Assembly (NCBI GenBank): GCA_026397505.1
Contig: JAPLUR010000020.1
Coordinates: 1 to 64,000 of the forward strand
Direction: 5' to 3'
Source: Candidatus Zixiibacteriota bacterium
GTDB taxonomy: Bacteria > Zixibacteria > MSB-5A5 > GN15 > PGXB01
Length of the DNA: 64,000 nucleotides
A program made the translations under genes and the position numbers. Numbering within the stretch: position 1 is the first letter of the stretch; every line of letters begins with the position of its first letter. Below, in pieces: positions 1 to 64,000 of the stretch. A model generated the notes under the pieces. It was not told the DNA's origin, made no database searches, and saw only the letters and a list, made by a program, of their open reading frames with translations.

Positions 1-58
1 GCTTTATTCAACTATTTCAATCATAAATGGCACAGAAACAATGAAATAATAAAAACCA

Positions 59-1729
59 TCAAAAACATGATACAAAAAGCAGCCTAAATAAATGAAAAAA
101 AGGATATACCAATTTCCACACTAATATTGACATTACCGAATCTCTCCGAATTAAATACGCTTTGTAGGCATCCCTAAGAGAAGCCGATTTGTTGCCGAGT
201 GCATTATACAATCTGGCTCGGCCCAATAAACACGACCCTAACACATATGGATTAGCATAAGAATTATTCTCCAAGATCGCTAAAGCCCTATTAAACATGT
301 TCTCCGCTTCAGCCAATCTATTCTCGGCATAACGAAGCTCCGCTATGCCATAGTAACAAGAAGCCGTATTTAGGCTCTTAGCCCCAAGCGTATCCTGTAG
401 ACCTCCTACTATATCTTGATAAATAGAATCTGCTTCCGCATACTTTGCCTGGTCTTGTTTCAGGCGGGCCAATTTTAGGCAATCAAGTATGTAACTCCTG
501 CCATCTTTCCCAAATGCTCCTTCATCTATCCTTATCATCCTTAAAAGCAATTGCTCTGCATCGCTAAGCTTATCCTGATCACAGTATAAATTAAAAAGGC
601 CGTTAAGATCATTGGCAATTTCCGGATGGTCAGGACCCGCGGAGCTTTCTGTAATTGACAAAGCAAGTCTGTAATACGCTTCCGCTTCTTGAAATCTCCG
701 CTGTCCTCGATACAAGTCTGCCAAATACCGATATATATATGCTGACTGATCAGTGGTTGTTGAACCCAACGTTTTATTTTCTATTTCCAGCGCCCTAAGT
801 AATAGAGATTCTGCTGCAGTATAATTGCCTTGCATTGTATAAAGAGAACCAAGGTTTGCCAGACTTCTCGCAGCCGAGAGACTCATCGGGCCAGAAATTA
901 ATTCACTTATGGCAAGAGATTGTTTTTCATACGAAATTGCATCTAAATATCTTTCTTCGACAAAATAAGCAGCCGCAAGTATGTTGAGCACTATGCTTAC
1001 TAAATATATTTCTTTTCTGTCCAATGAAGCCACTGATTCGGGATTATATCTTATTGCCCCTAATACTTTTTCTACTTGCATCTTGGCCTTTTCATAGAAT
1101 GATTGCCGCAAGTATAATTTACCAAGATAAAGCATAGACCATAAGACTTCCAGATCACTTAATCCCAGTGCCTTTTTTTCTATTTCAATCCCCTTTATAT
1201 ATAGCGATTCGCTTTCAGCATATCGAGTATAAAAACTATAAACGCCTGCCAAGTTGATAAGAGCGCGCCCAACATCAATATGTTCTGGCCCTAGAGTCTT
1301 CTCTCTAATCATTATCGCTCTTTTATAGACCTCTTCAGTTTCTGAAAGACTCCCTATACTCCCAGTATTAATGCCTAATTTCATCAAAATATCGGCGATC
1401 TTTGGGTGATCGGGTCCCAAGGTCTTTTCCCAGATTGCCAATTCCTTTCTGATTAAAGTATCAGCAATCTGACCTGCAGAATTGCCCGCAACTCTCATAA
1501 AGGAAGAAGCAAGACGGTCCATTATGGCCGCCGCGACGGTATCTTCCCGGGAAAGCTCATTGTGCACTTCTTTTATCGCGATTCTGCATAGAGAGAGCGC
1601 TGAATCATATTCATATATGTCGCACAATGAGTCTGCTCTATTCAATAGATCCTGCCAGCTTTCCATTGCACCTGCTCTCAAAGAGAGGAGCAAAACGAAC
1701 CCCAGAATTGAAATAGGCCTTATAGACAC
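59..1729 (-). CDS. Secreted TPR protein, CHAT-less paralogue of the upstream gene
   Basis: The 556-residue product starts with a hydrophobic signal segment (about residues 5-21, ending near 'RAGA'), followed by kinesin-light-chain-type TPRs with 'A..LY.+.I.IEKK.LG' units through most of the chain. The first 35 residues are nearly identical to the neighbouring TPR-CHAT protein. The start codon is GTG, preceded by AGGAGG and a leader shared with the upstream gene (AATGAGATAGGAG...GGTGTCTAT), so the two arose by tandem duplication. Similarity to the paralogue stops near 'AYLIRR', just where the CHAT-bearing half should begin, and the end is an unrelated hydrophobic tail. It may be a truncated copy or a partner or decoy scaffold. 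It probably acts in the envelope; I cannot assign a ligand. Confidence 0.85.
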   Translation of the reverse strand: MSIRPISILGFVLLLSLRAGAMESWQDLLNRADSLCDIYEYDSALSLCRIAIKEVHNELSREDTVAAAIMDRLASSFMRVAGNSAGQIADTLIRKELAIWEKTLGPDHPKIADILMKLGINTGSIGSLSETEEVYKRAIMIREKTLGPEHIDVGRALINLAGVYSFYTRYAESESLYIKGIEIEKKALGLSDLEVLWSMLYLGKLYLRQSFYEKAKMQVEKVLGAIRYNPESVASLDRKEIYLVSIVLNILAAAYFVEERYLDAISYEKQSLAISELISGPMSLSAARSLANLGSLYTMQGNYTAAESLLLRALEIENKTLGSTTTDQSAYIYRYLADLYRGQRRFQEAEAYYRLALSITESSAGPDHPEIANDLNGLFNLYCDQDKLSDAEQLLLRMIRIDEGAFGKDGRSYILDCLKLARLKQDQAKYAEADSIYQDIVGGLQDTLGAKSLNTASCYYGIAELRYAENRLAEAENMFNRALAILENNSYANPYVLGSCLLGRARLYNALGNKSASLRDAYKAYLIRRDSVMSILVWKLVYPFFHLFRLLFVSCF

Positions 1730-1790
1730 CTTCTTCCTCCTATCTCATTAAGAAAATGAACTAAATCTATTCGAGTGCCTATACTTGTCA

Positions 1791-4700
1791 TTATCGCCAA
1801 TCCCCCTGCGCGATAAAGGCAGCCCAGGAATATGGATGATCCGAGAATCCGCCGGCTCGAAGTTTCTTGATTTGCTCGAGTTGTAGTTCACGCAGTCTCT
1901 CGGGGATCGATTTGTCTGACCTCATATATAGCCGACTCATCATCTCAGCAGTAGTTTTGTCGTCAACCTGCCATAGAGAACTGACCACGGTGCGCGCTCC
2001 CGCCATCTGAAAAGCTCGCCGTAGTCCGAATACTCCTTCACCCTGCTTAACCTCACCAAGACCAGTCTCGCATGCGGAAAGAACGACCAGTTGCGTTCCT
2101 TTCAGATCTAGAGAAGATACTTCATAGGCTGACAATATGCCATCGTCTACGCCTAAACTATCCGCGTCATCGCCATGCCGGTTGGCACCCGCCAGAAGAA
2201 GGCCGGATTGCAACAGGGGATTTTCACCCACCCAAGTCTCCTCGTTGCCTGCCCGAGTTGATGGTATTGAAGGTCGACACCGCCCCTCAAGAAAATAACC
2301 GTGAGTGGCCAGGTGAATCACCCTCTTCCCCGACGCCTCCTTCCTGAAATTATCCTCGCTGGCCTGAGAGTCGAAGAACACGGCGGTTGTTTCTGCCCAA
2401 GCAGACCGCCATCTGGACACGATTTGGTTAATCTCGCTTTTTGTTCCTGGTAACGACGCAACATGGAGATTCTTCAAATCCCCGCATCCGGATCGTACAT
2501 TGTGCGTCGCATACTCGGAATAGCCTGCGATACTATCGACTTCTTGCGCGAGCGCCTCTGAGACCCGGTGGATCGACGGAGTTGCGTCGTAATCGGGATC
2601 TCCCAGTGCAAAGAGCCCTGTTGTTACTTGAGCAGGTGCCTCCTGTAGTCTAATTAGGTCCCTGCCTGAAGAAAGGTGATGGATAAGATATTTCTCAACC
2701 AGGTAAATTCCCTTTTCATCCATCAGGCCAGCCAGCGATACAAGGTTTAAAGAGCCATCGAGCCCGACAAATATTGTCTGCTCCTTCTTAAAATGCCTTT
2801 CCAACGGCTTCCAGATCCTTTCATAAAGGGCTTGATTGATCGGTTGATATTCAACCATATCGGATTTGTTTGGCAACTGCCCGGCGGAGGCTTCGCTCTG
2901 CATGTGCTTTAAGTAGCGATCAACCAATGGATCGATATCTGAGGCGTCTCCAAGCTGCACAATCTCCGTCTTTCCGCCCTTGTTAATAATTAGCGCTAGG
3001 TATTTCGGAATAACGGAATCGGGCTTTATTTGGCGATAATCCCATTTAAGATATTCGATAAACGCCGTATTGGCCGGTAATAATGAGTCAATTTTCGCCG
3101 CCGAGATATTATTAATCTCTTGCCTTCTCCGAAAACTCATACTGCGCCGTGATAATTCAGCCTCGAAATCGTTTGCAGCCCTAGAAAGGGAATCAAGTTT
3201 TATTTTGTAGGCGCCCGTGGTATCATCGCCGGGGTCAGCGCTATATAGCTTGGAGATTTGCAATTTTGCAGTTCGAAGTGACTGCGCTAGCATCTGTGTT
3301 ATTGAATCCTTCTCAGTTGCCAACGCTTGCTGTCGCTGCATCACTCCCTCAAAGACTATTCCCTTAGATGAGAGAACAACAGCATTCTCCTCATTCAGCT
3401 GACCATAGTCGGCCTTGCCAAGGTCATAAATACAGGAGAGGTAACTATTGAAGGCTTTTTTAACGGCCTGAGCGTACGTAAGTGCATCCTTTTCAGAAAG
3501 TACACGGGCGTTGTTACGGAAATTCCTGAATCGAATGTTGAAAGCCTTTGCCGCTTCCGCAATTCCCGAATCCAATTGTTGAGTGGCGCGATAATAGGCA
3601 GAGTATGATCCCCGAGTGTCCGCTACGCGTGGATGATCCGGACCAAGAACTTTTTCATCAATTGCCAACACTCTTTTGTAAAGCGGCTCCGCGTCGGCGT
3701 CACGTCCCTGGGCATGATAAACCAGGGCGAGATTGAGCAGGCATCTTGCCACATTCGGGTGCTCTGGACCAAGGACTTTTTCATCAATCGCAAGCGCTCT
3801 TCTGTAAAGCGGCTCCGCGTCGGCATAGCGCCCCTGGTCATAATAATTACATGCAAGATTGTGCAAGCCTAGCGCTACGTCCGGATGGTCCGGACCAAGA
3901 GCTTTTTCTTTAATCGCCAGAGCACGTTTATAAAGCTGATCGGCCTCAGCATATTTTGCCTGGTCACTATAGAGATTAGCAAGATTATTCAAACTTGCCG
4001 ATACATCTGGATTATCCGCACCAAGAGCTTTTTCCCTAATCGCCAGGGCTCTCTTGTATAGCGGCTCAGCGTCGGCGTCACGTCCCTGGTAGCGATAAGC
4101 CACAGCGAGATTGCCCAAAACCGCTGCCACACGTGGATGATCGGAACCAGTCGTCTTTTCAAGAATCGCCAGCGCGCGCTTATAGAGCGGCTCGGCCTCA
4201 GCATATAGTGCCTGGGCAAGATAGACATTTGCAAGATCATTCAGGCCCATCGCTACATCCGGATGATCCGGAGAAAGAGCTTTTTCCTTAATTGCCAGCG
4301 CACGTTTATATAGCTGCTCGGCCTCAGCATTGCGTGCCTGGGCAAGATAGATATCCGCAAGACCTTTCACACTTTGCACTACAGCCAAATTATCCGAGCC
4401 AAGAGCTTTTTCTAGAACCGCCAGTCCTCTTTTGTATAGAGGTTCGGCATTGGCATAGCGTCCTTGGAGATAATAGACAAAGGCGAGATTGTTCACGCAA
4501 AACGCTACATATGGATTATCTATACCAAAAGCACTTTCAAAAATCGCCAGTACTCTCTTGTATAAAGGCTCCGCATCGACATAGCGTCCTTGGCCACAAT
4601 AAACCAAGGCGAGATTGTTCAAACCTTTCGCCACGTCAGGATCATTTGGACCAAGAACCTTCTCCCGAATTGTTATGGCCTGACGCAATAACGTGTCAGC

Positions 4701-4955
4701 TTGACCGTAGGCAGCCTTGTGATAATGGTAGATCCCGAGCAGGAATAATACTCTGGCCGTAGCAGTATCATTTCCGCCAAATTCTTCCCGCGTCTTTTCG
4801 AGTGCAAGCCTACCAATGAAGATGGCTGAGTCTTGATATTGTGCTTTTGATAGCGAATCTGCCCGATTTAACAGATCCTGCCAGCTCTCGGCCGCGCCGA
4901 CTCTCAAGGAGAGGAGCAGAACAAATCCCAAAATCGAAAAAATCCTCATAGACAC
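1791..4955 (-). CDS. TPR-CHAT caspase-like protease, secreted
   Basis: This 1054-residue protein has a signal peptide (about residues 4-21), roughly nine or ten 42-residue TPRs (about 50-470), a helical linker and a C-terminal CHAT (clan CD, caspase/separase-like) domain. The likely catalytic dyad is visible: His885 in 'HLATHG' and Cys962 in 'SACETG', with the conserved 'G.GVFGLRRAF..AGA..VV.SLW.V.D' region following. In this family TPRs sense or hold a partner and the CHAT domain cleaves a substrate. The signal peptide would place it in the periplasm or at the surface. GTG is the better start: AGGAG lies about 8 bases upstream, as in the paralogue. It lies 75 bases downstream of an anti-sigma-like gene, forming a sigma/anti-sigma/protease unit. 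The substrate is unknown. Confidence 0.92.
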   Translation of the reverse strand: MSMRIFSILGFVLLLSLRVGAAESWQDLLNRADSLSKAQYQDSAIFIGRLALEKTREEFGGNDTATARVLFLLGIYHYHKAAYGQADTLLRQAITIREKVLGPNDPDVAKGLNNLALVYCGQGRYVDAEPLYKRVLAIFESAFGIDNPYVAFCVNNLAFVYYLQGRYANAEPLYKRGLAVLEKALGSDNLAVVQSVKGLADIYLAQARNAEAEQLYKRALAIKEKALSPDHPDVAMGLNDLANVYLAQALYAEAEPLYKRALAILEKTTGSDHPRVAAVLGNLAVAYRYQGRDADAEPLYKRALAIREKALGADNPDVSASLNNLANLYSDQAKYAEADQLYKRALAIKEKALGPDHPDVALGLHNLACNYYDQGRYADAEPLYRRALAIDEKVLGPEHPNVARCLLNLALVYHAQGRDADAEPLYKRVLAIDEKVLGPDHPRVADTRGSYSAYYRATQQLDSGIAEAAKAFNIRFRNFRNNARVLSEKDALTYAQAVKKAFNSYLSCIYDLGKADYGQLNEENAVVLSSKGIVFEGVMQRQQALATEKDSITQMLAQSLRTAKLQISKLYSADPGDDTTGAYKIKLDSLSRAANDFEAELSRRSMSFRRRQEINNISAAKIDSLLPANTAFIEYLKWDYRQIKPDSVIPKYLALIINKGGKTEIVQLGDASDIDPLVDRYLKHMQSEASAGQLPNKSDMVEYQPINQALYERIWKPLERHFKKEQTIFVGLDGSLNLVSLAGLMDEKGIYLVEKYLIHHLSSGRDLIRLQEAPAQVTTGLFALGDPDYDATPSIHRVSEALAQEVDSIAGYSEYATHNVRSGCGDLKNLHVASLPGTKSEINQIVSRWRSAWAETTAVFFDSQASEDNFRKEASGKRVIHLATHGYFLEGRCRPSIPSTRAGNEETWVGENPLLQSGLLLAGANRHGDDADSLGVDDGILSAYEVSSLDLKGTQLVVLSACETGLGEVKQGEGVFGLRRAFQMAGARTVVSSLWQVDDKTTAEMMSRLYMRSDKSIPERLRELQLEQIKKLRAGGFSDHPYSWAAFIAQGDWR
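3600..4690 (-). repeat. Nine tandem 126-bp TPR-coding units
   Basis: A segment resembling 'ccaagagctttttc' recurs every 126 bp (near 3649, 3770, 3894, 4020, 4147, 4270, 4398, 4523 and 4650). Each period encodes one 42-residue kinesin-light-chain-type TPR. The DNA similarity of the units points to recent expansion or gene conversion, and the array could change length by recombination. Confidence 0.85.
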
Positions 4956-5030
4956 CTTAATTCTCCTATCTCATTATTGGTTCTGGTGAAAGATATGGAG
5001 TTGATGTTCATTTGTTGGTCACTCAATGAA

Positions 5031-6092
5031 CTAAATCTGAAATGTGAATCCTGGAACGGCCTGATACTGATTTCCATCTCTGTATATGAATACTACCGCT
5101 CCTTCTTTGCCCAATTCCGGCGTCCAGATTGCCCGGACGGTGTCAGAGATGATTTCTGCCCGCATCAATTTGTAATTCGGGCCTCCCGGCAAACCCAATA
5201 ACCACGCAGAAACCCGCCTTCCGGAACTATCTGCTGATTTCGGGATAGATGCTGTGAACTCACCTATGGTTGACATTGTGGAATCCACTAATTGCATCAC
5301 TATAATCGTGACCGAATCCTGCGGTCGAGGTCCCGGCTGGCCGGGATTCTGAACAGTATGGAATAGATAGGTTTCCTCATCGAAAACAAGATATTCTGAT
5401 AGGCTAGCAAGGGCCAGGGAGTCCTCGAATTTTCTATTGATGGATGGTTGTTTGCTATCCATCGCTCGGGTGCGCACCTGGCGCAGCAATCCCGGGTCAA
5501 CATGATTTTCGACGATTTCTATCGAAGCGAGCACAGGTTTGGACCCGGCCATTCCTTCAGTAACCGGTCTTTCGGGTTCGAGTCCTGGGATTAGTCCATA
5601 CATTCTGAAAGCGACGATCATTATGACGAAAGCTCCTGCCACAGCTGCTGCAGGAATCAATTTCGCCGGGGTCATGAAATCCTGAAGCTTTTGCCACCGC
5701 GTGGTGAGCAAGGATGATTTCTTGGCCACATTAAGCGGTCGCTTATATAAGCTATCCTCAATTCCCATTTTTTCCATTCTTCTCAGAAATACCTGTCGGT
5801 CCGGAATTGGAGTCTCAGCATCTGGCAAAGCTGATATGCCTTCAGAAGCGGTCAAGATATTATTGAGATCCTTTATCATGTCCCGCATTTGGTCACGGAA
5901 ATCAGCGGATAATATCATTGCTTTATATATGATCGCTTCCTCTTTTTCGCTGGCCTTTCCAAAAAGATAGGCATTTATAGTTGCGTCATCAGGGCGAATG
6001 AATTTTTCGGTCGAAGAGGCTCGCGCTTGTTTGATCAGCCTATCCAGTTTTATATCCTTTTCCAGGTCCTCATTTTTGCCATTATCGCTCAT
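5031..6092 (-). CDS. Single-pass anti-sigma-like membrane protein
   Basis: Using the internal ATG at 6092 (GGAG five bases upstream) gives 353 residues; an upstream ATG would add five. The cytoplasmic N-terminus contains 'INAYLFGKASEKEEAIIYKAM' (the E/A-rich helix pattern typical of anti-sigma N-domains) but lacks the zinc-binding HxxxCxxC. One TM helix lies at about residues 144-167 and is followed by a periplasmic domain of about 185 residues rich in beta strands. It sits 90 bases downstream of the sigma factor and immediately before the TPR-CHAT gene. I infer that it tethers or inhibits the sigma factor and senses an envelope signal, perhaps through the CHAT protease. The family is not recognised with certainty. 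Confidence 0.7.
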   Translation of the reverse strand: MSDNGKNEDLEKDIKLDRLIKQARASSTEKFIRPDDATINAYLFGKASEKEEAIIYKAMILSADFRDQMRDMIKDLNNILTASEGISALPDAETPIPDRQVFLRRMEKMGIEDSLYKRPLNVAKKSSLLTTRWQKLQDFMTPAKLIPAAAVAGAFVIMIVAFRMYGLIPGLEPERPVTEGMAGSKPVLASIEIVENHVDPGLLRQVRTRAMDSKQPSINRKFEDSLALASLSEYLVFDEETYLFHTVQNPGQPGPRPQDSVTIIVMQLVDSTMSTIGEFTASIPKSADSSGRRVSAWLLGLPGGPNYKLMRAEIISDTVRAIWTPELGKEGAVVFIYRDGNQYQAVPGFTFQI

Positions 6093-6182
6093 AACGTCTC
6101 CGACCATCCAGTTTCACTGAGGTTAGTCAAAATATATAATGCTGATTCCTGTCAATTTCGGGGTGCGCAATCCGAAATTTAA

Positions 6183-6815
6183 TTATGATTCGAATAGTGC
6201 TGCCATATCGATTCCCGACTCAGATAATCTTTTCCTCAGCTGTCGTCGGCATTCTCTCAAATCGTCTGACACTTTCTTATTATAATCTGACGGAAGTTTA
6301 AGAGTATCAACCATTTCCTGGGGGCTATATTCATCGGCGGCCATCTCTAGAAGGAGCCGACATTTTTGGCTCAATTGCTTGATTATTTCATAGACTTTGC
6401 CGGCAACCTGTTTCCACGCCGTCAGGTTGAGCAGATCCTCAGTATTATCTTGAAAAATATGCTCCAGACCTTTGCCGCTCTCATCACTATGGATAGAAAC
6501 GAATTGTGGCTCTCTTTTCTTTGCCCGGGCTAATTCCAGAGTCCTGTTATAGGCCACCAAATAAAGCCATCCGGCAAAAGGCTGGCCCCGGTTAATATAC
6601 TGACGCAAAACATGAAAGTCATTCTTGACACAGTGATAAATTATTTCATTAAGAATTTCGCCTTGATCTTCTCTTGATAGGCAACGCATCGGCCGGGGCG
6701 GCATTGCTCGGATGAATCCAATGGCAAATTGATAGAATTCCTTGAAAGCCTTATCTGGATCCGCATCCAGCAAATCCAAGAATGATGGCCAACTCTGGCT
6801 ATAATCAGCTCTCAT
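6183..6815 (-). CDS. ECF-like sigma-70 family factor
   Basis: The 210-residue product has a region-2-like segment (about residues 55-105, including 'FAGWLYLVAYNRTLELARAKK', the usual region 2.3/2.4 pattern) and a C-terminal region-4-like helix-turn-helix (about 140-200, 'LSQKCRLLLEMAADEYSPQEM'). The linker between them lacks a region 3. It is the first gene of a minus-strand unit with the anti-sigma-like, TPR-CHAT and TPR genes, and is divergent from the metalloprotease gene. Its promoter is probably in 6816-6960, but I see no clear consensus there. It is divergent from classical ECFs, which fits the 'sigma beside TPR' accessory class. Confidence 0.8.
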   Translation of the reverse strand: MRADYSQSWPSFLDLLDADPDKAFKEFYQFAIGFIRAMPPRPMRCLSREDQGEILNEIIYHCVKNDFHVLRQYINRGQPFAGWLYLVAYNRTLELARAKKREPQFVSIHSDESGKGLEHIFQDNTEDLLNLTAWKQVAGKVYEIIKQLSQKCRLLLEMAADEYSPQEMVDTLKLPSDYNKKVSDDLRECRRQLRKRLSESGIDMAALFES

Positions 6816-6960
6816 CTATACACTGTCCGGCAAATCGTTGAGTTATATCAATAGAAATACAATCAATTACGTTCGGAAAGTCAATAATTTTCATTATGTC
6901 ACTCCGAAATTCGGGGGCTTTCCGCATTTCATAAAGTGAATCATAGAAAAGGAGAAGAAT

Positions 6961-7998
6961 ATGATGGCATTGTTCAAATCGAGTGAAAAAGGATTATTGA
7001 ATCAGTTTATCTCGCTGATTTTGGTTCTGATTCTTGCCGGCTGGTGGGTTTCAACTGGCTGTGAGAAGGTGCCGACCAAGCCCCAAGAAGAGAAGCGCAA
7101 CATTTGCACTCCAAACTACCTTGAACAGGCAATCACATGGGACAGCGGTCTAAAACGATGGATATTCCATACGTGGAAAGGTTCAGGTTCCAATGGAGGT
7201 TGCAAAGTCTATATTAATGTTCATGATGCCGCAGCTCACGTGCCCTCAAATTTCAATGCCTCGGCCGCAAAAGCTGCTGTAATCAACGGCCGTGATATTT
7301 GGCGTGCAGCCATTGAAGCAACTGGGCTGGCCTGGCAATCTATCACGCTTTTTGAATCTGAAGGAGATCTCATGACCTCCACTAAACCTCGAATAGATAT
7401 AACATATCAAGACCAAATGTCTTATGGAGGCACAGCCAGGGTTTCGGAATATAACTCAACGGCAAAGACCTTTGCAAGAATTGATATTGTTATTGCAACA
7501 GGAGCCAAAGATATTAATGGAGTATATCGGACAATGACCCAGGATGATTATATGAATGCCATGGCACATGAATTTGGGCATGCTTTTGGCATTACTTCCT
7601 GGAATAGCCAAGGTGGTCATAGTCTAAACCCTGACGATGTAATGTATTATTCGAACAAGTATTCCACTCTTTCGAATGGTGACATATTGACGATACAGAG
7701 CCTTTATACCGGAGATGCCTATTACAAACCTTGCAATATGCTCAATTATCGCTTTTGGATCCGAGATGCTTCTTCCTATCCATATGGAATTACTTTTAAT
7801 TTTCAGAATGCAAATTACAATATTAACCAAAGTGAGACAAAAGTATTCTCATTGCAAAGCAGTGCCGCTCTTTATTTATGGGAATGCATTGGAACAAATT
7901 GCCGTTGGGACCAATATCAAGTCACTCCAGGGGTACATTACAAAATAATTGACACCCCTGGTGGAAAACAATGGGATATAACTCTCGCCCGAGAATAG
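6961..7998 (+). CDS. Metzincin-like zinc metalloprotease lipoprotein
   Basis: A signal segment (about residues 14-32) ends at lipobox-like 'STGC', so Cys34 is probably lipidated. Zinc site: His203-Glu204-His207 in 'HEFGHAFG'. The usual third ligand three residues after the Gly is absent (Ser there), but a His follows at about 221 and 'DVMYY' resembles the Met-turn of matrixins. A C-terminal domain of about 100 residues follows, with a cysteine pair ('CIGTNC'). The start is supported by AAAGGAG seven bases upstream. It is divergent from the sigma-factor unit, so it could be co-regulated, though this is only positional inference. It likely cleaves extracellular or surface protein. Confidence 0.85.
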   Translation: MMALFKSSEKGLLNQFISLILVLILAGWWVSTGCEKVPTKPQEEKRNICTPNYLEQAITWDSGLKRWIFHTWKGSGSNGGCKVYINVHDAAAHVPSNFNASAAKAAVINGRDIWRAAIEATGLAWQSITLFESEGDLMTSTKPRIDITYQDQMSYGGTARVSEYNSTAKTFARIDIVIATGAKDINGVYRTMTQDDYMNAMAHEFGHAFGITSWNSQGGHSLNPDDVMYYSNKYSTLSNGDILTIQSLYTGDAYYKPCNMLNYRFWIRDASSYPYGITFNFQNANYNINQSETKVFSLQSSAALYLWECIGTNCRWDQYQVTPGVHYKIIDTPGGKQWDITLARE

Positions 7999-8323
7999 AT
8001 TAATTAATAACATGAATATCTATAGCCATAATGACAGGTTTGCACTGAGCAACTGCAAAGGGGCTATGCCCGCATAAAGCCTGCCATTTCCAAGATATCG
8101 TAATCATTTCCTGTTGAGTTTGCTGATACTCACAATATTCTGCTTTCAAGCACTCTATCATTAATAGTGATTTTCTGGCAATTATTGTTAAACGTACCAA
8201 TATGATCTCGCATATGACATTCAGCATTATTTTAGAATATTCAGTGCCCAGCCGCTCCGAAAAGACTCCATTCCAGACATTATTAATGATGTAACGAAAC
8301 AATCAACAAAAAGGAGTCCTAAA
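7999..8323 (+). other. Intergenic stretch, no gene seen
   Basis: The stretch is AT-rich. The minus-strand open frame here shows no recognisable protein character and is probably chance. The AAAAGGAG ribosome site for the next gene lies at its right end. Confidence 0.5.
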
Positions 8324-8998
8324 ATGAAGTTACTTGGTCTCATTCTGGTTGTCGCCCTGGGGATGTTCCCGAGCGCCTTCTCCGAAGCTGGATATGTCAT
8401 ATACCTGAAAGATGGAAGCACATTATCCGGACAATTAGTAAACAATAACTCTGGCGATTCTGTAAGCATTTTAACAGAAGAGGGAGAAACTGTTCAGATC
8501 GATGAGAATGATATTGAAATGGTCACACGTATGGGAGAAGAACATAATGGCGCTGGCGTTCGCTATTATAATCTTAATAGGTTCAATTTTCTCCCCAGTT
8601 CGAATCAGGAGTTATCGACAGTTCATGGCTTAAAATTTGGCGATAATTTCGCCATGGGTCTAGGGGCTGGAATCCTCAATTCCGGCGAAAATATAGCATT
8701 GACGTTCCTTTTGAATACTCATATAGCATTATTTGACTGCTCAATTACGCCAACGGTCAATTTTGACATTGGATATTCAAGTGGGGAAAAGACCGTTGCG
8801 TCGGAGAAATGGAACTATGACGATCAATATTCTTATGTAAATGAGGACTATGTGCCATATAGTTCTATTTCTTTTGTTGTCAGCGCAGGGATCAAGATCC
8901 GCTTCTTAACGTTTGATATTTCTTACAATTTGGTCATATCAGACAGAGATGACCTTGAACGCCAGCCAATTTCACTGGTAGCTGGACTGACATTTTAA
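8324..8998 (+). CDS. Exported beta-rich protein, likely outer-membrane barrel
   Basis: The 224-residue product has a clear signal peptide (residues 1-21, 'FSEA'). An N-terminal 'YLKDGSTLSGQLV' unit (about 25-70) resembles small SH3-like or beta-sandwich domains found at the start of many FCB envelope proteins. The rest alternates polar and aromatic residues, ends in '..VAGLTF' (a C-terminal aromatic residue) and fits a small outer-membrane beta-barrel. AAAAGGAG supports the start. It begins a run of five same-strand genes that includes a CsgG-like protein. Function is otherwise unknown. Confidence 0.75.
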   Translation: MKLLGLILVVALGMFPSAFSEAGYVIYLKDGSTLSGQLVNNNSGDSVSILTEEGETVQIDENDIEMVTRMGEEHNGAGVRYYNLNRFNFLPSSNQELSTVHGLKFGDNFAMGLGAGILNSGENIALTFLLNTHIALFDCSITPTVNFDIGYSSGEKTVASEKWNYDDQYSYVNEDYVPYSSISFVVSAGIKIRFLTFDISYNLVISDRDDLERQPISLVAGLTF

Positions 8999-9053
8999 AG
9001 AAGCTAATGAAAACGATGGCAAATGAATTTTTCAATGTGACCAGGAGGACGAA

Positions 9054-10196
9054 ATGTATATCAATGACAGTAACTCAGAAGCACATCAAAGGATGTTGCA
9101 AAGATTTCTTGGCTTCGAAATAAAATGGGCGGCTGTACTCATTATGGCTTTCTTCATAGGTCTGTCGCCAGAACCAAGTCCATATGCACAAGAATCGGAT
9201 GTTGAGTATAAAGTAGTTACGATAAAGCCCACAGAAGACCTGATTTTCTCGCCCGCGAATCAGAATAGTAATCAGCCGCCAATTGATGTCGCTTCGAAGG
9301 AGCCGCCCATAGATGAATTTGTGTATAATTTCCTAACCTATGACCCGACGCTGAAACAGCAATATCTCGATGAAATTCATAAACATAACCAACAAGGGTT
9401 GGCCAAGGCCTTGAATGATCGTCTCAAGATAGCTTGGGAAGCCTACAGTTTCACTTGTAATAACTGCGCCGAAGGCGATGATGGATGTCCCCAGCGTGCT
9501 GCTGATAGATATAACATGGAGAGGAGAACTTGGCAGTTTGATTTTGAGCAACTCAAAGCTGATGATGAAATTAAATATCGTGTGGCCTGTTCAAAAGCTA
9601 GAGTAGAAGAAGATCAATATCAAAAGAATCTGGAAGAAGAGAAAAAACAAAGGGATGATGAGAAAAAGAAAATTGATAAAAAGATAGCCGACAATGCAAA
9701 AATACTGAGGGATGAAGAGCGGCAATTGCATGAGAAGCAGGTAGATTATTATCGCAGCAGACTTCAAGACCCGGGGCAAAATAATAATGACAATAGTGTA
9801 CTCAAACAGATTGAGGATTTTGCAGCTATTTCCAAAGATAACTCTGGTCAGATGGTCATCCCTCCTGAGCAATTCTATCCGTCGCGTAGAAAATGGGAAT
9901 CTCACGAGACCCTGGAAAATAGAAGCAGGGAGTATTCTCGCATATCAGCCGTGGTAAACAATGATACAATGACCAATTCTGGCAATATCTTTAATGACCG
10001 GATGAATAGAAATTACCAGTATAAGACTGTCCTGTCCTTTGATGATTCCCTTGCCTGGCTACAGCACAATATAGAGCTGCTTGAAGAACTTTGCCAGCCA
10101 AGTGGTAATGATTCCCTCATAATAATGAAATTGGAGAATATGCGACAGGCAAGAGAATTATTGCTGTCTCAAGGAAAAGATGGCCGTGATAAGTAA
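9054..10196 (+). CDS. Exported coiled-coil protein with IPP..F...R..W motif
   Basis: The 380-residue product is preceded by AGGAGG. A hydrophobic segment (about residues 27-43, then 'YAQ') should act as a signal peptide or anchor. Residues about 180-240 are strongly charged (E/K/D/Q-rich) and predicted coiled coil. Near residue 267 it carries IPP-x2-F-x3-R-x2-W, exactly shared with the 268-residue protein two genes downstream, which also follows a coiled coil. Four cysteines lie at about 135-150. I recognise no family. The shared architecture suggests that the two proteins are homologous or bind the same partner, perhaps the CsgG-like protein encoded between them. Confidence 0.75.
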   Translation: MYINDSNSEAHQRMLQRFLGFEIKWAAVLIMAFFIGLSPEPSPYAQESDVEYKVVTIKPTEDLIFSPANQNSNQPPIDVASKEPPIDEFVYNFLTYDPTLKQQYLDEIHKHNQQGLAKALNDRLKIAWEAYSFTCNNCAEGDDGCPQRAADRYNMERRTWQFDFEQLKADDEIKYRVACSKARVEEDQYQKNLEEEKKQRDDEKKKIDKKIADNAKILRDEERQLHEKQVDYYRSRLQDPGQNNNDNSVLKQIEDFAAISKDNSGQMVIPPEQFYPSRRKWESHETLENRSREYSRISAVVNNDTMTNSGNIFNDRMNRNYQYKTVLSFDDSLAWLQHNIELLEELCQPSGNDSLIIMKLENMRQARELLLSQGKDGRDK

Positions 10197-10240
10197 TATT
10201 AAAAAATAATTGTGAATCAATAACAAGAAAGGAAAACGTC

Positions 10241-11560
10241 ATGAAACCGATTGCTTTCTGCAGACTAAGGAACACAAAGATACTCGCTCTGGTATTCTTT
10301 ATTATTACCGCAGCGATATTCGTAATCATTCCCTTTAAGGGATATTGCGACATCAACGATCTTGAAGAAAATTTCCTCAGTAGATTTGGTAAGGACGTTA
10401 TTCAGAAAATCAGAGGAAATGCAATTGTTGTCAACGGTCGGACTTACTTCTATGATGACAATACCAAAGTGGAAAAAGAAGGATACAATTTCACCGTTCA
10501 GGACCTTCAATTAGGATGGAAAGTGCGTCTCAAAAATAGTGGGGATAGACTGAAAAAGATTGAGGTATTGGGTATTCCTACCGTGATTGCCTTTCCCAAG
10601 TACGACGGATTGAAGGTTAGAGTTGCTGTCGGGAGATTGAGAATGGGTGATCTTCCTGCCGGAAAAATCCAATCAAGTGTTGATTTTCAAAGTGGGGCTG
10701 AATCAATACTCCTGGCAGCCCTGCGGGCCACTAATCGATACGAGGTCGTAGATATTCGCTCTAGGGATGAGATTCTTAATGAGGTCGATTATCAGCAGTC
10801 CATATATAGCAATTCAGAATTGGCAAGCCAGGTAGGCCGCCAAATACCGGCTGAATATATCGTTAAGGGACATATTCTCAGTTTCGGGCAAAAAAGCTCT
10901 AAAGGCAGCGGGTTTGGAGCCTTAGGTGTAAAGATAGGATCAAAGAAAAGCGAGATCACATTGCGGATGGAGCTGACACTTGAGGAAATATCTACCGGAA
11001 CAATTACCAAATCCTATACACACAGCATTGCTTTTTGCTCCAAAGGCTCAGCCTTTTCCCTCAACCCCGCCGGTCTGGTTTCGAGTCTCTCATCATTTAC
11101 AACTGATCTGCAAGCCCTAAATGCCCTGAATGGGATTGCCAGCTCCGGAGCCCAATTCAATAACAGCTCTTATTATGAAAATCCATTGGCTGAAGTGCTC
11201 GGCATCGTTATTAACAAATTGGTATCGAAGATGGTCGCTGATAATGAAAATGTGCCTTGGAGCAGCGTCGTCATAACCGTAGTTGATGAAAAAGTAATTG
11301 TCCGCGGTGGCAAAGATGTCGGATTGCATGTCGGCGATAGATTGGAGCTCCAAAAATCCTCTGATGACCTGATTGACCCAGAAACAGGTGCCTCGCTCGG
11401 CAGCATAAATGCTTCGAGAGGGATACTTACAGTTATTGATGTCCGAGATAGAGTGTCCATATGCTCATTCAATGGAGAACACTCGCCTTCCAGGGGCGAT
11501 AAGTGCTTACTAAGAAGAACGCCAATTCGCGATGATAATGTATATGGAGGTGGCCAATGA
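10241..11560 (+). CDS. CsgG-like envelope protein with FlgT-C-like domain
   Basis: The 439-residue product has a signal peptide (about residues 13-36), a small N-domain (about 40-110), a CsgG/LpoB-type domain (about 125-230, with 'AESILLAALRATNRYEVVDI..RDEILNE' and 'AEYIVKGHI') and a C-terminal FlgT-like domain (about 340-430, 'VIVRGGKDVGLHVGDRLEL'). CsgG forms outer-membrane secretion pores, whereas related proteins act in flagellar or peptidoglycan assembly, so pore formation is inference. No canonical lipobox is seen ('KGYC' at the signal end). The stop overlaps the next start by four bases, indicating coupled translation. Confidence 0.8.
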   Translation: MKPIAFCRLRNTKILALVFFIITAAIFVIIPFKGYCDINDLEENFLSRFGKDVIQKIRGNAIVVNGRTYFYDDNTKVEKEGYNFTVQDLQLGWKVRLKNSGDRLKKIEVLGIPTVIAFPKYDGLKVRVAVGRLRMGDLPAGKIQSSVDFQSGAESILLAALRATNRYEVVDIRSRDEILNEVDYQQSIYSNSELASQVGRQIPAEYIVKGHILSFGQKSSKGSGFGALGVKIGSKKSEITLRMELTLEEISTGTITKSYTHSIAFCSKGSAFSLNPAGLVSSLSSFTTDLQALNALNGIASSGAQFNNSSYYENPLAEVLGIVINKLVSKMVADNENVPWSSVVITVVDEKVIVRGGKDVGLHVGDRLELQKSSDDLIDPETGASLGSINASRGILTVIDVRDRVSICSFNGEHSPSRGDKCLLRRTPIRDDNVYGGGQ

Positions 11561-12363
11561 ATGCAAAATATGACAGATTGGGATTGCTCCTGCTGATTGC
11601 CATGCTTTCAATGATATTCTGGGAGACATCGGTCGGACAAAATGAAATAAGAGATATTGAAGTCATCTGCCAACAGGAAAAAATCAAAATTGAATCGAAG
11701 TATAATAACGAAATGAAACAAATTGAGGATTCAATAAAAAAATATAGTGTCACAAATCCCAAAGAAGACCCGCATTTGGTAGATGAAACACAAGATTGGA
11801 TAATAGACAATAAATCGGACTGGGATCGCTTACGAGATGAAGCCAATGAAAGAGATAATCCTTACATCGAGATTGCCCGATTGAAACGCCTTGAAATAGA
11901 AAGAGATTACAAACAAGCACTTGCCGATCTGGAGATTCAATGTAAGCAAAGAATTGCGGTTCAGAAGGATGAAAGTGAAAAAGTGGAGAAGAAAAAGCAG
12001 GCTGATGAGGCGCATCGTTTGGAAATGGAGAGAGTCCAGAGCGTATTGGATGACCAAAAATGCCAGACAGAGGCAATTAAGGGGCAGGTAGAATTGGAAA
12101 GGCAAAGGATCGAAATACAGCAAAGCCTGGAACAGCGCATCCAATCAAGCTCTCAAGCCATGGATGAATTTATGCAAAATCTGCCATCCAAGATTGGTTC
12201 GGGCAATTCGATTATCATTCCCCCGGGACGATTTGATGCCCAGCGACATCGATGGGATAATGTCAATGTAAAGAAGCTCTTCTTACCCAACAACCCGTCA
12301 CCTAAGACTGCCAATGTGATCAGAAAGCCGGGAGACACGACTGAATCAGAGAAAGGGGAATAG
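11557..12363 (+). CDS. Exported coiled-coil protein, second IPP..F...R..W member
   Basis: The 268-residue product has a signal peptide (about residues 9-28, 'SVGQ'), then an almost continuous charged coiled coil (about 30-205) and a short C-terminal segment with IPP-x2-F-x3-R-x2-W (about residue 220), as in the 380-residue gene upstream. It overlaps the CsgG-like gene by ATGA and ends one base before the next gene, so these are cotranscribed and probably stoichiometric. The family is not recognised. The shape recalls periplasmic chaperones or adaptors, but no Skp/OmpH signature is evident. Confidence 0.75.
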   Translation: MNAKYDRLGLLLLIAMLSMIFWETSVGQNEIRDIEVICQQEKIKIESKYNNEMKQIEDSIKKYSVTNPKEDPHLVDETQDWIIDNKSDWDRLRDEANERDNPYIEIARLKRLEIERDYKQALADLEIQCKQRIAVQKDESEKVEKKKQADEAHRLEMERVQSVLDDQKCQTEAIKGQVELERQRIEIQQSLEQRIQSSSQAMDEFMQNLPSKIGSGNSIIIPPGRFDAQRHRWDNVNVKKLFLPNNPSPKTANVIRKPGDTTESEKGE

Positions 12364-12364
12364 T

Positions 12365-14239
12365 ATGTTGACATATAAGATTATTAAGAATTGCGTTATT
12401 ATACTGGTTGGCCTAATAATGGCATCCCCATTTCCCATAAACAGGAGCAACCTAGCTTATGCCGCCAAAATACCTAACCCAAATTGGAAATGTCCTAATG
12501 GCAGGTCTTTTAACGAGTGCGGGCATATTGCATGTGGCGAAAAATGGTTATGCACTTCCGATGACAATAACCAGAGCACACAATCAAATCAGCCTGGGAA
12601 TGGACTGAATGATCTCCCCAAACCCGGAACACCTGAAATAACGGGACATAATAATGGTAATTTAGCAAGCTCCGACATCCCGGAATCAGATGAAGCAACT
12701 AACTGCAAGAGTGATTTATCATTTCTTGATGATTATAGTGCTAATCAAACACCCGTTAATGCTAAATTTCCTAATAATGAATCATCAGCCAAAGAAAATG
12801 CGTCGACATCACAATCTTCAGCTGACATTTGGAATAATTCCCCGAGCATTTATCAAAATCTAAATCTACAGCCAGTGAATCAGACAGAATGGATGCTTCC
12901 AACAGACGAAGGCGCCTTCAAAGCGACGCTGCCGGATCCCATTTGGGGTGATCAAAGTAATATTTCTAATCCCCCAATTTCACTTCTGAATACTGGTCCT
13001 GAACTATCATCTCTATTGGACGATCCTGCGCAGTCAGCAAATAATGGGCAAAAGGAGAGAAGCCAGCAATTCAAAACTGATAATGCTCAAAGTGCGGAAT
13101 CGCAATTATCCAATGATAAATATATACCATTTGAGAATCAACAAAATGTGGATTGGTTTGAATCGGGTGCACAAAGTAAATTAAAGACCACAATGGATGA
13201 GCCTTCATATGCTGATGATAGATCAGAATTACCGGCAAATAAGCCAGATGAAGTGAATCCGATAGTTAGAAATGAAATCGCGAAAATATTGGAAAATAAA
13301 ACATCATTGCCAGCACAAATAGAAATTACTGAAAGTGATGGCGTTATAGATTTGCGAATTAAAAATGGTAACGATGAAGGACCAATATATGATCATTATG
13401 ATATCCCTCGGGAGCAGTTTGCAGATATGTTGAATAAACAATTAAATGATAATGAAACCGGTAAATCAAATTTTGTAGTCGATCCTTCATCGGGGTCCAT
13501 AATCTCTTCATATGATAATCCGGAGCGTGAGATATTCCCCCTGGACGCAAATCAAATTAAGAGTGTGGACGGCGGGCTTCTTAATAGGATTATCGATAAT
13601 TCCTTGGCAGAATGTGCGGCCCAGTCGATGAAATATGAAGATCTTCTGGTGTGTGGTTCAAGTATTGATAATGAAACGGCAGAGCAATTTGCAATGGATA
13701 TGGCGTATAAGGCAGCGAATGGGGCGGTAGGGAGAGCTGCTGTTGAAGTAGCATTGTCCATCGGAGTTAGCAAGATAGGCTGTGCCCCAATCGCTGTCAT
13801 GATGGACTTATGGCATGCAGGAAAAGCTGCAGAAGCATTAGAAGTCTATGAAAAAGGGTTTGTTGAAGATGGAGGACTAAGGCTGTTAGAGATGAGCTTT
13901 GGCAATAAAGAGGGATTTAGGAGTTGGTTGGAAAACTCCCACGAAGGCAGTCAATATGTCGAGAAGATCAGTGGTCAGGACTTCCCCCCGCCTCTGATTG
14001 ATGGATGGGACGCGGATATTACTCATAGATATCCTCCGACTTCAAGAAATTACTATACGCCGGACTTAATGAAAGAGTGGAATGAAGCTGTGGACAAAGC
14101 TGCTGACGGTCTTTGGAATTATATTGTTAATCGGATTAACTACCAAAAATGGAGTTGGAAATATGATAGATTGAATGAGTTGAAGGAAGAACTCAATTCA
14201 CCCAGTATTCAATACGACTTGATACAGATGGGGAGGTGA
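12365..14239 (+). CDS. Large secreted protein of unknown function
   Basis: The 624-residue product has a signal segment (about residues 8-35, ending 'AYAAK'). A cysteine cluster at about 43-63 resembles a small disulfide or zinc knuckle. About 300 residues of Asn/Ser/Gln-rich low complexity follow, then a denser C-terminal part (about 300-624) with an Ala-rich helical segment (about 440-490) and a Trp/Tyr-rich tail. It is the last gene of the CsgG-like unit and, from its composition, the likeliest exported substrate. The layout (signal, linker, compact C-terminus) is compatible with an effector, but no toxin motif is visible. AGGGG lies before the start. Confidence 0.75.
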   Translation: MLTYKIIKNCVIILVGLIMASPFPINRSNLAYAAKIPNPNWKCPNGRSFNECGHIACGEKWLCTSDDNNQSTQSNQPGNGLNDLPKPGTPEITGHNNGNLASSDIPESDEATNCKSDLSFLDDYSANQTPVNAKFPNNESSAKENASTSQSSADIWNNSPSIYQNLNLQPVNQTEWMLPTDEGAFKATLPDPIWGDQSNISNPPISLLNTGPELSSLLDDPAQSANNGQKERSQQFKTDNAQSAESQLSNDKYIPFENQQNVDWFESGAQSKLKTTMDEPSYADDRSELPANKPDEVNPIVRNEIAKILENKTSLPAQIEITESDGVIDLRIKNGNDEGPIYDHYDIPREQFADMLNKQLNDNETGKSNFVVDPSSGSIISSYDNPEREIFPLDANQIKSVDGGLLNRIIDNSLAECAAQSMKYEDLLVCGSSIDNETAEQFAMDMAYKAANGAVGRAAVEVALSIGVSKIGCAPIAVMMDLWHAGKAAEALEVYEKGFVEDGGLRLLEMSFGNKEGFRSWLENSHEGSQYVEKISGQDFPPPLIDGWDADITHRYPPTSRNYYTPDLMKEWNEAVDKAADGLWNYIVNRINYQKWSWKYDRLNELKEELNSPSIQYDLIQMGR

Positions 14240-14265
14240 TCAAATGCCTTATTTATAATAATCTG

Positions 14266-14286
14266 ATTGAGGGACATTCCCTCAAT
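14266..14286 (+). terminator. Hairpin after the CsgG-like unit
   Basis: ATTGAGGGA and TCCCTCAAT form a perfect 9-bp stem with loop CAT, 27 bases after the stop. There is no U-tract, so it may be an RNA 3'-end stabiliser rather than an intrinsic terminator. Confidence 0.5.
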
Positions 14287-14410
14287 AGAGTCTCCATCGC
14301 GGTAATGAAATTTGCCCTAGATCCGATAGCTTCTATTTCCTATTGTGGTTCAGCAGAAATTGGACAAGAAAGGGCTTTTGGCTCAGATGCGGCCATAGTA
14401 AATTTGACTT

Positions 14411-15000
14411 GACGAAAGGAGTGACCCATTAATGCCAAACAGCGCCAAAGCCCGGATTATATGGTTTCTGTGGTATAGGAAATCCGGGAACAAACCAAGT
14501 TGAAGTAAACAACAGGGGAGATGGTCTGGGTCAATTTGCTAAGTTTGAAAAGTAGGCAGGAATTGCCGAATAAAGGCGCTAAAAAGGGCTATTTTCTGCC
14601 CGGGAAACCTCTATGGCAAGGATTACTCTGATGGTAGAAATGACGACTGTCGGGCAATACGGATATTTATATCCAATATTTATCAAGAAAGCCGCCAAGA
14701 GATTTGTGCCCGTTTTGTGACAACTCCAATACAAAACATATCAAAACAAATCAAAAGAGATCAAAACACATCAAAGACCGAATTCATTGGCATTTTTGCA
14801 GTTATGACGGAATTCGTTGATTACTAATAGGTTACGTAAATGGTGCCTTACGAATCCGGGGTTCGAATCCCTGCACCGCTATTGAATCTAAGTCGTGGAA
14901 TTACAATCAGTTACGGCGACAAATAAATACTTTCTAGGCCCTTGTGACAGAATTGGAGCATTTTTCTCCCGCGGCCTGGCTATGTCATGATGTTCCATCA
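14411..15000 (+). repeat. Dispersed repeat, copy 1, with decamer iterons and tRNA-like 3' end
   Basis: This copy aligns with 24696-25290 over most of its length and with 32832-33238 over its central part. Landmarks: 'GACGAA.GGAGTGA' at the start, 'GTGACAACTCCAATACAAAAC' near 14716, five decamers of form N-ATCAAAA-N about 10 bp apart (about 14730-14780), then a tRNA 3'-half-like segment at 14851-14882. The latter has T-arm CGGGG-TTCGAAT-CCCTG followed by CACCGCTA and has no 5' half. No protein of convincing length is encoded. It resembles a non-autonomous integrative element or att scar. Confidence 0.75.
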
Positions 15001-15281
15001 CTCGGTTACAAGGGAACCAGAGCTCCGCGATGCGCGGCTTATGGACAAAGAGCCATAGGTTCGAAGATGATCATCCCGGACATTGTGCACTGGTTTCTAA
15101 ACTAGATTTATTATCTTTGATTTTTATACTCTATTCGAGGCGTCCATCCATTTCCATAAACTCGCAATTACAGAAGTGGAAATCCGATAAAGAAAAGTAG
15201 ACAGCCATCCCGACTTTCCCATTTTCGAATGGTAGTTGAGACTTAGAGATGGGATAGTCCTTGATAATCATCCACCTGTTG

Positions 15282-16883
15282 TCAGGCAATAGCCTTAATT
15301 TCAAATTCTTCAAAGACCCATGGATTCTTTCTTTCTATGGTCCTTTCTTCCGGCGCACTTCCGTTCGGAGGACTTGGCGTAAATGTACTTTCCATAACAA
15401 GAAAATATTTGCCCGCCTGCTGCAACTTACGGTTCTTAGTCTTAGGCGGACTATCATAACCATCCCAAGAATAGGCTCTCTTGCCAGGAACAAGCTTTCC
15501 CATATATAATAGCCGGATTTGAGCATATCCGCCCTTTTCGTCATCTTTTGCAATAAACAATTTCAATTTAGCACAAGTAAGAACATCATATAAATACTGA
15601 CCACCGTAATAATCTCTAAAAACTCCTTGGGGAGCATAGAAAACAATTTCTGGAAGGCCCGCGCTATTCTTCTTTACGACAATATCCTGAACGATATCAG
15701 AATGCATCATCAAGTATCTGCTATTTACTTTCGAATCGGGCTCATTTAATATTATTTGAACGGGCTCATTTAATATTATTTGAATTTGTAATTTCCGCTT
15801 ATGATCATCGAATCTCGGGATTATATATTCGTCATATCCACCCAATATTGCTGTCATCAATATTGAATTGTAATGCGGCGGGTTCCCATCCGGATTGTTC
15901 TGTCTGTTCTTGAAGATGTCATCGTCTTTGCTATATATATCTTCAGGAACCACGATGCACCCCTGGGATAAGCCACCAGAAACAAAATCCTGATTCTTAT
16001 TTGGATTCTTATGAATTTGGACGTCATCTTTATAGTGGCCTCCCGTATCAGGGTTTATACAGTCTTCGGGAAGTATTATAGTGCCATTGCCGCTATCAAT
16101 TTGCTCGCTCTCTAATTCGATGCATGCATACTCGTTCTTATGGCGATCCCGGTAACCAAAATACCTCCCTTTTGGAGTCGCCACATAATTCAATTGAGTC
16201 GGCATCATTAATGCCTTGAATCTACCGATCAGTACTGAATCTGAATCATAATCTCCTCTATATACTTTGAGATTGCTGTCTTTGGCAATTCGTCTTCCAA
16301 TGTTATCCAGATAGTGAACATCTTCTGGTTTTGACTTTGATGCCGATTCAGCCTCCTTTGCCAATTCATTATTATCCATCGCAGTGCATGTAATTGTTAC
16401 ACAGAAGGGATTGCCTATGATCTTGATATTATTCTTGGAGATCCATTCCTGTGGCTTTTCGTCCTTATGTTGGGTTATCATCTTGCATTTATATATTCCA
16501 GCAGGTAACAAGTCTAATTTCTGGCACTTTCTTTCTTTGTTATAGTATACTTTCCACAACTCCCAATAGTGAGGACCTTCCGCGTCATTCATCGGATGAA
16601 ATTCATCATCTTTAAAAAAGCTGAAAGAAGGAAGACTATTTTTATCATCATACTTGACCAAGACATCTTTTTCACCTTCAGCTATAATATACATCTTATA
16701 TTTAATATCGTCTCTGGTGCCGGCGGCAACCCAGGTAATTAGGGCTTTTTCTCTTAGTCTTCTATCTATGGGAACACTGTCATCACATACAGGCATTTTG
16801 ATGTATTTTGCCCGCCTTTCTGATTCCTTATCGGTCGGTATATCGCCAGAGAGCTCCCGAAAATAGAAATCCGTAATCGTCAA
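15282..16883 (-). CDS. L,D-transpeptidase-like protein, 3' part of a broken gene
   Basis: A 533-residue frame beginning at a TTG. The N-terminal domain (about 1-150) is a second copy of the domain encoded by the preceding 143-residue frame. Further on, His291 and Cys308 in 'SQGC' (H-x16-C) match the YkuD L,D-transpeptidase active-site layout ([ST]-H-G-C with H replaced by Q). The frame upstream of the TTG stays open and matches the domain's end ('YKCK...EPQEW'), so the TTG is probably not a true start: the original gene ran from 17398 and was split by a lesion near 16980. It may act on peptidoglycan cross-links. No signal peptide is visible. Confidence 0.6.
   Translation of the reverse strand: MTITDFYFRELSGDIPTDKESERRAKYIKMPVCDDSVPIDRRLREKALITWVAAGTRDDIKYKMYIIAEGEKDVLVKYDDKNSLPSFSFFKDDEFHPMNDAEGPHYWELWKVYYNKERKCQKLDLLPAGIYKCKMITQHKDEKPQEWISKNNIKIIGNPFCVTITCTAMDNNELAKEAESASKSKPEDVHYLDNIGRRIAKDSNLKVYRGDYDSDSVLIGRFKALMMPTQLNYVATPKGRYFGYRDRHKNEYACIELESEQIDSGNGTIILPEDCINPDTGGHYKDDVQIHKNPNKNQDFVSGGLSQGCIVVPEDIYSKDDDIFKNRQNNPDGNPPHYNSILMTAILGGYDEYIIPRFDDHKRKLQIQIILNEPVQIILNEPDSKVNSRYLMMHSDIVQDIVVKKNSAGLPEIVFYAPQGVFRDYYGGQYLYDVLTCAKLKLFIAKDDEKGGYAQIRLLYMGKLVPGKRAYSWDGYDSPPKTKNRKLQQAGKYFLVMESTFTPSPPNGSAPEERTIERKNPWVFEEFEIKAIA
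15737..15784 (-). repeat. Exact 24-bp tandem duplication inside the transpeptidase-like gene
   Basis: Two identical 24-bp units (15737-15760 and 15761-15784) encode a repeated eight-residue 'QIILNEP' unit. The duplication keeps the reading frame and looks recent. Confidence 0.9.
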
Positions 16884-16966
16884 TTCCTTAGGCGGGGGAT
16901 CGCCAATTATTTTGATACTATTCTCGGAAGTCCATTCTTGAGGTTCTTCATTTCTATATTTTATGA

Positions 16967-17398
16967 TTATTTTGCATTTATATGGACTTTGCTATATAAT
17001 ATATTCCATAATTCCCAATATTGAGACCCCTCTGGATTATCCATATTGTGAAATTCATCATCGCCAAAGAAACTGAAAGTGGGAAGATTATTATTATCAT
17101 CGTACTTTACCGGGACATCTCTCCCGTCCTCGCCAATAATATATATCTTGTAATTAACATTGTTCTTAGCTCCTGCGGCGGCCCATGTGATTACTGCTTT
17201 GGTTCGCAATTTTCTATCTATTGGTTTATCGGGTCGGCACTTTTGTAATGAGATATATTTATTGCCCTTGGCCGATTCACTTCCTTTGGGAAATTCACGA
17301 AAATAAAAGTCGGTAATTTCGAGATGGGACTCCACTGCTTTAACGGTAGTCACGGTTCCGGATTTTGCGCTTGCGCTATATGATGCAGTACCACTCAT
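16967..17398 (-). CDS. N-terminal domain fragment of the split transpeptidase-like gene
   Basis: A 143-residue frame with ATG and GAGG ten bases upstream, five bases after the preceding gene. Residues about 25-135 ('ITDFYFRE', 'ITWAAAG', 'YKIYII', 'LPTFSFF.DDEFH', 'YWELW') duplicate the first domain of the next frame, which has no proper start. It ends prematurely: after 'LYSK' the frame is lost, and the matching continuation is in another frame about 25 bases on, with about 11 residues missing. I read this as the 5' part of one gene (15282-17398) with two tandem domains plus a transpeptidase-like domain, broken by a small deletion. Confidence 0.6.
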   Translation of the reverse strand: MSGTASYSASAKSGTVTTVKAVESHLEITDFYFREFPKGSESAKGNKYISLQKCRPDKPIDRKLRTKAVITWAAAGAKNNVNYKIYIIGEDGRDVPVKYDDNNNLPTFSFFGDDEFHNMDNPEGSQYWELWNILYSKVHINAK

Positions 17399-17403
17399 TC
17401 ACA

Positions 17404-18294
17404 TTATACCTCAATTGTCAACTGGTAATCATCTGATTCCAATTCGTATTTTCCTGGCGGAGCATTATCGATTCTGATAAAACCAAAATTATCTGTTTTA
17501 AAGTCTCCTTTGTTACCGTCGGGGAATATTAGACACAGAGTAGTGTCGCAAAGTGGCAGGCCGTTAGATCCAACGACCCTGATTTGCAGAGAATCACAAA
17601 ATTTCAATAAGCCTGATTCCTGCTTTTCTCCGAATCTTTGTGTGGCGATTTCTATTATAAAGAAGTATTCAGGTGGATTGTAACTCCTGCCATATTTGTG
17701 GAGTTCATCGTTTGTAGGTATTTCGTCCGTATCCTCATAATATTGATATTCCCAGTCTACCTCAATTTTGCCTTCAACAACAAGTGTATTGAGCGTCGCT
17801 ATCTTATCATGAATATTATTGCGGTCATATTCATAAATAACGATTTGGGCTTCAGTATCGTTAACCACTTCGCTGACATTGGCCGAGAGAGTAATAACAT
17901 CTCCACGTCGTGCATCCTGTGCGCTCCACTTCAAGTTTGTGACTTCTATCCGTGGTCTGACGGCAATATGATCTGATTCTGCGGATAACTCGTTGTCTGG
18001 TATATTAACCTCGAAGTAAATATGATCGTCAAGGGTCAAATTATCAGGGATATCAAACTCCCCGACATATCTGTTATTGTAAATTTGACCTTTGATTTTG
18101 CCAAGCTGTTTGCCGTCTTCAGTATGTCCTATTATATTTATGCCGGCACCATTTCCAACGAATGCTGTAAGCACTTCAAAGACTGCCGGCGCTCCGATAT
18201 GAGCCACGCCAAGTCGCCAGGATGCTGAAATTAGTGAAGATTCCAGAATCACAGAGTGCGGCGTATCGGTTGATTTATTGAATCTATATTGCAC
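17404..18294 (-). CDS. Ig-like plus prealbumin-like domain protein, spike-accessory type
   Basis: A 296-residue product with a GTG start and no clear ribosome site. The middle (about 115-225) is a beta-sandwich-like module ('WSAQDARRGDVITLSA', 'IVIYEYD', 'YNPPEYFF'). The C-terminus (about 235-296) is a carboxypeptidase-regulatory/prealbumin-like fold ('GLPLCDTTLCLIFPDG', 'GFIRIDNAPPGKYELE'). From memory, this pair resembles C-terminal extensions of type VI VgrG/PAAR spike proteins, so delivery of effectors is a hypothesis; no type VI structural gene lies in the window. It has no signal peptide. Its neighbours are peptidoglycan-active proteins. Confidence 0.6.
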   Translation of the reverse strand: MQYRFNKSTDTPHSVILESSLISASWRLGVAHIGAPAVFEVLTAFVGNGAGINIIGHTEDGKQLGKIKGQIYNNRYVGEFDIPDNLTLDDHIYFEVNIPDNELSAESDHIAVRPRIEVTNLKWSAQDARRGDVITLSANVSEVVNDTEAQIVIYEYDRNNIHDKIATLNTLVVEGKIEVDWEYQYYEDTDEIPTNDELHKYGRSYNPPEYFFIIEIATQRFGEKQESGLLKFCDSLQIRVVGSNGLPLCDTTLCLIFPDGNKGDFKTDNFGFIRIDNAPPGKYELESDDYQLTIEV

Positions 18295-18404
18295 TGCTGA
18301 TTAATGAAATTCTGTTATTCGTAATTCATAATACTCTCAGTAATACTATTCACCATCAATGCTTCTGCCATATTCACTGCATAATCTCCGGGAAAGTGAA
18401 TCTA

Positions 18405-18910
18405 CTATTTCTTCCATTCCTTTTTCTTTTCCTCCGTCACTGCAGGAATTGTCGATGCGCTTTGATAATGATAGCAAAGACCCTCAGTTAGTTCACTCAT
18501 CGCCAGGCGAATTGCTGCCCTCATCTTATCATCCAAAAGATCAGACTTGATAATATCAACTGCACGCCCCGTAAAATGCAACGATTTTTCCCTATAGTCG
18601 AAGCAGCCAGACTCAGAAAGTCATCTTTCGCTTTCTTCTTATCTGGATCCTTGGCCCTTAAGTCCTCCTCGGCCGTCTTATAATAATTATTCAGCGTCGT
18701 TCTATTTGCCGTCGAAAGTGTGTCCGTTAAATAAATCTGTCCTCTATCAACATTGGATGTCCAATTATTAAAAACTACTTCTGCGCTATACATGTCAGTT
18801 CGTTTACCGCTATTTATCTTTATCTCCTTGCCGTAGTATTCGGCAACCGCTTTCAGATAATCCATAACATCTTTTGCTACGCCATCGGTCTTTCCAGTAA
18901 CCTTGCTCAT
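18405..18910 (-). pseudogene. M15-type peptidoglycan peptidase gene with a frameshift
   Basis: From ATG at 18910 (GGGAGG upstream) the frame reads 'YLKAVAEYYGKEIKINSGKR', typical of M15A/DD-carboxypeptidase-like domains, then runs into junk after 'STIGK' and stops at 18521. A -1 shift at the A5 run (minus-strand complement of 18585-18589) restores 'SLHFTGRAVDI', the family's SxHxxGxAxD zinc motif, and a normal end at 18405 (about 168 residues). One extra A would repair it. It could be a real mutation, a sequencing indel or, less likely, programmed slippage. The likely role is cleavage of peptidoglycan peptides. Proximity to the transpeptidase-like gene supports a cell-wall theme. Confidence 0.8.
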
Positions 18911-19487
18911 ACTATTCCTCCCTTAGCCAGACTTATATGATTCCTATATTAGTTGTTTTTGTGAGATGCTATCTTGAAATATTACTTAATTATCATTGGC
19001 AAACCGCTGATAATGTTATCTTCTGAATATGAAACTGCAAGCCGGCACGCAATTAATATATCCAGTTATTCGGACCTCCACCAAAGAGCACTTCAATAAT
19101 CACGATTCCTTAAAATTCGAATTATATATAATCAGACCGGGTTGATAACTCAATACCTAAGATTAATGCACTGGATATCCATTGTCAATAGCTTTTTGGA
19201 AGCTGTCCGGTTTCATTGCAGGAAACGGTGGCAAGGGGATGAGGCTCCCTCATTTGACTTAATTCATTTACAACAGCTTTGATCCCCATAGTCTGACCAT
19301 ATCCCTAAGGAGCCCGCTTATTGGAACAATCCGAATAGCAGACCAAGGAATCATTCGAGGTTTTTTCGCCCCAGCAATTTTGTCAGTTGGGGTAATTATA
19401 TGTAACACAATATATTACATCGACCCAGCCCAATCGTTCCAATTAGCCAAAGCAATGGACTTAAGTTAAACTATATCAAGGAAATAG
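18911..19487 (+). other. Gene-free AT-rich stretch
   Basis: Between the divergent M15-like gene and the PKD lipoprotein I see no coding pattern, RNA gene or copy of the dispersed repeat. Any promoter for the minus-strand cluster would be here. Confidence 0.45.
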
Positions 19488-19516
19488 TTGACAATAAGGT
19501 GGTTCATTCATATAAT
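19488..19516 (+). promoter_or_regulatory. Consensus sigma70-type promoter
   Basis: TTGACA (19488-19493), a 17-base spacer and TATAAT (19511-19516) are perfect -35/-10 boxes, about 75 bases before the PKD lipoprotein start. Confidence 0.8.
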
Positions 19517-19592
19517 TAGGCAGTCATTTTAAAATTTGATATTTTTATTTATGTCCTGTGTTAAGGCGAATCATTAATTCAAGGAGTTTATT

Positions 19593-21593
19593 ATGTCCCG
19601 AACTTTGGCATTTTTGATAATCGCGGCAATCATGATCTCCATCATCTGGTCGTGCAGCAAGGATAACAAGGTAACAAACAATAATACCATTCCGGTGGAG
19701 TGCGCAGATAGTGTTGCGCCCACCTATGGGACTGCCCCCTTGGAGGTTCATTTTGACGCCAGCGCCTCAGGGGGTAACGGGACTTACACATATGAACGAT
19801 ATTTTCATAGCGGTAGCGGTAAGTTCGAGATAGATGATACTATATACACTTATCTTCAAAAAGGCATTTATTATGCGACTTTGCGCGTCAAGAGCGGGAA
19901 TGCAGAATGCAATGACACCACCCGGATAGAGGTATATGGATATTCCTGCAGCTGCAGTGCCGACAAGGTCTCAGGGGATTCGCCGCTTCTGGTCCACTTC
20001 ACCGGCAGTGTTACAGATCCGGGTGCACACACCTTCATTTGGGATTTTGGGAATAACAAGGACTCCTCTTTGGAACAGAATCCGTCATATACTATTACCG
20101 TTCCTGGAACATATTGGGTGGAATGCACCTCAATCAATAGTGCACTCGATACTTGCCGGAATTATATCAAAATCGAGGTTGGCTGCAACGAGGATCTTTC
20201 TCTTGATTGTGAGATTGATGTCTTATCAGACACCTCGGGCCCGGCTCCATTGACAGCTGTATTTGAAGCTCCCGTTTCGGGCGGGTGTCCTCCTTATAGC
20301 TATGCCTGGAATTTTGGTGATAATAATACCGGCACCGGTCAGCATGTTACCCATCGCTATGATGCGACGGGACCGATGACGGTTCAATTGACGGTTAACG
20401 ATGTTAATAATAAGATATGTCAGTCTTCGACATTGATACGGGTAGATAATTTTTCCTGTGCGATATCGGTTCCGACCAAGATACGCGCCGGTGTCCCGGC
20501 GGTATTCACGGGGATAGTTTCGAATGGCACGGCGCCGTATAGTTATTCATGGGATTACGGGAATGGCTCGATTGGTAGCGGGCAGACCGACACGACCGTA
20601 TTTAATGAGCCGGGTCTTTATCATATCAGTATGACCGCAACCGATGCCCATTCCGGTATCTGTGTTAGTTATCAGGATATAATAGTGACCTGCTCGCCGT
20701 TGAGAGTCACGGCCCGGGCGGATTCCTCAGGTTTTCTGCGTGATACTATATCATCAACCATCCCTGCCAGGGTTTCGCTTATATCCAGCCCCGATGGCGG
20801 ATGTCCGCCCTTTGCATATGATTGGGATTTCGGTGACGGCAGTCAGCATTCTTCCGGAGTAAATACAACCCATGAATATTGCCAGCAGGGTATCTGGAAG
20901 GCGATTTTGCATATCACCGATACTTCCGGCAATTCGGCCAGGGACACCGTAACTATTGTCACCAGCACACCTCCAGGGAATACCATCTATTTGAATCAAA
21001 ATATCAATTTTGACCCCGGAAGTTTTACATATACTGATGTTGATTTATCTTGTCCGGGGACCTCCAACTGCTCGGTTACTTCACCATCCGACGGTCAGGT
21101 TGTAATCGATCTGCATCCTGGCTACCAGGAAAAAGCAACGACCGTTGTTGATAATGGAATTGAATTTACTATCACTCGCAGCTGCGGTGGTGATTCCACT
21201 GCTTCAGCCACTGTTAAGATATTGTATGGGTACTATATTGACCTCAATAACCATAGTCAGTACACGGGAGACACAATTAGCGCATCCGTGAAAATTATCA
21301 TCGAGGATATCACCGAGCAAGTCCCTATTGTATCAGCTAATTTGGGATCTTCAACGATTTCTAGATATGGAAGTACTCAATTATATTCATATCAGCAGCG
21401 TTATTATACGAGAGCGGATACCCTAGTCCGCCAGGTTCCTTTGGAACATAATCATGCCTACCGAGCCTATCTTGAAGTAGCCGGAAGTGCTAATAATGCC
21501 GGCATGGATGATATATATCTGACTGGTCAAATCGATACGCAAAATAAAGTTGCTGCCAAACTCTATCAGATACAGTTTATTTTTGAGCATTAG
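19593..21593 (+). CDS. PKD-repeat surface lipoprotein
   Basis: The 666-residue product has a signal peptide with lipobox-like 'IIWSC', so Cys21 should be lipidated. At least five PKD-type beta domains follow (about residues 30-470), with typical 'G.APL.V.F.......Y.W.FG.....' and 'GTY' patterns, e.g. 'YAWNFGDNNTG' and 'YDWDFGDGS'. The last 190 residues are a different beta-rich region. Many cysteines occur in pairs. PKD repeats serve as spacers or carbohydrate/protein-binding modules on surfaces. AAGGAG precedes the start, and a strong promoter lies upstream. It is convergent with the next gene, with adjoining stops. Confidence 0.88.
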   Translation: MSRTLAFLIIAAIMISIIWSCSKDNKVTNNNTIPVECADSVAPTYGTAPLEVHFDASASGGNGTYTYERYFHSGSGKFEIDDTIYTYLQKGIYYATLRVKSGNAECNDTTRIEVYGYSCSCSADKVSGDSPLLVHFTGSVTDPGAHTFIWDFGNNKDSSLEQNPSYTITVPGTYWVECTSINSALDTCRNYIKIEVGCNEDLSLDCEIDVLSDTSGPAPLTAVFEAPVSGGCPPYSYAWNFGDNNTGTGQHVTHRYDATGPMTVQLTVNDVNNKICQSSTLIRVDNFSCAISVPTKIRAGVPAVFTGIVSNGTAPYSYSWDYGNGSIGSGQTDTTVFNEPGLYHISMTATDAHSGICVSYQDIIVTCSPLRVTARADSSGFLRDTISSTIPARVSLISSPDGGCPPFAYDWDFGDGSQHSSGVNTTHEYCQQGIWKAILHITDTSGNSARDTVTIVTSTPPGNTIYLNQNINFDPGSFTYTDVDLSCPGTSNCSVTSPSDGQVVIDLHPGYQEKATTVVDNGIEFTITRSCGGDSTASATVKILYGYYIDLNNHSQYTGDTISASVKIIIEDITEQVPIVSANLGSSTISRYGSTQLYSYQQRYYTRADTLVRQVPLEHNHAYRAYLEVAGSANNAGMDDIYLTGQIDTQNKVAAKLYQIQFIFEH

Positions 21594-22565
21594 TTATAAG
21601 TAGCCGATTAGAGCAAAAGATAAAGACAAGAAGCTCTCCAACCCGGAATCAAAACGGGGGAGGGCTTCAATAGCGTCGGCATTGCTGCCGCTGGTCTTGG
21701 TAATGTGTCGGAGTAGGAACTCAACGCCATAGTGTTGCGATATCCTAAATCTGGCTCCAGTGCCGATACAAAGTGCGAGTTTGGTGTCGCTGACATCCTG
21801 CTGGAATCGTTTTCCAGTTCGGTCATAGGTCAAATCAAAAGAGAAGTTGGTAAAAGTGAGACCGACGCCAGCCTGCATGAAAGGCAGGAGTCGAGCATCT
21901 ATTTGTTCAGTAAGATCATATCTGACGCCGGCAATAATCATAAGATCCCGTAAGGTCGTATGGTCATGAAGGCCGACATCGTTGAATATATATGAGACGT
22001 TGCGCTTATGAGTAAGCCTGTCAAAGCCGGCGAAGGCTCTAAGGCGGGCGAAGCGCATTATTCCAGATAGAGAGACTACTTTCCCCGAATTATAATGATC
22101 CGCAAATTTGCCGATGGGCAGAGTAGTTCCGGCGCCAACCGCCAAACTGAAATGCTCCATCCGCTTCAACAGTCGGTTGCGAATATTCTCAAATTCTTGC
22201 TGATAAGCGGAGTTGAAAGGTCGTCCCGGATTGGCGACGCGGATTTGGGCACGGAGGGCAGCTTCAAAAGCCGCTGTCACAGAATCTTGCTGCTTACTTG
22301 GGTCATTTATCGTCTTATAATGGATTTTTGCGAGAATGAGGAATGCAAAAGCGCGTTCCAACCCACCAGCTCTCGATGACCGCGTTACTGATCTGGCTTC
22401 CATTTCAGCGCAATGATAATCCCCTTCCATAAAAGAAGTATCAGCACGTTGATATGAAGGTTTGGCTGAAACAAAGGAACAGGGCGATTCTGCCTGTGAC
22501 CATGATGACCCACTTAGAAGCAATATAACAGAAGATAGAATAAGAAAGATGCTCCATATTTTCAT
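21594..22565 (-). CDS. Outer-membrane beta-barrel-type protein
   Basis: I start the protein at the ATG at 22565 (323 residues), because 'MKIWSIFLILSSVILLLSGSSWSQA' is a complete signal peptide; the longer frame adds 26 unlikely residues. Residues about 25-125 are helical and may be TPR-like ('DTSFMEGDYHCAEMEARS'). From about 135 on, Gly/aromatic alternating strands ('SLAVGAGTTLPIGKFADHYN', 'FMQAGVGLTFTNFSFD') end in 'SLSFALIGYL', as in OmpA/OmpW-like barrels. The layout resembles FCB porin-like proteins of unknown cargo. Confidence 0.75.
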   Translation of the reverse strand: MKIWSIFLILSSVILLLSGSSWSQAESPCSFVSAKPSYQRADTSFMEGDYHCAEMEARSVTRSSRAGGLERAFAFLILAKIHYKTINDPSKQQDSVTAAFEAALRAQIRVANPGRPFNSAYQQEFENIRNRLLKRMEHFSLAVGAGTTLPIGKFADHYNSGKVVSLSGIMRFARLRAFAGFDRLTHKRNVSYIFNDVGLHDHTTLRDLMIIAGVRYDLTEQIDARLLPFMQAGVGLTFTNFSFDLTYDRTGKRFQQDVSDTKLALCIGTGARFRISQHYGVEFLLRHITKTSGSNADAIEALPRFDSGLESFLSLSFALIGYL

Positions 22566-22876
22566 ACATCTTGTTCTCGTGAAAAATGAGTAGATTATGC
22601 TGATCCTATTAGATTCTGTCATTCTCTCCTGAGTCATAAGCAATTATCAATGACCGTAAAAAAAGTTTGAAAATTCTTGGCAGCCAATATATTGTTCGGA
22701 ATTGAAATTGGCAATGGAAAAAACTGTTGATAATCAAATGGGTCTATTGCGCTGAATATGGCCAATGGCTATATTAGACAAAAAGGTAATCCGAATAACC
22801 TGATTTTAGCGGTTGAGGTTGCATTTCGTAGCTTCTACCCAGAGCAATTCTGGAGCTAAAAGAGGAATTAGCGATA

Positions 22877-24616
22877 ATGTCTGACTTGCAGAACGATTAT
22901 TCGGCTGAGCAGGAACCTGAGGGTTCCAGGGACCCGTTAGGTATTTTGCAGGATATAGTTGGGGAAAATTATTATGTTAAGGGATATTTGGGCGGCGGTG
23001 GATTTGGACATATCTATCTGGCCGAGGACACCAGACCCTTTGGCCCCAAGGTAGTGCTTAAATTCCTTAAAGATCCTGAAAATCAGGAGCGGAGTCGGAG
23101 AGAGGCTGAAATCCTCAGCAGACTTGCGCATCCCAATATCAGTAAAATCCTTGGCTATTTGGATGACTGCAATGCCCTGGTAATGCTTTATATTGAAGGC
23201 AAGACATGTGGGGATATGCTGAGAGAAACTGAAAAGGAACGTTTCCCTGAACCACTCTTACACCGTGTAGCGACAGGGTTGCTAAATGCTCTTGATTACG
23301 TCCATCAGAAGGAAATATACCACCGAGATATAAACCCTAATAACATACTCATTGATGCCAACAAGAATGTCTATCTCATTGATTTTGGAATAGCTAAGAG
23401 CCTATTAGATGACAGGACGTCCACAAGTGATCGCGCCTTCACCCCGAATTTCGCTGCTCCAGAACGTCGTTCGGGAATAAGGAAATATGACTACGCGCGA
23501 GCAGATATTTATGAGTTAGGCGGCACGCTTTTCAAACTGGCGACAGGTGGTATACCTTATGTAAATCCTGAGAAGCCCAATGCAAAAGAATGGGGGGGAA
23601 CCCGAGCTTCACTTCTGACACCCGAATTTCAGCGTTTTCTGAAAAAGGCCAGCAGTCCACATCCGGATGACCGATATGAGTCAGTCGCGGCGATGGAAAG
23701 TGATTTCGCTAAGATCAAGAGGTTATATTCTAGAAGGAAAAGGATTTCCTTCAAGAGCATAGTCACAGCTGCCATAATATTGGGAGGTCTTGCAGGCGTT
23801 TTTCTCATACTGAAAGAAGAGCGGTCGCCTGAGAAAGGACCGGTTGTTTCTTCTCCTGTAGAGACGGATTCGACGAATTTCGTCAAAAGGGATTCCATAC
23901 TGCCGGTTATTATACCTCCTCAACCGAAACAAATAGAGAAGAAAGAAGAGGTTGTTCAGACAAGTAATCGCGTGAAGGACGCTGTTGCTGAAGCAAAGCC
24001 CGATAAGGTTTCATTTCCTGTTGATAATAGCAAGCAGAGCCCAGAAATTCTGGTAGTGATGAAACCGAGAACAACTCAAACCCATATATTTATTGTTCCC
24101 AGCGATAATACGATTTTGTCGGTTGACGATACTATTCGCCCGATAGGCTCCGCCTTTGAGACGAGACAGGGCATTCATCATATTAAAGTGATTAATCCGA
24201 ATTGGCCAATTTTGATAGACACTTTTGTATCAGACCAACCTGAGATTACTCTGAGAAAGGATCTTAAGCAAGAATTCATAGACACTCCGGTTATTCCGAT
24301 TCAATTCGTTCTTGTTCCCCCTGGGGCGAATTCTACAGCGAGCCTTAGAATCAACGGTCGTATTCAATTTTTTACAGAGTTTCCGACAGAAACAATAAGT
24401 CTGCACTCTGGTCGATATGATATCCGGGTGGACTTGAATAGTGATCTAGGACAGACTGGGCACCTCATGGTTCCGGATTCATGTGCCATGTTTCAAATTA
24501 AGGGAAATGAGAGAATTTCAGGTTTCGCAGGGGCTGAGGGAATAGCAGATCTTGGTTCACTCACTTCAAACAATCTTGTGATTCTGAAGATATATTGGTC
24601 ACTTCAGAAGCAGTGA
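22877..24616 (+). CDS. Membrane Ser/Thr protein kinase
   Basis: The 579-residue product has a complete Hanks-type kinase domain (about 33-285): Gly loop 'GGGGFGHIYLAED', Lys62, HRD149-151 with Asn156, DFG169-171 and 'APE'. All catalytic residues are present. One TM helix (about 294-312) is followed by an extracytoplasmic region of about 265 residues with PEGA-like beta modules ('TILSVDDTIRPIG...GIHHIKVINP'). Such kinases pass envelope signals to cytoplasmic targets. No phosphatase or substrate gene is adjacent. The start has GAGG about ten bases upstream. Confidence 0.9.
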   Translation: MSDLQNDYSAEQEPEGSRDPLGILQDIVGENYYVKGYLGGGGFGHIYLAEDTRPFGPKVVLKFLKDPENQERSRREAEILSRLAHPNISKILGYLDDCNALVMLYIEGKTCGDMLRETEKERFPEPLLHRVATGLLNALDYVHQKEIYHRDINPNNILIDANKNVYLIDFGIAKSLLDDRTSTSDRAFTPNFAAPERRSGIRKYDYARADIYELGGTLFKLATGGIPYVNPEKPNAKEWGGTRASLLTPEFQRFLKKASSPHPDDRYESVAAMESDFAKIKRLYSRRKRISFKSIVTAAIILGGLAGVFLILKEERSPEKGPVVSSPVETDSTNFVKRDSILPVIIPPQPKQIEKKEEVVQTSNRVKDAVAEAKPDKVSFPVDNSKQSPEILVVMKPRTTQTHIFIVPSDNTILSVDDTIRPIGSAFETRQGIHHIKVINPNWPILIDTFVSDQPEITLRKDLKQEFIDTPVIPIQFVLVPPGANSTASLRINGRIQFFTEFPTETISLHSGRYDIRVDLNSDLGQTGHLMVPDSCAMFQIKGNERISGFAGAEGIADLGSLTSNNLVILKIYWSLQKQ

Positions 24617-24695
24617 CATTTGTCATTTAACAGCACATCTCTTGATATGATAGACTCCGTGTAACCGGGCTTGCCAGTCGACTTCGTACAGGTGT

Positions 24696-25290
24696 GACGA
24701 ACGGAGTGATCTATTAATTTCAAACAGGGCCAAAGCCTGGAATCTGTGGTTTCTGTGGTATGGGAGATCCGGCGACATTCCAGGCGGAAATATAGGGCCG
24801 GGAGGAGGCGCCGAAGAATTTGGTTAAATTGAAAAACGAAGCAGGAGCGGCCATATTTTGGGACCCAGAGGGAGCCATTTTTTCCCAGTGAAACCTCTAT
24901 GCATAGATTACTCAGGCGGCAGAAAATGATGGCCAAATAAGATACCCGGATATTAATGTCCACTTTTAATTAAGAAAGTGACCTGAAGGCTTGTGCCCGT
25001 TTTGTGACAACTCCAATACAAAACAGATCAAAACATATCAAAAGACATCAAAACACATCAAAGACCGAATTCATTGGCATTTTTGCAGTTATGACGGAAT
25101 TCCTTGATTATCAAGGGGTTGCGAAAAGGCTGCCTTACGAATCCGGGGTTCGAATCCCTGCACCGCTATTAAATCTAAGCTAATGACTGACAATGTGTTA
25201 CGGCGATCAATTTCAGTTTTTTGGACACGTGTGACAGAATTGTGGCATTTCTTTCGCTCGGCCTGGCTCCATCGTGATGCTCCGCCAGCA
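24696..25290 (+). repeat. Dispersed repeat, copy 2
   Basis: This copy is homologous to copy 1 from 'GACGAACGGAGTGA' through the decamer array (about 25015-25065) and the tRNA-like end (25139-25168), and on to 'CTCGGCCTGGCTCC.TCGTGATG'. Just before the T-arm it has a stem CCTTG/CAAGG. The minus-strand frame across it ('GFEPRIRKAAF') is a typical tRNA-shadow peptide, not a gene. With about 70 bases either side it fills the gap between the kinase and histidine kinase genes. Confidence 0.75.
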
Positions 25291-25532
25291 ATTCTATTCC
25301 AAGGTGGGATTCTTTCCCAACATTTTGCCCATATAGAATATGTCCATGGGTATGATAAATGCAATTATGATATTAAGAAGAAATTTATGGAATCTCTTTT
25401 CTATAGGTATTTTCTGATTTAAATAATACTCATACACTGTCATTCTGTTACCTATTAGGCGAAGTGGAGCCATTATATATTACAAGCAAAGCCACTCCGA
25501 GAAAATATACTTTAACCAGAATACTATTTGCT

Positions 25533-26852
25533 TCATTTATTATTTCCTGCCGGGTTGAACTCAATTTTGAATTCGGTCTTTTTTTCTTCGTTCATTCGAA
25601 GATTAAAACTGAAGCCGTGATTGACGAGGATTTCCCGGACGAGAGTTAAGCCGATACCCTGGCCGTTCTTCTTAGTCGTAAAGAAGGGGATAAATAAATC
25701 GGCGGCGACTTGAGGATCAATGCCGTGACCGGAATCGATAATTTGCAGAGTCTTGGGTGCGATCAAAGTGCGGATTGTAATGTTGCCGTCGGATTCAATC
25801 GATTCGGCGGCGTTCTTAACGATATTAACCAGCGCCTGTTCCATCTGGCCGACATCGATTTCAACATCAAGCGTGCCCGGCGCAAGCTCCCAACGCCATT
25901 CGATATTTCTTTTCTGGCACTCGGCCTGCATCAGGGTATGAATTGATTCAAGCAATTTATGTAAATCATATTTCTCTTTGAGTGGCGCCGGCATCCGCAC
26001 GATATCGGCATAATTTCCGACAAATCGGCTCAGTCCCATATTTCTCTTGATAGCAACATTGATAGCATCGGTATAATCGATCCGGTCGGTTTCTTTCAGT
26101 TGCGAATTATAATCAAGGATGGAATTGAGAATCGAATTGATCGCGCCGACCGAATTATTGACTTCGTGTGACATGGCGCGGATAACTTTTTCATAGGCCC
26201 CTTTTTGAGTTTCGATTATCTCCTGAGTTAATTCTTCGATCATAACAAACTGGCGATGAAAACCGTGATCCAGAAAATGCGACTTGTGACAACGGTACAT
26301 CCGAATGCCATCGATTCTGACGACCAATGGTTTCCCCTCATCTAAATTAAGCAGGCAATTCCAGGGACTGTTTGCAAGACAGTTCGGGGAGAGAATTTCG
26401 GAGTCCAAAACCTTCAATCCCAGAATCCGTTCGGCGGCGGGATTAAGAAGGGAGATATTGCCATTCAAATCAAATATTACCAAGCCAATAGGGGTCGCCT
26501 CGATTAATCGTTCCAGGAAATAATGCTGTTCGCGCTGGATGAGGCGTTCTTTTCGCAATTGCTCGATCATTCGATTATAGACATCAATCAGAGAGTCCAA
26601 TTCCTCATGGCCGGTTTTAATCAGGGTAGAGCTGAAATCACGATCCCGAATTGATTCGACGCCCGAGGCGAGGATATCAAGCGGGCGGACAAAATTGCGA
26701 TAGAGCCGGTACGAAATATAGGCGCTAATCAAGACCAATATTTGAATGCCGAAAAAGAATATTTTGTTATAGGTAAGCAGGAGATAAGCCAGAATGGTCA
26801 AGAGCAGATGAATGGTTATGACAAAGAATATAAATCTACGGCGCAGTTTCAT
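25533..26852 (-). CDS. NtrY-like sensor histidine kinase
   Basis: The start is placed at the ATG at 26852 ('MKLRRRFIFF', 439 residues), overlapping the response-regulator stop by 17 bases; the longer frame begins inside that gene. Order: two closely spaced TM helices (about 7-50), HAMP-like linker, PAS domain (about 115-220), dimerisation helix with phospho-acceptor His in 'MSHEVNN', and HATPase with N box 'NIVKNAAE', 'DSGHGID' and 'GQGIGLTL'. It should phosphorylate the co-encoded sigma54 activator. The periplasmic loop is very short, so the signal is probably membrane-derived or cytoplasmic. Confidence 0.92.
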   Translation of the reverse strand: MKLRRRFIFFVITIHLLLTILAYLLLTYNKIFFFGIQILVLISAYISYRLYRNFVRPLDILASGVESIRDRDFSSTLIKTGHEELDSLIDVYNRMIEQLRKERLIQREQHYFLERLIEATPIGLVIFDLNGNISLLNPAAERILGLKVLDSEILSPNCLANSPWNCLLNLDEGKPLVVRIDGIRMYRCHKSHFLDHGFHRQFVMIEELTQEIIETQKGAYEKVIRAMSHEVNNSVGAINSILNSILDYNSQLKETDRIDYTDAINVAIKRNMGLSRFVGNYADIVRMPAPLKEKYDLHKLLESIHTLMQAECQKRNIEWRWELAPGTLDVEIDVGQMEQALVNIVKNAAESIESDGNITIRTLIAPKTLQIIDSGHGIDPQVAADLFIPFFTTKKNGQGIGLTLVREILVNHGFSFNLRMNEEKKTEFKIEFNPAGNNK

Positions 26853-28218
26853 AAGGGATTCCGTATTTATCCAGCCGGCGGTACAGGGCGCCGCGACTGA
26901 GGCCAAGGGAACGGGCAACACGGCTGATATTCCCCTGGTGAATTTGCATGGCCTTCTGAATCATTGATTTTTCTACTTCTTCCAACGTGACAGTTCCTAC
27001 AGCAGGGATGGTGATTGTCTCGGATTGCCGCGGCGATTGTTTATATTGATCCTGAAAATCGTTTACTTCCATTATATCATGAGCCGTTACCAGAACGGTT
27101 CTCTCGACCAGATTTTTTAGCTCACGAATATTCCCGGGCCAGGGGAGAGTTTTCAGCCAACTAATGGCCATGGGTGCGACCTTCAAACCGGGGCGCCCGT
27201 AGAGTTGTTTGAGATTATCGACAAAATTCTGAACGAGCAGGGCGATGTCATCGGGACGTTCCCGTAGCGGCGGAATGTGCAAGGAGATGAGGTTAATTCT
27301 ATAAAATAGATCCTCCCGGAAATGTCCGGAGGCAACCATCTGTTCTAGATCCCGATTAGTGGCGGAAATAAGGCGAAAATCGACGGTCTTCGTGATGCTT
27401 GTTCCCAAGACATTAAAAGCTCTATCCTGCAGAACCCGCAATAATTTCACCTGATTAATTTGTTCGAGGTCGCCGATCTCATCAAGGAAAATAGTGCCGC
27501 CGTGGGCCGATTCAAAGCGTCCGATACGATCATATACGGCGCCGGTGAAGGCTCCTTTTTTATGGCCAAACATCTCGCTCTCGAAGAGGGCCGATGGAAT
27601 TCCTCCAAGATTGACTTTAACAAAGGGAGCATTGCGGCGCTGGCTGTTGGCGTGAATGGCCTCCGCCACCAGTTCCTTGCCGGTCCCGCTCTCGCCCAAA
27701 ATTAAAATGGCGGCATCGGTATAACTCACTCGTCCAACCATATTTAATATATAGAGCAATTTATCATTGACACCGATAATATTCTCAAAATTATATAATT
27801 GATTTAGTTTAACGCGATCATATGTCGATGGTGCGGAAGAGCCATCCCGGCGGGATAGCTGTAAGATCGTTTTAATTGAGGCCAGAAGATAATCGTTATT
27901 CCATGGTTTGGTTATGAAATCGGATGCCCCTCTTTTCATACCTTCCACCGCCAGCGGTATCGAGCCCCAGGCGGTAATGAGAATGACCGGCAGTTCGGGG
28001 CATTTTTCTTTAAGCTGTTCTAAAAGTTTCAGGCCTTCTTCGCCGGAAGTGGCGCGGGTAAAATTCATATCAAGGATGCAGAGCGAAGGGGTGCTCCTCT
28101 CGATGGCTTCCAAGGCCTGTTCCGGATTTGCGGCCATGATCATTTCAAAGCCGGCTCTTTTGAGAAGGAGATTAAGTGAGGATCGAATCGCCTCATCATC
28201 ATCGACTATTAATATCAT
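26836..28218 (-). CDS. Sigma54-dependent NtrC-family response regulator
   Basis: Starting at the ATG at 28218 ('MILIVDDDEA') gives a normal 460-residue protein; an in-frame TTG 30 bases upstream is less likely. Receiver domain (about 1-120) with the acceptor Asp in 'CILDMNF'; AAA+ domain with Walker A 'GESGTGKE', 'GAFTGA' (sigma54 contact) and Walker B 'GGTIFLDEIGD'; C-terminal Fis-type HTH ('ISRVARSLGLSRGALYRRL'). It is coded between the exporter permeases and the sensor kinase and probably activates the sigma54-like promoter at 32703, hence its own operon. Confidence 0.95.
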   Translation of the reverse strand: MILIVDDDEAIRSSLNLLLKRAGFEMIMAANPEQALEAIERSTPSLCILDMNFTRATSGEEGLKLLEQLKEKCPELPVILITAWGSIPLAVEGMKRGASDFITKPWNNDYLLASIKTILQLSRRDGSSAPSTYDRVKLNQLYNFENIIGVNDKLLYILNMVGRVSYTDAAILILGESGTGKELVAEAIHANSQRRNAPFVKVNLGGIPSALFESEMFGHKKGAFTGAVYDRIGRFESAHGGTIFLDEIGDLEQINQVKLLRVLQDRAFNVLGTSITKTVDFRLISATNRDLEQMVASGHFREDLFYRINLISLHIPPLRERPDDIALLVQNFVDNLKQLYGRPGLKVAPMAISWLKTLPWPGNIRELKNLVERTVLVTAHDIMEVNDFQDQYKQSPRQSETITIPAVGTVTLEEVEKSMIQKAMQIHQGNISRVARSLGLSRGALYRRLDKYGIPYETAP

Positions 28219-28260
28219 GACAGTACTTTCCCTATTGCAATGATCCAAGCATCATCCTGA

Positions 28261-29475
28261 CTATTCATTGTGAAGCGCTTCTGCCGGCTGAATCCGCGCA
28301 GCCAGCAAACTGGGATAAATCGCACATACTGTCAAAATAAGATATATCAAACCACCGGCAGACACAAGGGATAAGAAGAAGATGCCGCTGCCGATAGGTT
28401 TAGAGACTCCCAGCACCGCCAGATTCACTACAATCGGAATTCCAGCCAGGATGGCCAGCGTCCCCAGGGCTATTGTCTCACCCCATATTTGGAAAGGTAT
28501 TAATCGGGAATCGGCTCCCATAGCGCGCCGCAGGCCGATCTCGCCGCGGCGGCGACTGATCGATTGCCAAAAAATACCAAAGAGTCCGAGGACGACGTTG
28601 AATAGTAGAAAAACCGCGATGATCATAGGGGTTAAAATTGCTATTGCCATATCCCGTAATCTGAAATCCCGCGCCTCCGAAAGCGGTGTTATCCGAAAAT
28701 TGATATCGGGTGCCAGCGATGATAAGCGCCGCTGCAATTGAAGTTCGAATGAAACCGAAGTCCCTTCATTTACGCGAACCATCGCGGCGTAAGGAATACT
28801 TGAAGAATCATCCCATAACTGGCGCATAAAGAGTTCGCCTTCGGGCTCATTCAATTCCCCTCTGGGACGAAAGGTGCTGATAACGCCTATAATATTGTAT
28901 TTTTTACCATTCTGATTCTGTTCACTGTCGGTGAGGTCCTGGATATCCTCGCCAATTGCCCTGTTATCGCCAAAGATCCTCTTTTTAAGCGTTTCATCTA
29001 TTACGATCGGCTCATTGACGGCCGCATTGTCTTCGGGGCCAAACCACCTGCCCTCAACCAGAGTCATCTGCATGGTCTTGAAGTAATCGTCACCGACATA
29101 ACTGACGCCGGAATATATCGAAGTGCCGTTGTAATCGAATGAGTTATTAAACCGCATATTGCCATAGGGGATATTGCCGATGATGAAGTCCGCCTCCTTT
29201 ACTTCAGGAAACGATTTAATTTCACTTATTAAGAGGCGATATTTCGCGGCGTCCTCGGCGCCCATCTTTCCAAGGGATTCGCCTTTAGTCGCTTCAAGCC
29301 GGACATCCCAGAGATTCTTATAATCAAAACCCACCGGTCTAAAATAGTTCAACATACCCGATATAAGTATGTCACATACTACAAAGGCAACAATGAACGA
29401 CAAAAAGATTTCGATTAGAAGCAGGGACATGCTCTTCTTTCTGTTCCAGATCAGTTTTATAATATGGCGTATCAT
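28261..29475 (-). CDS. MacB/FtsX-like ABC permease 2
   Basis: The 404-residue product has an N-terminal TM (about 15-40), a large extracytoplasmic MacB periplasmic-core-like domain (about 45-275) and three C-terminal TMs with the FtsX signature ('RRGEIGLRRAMGA'). It overlaps permease 1 by four bases. Together with the ATPase and fusion protein it forms a tripartite exporter of the MacAB class; two different permeases imply a heterodimer. The substrate is not predictable from sequence. Confidence 0.92.
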   Translation of the reverse strand: MIRHIIKLIWNRKKSMSLLLIEIFLSFIVAFVVCDILISGMLNYFRPVGFDYKNLWDVRLEATKGESLGKMGAEDAAKYRLLISEIKSFPEVKEADFIIGNIPYGNMRFNNSFDYNGTSIYSGVSYVGDDYFKTMQMTLVEGRWFGPEDNAAVNEPIVIDETLKKRIFGDNRAIGEDIQDLTDSEQNQNGKKYNIIGVISTFRPRGELNEPEGELFMRQLWDDSSSIPYAAMVRVNEGTSVSFELQLQRRLSSLAPDINFRITPLSEARDFRLRDMAIAILTPMIIAVFLLFNVVLGLFGIFWQSISRRRGEIGLRRAMGADSRLIPFQIWGETIALGTLAILAGIPIVVNLAVLGVSKPIGSGIFFLSLVSAGGLIYLILTVCAIYPSLLAARIQPAEALHNE

Positions 29476-30701
29476 CGGCTTATTCCTTTCAGCGCTTCGG
29501 CGGGATGGAGACGCGACATCCGATATGATGGCAGGACTCCCGAGAAAATACCGAAGAAAACGGTGACGATCATACTGTAGAAAAATACTTTCATGTCAAG
29601 TTCGATGTATCCCCATGGAACCACGCCGCTGGCATTTATGAGCAAAAGCGCTATCCACGATAAAATATATGCAATCAGCCCGCCGATAAGAGTAAGAATG
29701 ACATTTTCTATTATGAATTGACCCATCAAAGTCGATGACGAAGCTCCAAAAGCCTTTCTTATTCCAATTTCGGGGAATCTCTCCATGATGCGGCTGATAT
29801 TGACGGTCGTGAGATTCACGGCCGGCAGGAGCATAAAGAGGATCATCATGCCAATGATGCCTAAGAAAGTGACGATTTCGCTCTGACCGGCCTCCGTCAT
29901 AAATGATTCAGACATGGTACCTATAAAACAGTCAAGCGAGGTGATTTGCAGGGCATCCTTATGGTCTTTAATCAATTGCTCCATATGACTTTGGAATTCA
30001 TTTTTTATCGGTGCGAATTGCGATTTGTCGGCGGCTTGCATCAAAGCGAATTCATCGCCCCATAATTCTTTGCTGTTCATTGCTCCGAGGGAAGTCGTAA
30101 GAGGAACAAAGATATCGGCATTGAGAAATATCGCCCTTATTTCTCGAAAAGGGATAATCCCGATAATTCGGTACGTCCCCTTGGAGGTCTCCAGATATTC
30201 GCCAAGAGCCGGTTTTGTACCGAATATATTTTGTCCGGCGCGATCGGTAATGACCGCCACCATTTCGGCCCTGTCTACGGCTTCCTTCTTAAAAGACATT
30301 CCTTCCAGAAAAGGAAATTCAGCAATATCCCAGAAAACGTCGTCGGTGTATTTTATTTTTAATGGAATTCTTTTATTTTCGGAATATATAACCGCTTCAT
30401 GGGCTTCAGAGAAAATTGAAATCGCTTCGGGACCCTTGAGATTGCGGACATATTGATCGAGCACGTAATAGCTGGGATAGCTTATAATATGGCCTTTCTT
30501 AAAACGGGCCTCGATACGGTTTACAATCATGCATCGATCCAGTCGGGAGCCGGATTTCCCCATAGATGTTGCATGATTCATCAGAGCGACCGAAACCGTC
30601 AGGACGGACAGGGTAATGATAATCCCAAAGAGACTGATGAAAGTATAATATTTTTGCCGCAGCAGTCCTTTTAGCGCGATTTTAAAATAATTCCTCAGCA
30701 T
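29472..30701 (-). CDS. MacB/FtsX-like ABC permease 1
   Basis: The 409-residue product has the same layout as its partner: TM at about 18-42, periplasmic domain (about 50-280) and three C-terminal TMs with 'MERFPEIGIRKAFGAS'. It starts nine bases after the ATPase stop and overlaps the second permease, so it is cotranslated. Divergence from the partner indicates an old duplication with distinct roles. Confidence 0.92.
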   Translation of the reverse strand: MLRNYFKIALKGLLRQKYYTFISLFGIIITLSVLTVSVALMNHATSMGKSGSRLDRCMIVNRIEARFKKGHIISYPSYYVLDQYVRNLKGPEAISIFSEAHEAVIYSENKRIPLKIKYTDDVFWDIAEFPFLEGMSFKKEAVDRAEMVAVITDRAGQNIFGTKPALGEYLETSKGTYRIIGIIPFREIRAIFLNADIFVPLTTSLGAMNSKELWGDEFALMQAADKSQFAPIKNEFQSHMEQLIKDHKDALQITSLDCFIGTMSESFMTEAGQSEIVTFLGIIGMMILFMLLPAVNLTTVNISRIMERFPEIGIRKAFGASSSTLMGQFIIENVILTLIGGLIAYILSWIALLLINASGVVPWGYIELDMKVFFYSMIVTVFFGIFSGVLPSYRMSRLHPAEALKGISR

Positions 30702-30710
30702 ATAGTTCTC

Positions 30711-31382
30711 CTAAGACACCTGGCTGCCGTCAAAGAGGCGAATTATTCGATTGGTGCGGTCGGCGATCTCTTCATTATGAGTAACAATCGCGATCGTGAC
30801 TTTCTCTTCTTTGTTCAGGGTGAGCAATATTTCCATTATTTCATTGCTCATGTTGGAATCGAGATTGCCGGTCGGTTCATCGGCCAAAATTATTTTCGGA
30901 TCACTGACAATTGCACGGGCCACGGCCACTCGCTGACACTGACCGCCGGAAAGCTGTGTCGGGAAATGCTTGGTTCTGGCGCTCAAGCCGACCTTCGCCA
31001 GTGCGTCCAAAGCCCTTCGCTGTCGTTCACCGGCAGTCATCTTGCGGTAAATCAAAGGCAATTCGACATTATCCACGACGCTGAGATCGGCGATCAAATG
31101 GAAGCTTTGGAATACAAAACCGATCATCTTGTTCCGCAGACGCGCCATCTCCTTTTCGCTCATCCCCACCACATTATTGCCCCCTATCAGCACTTCGCCC
31201 TCAGTCGGGGCATCGATCAGCCCCATAATGTTAAGCAACGTGCTCTTGCCCGAGCCCGATGGCCCCATAATCGAAAGAAATGATCCCTCCGGCACTTCAA
31301 TATTGATATTGTGCAGTGCCAGTGTCTCCACGCTGGAGGTGCGATAGATTTTTTCAACCTGATTCAGACTAATCATGTCCAT
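30711..31382 (-). CDS. LolD/MacB-type ABC transporter ATPase
   Basis: I prefer the ATG at 31382 (or 31376) over the longer frame; the product is about 223 residues, normal for LolD-like subunits. Motifs: Walker A 'GPSGSGKST', Q-loop 'FVFQSFHL', signature 'LSGGQCQRVAVARAI', Walker B 'IILADEPTGNLD', H-loop 'VTHN'. It energises the two permeases encoded downstream and follows the fusion-protein gene by a few bases. Confidence 0.95.
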   Translation of the reverse strand: MDMISLNQVEKIYRTSSVETLALHNINIEVPEGSFLSIMGPSGSGKSTLLNIMGLIDAPTEGEVLIGGNNVVGMSEKEMARLRNKMIGFVFQSFHLIADLSVVDNVELPLIYRKMTAGERQRRALDALAKVGLSARTKHFPTQLSGGQCQRVAVARAIVSDPKIILADEPTGNLDSNMSNEIMEILLTLNKEEKVTIAIVTHNEEIADRTNRIIRLFDGSQVS

Positions 31383-31386
31383 AACC

Positions 31387-32661
31387 TTATCTATTTTGAG
31401 AAATTGCATCTTTTCTGTTTTTTATCGTAAGAAGCTTCGCCTCCCGATATTTTTTCATATCCGAGACAATTACAGTATCACCGGGAGAGATTCCCCCTTG
31501 TACCTCCACCCAGTTGAAATTGGCGGCGCCAATATCGACTTTGCGGGACTGGGCTCGATTTCCATTAATAACAAAGATGGTTTGATCATGGAGACCTTCG
31601 TAAAAGGGCCCGTTTGAGACACGTACAACATTATTGACGCTCGAGGTCACCACAAAGACATCAGTACGGAGATTGGGACGAAGAATTTCATCGTTGGGAT
31701 TATCCAGTTGGACATCAAAGGAAGTCAGGCTGTTGCGGACCAGGGGCGAAATAGAACTGATTTTGCCGTCAATTATTTTCTCGCCAATCCTTATTCGCAC
31801 GATCTGACCGACCGCGATCAGACCGGAATTGATAGAGGATATCTCACCCTGCAGCCGATAGCGGCTAAGATCAGCCACCCGTGCCACCACGTCTCCCTCT
31901 CTGATCGGAAATCCGATGGAATCGTTCACCCAGGTGACGATTCCGTCGAGCGTCGAGGGGGCATTCGAGAGAGCCAGCCGGCGGCTGATTTCGTTTAATG
32001 TTTTTTCCTGAAGATGAACCTGCAGCAAAAGGGATTGCAGGTCCGTTTCCATCGAAGCGCGCTGATTATCGATCTGAAGATTCAAGACCGCCAGTTCGCG
32101 ATCCGCGATTTCTGAAGCAAGCGCGGCTCGTTGCAGCTCTTCCTCACTGCTGGCCCCGATCTCATTTAGCCGTTTGATACGGTCATATTGAATTCTGACA
32201 AATCGCGCCTGAAGTTCTTTAACTTCCTTGGAGGCCTGCAATTCCGCCTGTTTTCGCTCCAGCTCCAGCCCCATCTGAGTTCTCTTATACCGCAATAATT
32301 CCAATTGCTCTTTTGTCTTATCATATTCAATTTGAAGATTATCTTTTTCCAATTCGAGGATTGACTGCCCCGCCTTGACATTATCGCCGGGTCGAAGAAG
32401 ACACTTGCGCAAAATGCTGTTATTTGGTGCGGTAATGGCCTGTTCTATTTCCGGGACAATCGTTCCGCTGGCATTGAGAGTGGCTTCAATATCGCCACTT
32501 TCTGCCACCGAATATCTTATCCGCGCCCATTCCACCGAACGGGTACTGAATTGCCTGATGATGAAAATTATTAATAGAAATGAAATAAAAATGGATATTC
32601 CGACTATCCAGCGTTTGCGCCGCTGTTTTAATATGATATCTTTTGGCAACTGTCGATCCAT
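31387..32661 (-). CDS. Periplasmic membrane-fusion (HlyD/MacA-like) protein
   Basis: The 424-residue product has an N-terminal TM (about 18-38), a biotinyl-lipoyl-like half ('NSILRKCLLRPGDNVKAGQSILELE'), a long coiled-coil hairpin (about 115-225) and a beta-barrel with 'VQGGISPGDTVIVSD'. It links the inner-membrane ABC permeases to an outer-membrane channel not encoded here. It is first in the operon; GAGG lies about ten bases before ATG, about 30 bases below the predicted sigma54 start site. Confidence 0.92.
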   Translation of the reverse strand: MDRQLPKDIILKQRRKRWIVGISIFISFLLIIFIIRQFSTRSVEWARIRYSVAESGDIEATLNASGTIVPEIEQAITAPNNSILRKCLLRPGDNVKAGQSILELEKDNLQIEYDKTKEQLELLRYKRTQMGLELERKQAELQASKEVKELQARFVRIQYDRIKRLNEIGASSEEELQRAALASEIADRELAVLNLQIDNQRASMETDLQSLLLQVHLQEKTLNEISRRLALSNAPSTLDGIVTWVNDSIGFPIREGDVVARVADLSRYRLQGEISSINSGLIAVGQIVRIRIGEKIIDGKISSISPLVRNSLTSFDVQLDNPNDEILRPNLRTDVFVVTSSVNNVVRVSNGPFYEGLHDQTIFVINGNRAQSRKVDIGAANFNWVEVQGGISPGDTVIVSDMKKYREAKLLTIKNRKDAISQNR

Positions 32662-32702
32662 AGAATTTTATCCTCAGAAAATTTAATTTCTGCTTAATCA
32701 AT

Positions 32703-32718
32703 ATCAATATCTGTGCCA
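32703..32718 (-). promoter_or_regulatory. Sigma54-type (-24/-12) promoter for the exporter operon
   Basis: The minus strand reads TGGCAC-N5-TTGAT, matching TGGCAC-N5-TTGCW with one deviation in the -12 GC. It lies about 42 bases before the fusion-protein ATG. The operon encodes its own NtrC-type activator, which strengthens the call. Confidence 0.65.
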
Positions 32719-32750
32719 ACGGGTAAGTTGCAGTATGGCAATATAATAAG

Positions 32751-32763
32751 TCCGGCATCCGGA
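32751..32763. promoter_or_regulatory. Short inverted repeat between promoter and upstream site
   Basis: TCCGG-CAT-CCGGA, perfect 5-bp arms. It could be a weaker activator site; spacing and GC content differ from the main palindrome. Confidence 0.4.
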
Positions 32764-32769
32764 TAAAAT

Positions 32770-32789
32770 ACTGTCCGGAAATGGACAGT
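32770..32789. promoter_or_regulatory. Palindromic enhancer-like site for the sigma54 activator
   Basis: ACTGTCC-N6-GGACAGT, perfect 7-bp arms, about 55-70 bp upstream of the -24/-12 element. This is a normal position for a bound NtrC-family dimer. Confidence 0.6.
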
Positions 32790-32831
32790 TTGCACGATAT
32801 TTGATAATTGCTTAAGACTCAGAGCAAGGTG

Positions 32832-33238
32832 GACGAAGAAAATTAGCGTCGACCGGTAGATTTCATATCCGCTTGATTATCAAACATAGCCGAGTCCAGA
32901 AGCCACGGCGAAAAAGATTCGTTTATAGACGCGACAGAAGTTTTGGCAGTAGAGAAGATTCGGATCAATTTGATGAAGTTAAAAATGGAGCAGAAATTGC
33001 CAAATGTGTAATATAGACAATCATACCCAGAATTGCTCAAGACAGCGACCAAATGATTTGTGCCAGATTTGTGACAACTTCAATACAAAACATATCAAAA
33101 CAGATCAAAAGACATCAAAGCACATCAAAGACCGAATTTATTGGCATATTTAAAGTTATGGCGGAATTCGTTGATTACTAACAGGTTGCGAAAATGGGTC
33201 CTTGCGAATCCGGGGTTCGAGTCCCTGCACCGCTATTT
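32832..33238 (+). repeat. Dispersed repeat, copy 3, most diverged
   Basis: It aligns to copies 1 and 2 from about 'GATCAATTTGATGAAGTT' (32962) through 'GTGACAACTTCAATACAAAAC', the decamer array (about 33085-33130) and the tRNA-like end at 33206-33234 ('CGGGGTTCGAGTCCCTG'). The left boundary is approximate. The downstream arm seen in copies 1 and 2 is missing. It lies just upstream of the exporter promoter region. Confidence 0.7.
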
Positions 33239-33786
33239 ATTGCAATACAAAACCATACTTGGCCAATGATAGATTATATATATCAATTATTGTGTTCAAG
33301 TCCGGCAACGGCCTCTGAACGAAGGTTTTCGGCCACTTATCTGAATGGTTTGTGAAATTCCCGGTCCATGAAACCAATAAGAGTTTATGAACTGCAAATT
33401 AAAGATACTTAAGCTCTGGCAGAACGGATGCTCTTCGTTAAGCAAGGGTCGGGGGAAAGGAATCTTAATGGTGAACTCCAAGCTAATGGCTGAATTACTA
33501 ATCAATTTGACAATGCTGAGCGGACTCTCGGCGAGCCATTGAAATCCTTCTCGGGCAACGATGACAAAATCCTCGTGCAGTTCATGCAAGACATGAATTC
33601 GGTGATAGGCAGTTCTATGACGGGCAGATTCGAAGGAATGATAAATATGAGATAATTGCCGGTTGAAAGGAAAGGGATAGATCCGGCTAATTTCAGTGAA
33701 GAAGTTTTTGATAACTGAATAAATTTAGCGGAATGACTGTGTTTTGCGTGGATCCCAAGAATAAGGAGATAATCCTTCAAAATCTC
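33239..33786 (-). other. Gene-poor stretch, possible decayed coding sequence
   Basis: Two overlapping minus-strand frames (33502-33780 and 33296-33589) pass from one to the other around 33550-33590, as in a frameshifted gene. Neither half resembles a family I know. I do not annotate a product. Confidence 0.3.
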
Positions 33787-34431
33787 TCATTTCTTGGTAT
33801 TCCCGAGTTCCGTCATGATTCGATGCTGGCCGAAATATCCATTTACGAGAGCCTCAATAGCCTTCTCCAATCGTTTCCAACCATAATTGGAATGCAGGTC
33901 AATTCCCATATATTCATCGGCCACTTTCGACTGCAGAACCAGAAAAGTAATGCCGGCATGGAGCAGCGCGGCCGCGGCACCGAGGTCAATATCGCAGTAT
34001 TTAGCGGCATCTATTGGAAGTGCCCCCAATATCTCGGTCCGCTGTTTTTCGCGGATCCGGGACAATTGCTCGGTCAGCTCGTTTTTCTGAATCAATTCCC
34101 AGCGCATGATTTCTTGGGTCACTTTGCGGCGACGAATCTCTTTGAGATAATTGCTGAGCAGAGTAACGCTGATCTGCTCGGTATTGGTAACACGTCGTAA
34201 ATTAATATCGGCGCCGAGAAGCTCAGTGGCTGAAGGCCAATAGCCCCCCTCTTGCGCAAAGGCGCGAAGAAGCTCGGCAAGGCCACCGAAGTAACGATAG
34301 ATGAGAACTTTGCTGACCTTGGCTTCACGGGCAATCGAATTAATTCCCAGGTTTTCGAATCCCTTTTGCGACAACAGACGCCCCAGAGCCTGCAATATTC
34401 TTTCTCGAGTCATTTCCTTATCACGCTCCAT
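33787..34431 (-). CDS. TetR/AcrR-family transcriptional regulator
   Basis: The 214-residue product has an N-terminal HTH (about 8-55, 'ILQALGRLLSQKGFENLGINSIAREAKVSKVLIYRYF'), a textbook TetR DNA-binding domain. The C-terminal ligand domain is diverged, so the inducer is unknown. It is divergent from the hydrogenase/Hdr operon across a 720-bp gap that holds two operator-like sites 30 bp apart, so it may control that operon, itself or both. Confidence 0.9.
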   Translation of the reverse strand: MERDKEMTRERILQALGRLLSQKGFENLGINSIAREAKVSKVLIYRYFGGLAELLRAFAQEGGYWPSATELLGADINLRRVTNTEQISVTLLSNYLKEIRRRKVTQEIMRWELIQKNELTEQLSRIREKQRTEILGALPIDAAKYCDIDLGAAAALLHAGITFLVLQSKVADEYMGIDLHSNYGWKRLEKAIEALVNGYFGQHRIMTELGNTKK

Positions 34432-34724
34432 TTGTCACTCCTGCCAATTTGTCAAATAATATGTCGGATTTTCCCGAATTTCTCTGTCTAAGACGGCTTT
34501 CAAATGAAAAGGCCGGGGATTCAGCACTCTCACGCCTTTCTGGATACAATGCCGAATCGCGTCAACTGAAAGATAAAGACTTTTTTCCTAAACACCACAT
34601 ATATTCAGCATTGATTTCGACACCAAAATGTAAGAGAGATTTTAGCAAATAACCATCAGACCTGCCGCGAAGTGGGATTTATTATTCGAAAGACAGAATC
34701 TGTAAGGTGTTGAGGCAAATTTAT

Positions 34725-34770
34725 GTAACCAATGGGTAACGCGCATGGGAATACGTTACCGTATGGTTAC
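34725..34770. promoter_or_regulatory. Paired operator-like sites GTWACC-N4-GGTWAC
   Basis: Site 1 (34725-34740) is GTAACC-AATG-GGTAAC and site 2 (34755-34770) is GTTACC-GTAT-GGTTAC. Their starts are exactly 30 bp apart (three helical turns), and each is near-palindromic. The pair also forms a longer imperfect inverted repeat. Position between tetR and hdrC suggests operator sites, most simply for the TetR protein. The remaining gap (34432-34724, 34771-35031) shows nothing else. Confidence 0.55.
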
Positions 34771-35031
34771 TAATGACCATGAGTGGCCTTAAATCTTAGC
34801 CCACCGCGACTGCATTTGGTATACTGCCCGGTTACATTGCTTTAACCCATAATTAATTAATCATATGGTTTTCAACAACTTCATATCGAGATCCAATAAA
34901 GACATAAAACAGGATTGTTAGTATCATATATTTATTGATAATGTATACTATTTTTATCCCTTTATGCAATTGTGCTTTCTTTTTTGTGCTGTAAACCCCC
35001 TTCGGCCAAAATGTGACAAATAACTTTTCTC

Positions 35032-35059
35032 TTGACGCTGTTTTGATTCAAGGTAGATT
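35032..35059 (+). promoter_or_regulatory. Sigma70-like promoter for the Hdr/hydrogenase operon
   Basis: TTGACG (35032-35037), 16-base spacer, TAGATT (35054-35059), about 93 bases before the hdrC start. It is a reasonable match in the correct place. Confidence 0.5.
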
Positions 35060-35152
35060 CCAAAATAGAGATTCTATAAAACGGACGACTTCTATTTATT
35101 ACAAAATTCGTCCTATTTAGTCCGAATCGTTAAGCGATCTGAGTGAGGTCAT

Positions 35153-35518
35153 ATGAAAGATGAAATAGTTCCTCTTCCAAAAGCTGAAGCCGAATTACGG
35201 GCGGCTTTCTGGAACCAGGTTAGTAGTTTCCCCGAGGGGTATAAAATCAAGCACTGTCTTCAATGTGGGACCTGTTCCGGGACCTGCCCCGTTTCTTACG
35301 CGATGGATATCAGTCCCCGGCAAATTATCGCCCTTTTCCGGGCGGGACACATTGAGGAAATTCTCAGCAGCCGTGCCATCTGGCTCTGCGCATCCTGCTA
35401 TTCCTGCACGGTGCGCTGTCCGGCAGGTATCAAAATCACCGACACCCTCTATGCCCTCAAAAGGCTGGCCATGGAGAAGGAAATCTACCCGCGCCGTTTC
35501 CCTGTCCACTCGCTGTAA
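35153..35518 (+). CDS. hdrC: Heterodisulfide-reductase subunit C-like ferredoxin protein, ended by an in-frame TAA
   Basis: The 121 residues translated from ATG (GAGG upstream) contain both [4Fe-4S] motifs of HdrC, 'CLQCGTCSGTCP' (about 36-47) and 'CASCYSCTVRCP' (about 82-93), which carry electrons between HdrA and HdrB. The chain stops at TAA 35516-35518, where family members continue for about 70 residues. The same frame goes on through one more TAA to a TGA overlapping hdrB, and its translation looks like the normal HdrC C-terminus. The short form may keep redox activity but lose its C-terminal helices. Confidence 0.85.
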   Translation: MKDEIVPLPKAEAELRAAFWNQVSSFPEGYKIKHCLQCGTCSGTCPVSYAMDISPRQIIALFRAGHIEEILSSRAIWLCASCYSCTVRCPAGIKITDTLYALKRLAMEKEIYPRRFPVHSL

Positions 35519-35740
35519 GAGGCTTTTGCAAATAATGTCTACTAATATGGACGATACTATGAATTAGGTCTGGGCATCAGGTATCTTTTGTCGACCGACA
35601 TTGTGAAATTATTCTCCAATATAGGTTATGGTCTCAGGATGATAAAACGGGGTCGTCTCGCCATCATCCCGAAAAAGCTCAAACGGATCAATCAGATCCG
35701 GGCTATTATTGAGAAAGCCAATCAATTCGAGGAGGCCTGA
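35519..35740 (+). pseudogene. hdrC: HdrC C-terminal frame beyond two in-frame TAA codons
   Basis: The reading continues in frame: 'EAFANNVY', a second TAA (35543-35545), then 'YGRYYELGLGIRYLLSTD' to 'FEEA' and TGA at 35738-35740. There is no frameshift in 74 codons, and the family-typical 'YGR..E.GL' and 'RGRL...PKK' are preserved. The TGA overlaps the hdrB ATG as TGATG, the usual coupling in this operon. Recent nonsense mutation, sequence error or readthrough are all possible. A strong GAGGAGG for hdrB lies inside it. Confidence 0.8.
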
Positions 35741-36621
35741 TGTTAGAGTATGCTTATTACCCCGGTTGCAGCCTGGAGCACACGGCCAGCCCCTATGATA
35801 AATCGATTCGAGCCGTTTTCCAAACGCTGGGAGTCGGCTTGCATGAAATCGAAGATTGGAATTGCTGCGGCGCCACGATGTATATGTCCACCAAGAAGAT
35901 TGTCGGCTATTCTATCAGTGCGCGCAATCTCGCCATAGCGCAGAATATGGGGATGCCGATTTGTGCTCCTTGCAGCAGTTGTTATACCATCCTTCAAAAG
36001 ACCAATCGTCACATTGCCTGGGATCCCAAAGAGCGAGCCAAAATAAATGAGGCCCTTAAGGCCGCCGATCTCTCCTACGATACCCATGTTGATGTCCGCC
36101 ATCCTCTTGATATCCTGTCAAACGATATTGGACTGAATGCCATTGCCGCTCGGGTTGTAACCCCCCTTAAAGGCCTCAGAGTGGCGCCATATTATGGCTG
36201 CCAGATTGTTCGACCCCACGGGCAATTTGATGATGTCGATGACCCGGTCAAAATGGATCAACTCCTTTCTCGCATTGGCGCGGAAGTAGTCCATTATCCC
36301 TGTAAAGTGCGCTGTTGCGGAGGGATGTTGATGACCACTCAACAGAATATTGCCCTGGCCCTGAATCTGAAGCTTTTGGAGGCGGCTGCGGACAATGGCG
36401 CCGACATGATTGCCACCGCCTGTCCGCTCTGCCAGATGAATCTGGAAGCTTATCAGAAGAAGATCAATAAAGCCTTCAATCGTAATTTCAATATTCCGGT
36501 GGTTTATTTCAGCCATCTTCTGGGCATTGCCTTAGGCATCAAGCCCAACCAGATGGGAATCGAGCAATTTATCATCAGCCCGGATAAACTCACGAGTATT
36601 GCCGGGGAGGTAAAAATATGA
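35740..36621 (+). CDS. hdrB: Heterodisulfide-reductase subunit B-like, two CCG domains
   Basis: The 293-residue product has two cysteine-rich CCG domains: 'YYPGC...WNCCGAT...CAPCSSC' (N-half) and 'YYGCQ...CCGG...CPLCQMN' (C-half). All ligands for the two non-cubane [4Fe-4S] clusters that reduce disulfides in methanogen HdrB are present. In bacteria the real acceptor is usually unknown. The length is normal. The start has GAGGAGG and the stop overlaps the next gene by ATGA. Confidence 0.95.
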   Translation: MLEYAYYPGCSLEHTASPYDKSIRAVFQTLGVGLHEIEDWNCCGATMYMSTKKIVGYSISARNLAIAQNMGMPICAPCSSCYTILQKTNRHIAWDPKERAKINEALKAADLSYDTHVDVRHPLDILSNDIGLNAIAARVVTPLKGLRVAPYYGCQIVRPHGQFDDVDDPVKMDQLLSRIGAEVVHYPCKVRCCGGMLMTTQQNIALALNLKLLEAAADNGADMIATACPLCQMNLEAYQKKINKAFNRNFNIPVVYFSHLLGIALGIKPNQMGIEQFIISPDKLTSIAGEVKI

Positions 36622-37586
36622 GCGTTGTTCCCTCTAGCAATAGTAATGCTCGAATCGGTGTCTATGTTTGCCACTGCGGCACAAATATCGCAAAGACGGT
36701 CGACGTGGTTAAGGCGGCGGAGGCGATGCAGAATCTGCCCGGGGTTGTCGTATCGCGACACTATCGTTTTATGTGCTCCGATCCCGGTCAGGAACTGATA
36801 CAAAAAGATGTTAAAGAGCAGAACCTGAATCGCATTGTAGTAGCCGCATGCAGTCCTCTCATGCACGAAGCTACTTTCCGTAAAGCGGTGGAATCAGCCG
36901 GCCTGAATCGCTATTTCTTCGAGATGGCCAATATCCGCGAACAGGTCAGCTGGGTGACCATTGACCCCCGAACCGCAACCGAAAAGGCCATAAGGCTTCT
37001 TCGCGGAGCGGTGGCCCGGATCAAATTTCACGAACCGCTTGAAATGCGCCGTGTCCCCATTACAAAACGCGTTCTCATTATTGGAGGCGGTATTGCGGGC
37101 ATTGAATCGGCACTGCAGATTGCCGACGCCGGTTTCGAAGTGATTCTAGTGGAAAAAGACTCCTCTATCGGTGGCCATATGTCCCGTTTTGATAAAACCT
37201 TTCCCACTCTCGATTGCGCAGCCTGCATTCTTACGCCGAAAATGGTCGCCGTAGGGAAACATCCCAACATTCGGCTGATGACCTGGGCCGAAATTGAGGA
37301 TGTCCAGGGATATGTGGGGAATTTCAAAGTGAAGATTCGAAAGAAAGCCCGCTATGTCGATCCAACTCAATGCAATAGTTGCGGCTCATGCTATGAAGCC
37401 TGCCCCAGTCGTCCTTATCCGACATCACGCAGGTTGATGCTTGGTAAGCAGATTATCAAAGAAGGAAAAGCGCTGGAAATTCGTCATCCCGGCATTATGG
37501 GACCGGAACATGACCTGACCGTCCTGACCGGCGCACAGCCGATGCCGGAAGCTTCTACCGTGCCGACCAAAGGAGGTGCCCGATGA
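36618..37586 (+). CDS. hdrA: N-terminal half of split HdrA flavoprotein
   Basis: The 322 residues cover HdrA only to its first inserted ferredoxin: N-terminal cluster domain ('VCHCGTNIA' about 17-25, Cys53, Cys78), FAD-binding 'GGGIAG' (156-161), 'IGGHMSRFDKTFPTLDC', 'CILTPKM' and one 'CNSCGSCYEACP' (252-263). A tail of about 60 residues of unknown origin replaces the 'RKAIY.PFPQAVP' continuation, which is found about 3.1 kb downstream in the NuoG fusion. HdrA carries the bifurcating FAD; here the FAD fold must be completed by a second polypeptide, which is inference from the split. It overlaps both neighbours. Confidence 0.9.
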   Translation: MSVVPSSNSNARIGVYVCHCGTNIAKTVDVVKAAEAMQNLPGVVVSRHYRFMCSDPGQELIQKDVKEQNLNRIVVAACSPLMHEATFRKAVESAGLNRYFFEMANIREQVSWVTIDPRTATEKAIRLLRGAVARIKFHEPLEMRRVPITKRVLIIGGGIAGIESALQIADAGFEVILVEKDSSIGGHMSRFDKTFPTLDCAACILTPKMVAVGKHPNIRLMTWAEIEDVQGYVGNFKVKIRKKARYVDPTQCNSCGSCYEACPSRPYPTSRRLMLGKQIIKEGKALEIRHPGIMGPEHDLTVLTGAQPMPEASTVPTKGGAR

Positions 37587-38101
37587 GTATCGCGGTCAAT
37601 GAGCAATATAGTCTGGAACAGGCAATTCATAATATCGTGGACCGATATCAGGCCAAGCCGACAGCCCTGATTATGGTCTTGCAGGATATTCAGAAGCATT
37701 ACCGTTACCTGCCAAAGGAGGCACTGGATTTGGTAGCGCAGAAGATGGATCTTCCCATCGCCCAGATTTTTGGAGTGGCGACTTTCTTCCGTGCTTTCAG
37801 TCTTAAGCCGAAGGGAAAGCACCATGTTTGCGTATGCACCGGCACTGCCTGCCACGTTCGTCAAGCCAATGTCATTGTTGATAAATTTGAACGCGATTTT
37901 GGCATCAAGCCGGGCGAGACGACCTCCAATCTGGATTTTAGTCTTGAAACGGTTAACTGCATGGGCGCCTGTGCGCTCGGCCCGCTCATAACGGTCGATG
38001 ACGAATATTATGGGAATATGACGGTACCCAAGGCTGATTCCATTATGCGGAAATTGCGCAGCAAAGATGAAGGCGCCGATGAGAGTGAGGAGGCGGTATG
38101 A
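37583..38101 (+). CDS. nuoE: NuoE/HoxE-like [2Fe-2S] subunit
   Basis: The 172-residue product has a helical N-domain and thioredoxin-like domain with [2Fe-2S] ligands 'CTGTACHVR' and 'CMGACALGP' (C-x4-C...C-x3-C). It passes electrons to or from the NuoF-like subunit. It overlaps hdrA(N) and nuoF by four bases each, so the NADH module is built into the Hdr operon. Length is typical. Confidence 0.95.
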   Translation: MSIAVNEQYSLEQAIHNIVDRYQAKPTALIMVLQDIQKHYRYLPKEALDLVAQKMDLPIAQIFGVATFFRAFSLKPKGKHHVCVCTGTACHVRQANVIVDKFERDFGIKPGETTSNLDFSLETVNCMGACALGPLITVDDEYYGNMTVPKADSIMRKLRSKDEGADESEEAV

Positions 38102-40110
38102 AATTGTCAAAATTGACCTCACCGAAAGACCTGAGCGACCTGGCGAGGAAATTAGTCGAGCAGAGGCGGGGAAATAAAACCATTATCTCAATCTGTGCCG
38201 GTACAGGTTGCCTTGCCTGTGGCTGTGAAAAGGTCATCAGCGCCCTCCGCAATAAGATCACATCCTGTGGTCTTGACGAACTGGTGGAAGTCAAGGCCAC
38301 CGGCTGCCCCGGTCCGTGCGAACTGGGGCCATTGATGACGATTTATCCTAAGAAAATATTCTATGTGAAGGTGAAGCCGCAGGATGTCGACCTGATCGTC
38401 GACCAGACCATCAAGGCCGACAAGGTGGTACATAAACTTCTTTATAAGGACCCGGTAACCGGCAAGAGCGTTGAGCGCGAGGATGAAGTCCCCTTCTTCA
38501 AGAAGCAGATGCGCCATTTGATAGGTAAGAATAATCTTATCGACCCTACCTCTATTCATGATTATATCGTCTTGCACGGCTATCAGGCGATGGCCAAAGC
38601 GCTGACGACTATGAATCCGGAAAAGATTATTGATGAAATAAAGAAATCCGGATTGCGCGGCCGCGGCGGCGGTGGATACCTAACCGGGAAAAAATGGGAT
38701 TCCTGCCGCAAAGCCAAAGGGACCCCTAGATATGTAATTTGCAATGCCGATGAAGGTGACCCCGGGGCCTTTATGGACCGCTCCCTTCTGGAAGGAAACC
38801 CTCATTCCGTGATTGAAGGAATGGTGATCGGCGCCTACGGCATCGGGAGCGAGTATGGTTATGTCTATGTTCGCAACGAATACCCGATGGCAGCCAAGCA
38901 TATCATGACTGCGATTCTGGCGGCGCGGGAATACGGTCTTCTTGGCCATAATATCCTGGGGAGCGGATTCAATTTTGATCTTGAGGTTTCCCGCGGCGGT
39001 GGGGCCTTTGTTTGCGGTGAATCTACGGCGCTGATGGCCTCTTTGGAAGGAAAAACCGGCGAGCCTCGTGCCAAATATATACACACGGTCGAAGCCGGAC
39101 TCTGGGATAAGCCATCAAATCTCAATAATGTGGAAACCTGGGCCAATGTCCCTCTGATAATCGACCGAGGGGCGGACTGGTATTCCAAAATTGGGACGGC
39201 CGGCTCCAAAGGGACCAAAATCTTCGCCCTCACCGGTAAAGTGAACAATACCGGCCTCGTAGAAGTCCCCATGGGTATCACTCTCCGTGAAATTCTGTAT
39301 GATATCGGCGGAGGAGTTCGCGGTAACAAGCAATTCAAGGCGGTGCAGACGGGGGGACCATCGGGCGGAACGCTTATCGTAGAAGTGGGCGAACCGATGA
39401 TTCATGACAGCATGGTCGCCCATGGTGATATCCGCAAGGATGAACAGGCCGTAAATCTCCTGGATTTGCCGGTTGATTTCGATGAGTTGACCAAAGCCGG
39501 ATCGATGATGGGATCCGGGGGAATGATTGTAATGGATGAGGATTCCTGTATGGTCGATGTGGCCAAATATTTCCTTAACTTTCTGCAGGAGGAGAGTTGC
39601 GGTAAATGCCTGCCATGCCGGGAAGGGATTCGAACCATGCTGGAAATCTTGACCCGAATTACTCAGGGAAAAGGCCGGCTCGAGGATCTGGAGGTTCTGG
39701 AGGATCTATCACAGGTCATTATCGATACCAGTCTCTGCCAGTTGGGGGGGAGCGCTCCTAACCCGGTGCTGTCCACGTTAAGATATTTTCGTCAGGAGTA
39801 CCTGGCCCATATTAATGAGAAATGCTGTCCCGCCGGAGTCTGTAAGGATTTGGTATCGCATGCCATCGACTCCAAATGCAATGGCTGTCATGCTTGTTTC
39901 AAATCCTGTCCGACCAACGCCATCATCGGAAAACCAAAGGAATTGCACTATATCGATCAGGCCAAATGCATCCAATGCGGTGCCTGTTACCAGATATGCC
40001 AGTATGACGCCATCAAACGAGTAAAACGCGGTATGGGCGATTCGATTCAAACCGGCGCCCGCGAAATATGGCGGCCATCGGCCAAACTCGAAACGGTCAA
40101 CATGGCGTAG
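38098..40110 (+). CDS. nuoF: NuoF/HoxF/HndC-like NADH-binding flavoprotein with extra ferredoxins
   Basis: The 670-residue product has an N-terminal thioredoxin-like [2Fe-2S] domain (about 30-105, 'CAGTGCLACGC', 'CPGPCELGPL'), the NADH/FMN core ('GRGGGGYLTGKKW', 'NADEGDPGAFMDRS', 'GGGAFVCGESTAL'), SLBB region, the 'ESCGKCLPCREG' [4Fe-4S] site and a C-terminal 2x[4Fe-4S] ferredoxin ('CNGCHACFKSCP', 'CIQCGACYQIC'). This longer form is typical of bifurcating hydrogenases and FeFe HndC. NAD is more likely than NADP by context; the cofactor is not provable here. Confidence 0.95.
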   Translation: MKLSKLTSPKDLSDLARKLVEQRRGNKTIISICAGTGCLACGCEKVISALRNKITSCGLDELVEVKATGCPGPCELGPLMTIYPKKIFYVKVKPQDVDLIVDQTIKADKVVHKLLYKDPVTGKSVEREDEVPFFKKQMRHLIGKNNLIDPTSIHDYIVLHGYQAMAKALTTMNPEKIIDEIKKSGLRGRGGGGYLTGKKWDSCRKAKGTPRYVICNADEGDPGAFMDRSLLEGNPHSVIEGMVIGAYGIGSEYGYVYVRNEYPMAAKHIMTAILAAREYGLLGHNILGSGFNFDLEVSRGGGAFVCGESTALMASLEGKTGEPRAKYIHTVEAGLWDKPSNLNNVETWANVPLIIDRGADWYSKIGTAGSKGTKIFALTGKVNNTGLVEVPMGITLREILYDIGGGVRGNKQFKAVQTGGPSGGTLIVEVGEPMIHDSMVAHGDIRKDEQAVNLLDLPVDFDELTKAGSMMGSGGMIVMDEDSCMVDVAKYFLNFLQEESCGKCLPCREGIRTMLEILTRITQGKGRLEDLEVLEDLSQVIIDTSLCQLGGSAPNPVLSTLRYFRQEYLAHINEKCCPAGVCKDLVSHAIDSKCNGCHACFKSCPTNAIIGKPKELHYIDQAKCIQCGACYQICQYDAIKRVKRGMGDSIQTGAREIWRPSAKLETVNMA

Positions 40111-40120
40111 GAGCGAGAAA

Positions 40121-41878
40121 ATGAATAAAGTGAAAATAACCATTGATGAGCATTCGATTGAAGTCGATGAAGGGTCATATGTTCTTGATGCGGCGCGAAG
40201 TCTGGGGGTATATATCCCTTCTCTCTGCTATTACCCATATATGACCCCCTACGCCGCCTGTCGCATTTGCGCCGTCGAAGCCCGCGACAGTAAGGGATGG
40301 TCAAAAATCGTAACTTCCTGTAATTATCCTGTTTGGGATGGTTTGAAGGTATTGACCAACACTCCCCGTGTATTAAATGCGCGGCGCACCAATCTCGAGA
40401 TGCTCATGAGCCGATGTGCGCCGGTTCCGGTGTTGCAGCAACTTGCCGATCAGATGGGTATCGAAAAGCCCCGCTGGGGTATTGGAGAGGATACCTGTAT
40501 CCTATGCGGTCTCTGTGTCCGGGTTTGTGATGAAGTGGTAGGCGCCCATGCCCTGGCTTTCAGTGATCGGGGAATCTATCGCCGGGTGGCGACCCCTTTT
40601 GAGGGGGAAAGCAGTGATTGCATTCTTTGCGGCGCCTGCGCCAAGGTTTGCCCCACCGGGCATATCGTGATGGAAGATATAGATAAACGACAGATAATTC
40701 ATAATGAAATCAACCTTGGTCCCAACGCCGCCATTTCTCTCCCATTCCGCCAGGCGGTCCCCAATGTGCCGCGTATTAATCCCGAACACTGCATTCATTT
40801 CAATACCGGGGGGTGCAAGGTCTGCTCGAAGGTCTGTCCCAAGGAATGCATTCATTATGATGATACCGAGCAGACGGAGGAGTTTGAAATCGGCGCCGTC
40901 ATCATGGCGACGGGATTTGACAATTTCGACCCGACCCCTCTCAAGCAGTACGGCTATGGCCGATATCCGAACGTTATCACGGCCGAGGAGTTTGAGATGA
41001 TGAATAACGCCGCCGGGCCGACCGGAGGCAAGATTCTTCTCGAAAACGGCGAAGAGCCCCGCGCCATTGCCATCCTGCATTGTATTGGAAGCCGTGACCA
41101 GAATTATCATAAGTACTGCAGTCGGGTCTGCTGTATGTATGCCCTTAAATTCTCTCACCTGGTCAAGGAAAAAACCAGCGCCGAAGTATATCAGCTCTAT
41201 ATTGATGTTCGAAGTTTCGGCAAGGGGTATGAGGAATTCTATCAGCGGATTCTTGATGAAGATGTGAATATTATTCGCGGCAAGGGCGCCGAAGTGGTGC
41301 CATCGGGCTATCGGCGAGGGGAAGAGGGGCATTTGCTGGTGCAATGTGAGGATACTCTGATAGGGAAATTCCGTGAAATACCGGTTGATATGGTAATCCT
41401 CTGCACCGCTCTGGAAGCACGGCAAGACGCCAAAGAAATGGCCCGCAAATTGAATATCTCGACCGGCGCCGACGGCTGGTTTATCGAGGCTCATCCCAAG
41501 CTGGGTCCGGTTTCAACCACAACTGAAGGGGTTTTTCTGGCGGGAACATGTCAGGGGCCCAAAGATATTCCCGATACTGTCGCGCAGGGCGGCGCCGCCG
41601 CGTCGCACGCCATGAAACTTCTTTGTCTGGGAGAAATAATGATGGATGCCGCATACGCCGAAATTCGCGAAGACTTCTGCAGCGGCTGCCGTATCTGCAA
41701 TGACCTCTGCTCGTATAACGCCATCAATTATCTCAGTGACAAAAAGGTCAGCACGATAAATTCGGCGATGTGCAAAGCCTGCGGCACCTGTGTGGCCGCA
41801 TGTCCATCCGGTGCCATTGTGGCCCGACACTTTACCGATGAGCAAATATATGCCCAAATCGAAGGGATGCTGCTATGA
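40121..41878 (+). CDS. NuoG-like N-domain fused to C-terminal half of HdrA
   Basis: The 585-residue product has two parts. Residues 1-190 are NuoG/HoxU-like: [2Fe-2S] ligands Cys36/47/50/67, then [4Fe-4S] clusters at Cys126-136 and Cys167-177; the HxxxCxxC cluster usual between them is missing (only one Cys near 99). From about 198 the chain becomes HdrA where subunit A stopped: 'NAAISLPFRQAVP', 'C...GGCKVCSKVCP', 'YCSRVCCMYA', 'GKGYEEFY', 'GTCQGPKDIPD', then two C-terminal ferredoxin motifs. It thus wires the NADH module directly into the bifurcating flavoprotein. It begins ten bases after nuoF. Confidence 0.93.
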   Translation: MNKVKITIDEHSIEVDEGSYVLDAARSLGVYIPSLCYYPYMTPYAACRICAVEARDSKGWSKIVTSCNYPVWDGLKVLTNTPRVLNARRTNLEMLMSRCAPVPVLQQLADQMGIEKPRWGIGEDTCILCGLCVRVCDEVVGAHALAFSDRGIYRRVATPFEGESSDCILCGACAKVCPTGHIVMEDIDKRQIIHNEINLGPNAAISLPFRQAVPNVPRINPEHCIHFNTGGCKVCSKVCPKECIHYDDTEQTEEFEIGAVIMATGFDNFDPTPLKQYGYGRYPNVITAEEFEMMNNAAGPTGGKILLENGEEPRAIAILHCIGSRDQNYHKYCSRVCCMYALKFSHLVKEKTSAEVYQLYIDVRSFGKGYEEFYQRILDEDVNIIRGKGAEVVPSGYRRGEEGHLLVQCEDTLIGKFREIPVDMVILCTALEARQDAKEMARKLNISTGADGWFIEAHPKLGPVSTTTEGVFLAGTCQGPKDIPDTVAQGGAAASHAMKLLCLGEIMMDAAYAEIREDFCSGCRICNDLCSYNAINYLSDKKVSTINSAMCKACGTCVAACPSGAIVARHFTDEQIYAQIEGMLL

Positions 41879-42333
41879 GTTTCGAACCAAAGATAATCGG
41901 TTTTCTTTGCAACTGGTGCAGTTATACCGGAGCCGATCTGGCCGGAACGGCCCGCATGAAGTATCCTCCCAATATGATGAGTATTCGGGTCATGTGCAGC
42001 GGCCGAATCGACCCTGGTTTTATTCTCAGCGCTTTCGCCAAAGGGGCGGACGGGGTATTGGTGTGCGGATGCCATCCCGGCGATTGTCATTATGTCGAGG
42101 GTAATTATAAATGTATGCGCCGCATACCGCTTACAAAGAGATTACTCCAGGAGATGGGAATTGCACCGGAGCGCCTGCGTCTGGAATGGGTCTCGGCATC
42201 GGAAGGAGCCCGTTTTCAGCAAATTGTATCTGAATTCACGGAGCAAATTCGATCTCTTGGCCCGCTTCAGTTGAAGGAAATGGTTTTTGAACCCCATGAA
42301 TCTGAACATGCGGGCGAAGCAGGGAGGATATAG
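41875..42333 (+). CDS. mvhD: MvhD-like [2Fe-2S] linker subunit
   Basis: The 152-residue product has the MvhD/FrhD-type cysteines 'FLCNWCSYTGAD', 'VMCSGR', 'VCGCHPGDCHY' and 'KCMRR'. In methanogens it connects the [NiFe] hydrogenase to HdrA. It overlaps the HdrA/NuoG fusion by four bases, next to its expected partner. The size is normal. Confidence 0.95.
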   Translation: MSFEPKIIGFLCNWCSYTGADLAGTARMKYPPNMMSIRVMCSGRIDPGFILSAFAKGADGVLVCGCHPGDCHYVEGNYKCMRRIPLTKRLLQEMGIAPERLRLEWVSASEGARFQQIVSEFTEQIRSLGPLQLKEMVFEPHESEHAGEAGRI

Positions 42334-42335
42334 TC

Positions 42336-43307
42336 ATGGTGAAGCCGAAACTGGCCATTTATTGGGCCGCCTCCTGCGGTGGCTGCGATATCGCCACTCT
42401 GGATATTGAAGAGAAAATATTGGATGTGGCCAACTTCTTTGAACTGGTCTTCTGGCCGTGCGCCATGGACATCAAATACAACGATGTCCGCAATATGCCG
42501 GATAAATCAATCACTTTGACTCTTTTTAATGGCGCCATCCGCAATGAGGAGAACTATGAAATCGCCAAACTGCTAAGGCAGAAATCGGTCGTCCTTTGTG
42601 CTTTCGGGAGTTGTGCATCGGAAGGATGTATTCCGGGGCTGGCCAACCTGTATGACAAGGAATCCATAATAGATTATGTTTACAGGAAGTCGCCTTCGGT
42701 GGATAATCCGAACGGTGTGATTCCTTCTACCGAATACAAGGTGCCGGAAGGAATCCTGACCATCCCCGAAATGTGGAACACGGTTCGAACGTTGGGGCAG
42801 ACGGTCGATGTTGACTATATTATCCCGGGATGTCCCCCGCAATCGAATCAGATTGCCGATGTAGTCGCGGCTGTCATCGATATTCTCAGCCACGGCAAGC
42901 CGCTGCCTCCCAAAGGGACTGTCCTGGGTGCCAGCGAAAAGAGTTGCTGCGATGAATGCAAACGGGACCGGAATATTAAGAAAATAAAGAAATTCATTCG
43001 GCCCTTCGAAAAGGTCACCGATCCCAATTTGTGTCTTCTGGAGCAGGGCATTGTCTGTATGGGACCGGCCACCCGTTCCGGCTGCGGAGCCAAATGCGTC
43101 AATGCCTGTGTCCCGTGTCGCGGCTGTTATGGATTGCCCGCCAATATAAGAGACCAGGGAGCCAAAATGGCTTCGGCCCTGGCCAGCGTTATCGACTCCA
43201 CCGATCCCGAAGAAATCGATAGGATTATCGCTACCATTCCCGATCCGGTCGGGACTTTTTACCGTTTCAGTCTCCCAGATTCCCTTTTAAGGAGGGCGCA
43301 ACGATGA
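42336..43307 (+). CDS. mvhG: [NiFe] hydrogenase small subunit, Mvh type
   Basis: The 323-residue product has proximal-cluster Cys in 'ASCGGCD' and 'GSCASEGCIPG', and further clusters ligated in 'GCPPQ', 'CCDECKRDR' and 'RSGCGAKCVNACVPCRGCYG'. No Tat signal, so the enzyme is cytoplasmic as in group 3. It relays electrons from the NiFe site to MvhD. It lies between mvhD and mvhA; the stop overlaps the mvhA start. Confidence 0.95.
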   Translation: MVKPKLAIYWAASCGGCDIATLDIEEKILDVANFFELVFWPCAMDIKYNDVRNMPDKSITLTLFNGAIRNEENYEIAKLLRQKSVVLCAFGSCASEGCIPGLANLYDKESIIDYVYRKSPSVDNPNGVIPSTEYKVPEGILTIPEMWNTVRTLGQTVDVDYIIPGCPPQSNQIADVVAAVIDILSHGKPLPPKGTVLGASEKSCCDECKRDRNIKKIKKFIRPFEKVTDPNLCLLEQGIVCMGPATRSGCGAKCVNACVPCRGCYGLPANIRDQGAKMASALASVIDSTDPEEIDRIIATIPDPVGTFYRFSLPDSLLRRAQR

Positions 43308-44785
43308 AACAGATTCTTATTGACCCCATAACCCGCCTGGAAGGTCACGGGAAAATTCACCTTTTTGTTAATGATGACGGCAGTTTGGCCAACGCCTATT
43401 TTCAGGTACCGGAACTGCGAGGCTTTGAGAAATTCTGCGTGGGACGTCCCGTTGAAGAGATGTGCCGGATCACCACCCGAATTTGCGGAGTATGCCCCGA
43501 TGCCCATCATATGGCGGCGGCCAAAGCGGCGGATGCCGTTTATGGAGTAACTATTCCGTCGGCCGCACGGAAACTGCGCGAATTAATGTATAACGCCTTC
43601 TATGCGGGCGATCATACAACCCATTTCTATGCCCTCGGCGGGCCTGATTTTGTTTGCGGTCCAGATGCTCCCCCGGCTGAGAGAAACATTCTGGGGGTTA
43701 TTGCCAAAGTCGGAATTGACGCCGGGAAGAAAGTGATTGCCCAGCGTGCCCGCGGCCAGAGAGTAATCGAAATAATCGGTGGGAAAAAGGTTCATCCTGT
43801 CACATCGCTTCCGGGTGGCATGTCCAAGCGAATCACCAAAGAAGAACAACAGGAAATGATTAAAATCGGCGAAGAGATGGTTGAATTTGCCAAATTCACC
43901 ATTAAGGTTTTGAATGATGTTGTCCTGGCCAATAAGGCTTATGTTGACCTTATCCTTTCCGATACGTTTGCTCACAAAACTTACAATATGGGTTTGGTGG
44001 ATGCCAACAAAAAGGTCAATTTCTATGACGGCATGGTCAGGGTAACCGGCCCCGACGGAAGCGAGCATGCCAAATATGCGCCGAAAGATTATCTCAGTTA
44101 TGTCGCCGAGCATGTTGAGCCTTACAGTTATCTGAAATATCCATTCCTAAAAAAAGTGGGATGGAAAGGATTTGTGGATGGTAAGGATTCCGGTGTTTAT
44201 AAGGCCAGTCCGCTTTCCCGCCTCAATGTCTCCGATGGTATGACCACTCCCCAGGCTCAGGCTGAATATGAACGATTTTATGAGACTCTGACCGGCGATC
44301 GTTCCGGGAAGACCCCGGTTCATGCCACTCTGGCGACACACTGGGCCCGCGTCGTGGAGCTTGTCTTTGCGTGCGAAGCGACCCTGATGCAAGCCAAAGA
44401 TGAGGAAATAACGTCCGATCATATCCTCGACCCCCCGACCGGCATTGTCGGAGAAGGGGTCGGGATTGTCGAAGCCCCTCGCGGCACGCTGACTCATCAT
44501 TATAAAACCGACAATAATGGAATTATAACTGAGGCGAACCTTATTGTCGGCACAACCAATAATAATGCCGCCATATCCATGTCGATTAAAAAAGCGGCTG
44601 AAGGCTTGATTAAGAAGGGGCAGGAAATTACAGACGGCATCCTCAATCGGATAGAAATGGCCTTCCGCGCCTATGACCCATGTTTTGGATGCGCCACACA
44701 TTCTCTGCCGGGACAGATGCCGATGGAATTAATTGTCCATGACGCTGAAGGCGGCGATATAATACAAACCAGAAGGAGGAACTAA
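43304..44785 (+). CDS. mvhA: [NiFe] hydrogenase large (catalytic) subunit, Mvh type
   Basis: The 493-residue product has 'PITRLEGHGKI' at the N-terminus and both NiFe ligand motifs: L1 'RICGVCPDAHH' (about 64-74) and L2 'DPCFGCATH' (about 463-471). A C-terminal peptide of about 22 residues follows the His and should be cleaved by the protease encoded next. H2 oxidation or evolution in the cytoplasm is expected. No hyp maturation genes are in the window, so they must lie elsewhere. Confidence 0.96.
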   Translation: MKQILIDPITRLEGHGKIHLFVNDDGSLANAYFQVPELRGFEKFCVGRPVEEMCRITTRICGVCPDAHHMAAAKAADAVYGVTIPSAARKLRELMYNAFYAGDHTTHFYALGGPDFVCGPDAPPAERNILGVIAKVGIDAGKKVIAQRARGQRVIEIIGGKKVHPVTSLPGGMSKRITKEEQQEMIKIGEEMVEFAKFTIKVLNDVVLANKAYVDLILSDTFAHKTYNMGLVDANKKVNFYDGMVRVTGPDGSEHAKYAPKDYLSYVAEHVEPYSYLKYPFLKKVGWKGFVDGKDSGVYKASPLSRLNVSDGMTTPQAQAEYERFYETLTGDRSGKTPVHATLATHWARVVELVFACEATLMQAKDEEITSDHILDPPTGIVGEGVGIVEAPRGTLTHHYKTDNNGIITEANLIVGTTNNNAAISMSIKKAAEGLIKKGQEITDGILNRIEMAFRAYDPCFGCATHSLPGQMPMELIVHDAEGGDIIQTRRRN

Positions 44786-45303
44786 TGAGGCCTTTGTTAG
44801 TTCTTTGTCTTGGCAATGAAGTTTTATCCGACGATGCCTTTGGATTCCGAGTGGCCGGAATGTTGGGGGAGATGGAATATGAATTGGGTAAAGAGGTGGA
44901 GGTAATCTACGCCTCGCTGGCCGGATTTAATCTTTTAAATCTACTCGAAGGAAGAAAGAAAGTCTTGATTGTTGACACGATTATTACCGGAAGTGCCGAA
45001 CCGGGGACAATGCATTTCTTCCCTATGGGAAAACTAATACCATCGCGCAACCTGACCGGCAGTCATGAGATCTCGCTTCCCACGGCTCTTAAACTTGCCC
45101 AGTTGATGGAAATAGAAACACCGGAAGATATTGATGTTTTGGCGGTGGAGGCCCAGGATGTTCAGACCTTAAGTGAAGAGATGACCGAGCCGGTGAAGGC
45201 AGCATTGCCGGAAGCAATTGCATATGTTAAAGGGTGGACAATTATTGGAAATCAGGAGATATCATCAGATGGATACGGAGAAAAGAAAAGCGCCTCCTCC
45301 TGA
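44785..45303 (+). CDS. Hydrogenase maturation endopeptidase (HyaD/HycI family)
   Basis: The 172-residue product has 'LCLGNEVLSDDAFGFRVAGML', whose Glu and Asp are nickel-probing residues, and a conserved 'GSHEISLP'. It trims the MvhA C-terminus once nickel is inserted. Its start overlaps the mvhA stop by one base. The last 20 residues are low-similarity and overlap the next gene. Confidence 0.93.
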   Translation: MRPLLVLCLGNEVLSDDAFGFRVAGMLGEMEYELGKEVEVIYASLAGFNLLNLLEGRKKVLIVDTIITGSAEPGTMHFFPMGKLIPSRNLTGSHEISLPTALKLAQLMEIETPEDIDVLAVEAQDVQTLSEEMTEPVKAALPEAIAYVKGWTIIGNQEISSDGYGEKKSASS

Positions 45304-45592
45304 AGGAGAGCCGAAAACTTGCCCGGAATGTCAGGGGCGCGGCTGGGTGGATAATCGCTGTATTACACCTGATCATGCCCACAAGTGCACATATTGCGAC
45401 GGCAAAGGATTTGACGCGCTTGAGAATACCTGCTACGCTTGTCACGGTACGGGGCAGATTGAAATTCGCAAGGTCGATATCAATCCCTGTCCACTTTGTG
45501 CGGGAGCGGGTGTCTATCCTGTGCCGGAATCAATGACCATGAAAGAATTCGCCTATCGCCCGGGGGGGAAACACAAATTGGGTGGTAGTTGA
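45269..45592 (+). CDS. DnaJ-type zinc-finger small protein of the hydrogenase operon
   Basis: Choosing the ATG at 45269 (AGGAG ten bases upstream) gives 107 residues with four CxxCxGxG repeats: 'CPECQGRG', 'CTYCDGKG', 'CYACHGTG' and 'CPLCAGAG'. This is the DnaJ central zinc domain without a J domain. It overlaps the protease gene by about 35 bases, so it is cotranscribed. A role in folding, or in metal or cluster delivery to the hydrogenase/Hdr complex, is inferred from position only. Confidence 0.8.
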   Translation: MDTEKRKAPPPEGEPKTCPECQGRGWVDNRCITPDHAHKCTYCDGKGFDALENTCYACHGTGQIEIRKVDINPCPLCAGAGVYPVPESMTMKEFAYRPGGKHKLGGS

Positions 45593-45638
45593 TAATGAAT
45601 AGAAACGACTGAAACGATCATACAAGCGTTCCCTTCAA

Positions 45639-45679
45639 GGGGCAGGTGATCAATCACAATCCTTTCTAACACCTGCCCC
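45639..45679 (+). terminator. Strong inverted repeat after the hydrogenase operon
   Basis: GGGGCAGGTG (45639-45648) and CACCTGCCCC (45670-45679) pair perfectly over 10 bp with a 21-base loop. It lies 47 bases after the last gene. Only a loose T-rich run follows (about 45697). It could be a terminator, an RNA stabiliser or an operator. Confidence 0.55.
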
Positions 45680-46011
45680 CTCATTTAGCTGCCCGCCTTT
45701 TATTGTATAATCCGCCGTTTTCCTTTTAGAGCGGATACCCCTTCGTTTTTCCTTTCAATGTAATTGAGTTATACAGATTCAGCAGGTCGGCAGAACTTCT
45801 GGTTTTTTTGGCTTTTTCACTCGTCCATTTGGAAAATTTGATGCTATTGTCCTGCCCCTGGTTATTTTTAGCAAGTCATTCGACTCTAATTTTCTGATAA
45901 ACCACAGATAGAAATTTCCTATCATTCGCACTAAAAACGGTTGAATAATTATCTGGAATTTCTTATCTAACGAATATATTGATGTAGCGCCTTTGTAAAT
46001 GAGGAACTAAT
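45680..46011 (+). other. Gene-free leader before the cytochrome gene
   Basis: The AT-rich stretch has no coding pattern. I see no convincing -35/-10 pair, only 'GAGGAAC' as a ribosome site before 46012. Confidence 0.4.
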
Positions 46012-47898
46012 ATGAAAGCCAGAAAATCATCGCTTATTTACTTCCTTATCATTGCTATTGCCGGAGTAATCTATATTAATTGGTCGAATCTAATTAACCT
46101 GATGTTGCCGGCAAACAGCCGACCGGCCAGGGTTTCATTCCCGGTAGAGGGCGTTACTTCAGAACAATATGACACCATTGCCGCAAAATTGACCGCAGAT
46201 TTTGGGAAAGTATTCCCCCATATGGAACGATTTCGCGCGGCCGGAATTCTTGCCTATGAGGGACCCAAAACCTGTCTATCCTGCCACAAAACCATTGAAG
46301 TCGAAGAACCTGCCACGAAGTTCAAGAAAAATGTCGACCTGATGGCTAATTTGACAACCTCCGCCCATTTCCGTTTTTATACCAAACATCATCCTAATGT
46401 CTGGGGATTCAACGGGAAATTGGCCGATAATTTTGCGATGGGGAAAATCAACCGTCCTTGTCCCAAGCCGGGGTCGTTTGCCATGACTGCCTGGGCGTCA
46501 CTGGTCGTTCTCAAAGACGGCGATACCCTTTCTGAAGGATGTGGGCAATGTCATATTGGGGGGCAGGTGGCTCCGCCCCTGGGAGAAATGATGCCGGGGT
46601 ATAAGACCCTCGATATTGAGGAGGAAACTATTGATTGTCTGATATGTCATGCCACCGCCTATGATATGAATCGCAAGCAGGTGATAGTTGATGAGGATGG
46701 TCGCGAATACTGGGGCCAGGATCGTTCGCTCCGCGCCGCCCTGAGTGTCGGGCGTCCTGCAGCGCAAGCCTGTTTGCGCTGCCATCAACATAATCTTGGC
46801 GGCGATATATATGTTGATGCCACCGATTCGTCCTATTTTCAAAGTATGCTGAACACCGGTACAAATCGGCCGCGGGTTCTGCACCCCGGGAGCAAACGCG
46901 GGACACCTTTTTCCCCATCGTGGGATGTCCATGCCGCCGCCGGTCTGGAATGCATCGATTGCCATATAACCGAAGGACATTATATCGCCAAAGGAACGCA
47001 TACAACGACTATGATGGCCAATGACCTGCCCAGTGTCGAAGTCGCCTGCGAGACATGCCACTCCGATGCGCCGCATAAGTCAAATCCCGATATGGCCGAC
47101 TATCTTAATGGCCATATCGACAAAATCGCCTGCGTTACCTGCCATATTCCCAGCTTGAATCCGGATAATGCCACCATGAGGGATTTTGCTCAACCGGAAT
47201 ATGAAGAGAATCCCGGTATTTTTGTCTATACCGATATTGCCAAGGAGACTGAACCGGGAAAAGGAATTGTATATGTCTGGTGGAACGGCGATGCCACTTT
47301 CCTGGGCAACCCGATCGGCGATAATCCCAACGGCAAGAACTTATATCGCTTTTACAACCCAACGCATGCCTGGCCGGAATTCAATGACTTTGATTATGCT
47401 GGATGGTATGAGAAAGTGATGCGACCGATCGCCCAGAAAGGGCGTCCGTCGAAACTCTATGCAATGAAACTATTCAACGGCCGCCAGCATATCGATTTGC
47501 AGAATATCGGGCCGTTCGGCGGGATGTATCTGCCATACAATCTTCCCACTTATTATACTACCGGCAATCCCGATAGCGCTGCGGCGGCCGAAATGGCCCA
47601 TCCCATGATGAAGATGATGTATGGGTGGCTTTTCAAATATTACATGATGGACAAATTTATGTCATTTATGGACGTTGCCGGATGGAATGGTTCCGCGTAC
47701 GATGACGCGCGTCATTTGCGGAAAGTCGAACCGCGCTGGATCCCGCAGGATGCTTCATTGGAGATCAGCCACGCCATACGAAAGACCGGGGCCCTTTCTT
47801 GCAACAATTGCCACTCCCAGTCAGGTGTCCTTGATTTTGAGTCACTGGGGTATGACCGGGAAGAAATTATCTCCTTACAGGAACCGCGGATGCAATGA
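46012..47898 (+). CDS. Membrane-anchored octaheme cytochrome c
   Basis: The 628-residue product has an N-terminal uncleaved TM anchor (about 6-26) and eight CxxCH sites: CLSCH, CGQCH, CLICH, CLRCH, CIDCH, CETCH, CVTCH and CNNCH. The order and the 'SPSWDVHAAAGLECIDCHITEGH' stretch resemble the octaheme tetrathionate-reductase family. There is a long heme-free insert (about 390-580) before the last heme. A periplasmic reductase or electron hub is likely; the substrate cannot be told. No quinol dehydrogenase or heme lyase gene is adjacent. Heme motifs are complete, so it should be functional. Confidence 0.88.
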   Translation: MKARKSSLIYFLIIAIAGVIYINWSNLINLMLPANSRPARVSFPVEGVTSEQYDTIAAKLTADFGKVFPHMERFRAAGILAYEGPKTCLSCHKTIEVEEPATKFKKNVDLMANLTTSAHFRFYTKHHPNVWGFNGKLADNFAMGKINRPCPKPGSFAMTAWASLVVLKDGDTLSEGCGQCHIGGQVAPPLGEMMPGYKTLDIEEETIDCLICHATAYDMNRKQVIVDEDGREYWGQDRSLRAALSVGRPAAQACLRCHQHNLGGDIYVDATDSSYFQSMLNTGTNRPRVLHPGSKRGTPFSPSWDVHAAAGLECIDCHITEGHYIAKGTHTTTMMANDLPSVEVACETCHSDAPHKSNPDMADYLNGHIDKIACVTCHIPSLNPDNATMRDFAQPEYEENPGIFVYTDIAKETEPGKGIVYVWWNGDATFLGNPIGDNPNGKNLYRFYNPTHAWPEFNDFDYAGWYEKVMRPIAQKGRPSKLYAMKLFNGRQHIDLQNIGPFGGMYLPYNLPTYYTTGNPDSAAAAEMAHPMMKMMYGWLFKYYMMDKFMSFMDVAGWNGSAYDDARHLRKVEPRWIPQDASLEISHAIRKTGALSCNNCHSQSGVLDFESLGYDREEIISLQEPRMQ

Positions 47899-47956
47899 CT
47901 TTCACGGGTGGTTTAATTTTCCCTCTCCGGTTTCATGGCTGCCTGACCAAGGAGGG

Positions 47957-47975
47957 GTTGATTCAGATAATCAAC
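47957..47975 (+). terminator. Weak hairpin terminator after the cytochrome gene
   Basis: GTTGATT-CAGAT-AATCAAC forms a 7-bp stem, about 60 bases after the stop, followed by an imperfect T-rich run. Confidence 0.4.
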
Positions 47976-48619
47976 TATCTGTTCTTATTTCAGGTTGCGA
48001 TCATATCGCCATCTATTAAAAGTAATTGTTACATGCAAGCTAACCTGCAGTCAAAAACCATTAATTCCGAATTAAATCCAGAATTACTCTGGCCGAAAAG
48101 ACCTTTGCATTTGGCATTATTAGCTCTGATTGTCTGCAACAATAGCAAAATTCGCCAACACTCCTTCTACGGTATCTGCTTTTCACGGGGAAAAGGTGGC
48201 TGATGATATTCCAAGAGCACCATAATTTTCTTGGAGCACCGGGTCTTCACATGTCCGCACATGAAAGAGGCCGGTGACAGACAAATCTTATTCGCTCTCG
48301 ATCCTCAAGCCCATGTCTGTCCTGTGACAACTCCACCACAAAACAGATCGAAATACGCTTTTCACTTATCCAATCTGCATTTTCTTAATTTCATTGCAGG
48401 TTCTTTATTTCAGCTCAGAAGATTCTGCCTTTCCTGTCTGCGTAGTTCAAAGAGGCAGGTTCTATTAATTTGCATATTTTTTGTCCCGGCCTTTCATTCC
48501 TGACCGCGTTCCAGATCAAATCCAGAGTCAAGTAATTGTCAGACTTGAAGATGGAGTGCCGTGATATCGAATCGCGGTTTGGCATATCTATTGCGGGAAA
48601 ACTGCCTGGAGATAATGCA
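47976..48619 (+). other. Gene-free stretch with a repeat relic
   Basis: No convincing gene. 48324-48358 ('GTGACAACTCCACCACAAAAC' and following AGATC.AAA) matches the start of the decamer region of the dispersed repeat but lacks the rest, so it looks like a decayed fourth copy. Confidence 0.5.
48324..48358 (+). repeat. Dispersed repeat, fragment (copy 4)
   Basis: It shares GTGACAACTCCA, ACAAAACAGATC and the following A-run with copies 1-3. No tRNA-like end is recognisable downstream. Confidence 0.55.
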
Positions 48620-49078
48620 ATGAATCTGATTAGCATTTCTTTTATTGACCTGACCAGTTTTCAACTTTCGGCCCTGCTGGCAAGCGCCCTTTTCTGCTTT
48701 ATGGTGGGTTTTCGGGAATTGAGACATGAGGACTTTTTTGGACTGCTCTATATTCTGATCGGCATATTTTTCCTTTCCGTTCATGGGTATCTCCTGTGGA
48801 ACCTGCCGCAAGATGCAACCCCTTCCATCAATATCGGCTTCTGGCAATGGCTGATTCAATTCCTGGCCCCGGCATTGATAGTCCTTTACCTGATGTTCGG
48901 AGCTTTTAGCCTCCTGATGGCACGTTTCCGCACGGCGATGGTAAAACTCTTCTTCGGATTGACCCTGATTTGCTATCTATTTATGCTTGGACCCGACTGG
49001 CCTATGGATGTGCGTGGGATACTGGTTTTGATATGGAGTGGCCTATGGTTTGAAGTAGAGCTGGAAACTGCCCGATAA
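48620..49078 (+). CDS. Small polytopic membrane protein
   Basis: The ATG at 48620 has GGAG ten bases upstream, giving 152 residues; the longer frame lacks a ribosome site. About five hydrophobic helices are seen (about 15-33, 41-61, 74-98, 107-125, 132-146). I recognise no family. It stands alone between the cytochrome and a secreted protein, so there is no context clue. Confidence 0.65.
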   Translation: MNLISISFIDLTSFQLSALLASALFCFMVGFRELRHEDFFGLLYILIGIFFLSVHGYLLWNLPQDATPSINIGFWQWLIQFLAPALIVLYLMFGAFSLLMARFRTAMVKLFFGLTLICYLFMLGPDWPMDVRGILVLIWSGLWFEVELETAR

Positions 49079-49227
49079 GTCTGAGTTCGATCTTCAGCCT
49101 TATAATATCCCAAAACCTATTAATCTTATAATTTACAGTTGCTCAATAGGTTAATTGAATAACTATCAGGAAACAGGGGCCAATTCACCTGGGCGCGAAT
49201 TATTTCACTTTCAAAGGCAAAAAACAC

Positions 49228-49255
49228 TTGACAGTAATGAAAAATGAATTAAAAT
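49228..49255 (+). promoter_or_regulatory. Probable sigma70 promoter
   Basis: TTGACA (49228-49233), 16-base spacer, TAAAAT (49250-49255), about 33 bases before the next ATG. Confidence 0.55.
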
Positions 49256-49287
49256 TATATAGCATTTTAATCTAGGGAAATTCAGCT

Positions 49288-50478
49288 ATGTCGGTCAAGA
49301 TCATTTGTTTTGAGGCTTTCTGGGTATTGCTTTTTTCTTTCTTCGGCTCATTGTCGGCCGAACTCCAAGTGATCTCATATCAGGTTGACTCATCAAAGAT
49401 TGTATCAAACTCGGCGTCACCCTCCTCCTTTGAAGGAATCGGTGTGGGTTCTGGGAAGATTGCCACACTATCAAGAATAAATAACCAAACTTTTCTTAAC
49501 GTAATTGACCGACAGGGTAACACTCTATTGACAGCTCCCTGCGATTCTAATACAAAGTTCCCGCAGTTGATTTCTAATGGGACAAGGGTACTGATAACGA
49601 CTTGTATTAATGAACGCCGATTCCTTAATGAAGTATATGATATAGCCTCTCAATCAAAGATTCTATGTTTTGAAACCAGACGGCCAATAGTCGCTGAGTC
49701 TGATTGGAATTTTTTCGCATCAGCATTTGATGTTGTTGAACCTAATTACCCCACAATCTATTCACAAGACGGAAAAGAGCTGGGCGATATTCCTCATCGT
49801 TCTTGGGTCTGGGATATTACCAGGATTGATGACACGACAATTCTTTTTTTGGATGGCAATACTCTTGAATTTATTTCTTATCCAGGCCTTAAAGTCTTAA
49901 AAGCGATCAACGTCCAAGGGATGGAAGAACCCGATTTTGAAGTCAAGTTGGCTGTCAGTCCTGACAAATCCATGGCTACTGCCAATATCTCATATTGCAT
50001 GACAGTCATTGAATTATCTTCGGGTAAACAGTGGGTAATCAGGAAACAACGCTCAACGACTCTCACTCGTCCCATTATTTCACAACTGGGTCAATCAATT
50101 ATTTGCTTTGATACTGATACTTCAGGGCCAGTTCTTGATATTTATAAGAAAGTGGACACCGGATATATTATTGCTACAAAGTCGATGCATTTACCCTTCG
50201 GTGCCGTAAACATGCCGTTTTATCCGAGATATGATGTAGAGGGGTCATCTGTCACTGTTTATTATCATTACCAGACGCAATCCTCGCTTCTACGCTTTAC
50301 AAGTGCACTAATTCAAATTCCAGACAGCACGATGCTAAATGGAATGATCCTGGGCGCAAATGGTGTCATCTTTCCTCTCCAATCCGCTTCGGCAATTAGT
50401 TTCAACCTATTTAGATTTGCCGAACCTGATGCAAATTCAATAGAATTAGAATATATCAATGTTGGTATTAGCAAGTAA
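49288..50478 (+). CDS. Secreted beta-propeller-like protein of unknown function
   Basis: The 396-residue product has a signal peptide (about 1-24, 'SLSAE'). The rest is beta-rich with repeating 'DRQGNTL', 'SQDGKELGDI' and 'YPGLKVLKAI' segments, like the blades of WD/YncE-type propellers, but no diagnostic repeat is strong enough to name. AGGGA lies upstream. A likely promoter lies at 49228. The 3' end overlaps the interrupted membrane-protein frame. Confidence 0.65.
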   Translation: MSVKIICFEAFWVLLFSFFGSLSAELQVISYQVDSSKIVSNSASPSSFEGIGVGSGKIATLSRINNQTFLNVIDRQGNTLLTAPCDSNTKFPQLISNGTRVLITTCINERRFLNEVYDIASQSKILCFETRRPIVAESDWNFFASAFDVVEPNYPTIYSQDGKELGDIPHRSWVWDITRIDDTTILFLDGNTLEFISYPGLKVLKAINVQGMEEPDFEVKLAVSPDKSMATANISYCMTVIELSSGKQWVIRKQRSTTLTRPIISQLGQSIICFDTDTSGPVLDIYKKVDTGYIIATKSMHLPFGAVNMPFYPRYDVEGSSVTVYYHYQTQSSLLRFTSALIQIPDSTMLNGMILGANGVIFPLQSASAISFNLFRFAEPDANSIELEYINVGISK

Positions 50479-50839
50479 AATCGTTAGAGCTTTGTTAAGA
50501 ACGCTATTGGGGCTGGCCATTATCAATGCTGTTGCCCAAGTTACTGATTACTCGCTGGCCGTTGGCATTTTCACATGGTATCTTTATCATATCAGAACAT
50601 GATTATGGAAAGTAGCTCAGGCCCGTGTCGAACAACTGGATGAAAGAGAGGTGCAAATCACACACGAGGCTTTGCGGTACTCCTATGCCATTTTCACAGT
50701 CCTCATCCTGGCCGCTCTTCTTTTGAAGTCAGTTATTCCCGGCCGGGTTCCTAATCTCATTGTACTGTTTGCCACATTCCTATATCTGGCGCATACACTT
50801 CCGTCGTCTTTCTTGGCTTGAACGGAGAATACGATCTGA
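50459..50839 (+). pseudogene. Small membrane-protein gene interrupted by TGA codons
   Basis: One frame runs from 50459 to 50839 with internal TGA codons at 50600 and 50819. The translation is protein-like: a TM-type segment ('LLGLAIINAVAQVTDYSLAVGIF'), then 'ARVEQLDEREVQITHEALRYSYAIFTVL' with a second TM pair, and 'LYLAHTLPSSFLA'-TGA-'TEN'. In such small proteins I would expect Trp (TGG) at the last TGA. The true start is unclear. I read it as a decayed gene with G-to-A nonsense changes; the rest of the window uses TGA as stop. Confidence 0.5.
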
Positions 50840-50911
50840 ATCTATCCGCGTCAGCCTCATTGAACGCAGGGATAAAGTGGGAAGACCCGGGAAGACCGCC
50901 GAGCGGTCAAA

Positions 50912-53275
50912 TCAGTCAATGCTGTGTTCTGTCCTCTTGATTATCTCATTCTGGAGGCTTGTACCGAGGTCAACAAAATAGTCGCTGTAACCGGCAACCC
51001 GGACGATTAAATCGCGATACTTTTCCGGAGTCTCCTGCGCTTTGCGCAGGGTCTCGGCGGTTACCACATTGAATTGGATATGATGGCCGTCCATTTTGAA
51101 ATAAGTCCTGATCAGTTGCATCACTTTCAGCAAGCCGTCATCATCAGCCAGCACCTGAGGCGTGAATTTTTGATTGAGAAGCGTCCCCCCGGTGCGGAGA
51201 TGATCGATTTTCGATGCTGATTTCAGCACTGCGGTCGGCCCCTTACGATCGGCCCCCTGCACCGGCGAAATTCCCTCCGACAACGGTTCGCCGCATCCTC
51301 GCCCATCGGGTGTGGCGCCCACCACACTCCCAAAATATATGTGGCACGTCGTGGGCAGAAGATTGACCCGGAAATGGCCGCCTTTGGTATTGGGACGACC
51401 GTCGATGTTTTCAAAATAGCTTTCGAAGACCTGCCGGAGGATATCGTCGGCATAATCATTATCATTGCCATATTTGGGCGTCAGATTCGAGAAGATTTCC
51501 TGAAGCGATTCGTATCCTTCGAAATCAGCCTCGAGAGCCTTGATCAGAGTGTCCATGGTTAAATCCTGTTGGTCGAAAACATGGTATTTGATCGCGGTCA
51601 AGGAATCGGTGATGGTCCCCAGCCCGACCCCCTGAATATAAGATGAATTATAACGGGCGCCGCCTTCGTGATAATCTTTGCCTTTGAGAATGCAGTCATC
51701 GATCAGCAGAGACATGAAAGGGGCTGGAAGATATTTCGCCCAAAGACGTTCGATTATCAGGTTGCCTTTGATTTTGATATCAATGAAATGCCTTAACTGC
51801 TTCTGAAATGCTTCAAAGAATACATCAAATGATTGAAAGGTCGTTGGGTCCCCGCTCCGGATACCTATGGTCCGGCCGGTTCTTGGGTCGACACCGTTAT
51901 GGAGCGTGATTTCGAAGACTTTGACCAGATTGAAATAACCGGTGAGAATATAACTCTCCTTACCGAAAGCACCGGTTTCGACACAGCCGCTGGCGCCGCC
52001 GTTGCGGGCATCCTCGATTGACTTTCCCTGTCGGAGCATTTCGGCAACAATGGCATCGGCGTTGAAAAGCGAAGGCTGGCCGTATCCGGTGCGGATTATC
52101 TTGAGCGCCCGCAAGAGCATGCGATCGGGGTTTTTCTTGCTGACCTGCACCATGGAGCTCGGTTGCAGCAGGCGCATCTCCTCGATTATATCGAGCAGGA
52201 GATAGGTCATTTCATTGGAGGCATCTTCGCCCGTCACGGTCACGCCGCCGAGATTAATAAGGCAGAAATCGGTGTAGGTATTACTTTCTTGCGCCGTGAC
52301 CCCGACCTTGGGGGGCGCCGGCTGATTGTTGAACTTAATCCAGAATGACTGCAGCAGTTCCGTGGCACGTTCTCCGGTCAATATCCCCTCTTCCATATCG
52401 GCCCGATAGAACGGCATAAGGTGCTGATCTAAACGGCCCGGATTGAACGAATCCCAGGTGTTGAGTTCAATGATGACACCCAGGTGGACGAACCAATAGT
52501 ACTGCAAAGCCTCCCAGAAAGTACGGGGCGCATGGGCCGGAACCCGGCGGCAGATTGCGGCCATCTCCTCCAATTCGGATTTTTTGATGGGATCTGATTC
52601 CAACGAGGCCAATTCCGAGAGCCTTTGAGCATAGCGTTCGGCCAGATGTATGATTGCATCGGCCGCAATCGCCATCGCTTTCAATTCCTCCCGCTTATCG
52701 AAAGCCTCCGGGTCGGAATAGAAATCAAGATTATCTTTGCTCTTCTGGATGGCGCCTTTGAAATCGAGGAAGCCCTGATAATATATCTTGTCATCCAGCA
52801 CGGTATGCCCCGGCGCCCGCTGCTCCAGAAACTCGGTGAAAATGCCCGCCTCATAGGCCGATTTCCATTCCGGATCAACCGCGTCGAATATTCTGTTGCG
52901 GATTGAGCGCCCCGACCAAAAGGGGATTATTTCCTCTTTCTGCAATTGCCGTGTTGTATCATCAACCTTGAACGATATTTTCTCGCGGGTATGGAGGATG
53001 TCGAAATCTTTCAAGGTATGGGTGCATATCTCGGGATAAGTCGGGGCGGCCTTGGGCATAGGGCCTCTCTCACCGACAATCAATTCCCCCGGATTAATGC
53101 AGATAGTAATGTTTTCCAGAATGTATTGGAAGGATAACGCCCGGGCGACCGGCACCGAAACCCGTTCGGGCATACCACTCCTGTGGAATTCGGTGAGCAA
53201 TCGGGCGCGCTCCAGTGAGATTGTGGGAACGGCATTAAGGCTCTGTTCCCAGAGGCGCTTTATTCTCTCGTTCAT
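50912..53275 (-). CDS. Glycyl-radical enzyme, likely 4-hydroxyproline dehydratase-like
   Basis: The 787-residue product has the PFL-like fold with thiyl-radical Cys in 'GGASGCVETGAFGKE' (about 430) and the C-terminal glycyl-radical loop 'RVAGYSDYFVDL' (about 762). 'GCVET', total length, and 'YGNDNDYAD', 'LPTTCHIYFGS' and 'MDGHHIQFNVV' resemble trans-4-hydroxy-L-proline dehydratase rather than pyruvate formate-lyase, CutC or glycerol dehydratase; this subclass call is from memory. It is O2-sensitive and cytoplasmic. The activase gene lies seven bases upstream. Not related to the hydrogenase gene also called hypD. Confidence 0.85.
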   Translation of the reverse strand: MNERIKRLWEQSLNAVPTISLERARLLTEFHRSGMPERVSVPVARALSFQYILENITICINPGELIVGERGPMPKAAPTYPEICTHTLKDFDILHTREKISFKVDDTTRQLQKEEIIPFWSGRSIRNRIFDAVDPEWKSAYEAGIFTEFLEQRAPGHTVLDDKIYYQGFLDFKGAIQKSKDNLDFYSDPEAFDKREELKAMAIAADAIIHLAERYAQRLSELASLESDPIKKSELEEMAAICRRVPAHAPRTFWEALQYYWFVHLGVIIELNTWDSFNPGRLDQHLMPFYRADMEEGILTGERATELLQSFWIKFNNQPAPPKVGVTAQESNTYTDFCLINLGGVTVTGEDASNEMTYLLLDIIEEMRLLQPSSMVQVSKKNPDRMLLRALKIIRTGYGQPSLFNADAIVAEMLRQGKSIEDARNGGASGCVETGAFGKESYILTGYFNLVKVFEITLHNGVDPRTGRTIGIRSGDPTTFQSFDVFFEAFQKQLRHFIDIKIKGNLIIERLWAKYLPAPFMSLLIDDCILKGKDYHEGGARYNSSYIQGVGLGTITDSLTAIKYHVFDQQDLTMDTLIKALEADFEGYESLQEIFSNLTPKYGNDNDYADDILRQVFESYFENIDGRPNTKGGHFRVNLLPTTCHIYFGSVVGATPDGRGCGEPLSEGISPVQGADRKGPTAVLKSASKIDHLRTGGTLLNQKFTPQVLADDDGLLKVMQLIRTYFKMDGHHIQFNVVTAETLRKAQETPEKYRDLIVRVAGYSDYFVDLGTSLQNEIIKRTEHSID

Positions 53276-53281
53276 CGGTTT

Positions 53282-54091
53282 CTATCCTCCAATTTTGACA
53301 TTATATCCGAGTGCGCGAAGCCAGGCCGCCTTTTCTTCTATGCCGGCAGGGGATGGCGGTTCCAGTTGCAGCCGGTGCCGATTCAGCTGATAGCGATCGA
53401 TTTTATCCTCGCCGAGCTTGTTGTAAGGCAAGAGGCTTATCTGATTGATCGACTTCAGCGGCTCGAGAAAAGACACTATCGCGGCAAGATTCGCTGCCGT
53501 GTCGGCAATTTCCGGTATCATCGGAATCCGTATGATCACCTTAGCACCCTTATCGGCAAGTAAGATCAGGTTGGAAAGAATAAGGTCATTCGGTACCGCC
53601 GTATATTTCAGGTGCTCTGCACGATCAATAATTTTCAAGTCGAACAGGAAAAGACTGACCAGATCGTAAATGCGGATGAAATCGTTGGAAGCCGCATACC
53701 CGCAAGTATCAACGGTAGTATGCAAACCGTATCTTTTGCATGATAGCAATAGAGATTCAAGAAATTCTATCTGGGCCATCGGTTCGCCGCCGGAAAATGT
53801 CACTCCGCCGCCGGACTGGTCGTAGAAAGCTTCATCTCTTATTATCTCGTCCATTGTTTCTTCGACCGTGACAGTGCGGCCGATTCTGACCTTTCCGTCG
53901 TTTGGAACTGAAACCCGACCATCATCCCTCACCCGCAGATTATAATTTTCCACATCGGGACATCGTCCCTCCGGATTATGGCACCACCAGCAATCGAGGG
54001 GACAACCTTTTAAAAAAACGGTCGTTCTGATCCCGGGGCCGTCATGAATGGCGAATCTTCTAATTTCGAATATTGTTCCTGTGGCCGCCAC
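53282..54091 (-). CDS. Glycyl-radical enzyme activase (radical SAM)
   Basis: The 269-residue product has radical-SAM 'CPLDCWWC' (about 30-37) after 'HDGPGIRT', 'SGGEP' and a normal TIM-barrel C-half. Between about 40 and 75 the two ferredoxin clusters found in most activases of this class are missing: no Cys is seen, as in the short PflA form. It makes the glycyl radical on the downstream enzyme. No proline or pyrroline-5-carboxylate reductase gene is close. Confidence 0.92.
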   Translation of the reverse strand: MAATGTIFEIRRFAIHDGPGIRTTVFLKGCPLDCWWCHNPEGRCPDVENYNLRVRDDGRVSVPNDGKVRIGRTVTVEETMDEIIRDEAFYDQSGGGVTFSGGEPMAQIEFLESLLLSCKRYGLHTTVDTCGYAASNDFIRIYDLVSLFLFDLKIIDRAEHLKYTAVPNDLILSNLILLADKGAKVIIRIPMIPEIADTAANLAAIVSFLEPLKSINQISLLPYNKLGEDKIDRYQLNRHRLQLEPPSPAGIEEKAAWLRALGYNVKIGG

Positions 54092-54838
54092 AGTTTCTCC
54101 GCCTGCATTCTTTATGCAGAAAGATAATTCCGTTTCATTTTCAATTCAATATAGTCTGACCATAGTTTAACGACAAGTGGCCATGCAATATTTGTGGCCT
54201 TGCCGCTTCACGGATAATCAGGGCGGATTGGAGTCAGGCGGGCGGAATAAAAATCCTCGGCCGCCTCATAATTTAATGTCATCCATGGGGATGCCGGGGT
54301 TACCGTCATTGCTGAAGCCTGGTCCGGCGGCGCCCACGCGGAACAGAAAGTGTGGGCTGATTATACGCCTGTCAGCCCGGTTCGGCAAGAGGCCATAAGA
54401 CCTTATTCTAAGCAAATCAAACGGGATTCTTCATAATTCCTCTTGTTTTCTGCGGGAAACATATTGCATTCATTATATAAGACAGTCCGGAATAGAGACG
54501 CGAGGATATGTTTTTTAAAGGTGGCAGATTTTTCATTGTCAGCAGCCAAGAGCTTTTTGGAACGACGGTCGAATTGTCTTTTGTGCGGCCAAGGACGGTC
54601 TAATGCCGCGTAATCCGTTGGTGCAAATTAGATTAAGAACACTCAACATAAGGTTCGAGATAGCCCGGTGACAGCATCAGCGGCAGCCATAGTCTCGGTC
54701 GAATGGTGGCCATGCAAATATTTTCACAATAATAGGTCTTTGTGCCATGTGACCGCAGGTGTGCAACAGGTTCTGATTCCGCGGCGGGCAAAAGTGCTTT
54801 ACACCCTTCTGGCTGCGAGAGTTAATGCAAAAAATATC
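54092..54838 (+). other. Gene-poor stretch with possible coding relic
   Basis: One frame around 54290-54435 reads like protein ('DAGVTVIAEAWSGG') but has stops on both sides and no start. The remainder shows no gene, RNA or repeat copy. Confidence 0.35.
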
Positions 54839-54866
54839 TTGACATTTTCCGCAGAAGGTATAAATT
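54839..54866 (+). promoter_or_regulatory. Possible sigma70 promoter for the sorting-domain block
   Basis: TTGACA (54839-54844), 16-base spacer, TAAATT (54861-54866), about 260 bases before the next gene. It is moderate, since only the -35 is perfect. Confidence 0.4.
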
Positions 54867-55126
54867 AAATCCGTACATACAGGAAATTATCAACACATTA
54901 TTTCCGGGTGGTGACAAAGCATTATTGAAATATATCCAAAAATTGAGACCTTAATAATCTGGAGGGAATCGGCAGCCATTGATATGAGCCATTGATATAG
55001 GTTTCGTTCTATTTTCTGTGCGACATCATTGATTTTGACATCATTAGTGCGGACCTAAGCTTTTATTTCAAATTTCGTATTCCCGGCGGCGGGAATCAAC
55101 CTTTGCATAAACAAGGGGTTGAAAAT

Positions 55127-58100
55127 ATGTACTTGAAAAATTATTCGCGGTTCTGTTGTTGTCTGATGGTGTTCTTATCAGCCTGTTTGATTATTATTGA
55201 TGCAAATCAGGCTTTCGCGCAATCCGGTCAGACGGCATCGTGCAAAGTTGTTGTGAGTGCCAATCCATCATCGCCACAAACACTGATGGAAATGAAATCT
55301 CTGAGGGTTATTATCAACGTCTCTTATGACGGCCCGCCGAGGATTCTCAGCCTTTTGGCTCTTGATCTCCCGGCGTTTTCATCGGGGTGGTCGGGCAATC
55401 AGGTTACTTGCGGAAACTGCACTCTCTCCGACACTATTACTTTCAATCCGAGTATCTGCGATGCCGGTGTTTATGATATCGCCTTTATCGGAACCGCCGA
55501 TTATGAACGGGGCCTCAGCGACACCCTGCACTATTTTCTGCATGTACTGGACAATGACGGCCCGTGTCAGGTTGAGGCCGGTCCCGATCGCCGCGTGGCC
55601 ATAGGAAATGAACTGGCGTTCAATGTCAATGCGATCGACCCCGATACGATTTGCGCCCCGGGCAAGATCCTGAAATGGGAATACTGGGGATATCCCTTCA
55701 ATCATGGCGCCGCTTTTGAAGTGGGCTTATGGCAAGGACGATTTGCATGGACTCCGACCCGCGCCGATCTGGGCGTGCATTATGCTTATTTCCGGATAAC
55801 GCACGGCATGTGTGTCTCATTGGATTCGGTCAAAATCACGGTCGATACGACCGGCACAGATTGTTCCCGCCCCATAATCATTCCCGAGCCGAGGTTCACG
55901 GCGGGGACCTCGAACACTATATATTATATCCCGGCCTGCGGGGCTTATACCCATGAGGTCTGCTATTTTGATTATGATGCACCGGATTCCATTCGGGGAT
56001 GTATGGAACTTCCCTGGCAGCGAACTCTTTCATCCTCCGACACTCTCAGCTGGGTCGTAGATAACCTTCTCGATGGCCACCGGTATGTGTATTATATAAA
56101 GGCGTATTTCGCGTCGGATTCGATTGTTCGATCCGATACGACTTCATCCACGCAGGATGCCAGCCCGCCTGATGATGTCAATTCCACCGTGGTTCGCGCC
56201 GACTCCGCCGGGGTCATAAATATTGACTGGTATGGCGTTCAGGACAAGGTCAGTTATGTGGCTTATTATAAACTCTATCGGAAGCAGGATGGTCAGGACT
56301 ATGATTCGATTTTGACTTTTCCGGCAAAACCCGATAATAGCATTGCCACTGAATATCATCATGAGGAACGGCTCGGCGACAATAATGGCCTGATAGAGGG
56401 TTTACCTTATTTCTATAAGGTCATTGCGATTGATGTGGTCGGCAACCGTGGCGGCGGGATCGAAGCCGGACCGGTGGTGCCCGATTCCACCCCTCCCTGC
56501 ATTCCCGAACAGAGGGTCGATTTTGATTCGCGTTTCATTAATAAGTACTTTGTTAAGGGAGTCGAATGCCAAGTCTGGGCTCGTGCCCGCGCCGACTGCC
56601 CCGGCCTGATGAGTACAACCCATTTTATTCGTTTTCAGGCGGTCAGGGACAGCGTGAAGTATTTTGATTCGCAATGGCAGCCGGGGACGGATTTCTTCGA
56701 GAGCTCGTGGCTTCCTTATCCCGGCGACAGTGTCTCATGGGAAATCAATCTACTGCCCCGTAATGATGATACCGCATATGTGCACGGCCATAACTACCTC
56801 TATCGCGCCCAGGCCAAGGATTCCCTGGGCAATATAAGTTATTGGATCAATAACGGCGTCGTGCAATACTGGTCATCGCCGATTGGCGCCTGGCAGGATG
56901 CTTATCCGCCGAGCGACATCAGGAATCTGACGGCCCGGCCGAGAATCAACAGGGCCGGCGACAGCGTTTTCATCGATCTGAGTTGGGAACCGGCCATTGA
57001 CCCGGTCAGCGGCGTGAAAAGCTATTATGTTTACAGAAAGATCGGTGGGGGAGAGTATGTCATGATTGCAACCATACCGACCTCAATATCCAATCCGACC
57101 TTCTACAGCGATAACTGCCGCGGTGTTGCTTCGCGTGAACAAATCTGTTACCGGATCGGATCGGTTGATTTTGTCGGGAATGAAAGGGATCTGAATCATA
57201 CTGCCTGGGAGATATGCGCCCGACCGCCGATCGGTCCGACTATCGCACTTGAATGTGATACTATTATCAGCGGCCGCTGCTATGTCGGGAATCATCCGGT
57301 GGTCGTGTCCTGGAAAGGTTATGATAATACCGGCGTTTCGAAATATCTGGTCGATGTCGCCGGGAATGCTTACTATCAGGATAATCCCGCTCTGGAATAT
57401 TTGGGCGTGCCGCTGACAAAGGATACAACCTATGTCGTTCGGGTCAGAGCGATTTTCCCGGATGGGTCGGTCAGCACCTGGTCAAATCCCTGCTCGGTAA
57501 TTAGGGATGTTACGCCTCCGGATCCGGTAACCCGCTTGATAGCCCGCAACGATGTCGATTGCGACGGCCGGATTCAGCTTGATTGGGCGAAAGCTTACGA
57601 TAAAACCGGAGTCTCTCATTATATAGTTGCTCGGAGAACCGCCGGGACTGTGTTTGATTCAATTGGTATCAGTTTCGACACCTCCTGGGCCGACATGGAT
57701 GGTGGCTTGACAGTCTATCAGATGTACACCTACACCGTCTGGCCTGTAGACGCTCTCAATAACGTTCAGAAATTCGGGAATGATATCGATTCAACCACCT
57801 GCCTCCGCCCGCCGAAGATTGTCGGCCACTCAGGTGATGCCGCGGAAATCAAAATAAATTGGAATCGTGCCATGCCCAATTTGGCAGCGGACGCCTCCTA
57901 CTTCGTGCGGGTCCTCAAGAACGATGATAGTAAGCCTGTTCGGCAGGATACTGTGTATCGCACGCAGTCTTATCCCTTTTATCCCGATCAGTACGGCCCT
58001 GGAATATATACCTTCCAGGTTAAGGAATTGGTATCCGTCCGGGGCGATTCTATGTCCAGTCTCTGGTCCTGCGGGTATCCGGTGCCGTTCGCGACCCTGC

Positions 58101-59689
58101 CGCCGCCGGTAGATACTATTATTTGCCAGCCGCAGCCGCTTCTGCCCTCCGATACAGGGCAGGCGAAAGGGTGGATTCAACTTAACTGGGAACAGAACAA
58201 TCTGCGCTATATCGATTCTTTCCTCATTGTGAGATCAGTCGGTTCTCCGGTCGCGGAAGTGGACAGTAACTGGGTTCGGGCCGATGGCGGGACGGATTAC
58301 TCATATCCCGATTCGGGATTACAGGAATACATCGTTTATACCTACGATATTTATGCCTGCGATCAATTCAAACAATTCAGCACAAAGAAATATGCTTTGA
58401 GCGCAATTGACCCGATCTGGGTCTATACACCAAAAATTAAGGCCGAAGTGCTGCCCTATTTCAAAGATGATACTGTGACAACATGCTGGCTATGGCTTGA
58501 CCGGGATTTGCAGGAAGCAACCGGCAATTATGGCGCTGTCAGTTGCCAGGTGCAGTTAAGTATCTTCCCATATTTTGATACTGTTTACAGCAGAAACAGC
58601 GACTGGGTCGATGCCGGCCGCGAATGTGTATCTATAAATGTAGGCGAAATCGTTGGTCCGAGCAACAGAATAGTCTACCGGCGCATCCGAGCTAATGACC
58701 AATGGGGAAATATTTCCCCCTGGTCACCGGTCTATTTCGGTCTTGATTCGATAATTTATGATAATGTGGCTCCGATTCCGGTAAAGACACTGGCAATAAA
58801 GACCGTCGCCGATTCTTCTGCGGCGCCGGGGCTAATAGATGTACATCTCCGTTGGAGAAAATCGACTGATTTCGGCAGCGGTGTCAGCCATTATCTGGTA
58901 TACCGCTGCGGCATAGGAGGCATTTGCGATTCGCTTGGTTACACTACCGACACCGTCTATTCCGATCTCAATCTGAATATTCTGGATAAAAGCTCCTGCG
59001 ATTACGAATACCGGATAGTCCCGGTTGACAGTATCGGCAACAAGCAGATCTTCGGCAACATTGACGCCTGTCTGGAATTGATTCCTGTTCCAGATTCTTT
59101 GCAGGCCCTGTCAAAACGAGATTTAACGTGGAAATGTTCCGCGAGTGCCGATTCGTTTTTCGTGGAATGCGCCTATGTTGAGAGGGATCTGGGGACATTC
59201 CGGATGAAATATTATCCCAGAGAAGCCAGGAAAATGATTCCGGGAACATCTGATTCCTGCCATTTCGACACCGACACCAATTTTGTCAGAAACGAGGTCA
59301 TCTATTTCCATATTAAGACGATAAGCGGCGGAAATGAAAGCGGCTGGTCGCGGGTGTGTACTTTTCCGATGGGGAATGAAAGCCAGATCGCTGATCCCGC
59401 CGCCGGGCTTGCCCGATGGGAGTTGGAACAAAATTTCCCGAATCCGTTTAATCCAGTTACCAGGATTGCTTTCCGTCTCCCGATGGCCGGAGAAGTGACC
59501 TTGAGCATATACAATATAAGAGGGCAATTGGTGAAAAGACTCTGTCATGAGGAGTTTTCCGCCGGCGTTCATCAGCTGGAGTGGAACGGCACCGATGAAA
59601 ACAACAAAGATGCCGCGAGTGGGATATATTTCTACAGAATTCAGGCGGCGGATTTCGTTTCGACCAGGAAAATGCTGCTCTTGCGATAA
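55127..59689 (+). CDS. Large secreted fibronectin-type protein with type IX-like sorting domain
   Basis: The start is taken as ATG 55127 (AGGGG eight bases upstream; 1520 residues) instead of an upstream TTG. Signal peptide 'AFAQS' at about 28-33. An N-terminal Ig-like part is followed by about eight fibronectin type III-like modules with recurring 'PPD.VT.L.A......I.L.W..A.D.TGVSHY.V.R' and '.Y.Y.V...D..GN'. The C-terminus 'NFPNPFNPVTRIAFRLP...VTLSIYNIRGQLV...L.W.G.D....ASGIYFYR' is a FlgD-Ig/type IX-style sorting domain that directs export through PorV-type machinery. A surface adhesin or structural role is likely. Confidence 0.88.
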   Translation: MYLKNYSRFCCCLMVFLSACLIIIDANQAFAQSGQTASCKVVVSANPSSPQTLMEMKSLRVIINVSYDGPPRILSLLALDLPAFSSGWSGNQVTCGNCTLSDTITFNPSICDAGVYDIAFIGTADYERGLSDTLHYFLHVLDNDGPCQVEAGPDRRVAIGNELAFNVNAIDPDTICAPGKILKWEYWGYPFNHGAAFEVGLWQGRFAWTPTRADLGVHYAYFRITHGMCVSLDSVKITVDTTGTDCSRPIIIPEPRFTAGTSNTIYYIPACGAYTHEVCYFDYDAPDSIRGCMELPWQRTLSSSDTLSWVVDNLLDGHRYVYYIKAYFASDSIVRSDTTSSTQDASPPDDVNSTVVRADSAGVINIDWYGVQDKVSYVAYYKLYRKQDGQDYDSILTFPAKPDNSIATEYHHEERLGDNNGLIEGLPYFYKVIAIDVVGNRGGGIEAGPVVPDSTPPCIPEQRVDFDSRFINKYFVKGVECQVWARARADCPGLMSTTHFIRFQAVRDSVKYFDSQWQPGTDFFESSWLPYPGDSVSWEINLLPRNDDTAYVHGHNYLYRAQAKDSLGNISYWINNGVVQYWSSPIGAWQDAYPPSDIRNLTARPRINRAGDSVFIDLSWEPAIDPVSGVKSYYVYRKIGGGEYVMIATIPTSISNPTFYSDNCRGVASREQICYRIGSVDFVGNERDLNHTAWEICARPPIGPTIALECDTIISGRCYVGNHPVVVSWKGYDNTGVSKYLVDVAGNAYYQDNPALEYLGVPLTKDTTYVVRVRAIFPDGSVSTWSNPCSVIRDVTPPDPVTRLIARNDVDCDGRIQLDWAKAYDKTGVSHYIVARRTAGTVFDSIGISFDTSWADMDGGLTVYQMYTYTVWPVDALNNVQKFGNDIDSTTCLRPPKIVGHSGDAAEIKINWNRAMPNLAADASYFVRVLKNDDSKPVRQDTVYRTQSYPFYPDQYGPGIYTFQVKELVSVRGDSMSSLWSCGYPVPFATLPPPVDTIICQPQPLLPSDTGQAKGWIQLNWEQNNLRYIDSFLIVRSVGSPVAEVDSNWVRADGGTDYSYPDSGLQEYIVYTYDIYACDQFKQFSTKKYALSAIDPIWVYTPKIKAEVLPYFKDDTVTTCWLWLDRDLQEATGNYGAVSCQVQLSIFPYFDTVYSRNSDWVDAGRECVSINVGEIVGPSNRIVYRRIRANDQWGNISPWSPVYFGLDSIIYDNVAPIPVKTLAIKTVADSSAAPGLIDVHLRWRKSTDFGSGVSHYLVYRCGIGGICDSLGYTTDTVYSDLNLNILDKSSCDYEYRIVPVDSIGNKQIFGNIDACLELIPVPDSLQALSKRDLTWKCSASADSFFVECAYVERDLGTFRMKYYPREARKMIPGTSDSCHFDTDTNFVRNEVIYFHIKTISGGNESGWSRVCTFPMGNESQIADPAAGLARWELEQNFPNPFNPVTRIAFRLPMAGEVTLSIYNIRGQLVKRLCHEEFSAGVHQLEWNGTDENNKDAASGIYFYRIQAADFVSTRKMLLLR

Positions 59690-59701
59690 GGAGAATTGCC
59701 G

Positions 59702-60757
59702 GTGAAAAAGTATCTGATCTGCCCGAGTATATTTATTTTCTCGATATTAATGTTGACTTTCACGCCGATCGTCGGGCAATCTGATACTCCGACCGGCGCG
59801 CCGCAAATGCGGCCGATGCGTCCGTTTAGTTGTGATGTCCCTGACCCGTCATTAATTGATACAACCCTGCCGCAACCTCTCCTTGAAGATACTCTGCCAA
59901 CATATATTAATGACTTCTGCGTGATGCTTAATTGGGCCACCCCCTATGATCCGAGAGTCACTTTCCATTTCATAGAGGTGTCATCCTCAGACACTTTTCC
60001 AACCGACACCGTTCCCTACTGCGCGCAAATTGACACTCCTGCAACTTCGCTTATGATGTGTGCAGAGAAAGAGGGCCGATTTTACTTTCGGGTCCGCTCC
60101 TTGACTGACGACGACCATTCGAGTAAGCCCTTAAATATCGGTTCCACTATCGTTGATATTACTCGTCCCAGATTGGGGTCTATTGTACTATTCGATCCGG
60201 GGATCGACGATTCCACCTGGACCGAGACAAGAGAGATCAAAGTCCGCTATCTGGTACATGAAAAATACCCGGCCTCTATTGAGCTTTGGGAGCATTCCGC
60301 CCGCCCCTCGATTATTTCTATAAACGATACGATAGGAATAGTTGATTTCGTTCTTTCCAATCCGGAAGAGAGAAAAACCGTCTATGCCTGCGTGACTGAT
60401 ATGGCCGGCAATACCGGCGACACTTTGGAAGCCGATATATATTACGGAAAGCCACATAATTATCCGAATCCATTCAGTCCGCCCGATGAATATACCAATA
60501 TTGTTTTCAGATTGCCTGAGGCTGATAATGTGACCATCACTATCTTCGACCTGTTTGGCGACAAAGTCTATGAGTTGGGCGGCATCGCGGCCTCTAAAGG
60601 ACTCAATGATGGGCAGACAAATTCTCAGTTGAGGTGGAATGGCAGGAATGGGCAAGGCGAGCTTGTCGCCAGCGGGGGGTATCTCTGTGAGATAAAACGG
60701 GATAATGAGACATTAAACGACAAGATTATCAAGATCGGTGTGATCAGGAAAAAGTGA
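59702..60757 (+). CDS. Secreted protein with FlgD-like C-terminal domain
   Basis: I start at GTG 59702 (AAGGAG about nine bases upstream; 351 residues). A signal peptide (about 5-25) precedes an Ig/fibronectin-like middle (about 50-240). The C-terminus 'PHNYPNPFSPPDEYTNIVFRL...VTITIFDLFGDKVYEL' is again a NPF-type sorting domain, ending in 'IKIGVIRKK'. It lies 12 bases after the giant protein and overlaps the next gene's longest frame by four bases, so the block is one operon. Confidence 0.82.
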   Translation: MKKYLICPSIFIFSILMLTFTPIVGQSDTPTGAPQMRPMRPFSCDVPDPSLIDTTLPQPLLEDTLPTYINDFCVMLNWATPYDPRVTFHFIEVSSSDTFPTDTVPYCAQIDTPATSLMMCAEKEGRFYFRVRSLTDDDHSSKPLNIGSTIVDITRPRLGSIVLFDPGIDDSTWTETREIKVRYLVHEKYPASIELWEHSARPSIISINDTIGIVDFVLSNPEERKTVYACVTDMAGNTGDTLEADIYYGKPHNYPNPFSPPDEYTNIVFRLPEADNVTITIFDLFGDKVYELGGIAASKGLNDGQTNSQLRWNGRNGQGELVASGGYLCEIKRDNETLNDKIIKIGVIRKK

Positions 60758-60768
60758 GAAGGCAGATG

Positions 60769-62808
60769 ATGAATAAACGGCAACTTTCGATAGCTTGTCT
60801 GTTATTGCTATTGCTCATAGTGGCCTCCCCAGGAAGTGACCTATGGGCATCCGGAGATGACGGTGGCCAGGCGGGGGCGTTTTTGAGATATGGTGTTGGG
60901 GTGCGGGCCCTGACAATGGGACGGGCCTATGTCGGTCTGGCCGATGATGCCGCCAGTATTTACTACAATCCAGCAGGTTTGATGCAGCTCGAGAAGATGG
61001 AATTTCATGCCATGGGGGTCAATTTATACGATCAGAGTTGCTACTCATATTTTGCGATCGGTCTTCCCCGTCCCGATTGGGGGAAGAATCGACTGACGAA
61101 TTTTTTCCTCGGACCGAATGCTTCTTGGGGCGTTTCCTGGATCAATTTGAACAGCGGTGATTTTGACCGGCGTAATGCGCAGGATAAGTGGCAGGGTACT
61201 TCATCCGTTAATCAAAATGCATGGCACCTCGGGTTCGCTCGGGAGGAGATATTATTCGGAAGTTGGGCGATTCTCGACTGGGGTACAAGTTTTAAAGTTA
61301 TTCGTCAGGAAGTATTCAAGAGTAGCGGTTGGAGTTATGGTGCCGATCTGGGCGTGCAGTTACGGTTCATCAACCCTCCTGGCAGCAAGAGGTTTCCGTC
61401 ATTAAGGACCATTCTTCCCTTGAGAATCGGACTCAGTCTTCAAAATGCCATTATACCGAAAGTGAATCTTGATGGAGCGGCGGAGAAGTACCCGCCCTCC
61501 TTGAAAGCAGGTTGGAGTTATGCTTGGACCGTTTCCGAGCGCTTCAAATTGATTGCGGCCAATGATTACGAATGGTTGTTTCGGTCGCGCGCGAGAGGGG
61601 CGTTCTGGAAATATGGCAGCTATCCGGAGCGGGGTGTGGGCATCTTTGGGGGGGTGGAAGGGCAGTATTGCTGGCCGGGGGTCACCGGATTCGTGCGCGC
61701 GGGGATGAACAATCGGCAGGATGATTTCACTCTCGGTTGCGGCCTGAAAAAGAAGATATTTGGTCTTGATCTGGGATTCGATTACTGCTATGTCTTTCAC
61801 GATCTGGGGGAAATCGATAACTATAGGATATCGTTGACACTTCGCAAGGGTGCAGCGCGAGATGCCGGGCATTTCCGCGGCCGCAGCAGATGGACTCCGA
61901 CGGAAAGCATCGTCAAGCCCTGTGGCTCCTTGGCGATATCCGAAGGAAAACCCGATTCAACACTTTCTCCATCTGAGGTTCTCTTTGAAAAGGAGATAAG
62001 GCTTCAGGCACTGGCGCGTTACTCTTATGAGGGTCGTAGTGATACGGTGCTTATCGTTGCAAAGGAACTTGCCAAGATTTTTGACATGTCCAATGAAGGG
62101 CGTTATTGGGACTTTATCGGCGGGCCCGACAAAGCGGCTTCGATATTCCGAAAGGCGAAGGAGGCTTTTCATTTTATTAAGCATTCTGATACTGCCAAGG
62201 CGCGAGACAAGGCGGGATCTCTTGCCGAACAATCCAAGATAGTATACGAGCCTGAGCTGGGGCATAACTTAAGTGATACACACTTAATGAATCTGGCGGA
62301 AATTTATTTGATGCTCGGCAATTATGACTCAGCCGGCATCTGTTTGGCGAGAATAGATGAGACAGTAATGAATAAGCTGAGGTTAAATTATCTTCGAGGT
62401 GTTTATTTCAAAAGCTACCGCGATTCAGTAGATTATGCCATCGGTGCATTCACTTCTGCCATTGAAGTCGAAAAGGAATGTGACAGTGCCAGCATGCTGA
62501 ATTTGTCCGTGCTGGGATTGGCTGATTGCCTTTATAATGAAGGCCAGTATGATGCGGCTATTGCGATCTTATTACCGCTGATCGAGGGGTGCAATATGCC
62601 GTTGGATAGCGACTATCCCCGATACCCCATTTTTGCCGACGGCAATATCGCGGATGATGCCCTGTTTATAATTGGGCAGTGTTACGAATCTAAAAATGAG
62701 ATTGACAATGCCATATTGATCTTTGCCCTATTAGGGAGATTTTGCTATACTCTAGATAAGTATACTGAATCTCAGATTGGGCTGAAAAATCTGTTGGGTG
62801 AAAAATAA
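60769..62808 (+). CDS. PorV/PorQ-like outer-membrane protein with C-terminal TPR region
   Basis: Start at ATG 60769 (GAAGG six bases upstream; 679 residues), though ATG 60766 or GTG 60754 are possible. Signal peptide 'DLWASGD'. Residues about 30-370 are a PorV/PorQ-type barrel ('GVGVRALTMGRAYVGLADDAASIYYNPAGL'). From about 400 on there are helical repeats ('LAEIYLMLGNYDSAGICLARI', 'LADCLYNEGQYDAAIAILLPL'), an unusual extension for PorV. It probably holds sorting-domain proteins at the outer membrane for release or anchoring, which fits the two such genes before it. Confidence 0.85.
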   Translation: MNKRQLSIACLLLLLLIVASPGSDLWASGDDGGQAGAFLRYGVGVRALTMGRAYVGLADDAASIYYNPAGLMQLEKMEFHAMGVNLYDQSCYSYFAIGLPRPDWGKNRLTNFFLGPNASWGVSWINLNSGDFDRRNAQDKWQGTSSVNQNAWHLGFAREEILFGSWAILDWGTSFKVIRQEVFKSSGWSYGADLGVQLRFINPPGSKRFPSLRTILPLRIGLSLQNAIIPKVNLDGAAEKYPPSLKAGWSYAWTVSERFKLIAANDYEWLFRSRARGAFWKYGSYPERGVGIFGGVEGQYCWPGVTGFVRAGMNNRQDDFTLGCGLKKKIFGLDLGFDYCYVFHDLGEIDNYRISLTLRKGAARDAGHFRGRSRWTPTESIVKPCGSLAISEGKPDSTLSPSEVLFEKEIRLQALARYSYEGRSDTVLIVAKELAKIFDMSNEGRYWDFIGGPDKAASIFRKAKEAFHFIKHSDTAKARDKAGSLAEQSKIVYEPELGHNLSDTHLMNLAEIYLMLGNYDSAGICLARIDETVMNKLRLNYLRGVYFKSYRDSVDYAIGAFTSAIEVEKECDSASMLNLSVLGLADCLYNEGQYDAAIAILLPLIEGCNMPLDSDYPRYPIFADGNIADDALFIIGQCYESKNEIDNAILIFALLGRFCYTLDKYTESQIGLKNLLGEK

Positions 62809-62849
62809 TAAATGTCTTTCAAACAGTTACACATGGAGGAGCCCCGATT

Positions 62850-64000
62850 ATGTGTCTGACCCCATCGCCATTTAAGAGAAGTCACCTAATGGCACTATTT
62901 ATCATCCTGATTATCTCATTCAGTGTGAGTTCCGCCCAGGATAATCCCAATAAATATCAGATATGCTTTGTAGGTGTTGACGCCAGAGGTGAGCATTCCG
63001 AGGGTTTCCTGTTCTGGAAAGAGACCAAAGTCAATTACCAGGTGTCATGGAAATTGTGCGACTCCAGCGGGCGGGATGCCGAAATCAACACTTTGAATTA
63101 TAAGATATACTGCTGGGCAGAAAAGGACAGTCTTAGTGATCATGACTCAAAAACAAGTCTGGATATCGGCGGCGGTTCCATGGCTGTTTTTGAAAATAGA
63201 TTGGCCAAGACTCAGTACATCTTTCGTGTTGATGGAGTGAATAACAATGGCCGCTTGGTGGTGAAATCTCAGATTGCCAGGTCTATTTTCCCCACCCCCA
63301 AAGGGGGGGGGAATGGAACGATAAAGGTAAATCTGTTCAGTTTCACCGAATTTATGAAGGTCTATGACGAATCGACCGATCTGGGTAGGGCTTCATTTAT
63401 TCTTATTTTTCTCTTCTTCATAATTGCCTGTCTTTTTATTGTCAGGTGTTTCTGGATTATGCGGCCAACGCGGTTATTTCCGACTGAGATGGAACTGAAG
63501 GAAAAGATAGATGACATTTATGATAAAATATATACTGACGGTAACTCATCGCCGGTAAATCCTGCGCAAACTAAGGAACTTCTTCAGAGATTGATGTCAA
63601 CGCGGGAACAGTCCTGGGGTGTACATGCCAGGAAGGTTTTGGGGAAATTGCCTTTCTACCCGAACTTCCCCAAAAGATCACATGAGAAATTGACTGACTT
63701 TGGCGACCTGCCGACTATCACCATTGTCAAGGATGGTCTGAAGCAGCACAAGAATATCCCGGATCGTCAATGTATTCAGGAATATCTGGACCGGACGATT
63801 GAAGCCGAGGCGGCGAGATTGAAGAAACGTGGTTTCATTGATTGGCTCTGGAGTCTCGGATATACGGAACCGCTTCTCGGTCTCTATGGAACGGTTACCG
63901 GACTGGTGTCGGCTTTTGCCAATTATGGAAGCGATCCGGCCAAGTTTGCCCCTGGAATTTCCGAAGCTTTATGGACAACTGTATATGGGCTTACGACCGG
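62850..64000 (+). CDS. ExbB/TolQ/MotA-family channel protein with extracytoplasmic N-domain (incomplete)
   Basis: Open from ATG 62850 (GGAGGA upstream) to the window end, at least 383 residues. Order: signal-like segment (about 14-28, 'VSSAQ'), a beta-rich domain (about 30-155), a TM (about 180-205), a cytoplasmic linker of about 125 residues, then 'LWSLGYTEPLLGLYGTVTGL' and 'GISEALWTTVYGLTTG', the conserved TolQ/ExbB pore helices. The missing end should hold the last TM. A 9-G run at 63303 keeps frame. It probably provides proton-motive force to the secretion or surface apparatus encoded upstream. Confidence 0.85.
   Translation, partial: MCLTPSPFKRSHLMALFIILIISFSVSSAQDNPNKYQICFVGVDARGEHSEGFLFWKETKVNYQVSWKLCDSSGRDAEINTLNYKIYCWAEKDSLSDHDSKTSLDIGGGSMAVFENRLAKTQYIFRVDGVNNNGRLVVKSQIARSIFPTPKGGGNGTIKVNLFSFTEFMKVYDESTDLGRASFILIFLFFIIACLFIVRCFWIMRPTRLFPTEMELKEKIDDIYDKIYTDGNSSPVNPAQTKELLQRLMSTREQSWGVHARKVLGKLPFYPNFPKRSHEKLTDFGDLPTITIVKDGLKQHKNIPDRQCIQEYLDRTIEAEAARLKKRGFIDWLWSLGYTEPLLGLYGTVTGLVSAFANYGSDPAKFAPGISEALWTTVYGLTT

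Follow-up and report, generated by a model that had tools for sequence, protein, structure and literature searches.

What role does a protease play beside a sigma factor and its inhibitor? This question is raised by the first genes of the window (the whole stretch of 64,000 nucleotides that was analysed, with position 1 being base 1 of contig C20 in a host genome of 3.4 Mb and 147 contigs). CHAT proteases are known mainly from the CRISPR Craspase and from eukaryotic separase. Here, a secreted TPR-CHAT protein follows a sigma factor and an anti-sigma-like protein, an arrangement that the first-pass annotation had taken for a possible protease-controlled transcription switch.

Genes of the locus

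Four open reading frames, all on the minus strand and separated by gaps of 75, 75 and 61 nt, were confirmed at the coordinates listed here along with their features.

6183..6815, minus strand: ECF-type sigma-70 factor, 210 aa (TIGR02937 match)
5031..6107, minus strand: anti-sigma-like protein, 358 aa (iterative HMM with relatives)
5607..5663, minus strand: single transmembrane (TM) helix of the anti-sigma-like protein, residues 149-167 (hydropathy; helix 147-170 in the AlphaFold model)
5466..5468, minus strand: Arg214 of the anti-sigma-like protein (QVRT-R-AMD), candidate recognition or cleavage site (column kept in 4/4 of its own subfamily)
1791..4955, minus strand: secreted TPR-CHAT cysteine protease, 1054 aa (PF12770 at 3e-66, TPRs, structure model)
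4893..4955, minus strand: signal peptide of the TPR-CHAT protein, residues about 1-21 (sequence; hydropathy)
1800..2840, minus strand: CHAT domain, residues 706-1052
2301..2303, minus strand: catalytic His885 of CHAT (kept in 65/65 linked CHATs)
2070..2072, minus strand: catalytic Cys962 of CHAT (kept in 65/65 linked CHATs)
59..1729, minus strand: TPR protein with a signal peptide and without a CHAT half, relic (tandem copy; 3' end in the insertion element)
1..137, no strand: insertion-element end lying at the edge of the contig, a repeat with 25 matches in the host genome

The product of the sigma gene matched TIGR02937 (sigma70-ECF) at 3.6e-5, below the curated cut-off, and had no match in the Pfam search. 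The same model was matched by all 22 module sigmas tested, and the window protein was found to be 42-44% identical to the module sigmas of Krumholzibacteria (L123) and of G085 (L089). Judged by these matches, it is a diverged ECF sigma factor. A scan with a generic sigma-70 pattern for a sigma-dependent promoter gave 25 matches versus 16 expected and no usable motif; the sigmas are strongly diverged.

The second protein is laid out as a helical cytoplasmic N-terminus, one TM helix and a beta-rich outer domain (AlphaFold model of low confidence), with the helix lying between the two domains as in membrane-spanning anti-sigma factors. Database profile searches returned no family match of its own, and a fold search with the same poor model gave no structural match at E<0.001. 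Its N-terminus lacks the zinc motif (HxxxCxxC), while class I (zf-HC2-type) features are seen in its relatives. The iterative HMM joins it to a family in which 12 of 22 members match NF052375 'anti-sigma factor' and 11 of 22 match zf-HC2, and it is through these relatives alone that we identify it as a putative anti-sigma factor.

The third protein has a CHAT domain (PF12770, E 3e-66) behind nine TPR_12 stretches, which make up a long TPR array like that of kinesin light chain. Its His/Cys dyad is intact, and its N-terminus is a Sec-type, signal-peptide-like sequence, MSMRIFSILGFVLLLSLRVGAA; nearly all relatives of the secreted class carry a signal peptide as well. The structure model (pLDDT 82) ranked DdvA first in Foldseek, followed by separase and Csx29. 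The dyad that the first-pass annotation had assigned to this protein was confirmed, and the export signal agrees with the secretion proposed there. The sigma, one-TM anti-sigma-like and TPR-CHAT genes themselves were confirmed by their reading frames, profile matches and hydropathy.

The fourth gene had been counted as a TPR paralogue belonging to the module, and here we came to a different conclusion. The upstream leader, start and signal peptide of 59-1729 and of the CHAT gene are alike, with 79% DNA identity over 122 nt, so that one must be a tandem copy of the other. The last ~26 codons of 59-1729 fall within a repeat (window 1-137) that occurs in 25 places of the host genome, mostly at contig ends, and therefore represents an insertion element at this edge of the contig. 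By this comparison, 59-1729 is a truncated tandem copy, cut by the insertion element and left with no CHAT half, and a relic rather than a working part of the module. Intact tandem pairs or triplets of CHAT genes are present in relatives (L068, L069, L123).

Further CHAT sequences were seen in the host genome. A CHAT half at G000:C94:1-1613 (L008) shares 75% DNA identity with the window CHAT and is preceded by a transposase-like tail; we considered it as the missing half of 59-1729 and did not adopt this, since the repeat at its left end is a different one (5 copies). On the same contig as the window, a TPR-CHAT gene at G000:C20:69346-72268 (L010:9347-12269) is interrupted, by a frameshift or a deletion inside it, between a TPR part (693 aa) and a CHAT part (299 aa), and is either a pseudogene or an assembly error.

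Recurrence in related genomes

CHAT genes were carried by 70 of 99 related genomes, from which 80 surrounding loci were taken; reading frames were called by a simple rule, and HMMs were grown from the window sigma and anti-sigma proteins. For the 65 CHATs of the host's class (kin of Zixibacteria) that were flanked on either side by two genes or more, a sigma gene stood no more than four genes away in 47, compared to about 5% expected from the density of such sigmas in these genomes (about 14 per 3.1 Mb). Even at a 10% expectation the binomial probability is below 1e-32, a value that treats related loci as independent and is thus not an exact p; we read it as a strong enrichment. A sigma/anti-sigma pair was found beside 44 of the 65, and in 43 of these 44 the anti-sigma gene was nearer to CHAT than the sigma gene was. 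The neighbourhood survey that had been suggested for TPR-CHAT genes therefore returned a strong and recurrent co-occurrence.

The CHAT gene lies on the opposite strand in 19 of 65 linked cases, mostly tail to tail with the pair, and is co-directional in the other 46. Since the linkage persists across strands, it is not a mere matter of operon sharing. The module was also seen in Krumholzibacteriia, Ignavibacteriae and Acidobacteriota in the named survey, and in at least four phyla in all. With HMMs grown from the host's group, the neighbourhoods of cyanobacterial, magnetococcal, nitrospiral and gammaproteobacterial CHATs gave no sign of it. Within the host's class, roughly a quarter to a third of the CHATs lack a sigma/anti-sigma neighbour, as do most of those from other phyla. 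Taken together, the module is real and recurrent, and its genes are probably functionally coupled.

Upstream of the sigma gene, and divergent from it across a 145-base intergenic region, a matrixin-like metalloprotease with a lipoprotein-like N-terminus is encoded at 6961-7998. We rejected it as a part of the module, as none of the other module loci contains a relative. Further on, window 9054-14239 holds an envelope-type gene run in which a CsgG-like protein (10241-11560) adjoins proteins with no clear family match.

Topology, co-variation and a conserved arginine

The linked loci fall into two classes. In class A, an exported CHAT is accompanied by a one-TM anti-sigma protein, on the same or the opposite strand. 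In class B, the CHAT is cytosolic (about 920 aa) and accompanied by a sigma factor and an anti-sigma-like protein that is soluble (about 196 aa), and nearly all loci have a secreted S8 subtilase directly downstream, some with a dockerin-like domain. This four-gene operon, with a soluble anti-sigma protein that carries PxGVR, was seen in about 20 host-class loci (G000:C1 (L011), L102-L121).

The topology agreed in nearly all 65 triples: membrane anti-sigma proteins go with exported CHATs and soluble ones with cytosolic CHATs. The few mismatches look like cases of threshold, assignment or start site. On the CHAT tree, however, the switch between exported and cytosolic forms is a single event; we therefore dropped the idea of counting the agreement as many independent observations and gave it the weight of one.

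When distance matrices were compared across 45 class A modules, the sigma distances tracked the cytoplasmic domain of the anti-sigma protein (rho 0.56). The CHAT distances, on the other hand, correlated with the outer domain (rho 0.25, p 0.002) rather than with the cytoplasmic one (0.07, p 0.20). The TPR part behaved likewise (0.25 with the outer domain; 0.05, not significant, with the cytoplasmic domain). With sigma partialled out, the value for CHAT and the outer domain was 0.13 (p 0.03) versus -0.11 for CHAT and the cytoplasmic domain. This co-variation, a weak and alignment-dependent effect, is what one would expect if the outer domain has an exported partner.

We also observed a near-invariant Arg near the beginning of the C-terminal beta domain of the anti-sigma proteins, just past the TM helix in most class A members. 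Its context is IxLxP(S/T)R(S/A) in the short class A proteins, FxLxPxxRG in Acidobacteriota, TR(G/A/T) in the subfamily of the window protein and PxGVR in the soluble class. Within each group the Arg is among the more conserved columns, though not the top one, at a between-group identity of about 15%. Arg214 of the window protein is the counterpart of this residue and a candidate for recognition or cleavage, with a role in structure or docking just as possible. Clan CD proteases, separase for example, often cut after Arg.

The motif is not unique to CHAT partners. It is also present in anti-sigma proteins with no adjacent CHAT (L214, L215, L216, L218, L242), and the commonest anti-sigma family away from CHAT (about 760 aa), which has a different outer domain, has a conserved Arg of its own (ENRLAV). 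The motif thus stays a lead.

Proposed regulated proteolysis and the alternatives

We lean, with moderate confidence, towards a reading in which the exported CHAT works as a site-1 protease dedicated to its anti-sigma protein, and the sigma factor is freed by regulated proteolysis; this draws on the sequence comparisons above and on analogy with known systems. The cytoplasmic domain of the anti-sigma protein would hold the ECF sigma at the inner membrane, while the exported TPR-CHAT protein would meet the outer domain. Upon a signal sensed by the TPR array, CHAT would cut the outer domain (site-1), perhaps at the conserved Arg that lies not far from its start or in the vicinity of this residue, and intramembrane and cytosolic proteases would then finish the anti-sigma protein and release the sigma factor to its putative regulon. 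The host genome has members of the M50 site-2-protease family (PF02163, best 2.7e-68); as this family is near-universal, their presence is weak evidence for the second step.

The proposal resembles proteolysis of the RseA/DegS and RsiW type, where an ECF sigma is released once its membrane anti-sigma factor has been cut first outside and then within the membrane. There the protease is a shared serine protease, whereas in the module each anti-sigma gene would have a protease gene of its own next to it, for an exported cysteine protease of clan CD. Separase, in which a CHAT-like protease of caspase fold sits on a helical scaffold, is a strong fold match to the window CHAT; unlike the module, it acts in eukaryotic cohesin cleavage and involves no sigma factor.

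Two bacterial systems come closer. In Craspase (type III-E CASP), the TPR-CHAT protease Csx29 cleaves the sigma inhibitor Csx30 and so relieves the ECF sigma CASP-sigma (PMC10028731). That system is cytosolic and activated by CRISPR RNA via Cas7-11, whereas the window CHAT is exported and its anti-sigma partner spans the membrane. The window CHAT scored 22 bits against the Csx29 model NF041237 (cut-off 300), placing it outside type III-E, and no CRISPR effector was seen among the recurring neighbours of the module. In Myxococcus xanthus, inactivation of DdvA leaves the ECF sigma DdvS active (PMC4374960). DdvA, a transmembrane anti-sigma factor deposited as a CHAT domain-containing protein (PDB 8rot, 8rw5), combines anti-sigma and TPR-CHAT parts in one polypeptide, whereas the window has two proteins and a CHAT with its own signal peptide. 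Such fusions were absent from the surveyed set, in which no CHAT protein matched the anti-sigma HMM.

With its separate genes, exported CHAT and lack of CRISPR, the module resembles DdvA and Craspase and belongs to neither. In the open-access literature, to which our search was confined, we came across no account of a sigma/anti-sigma/TPR-CHAT module that stands on its own. Of the switch originally proposed, the recurrent linkage, the export and the DdvA and Craspase precedents stand in its favour, the fourth gene drops out as a relic, and the cleavage of the anti-sigma protein is a step that we infer.

The CHAT protein could instead be an output, with the sigma factor switching on its own operon and the secreted protease acting on other envelope or foreign proteins. 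Neighbouring genes are often under ECF sigma control, the co-directional majority of CHATs would suit such an arrangement, and many CHATs elsewhere stand alone. We nevertheless regard this as unlikely: the position of the anti-sigma gene between sigma and CHAT, linkage on opposite strands, co-variation with the outer rather than the cytoplasmic domain and the fusion of both parts in DdvA speak against it.

Less probable still, CHAT could act without cutting, as a sensor or co-inhibitor: like a DdvA split in two, it would bind the outer domain with its TPR superhelix and hold or stabilise it, while the protease activity serves elsewhere. The fused architecture of DdvA in the PDB, the suitability of a long TPR array for peptide binding and the co-variation of the TPR part with the outer domain all speak for it. 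Conversely, His and Cys are invariant in 65 of 65 highly diverged linked proteins (and kept in nearly all unlinked CHATs), which points to selection on catalysis. We consider it very improbable that the module serves in defence or cell death, with CHAT as the killing effector and sigma merely its regulator: TPR-CHAT proteins such as Csx29 are known in immune systems and DdvS, an ECF sigma of Myxococcus, controls an antiphage island (PMC12288465), but the CHAT is exported, PADLOC gave weak TPR/CHAT-level matches only and none for sigma or anti-sigma, and no toxin or defence gene was seen recurring beside module CHATs.

Under the site-1 protease reading, the recurrent gene set ties many exported bacterial TPR-CHATs to a candidate substrate, the neighbouring anti-sigma protein. 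If true, the proteases that make the site-1 cut in envelope signalling would come to include caspase-fold cysteine proteases, and there would be a plausible non-CRISPR background to DdvA and to the Csx29/Csx30/CASP-sigma arrangement. A bolder version, which we hold to be rather doubtful, is that of a widespread and undescribed family with one protease per anti-sigma protein, a CHAT on either side of the inner membrane and a cut at the conserved Arg motif, from which the fused DdvA and the RNA-triggered Craspase would be derived as later forms of an older design.

Sigma/anti-sigma pairs apart from CHAT genes showed two patterns. Pairs that carry the Arg motif and adjoin no CHAT were seen at G000:C102:634-1883 (L215), L214 and L216, and genomes G006 and G013 have such orphan pairs plus orphan CHATs (L050, L071), perhaps compatible with split modules. 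Among the sampled sigma loci with no CHAT (L219-L250), the commonest ECF partner was an anti-sigma protein fused to an outer region of ~650 aa that starts with ENRLAVMYFENL; by eye, this region is FlgO/TolB-like, and the proteins make up a large family of fused sensors.
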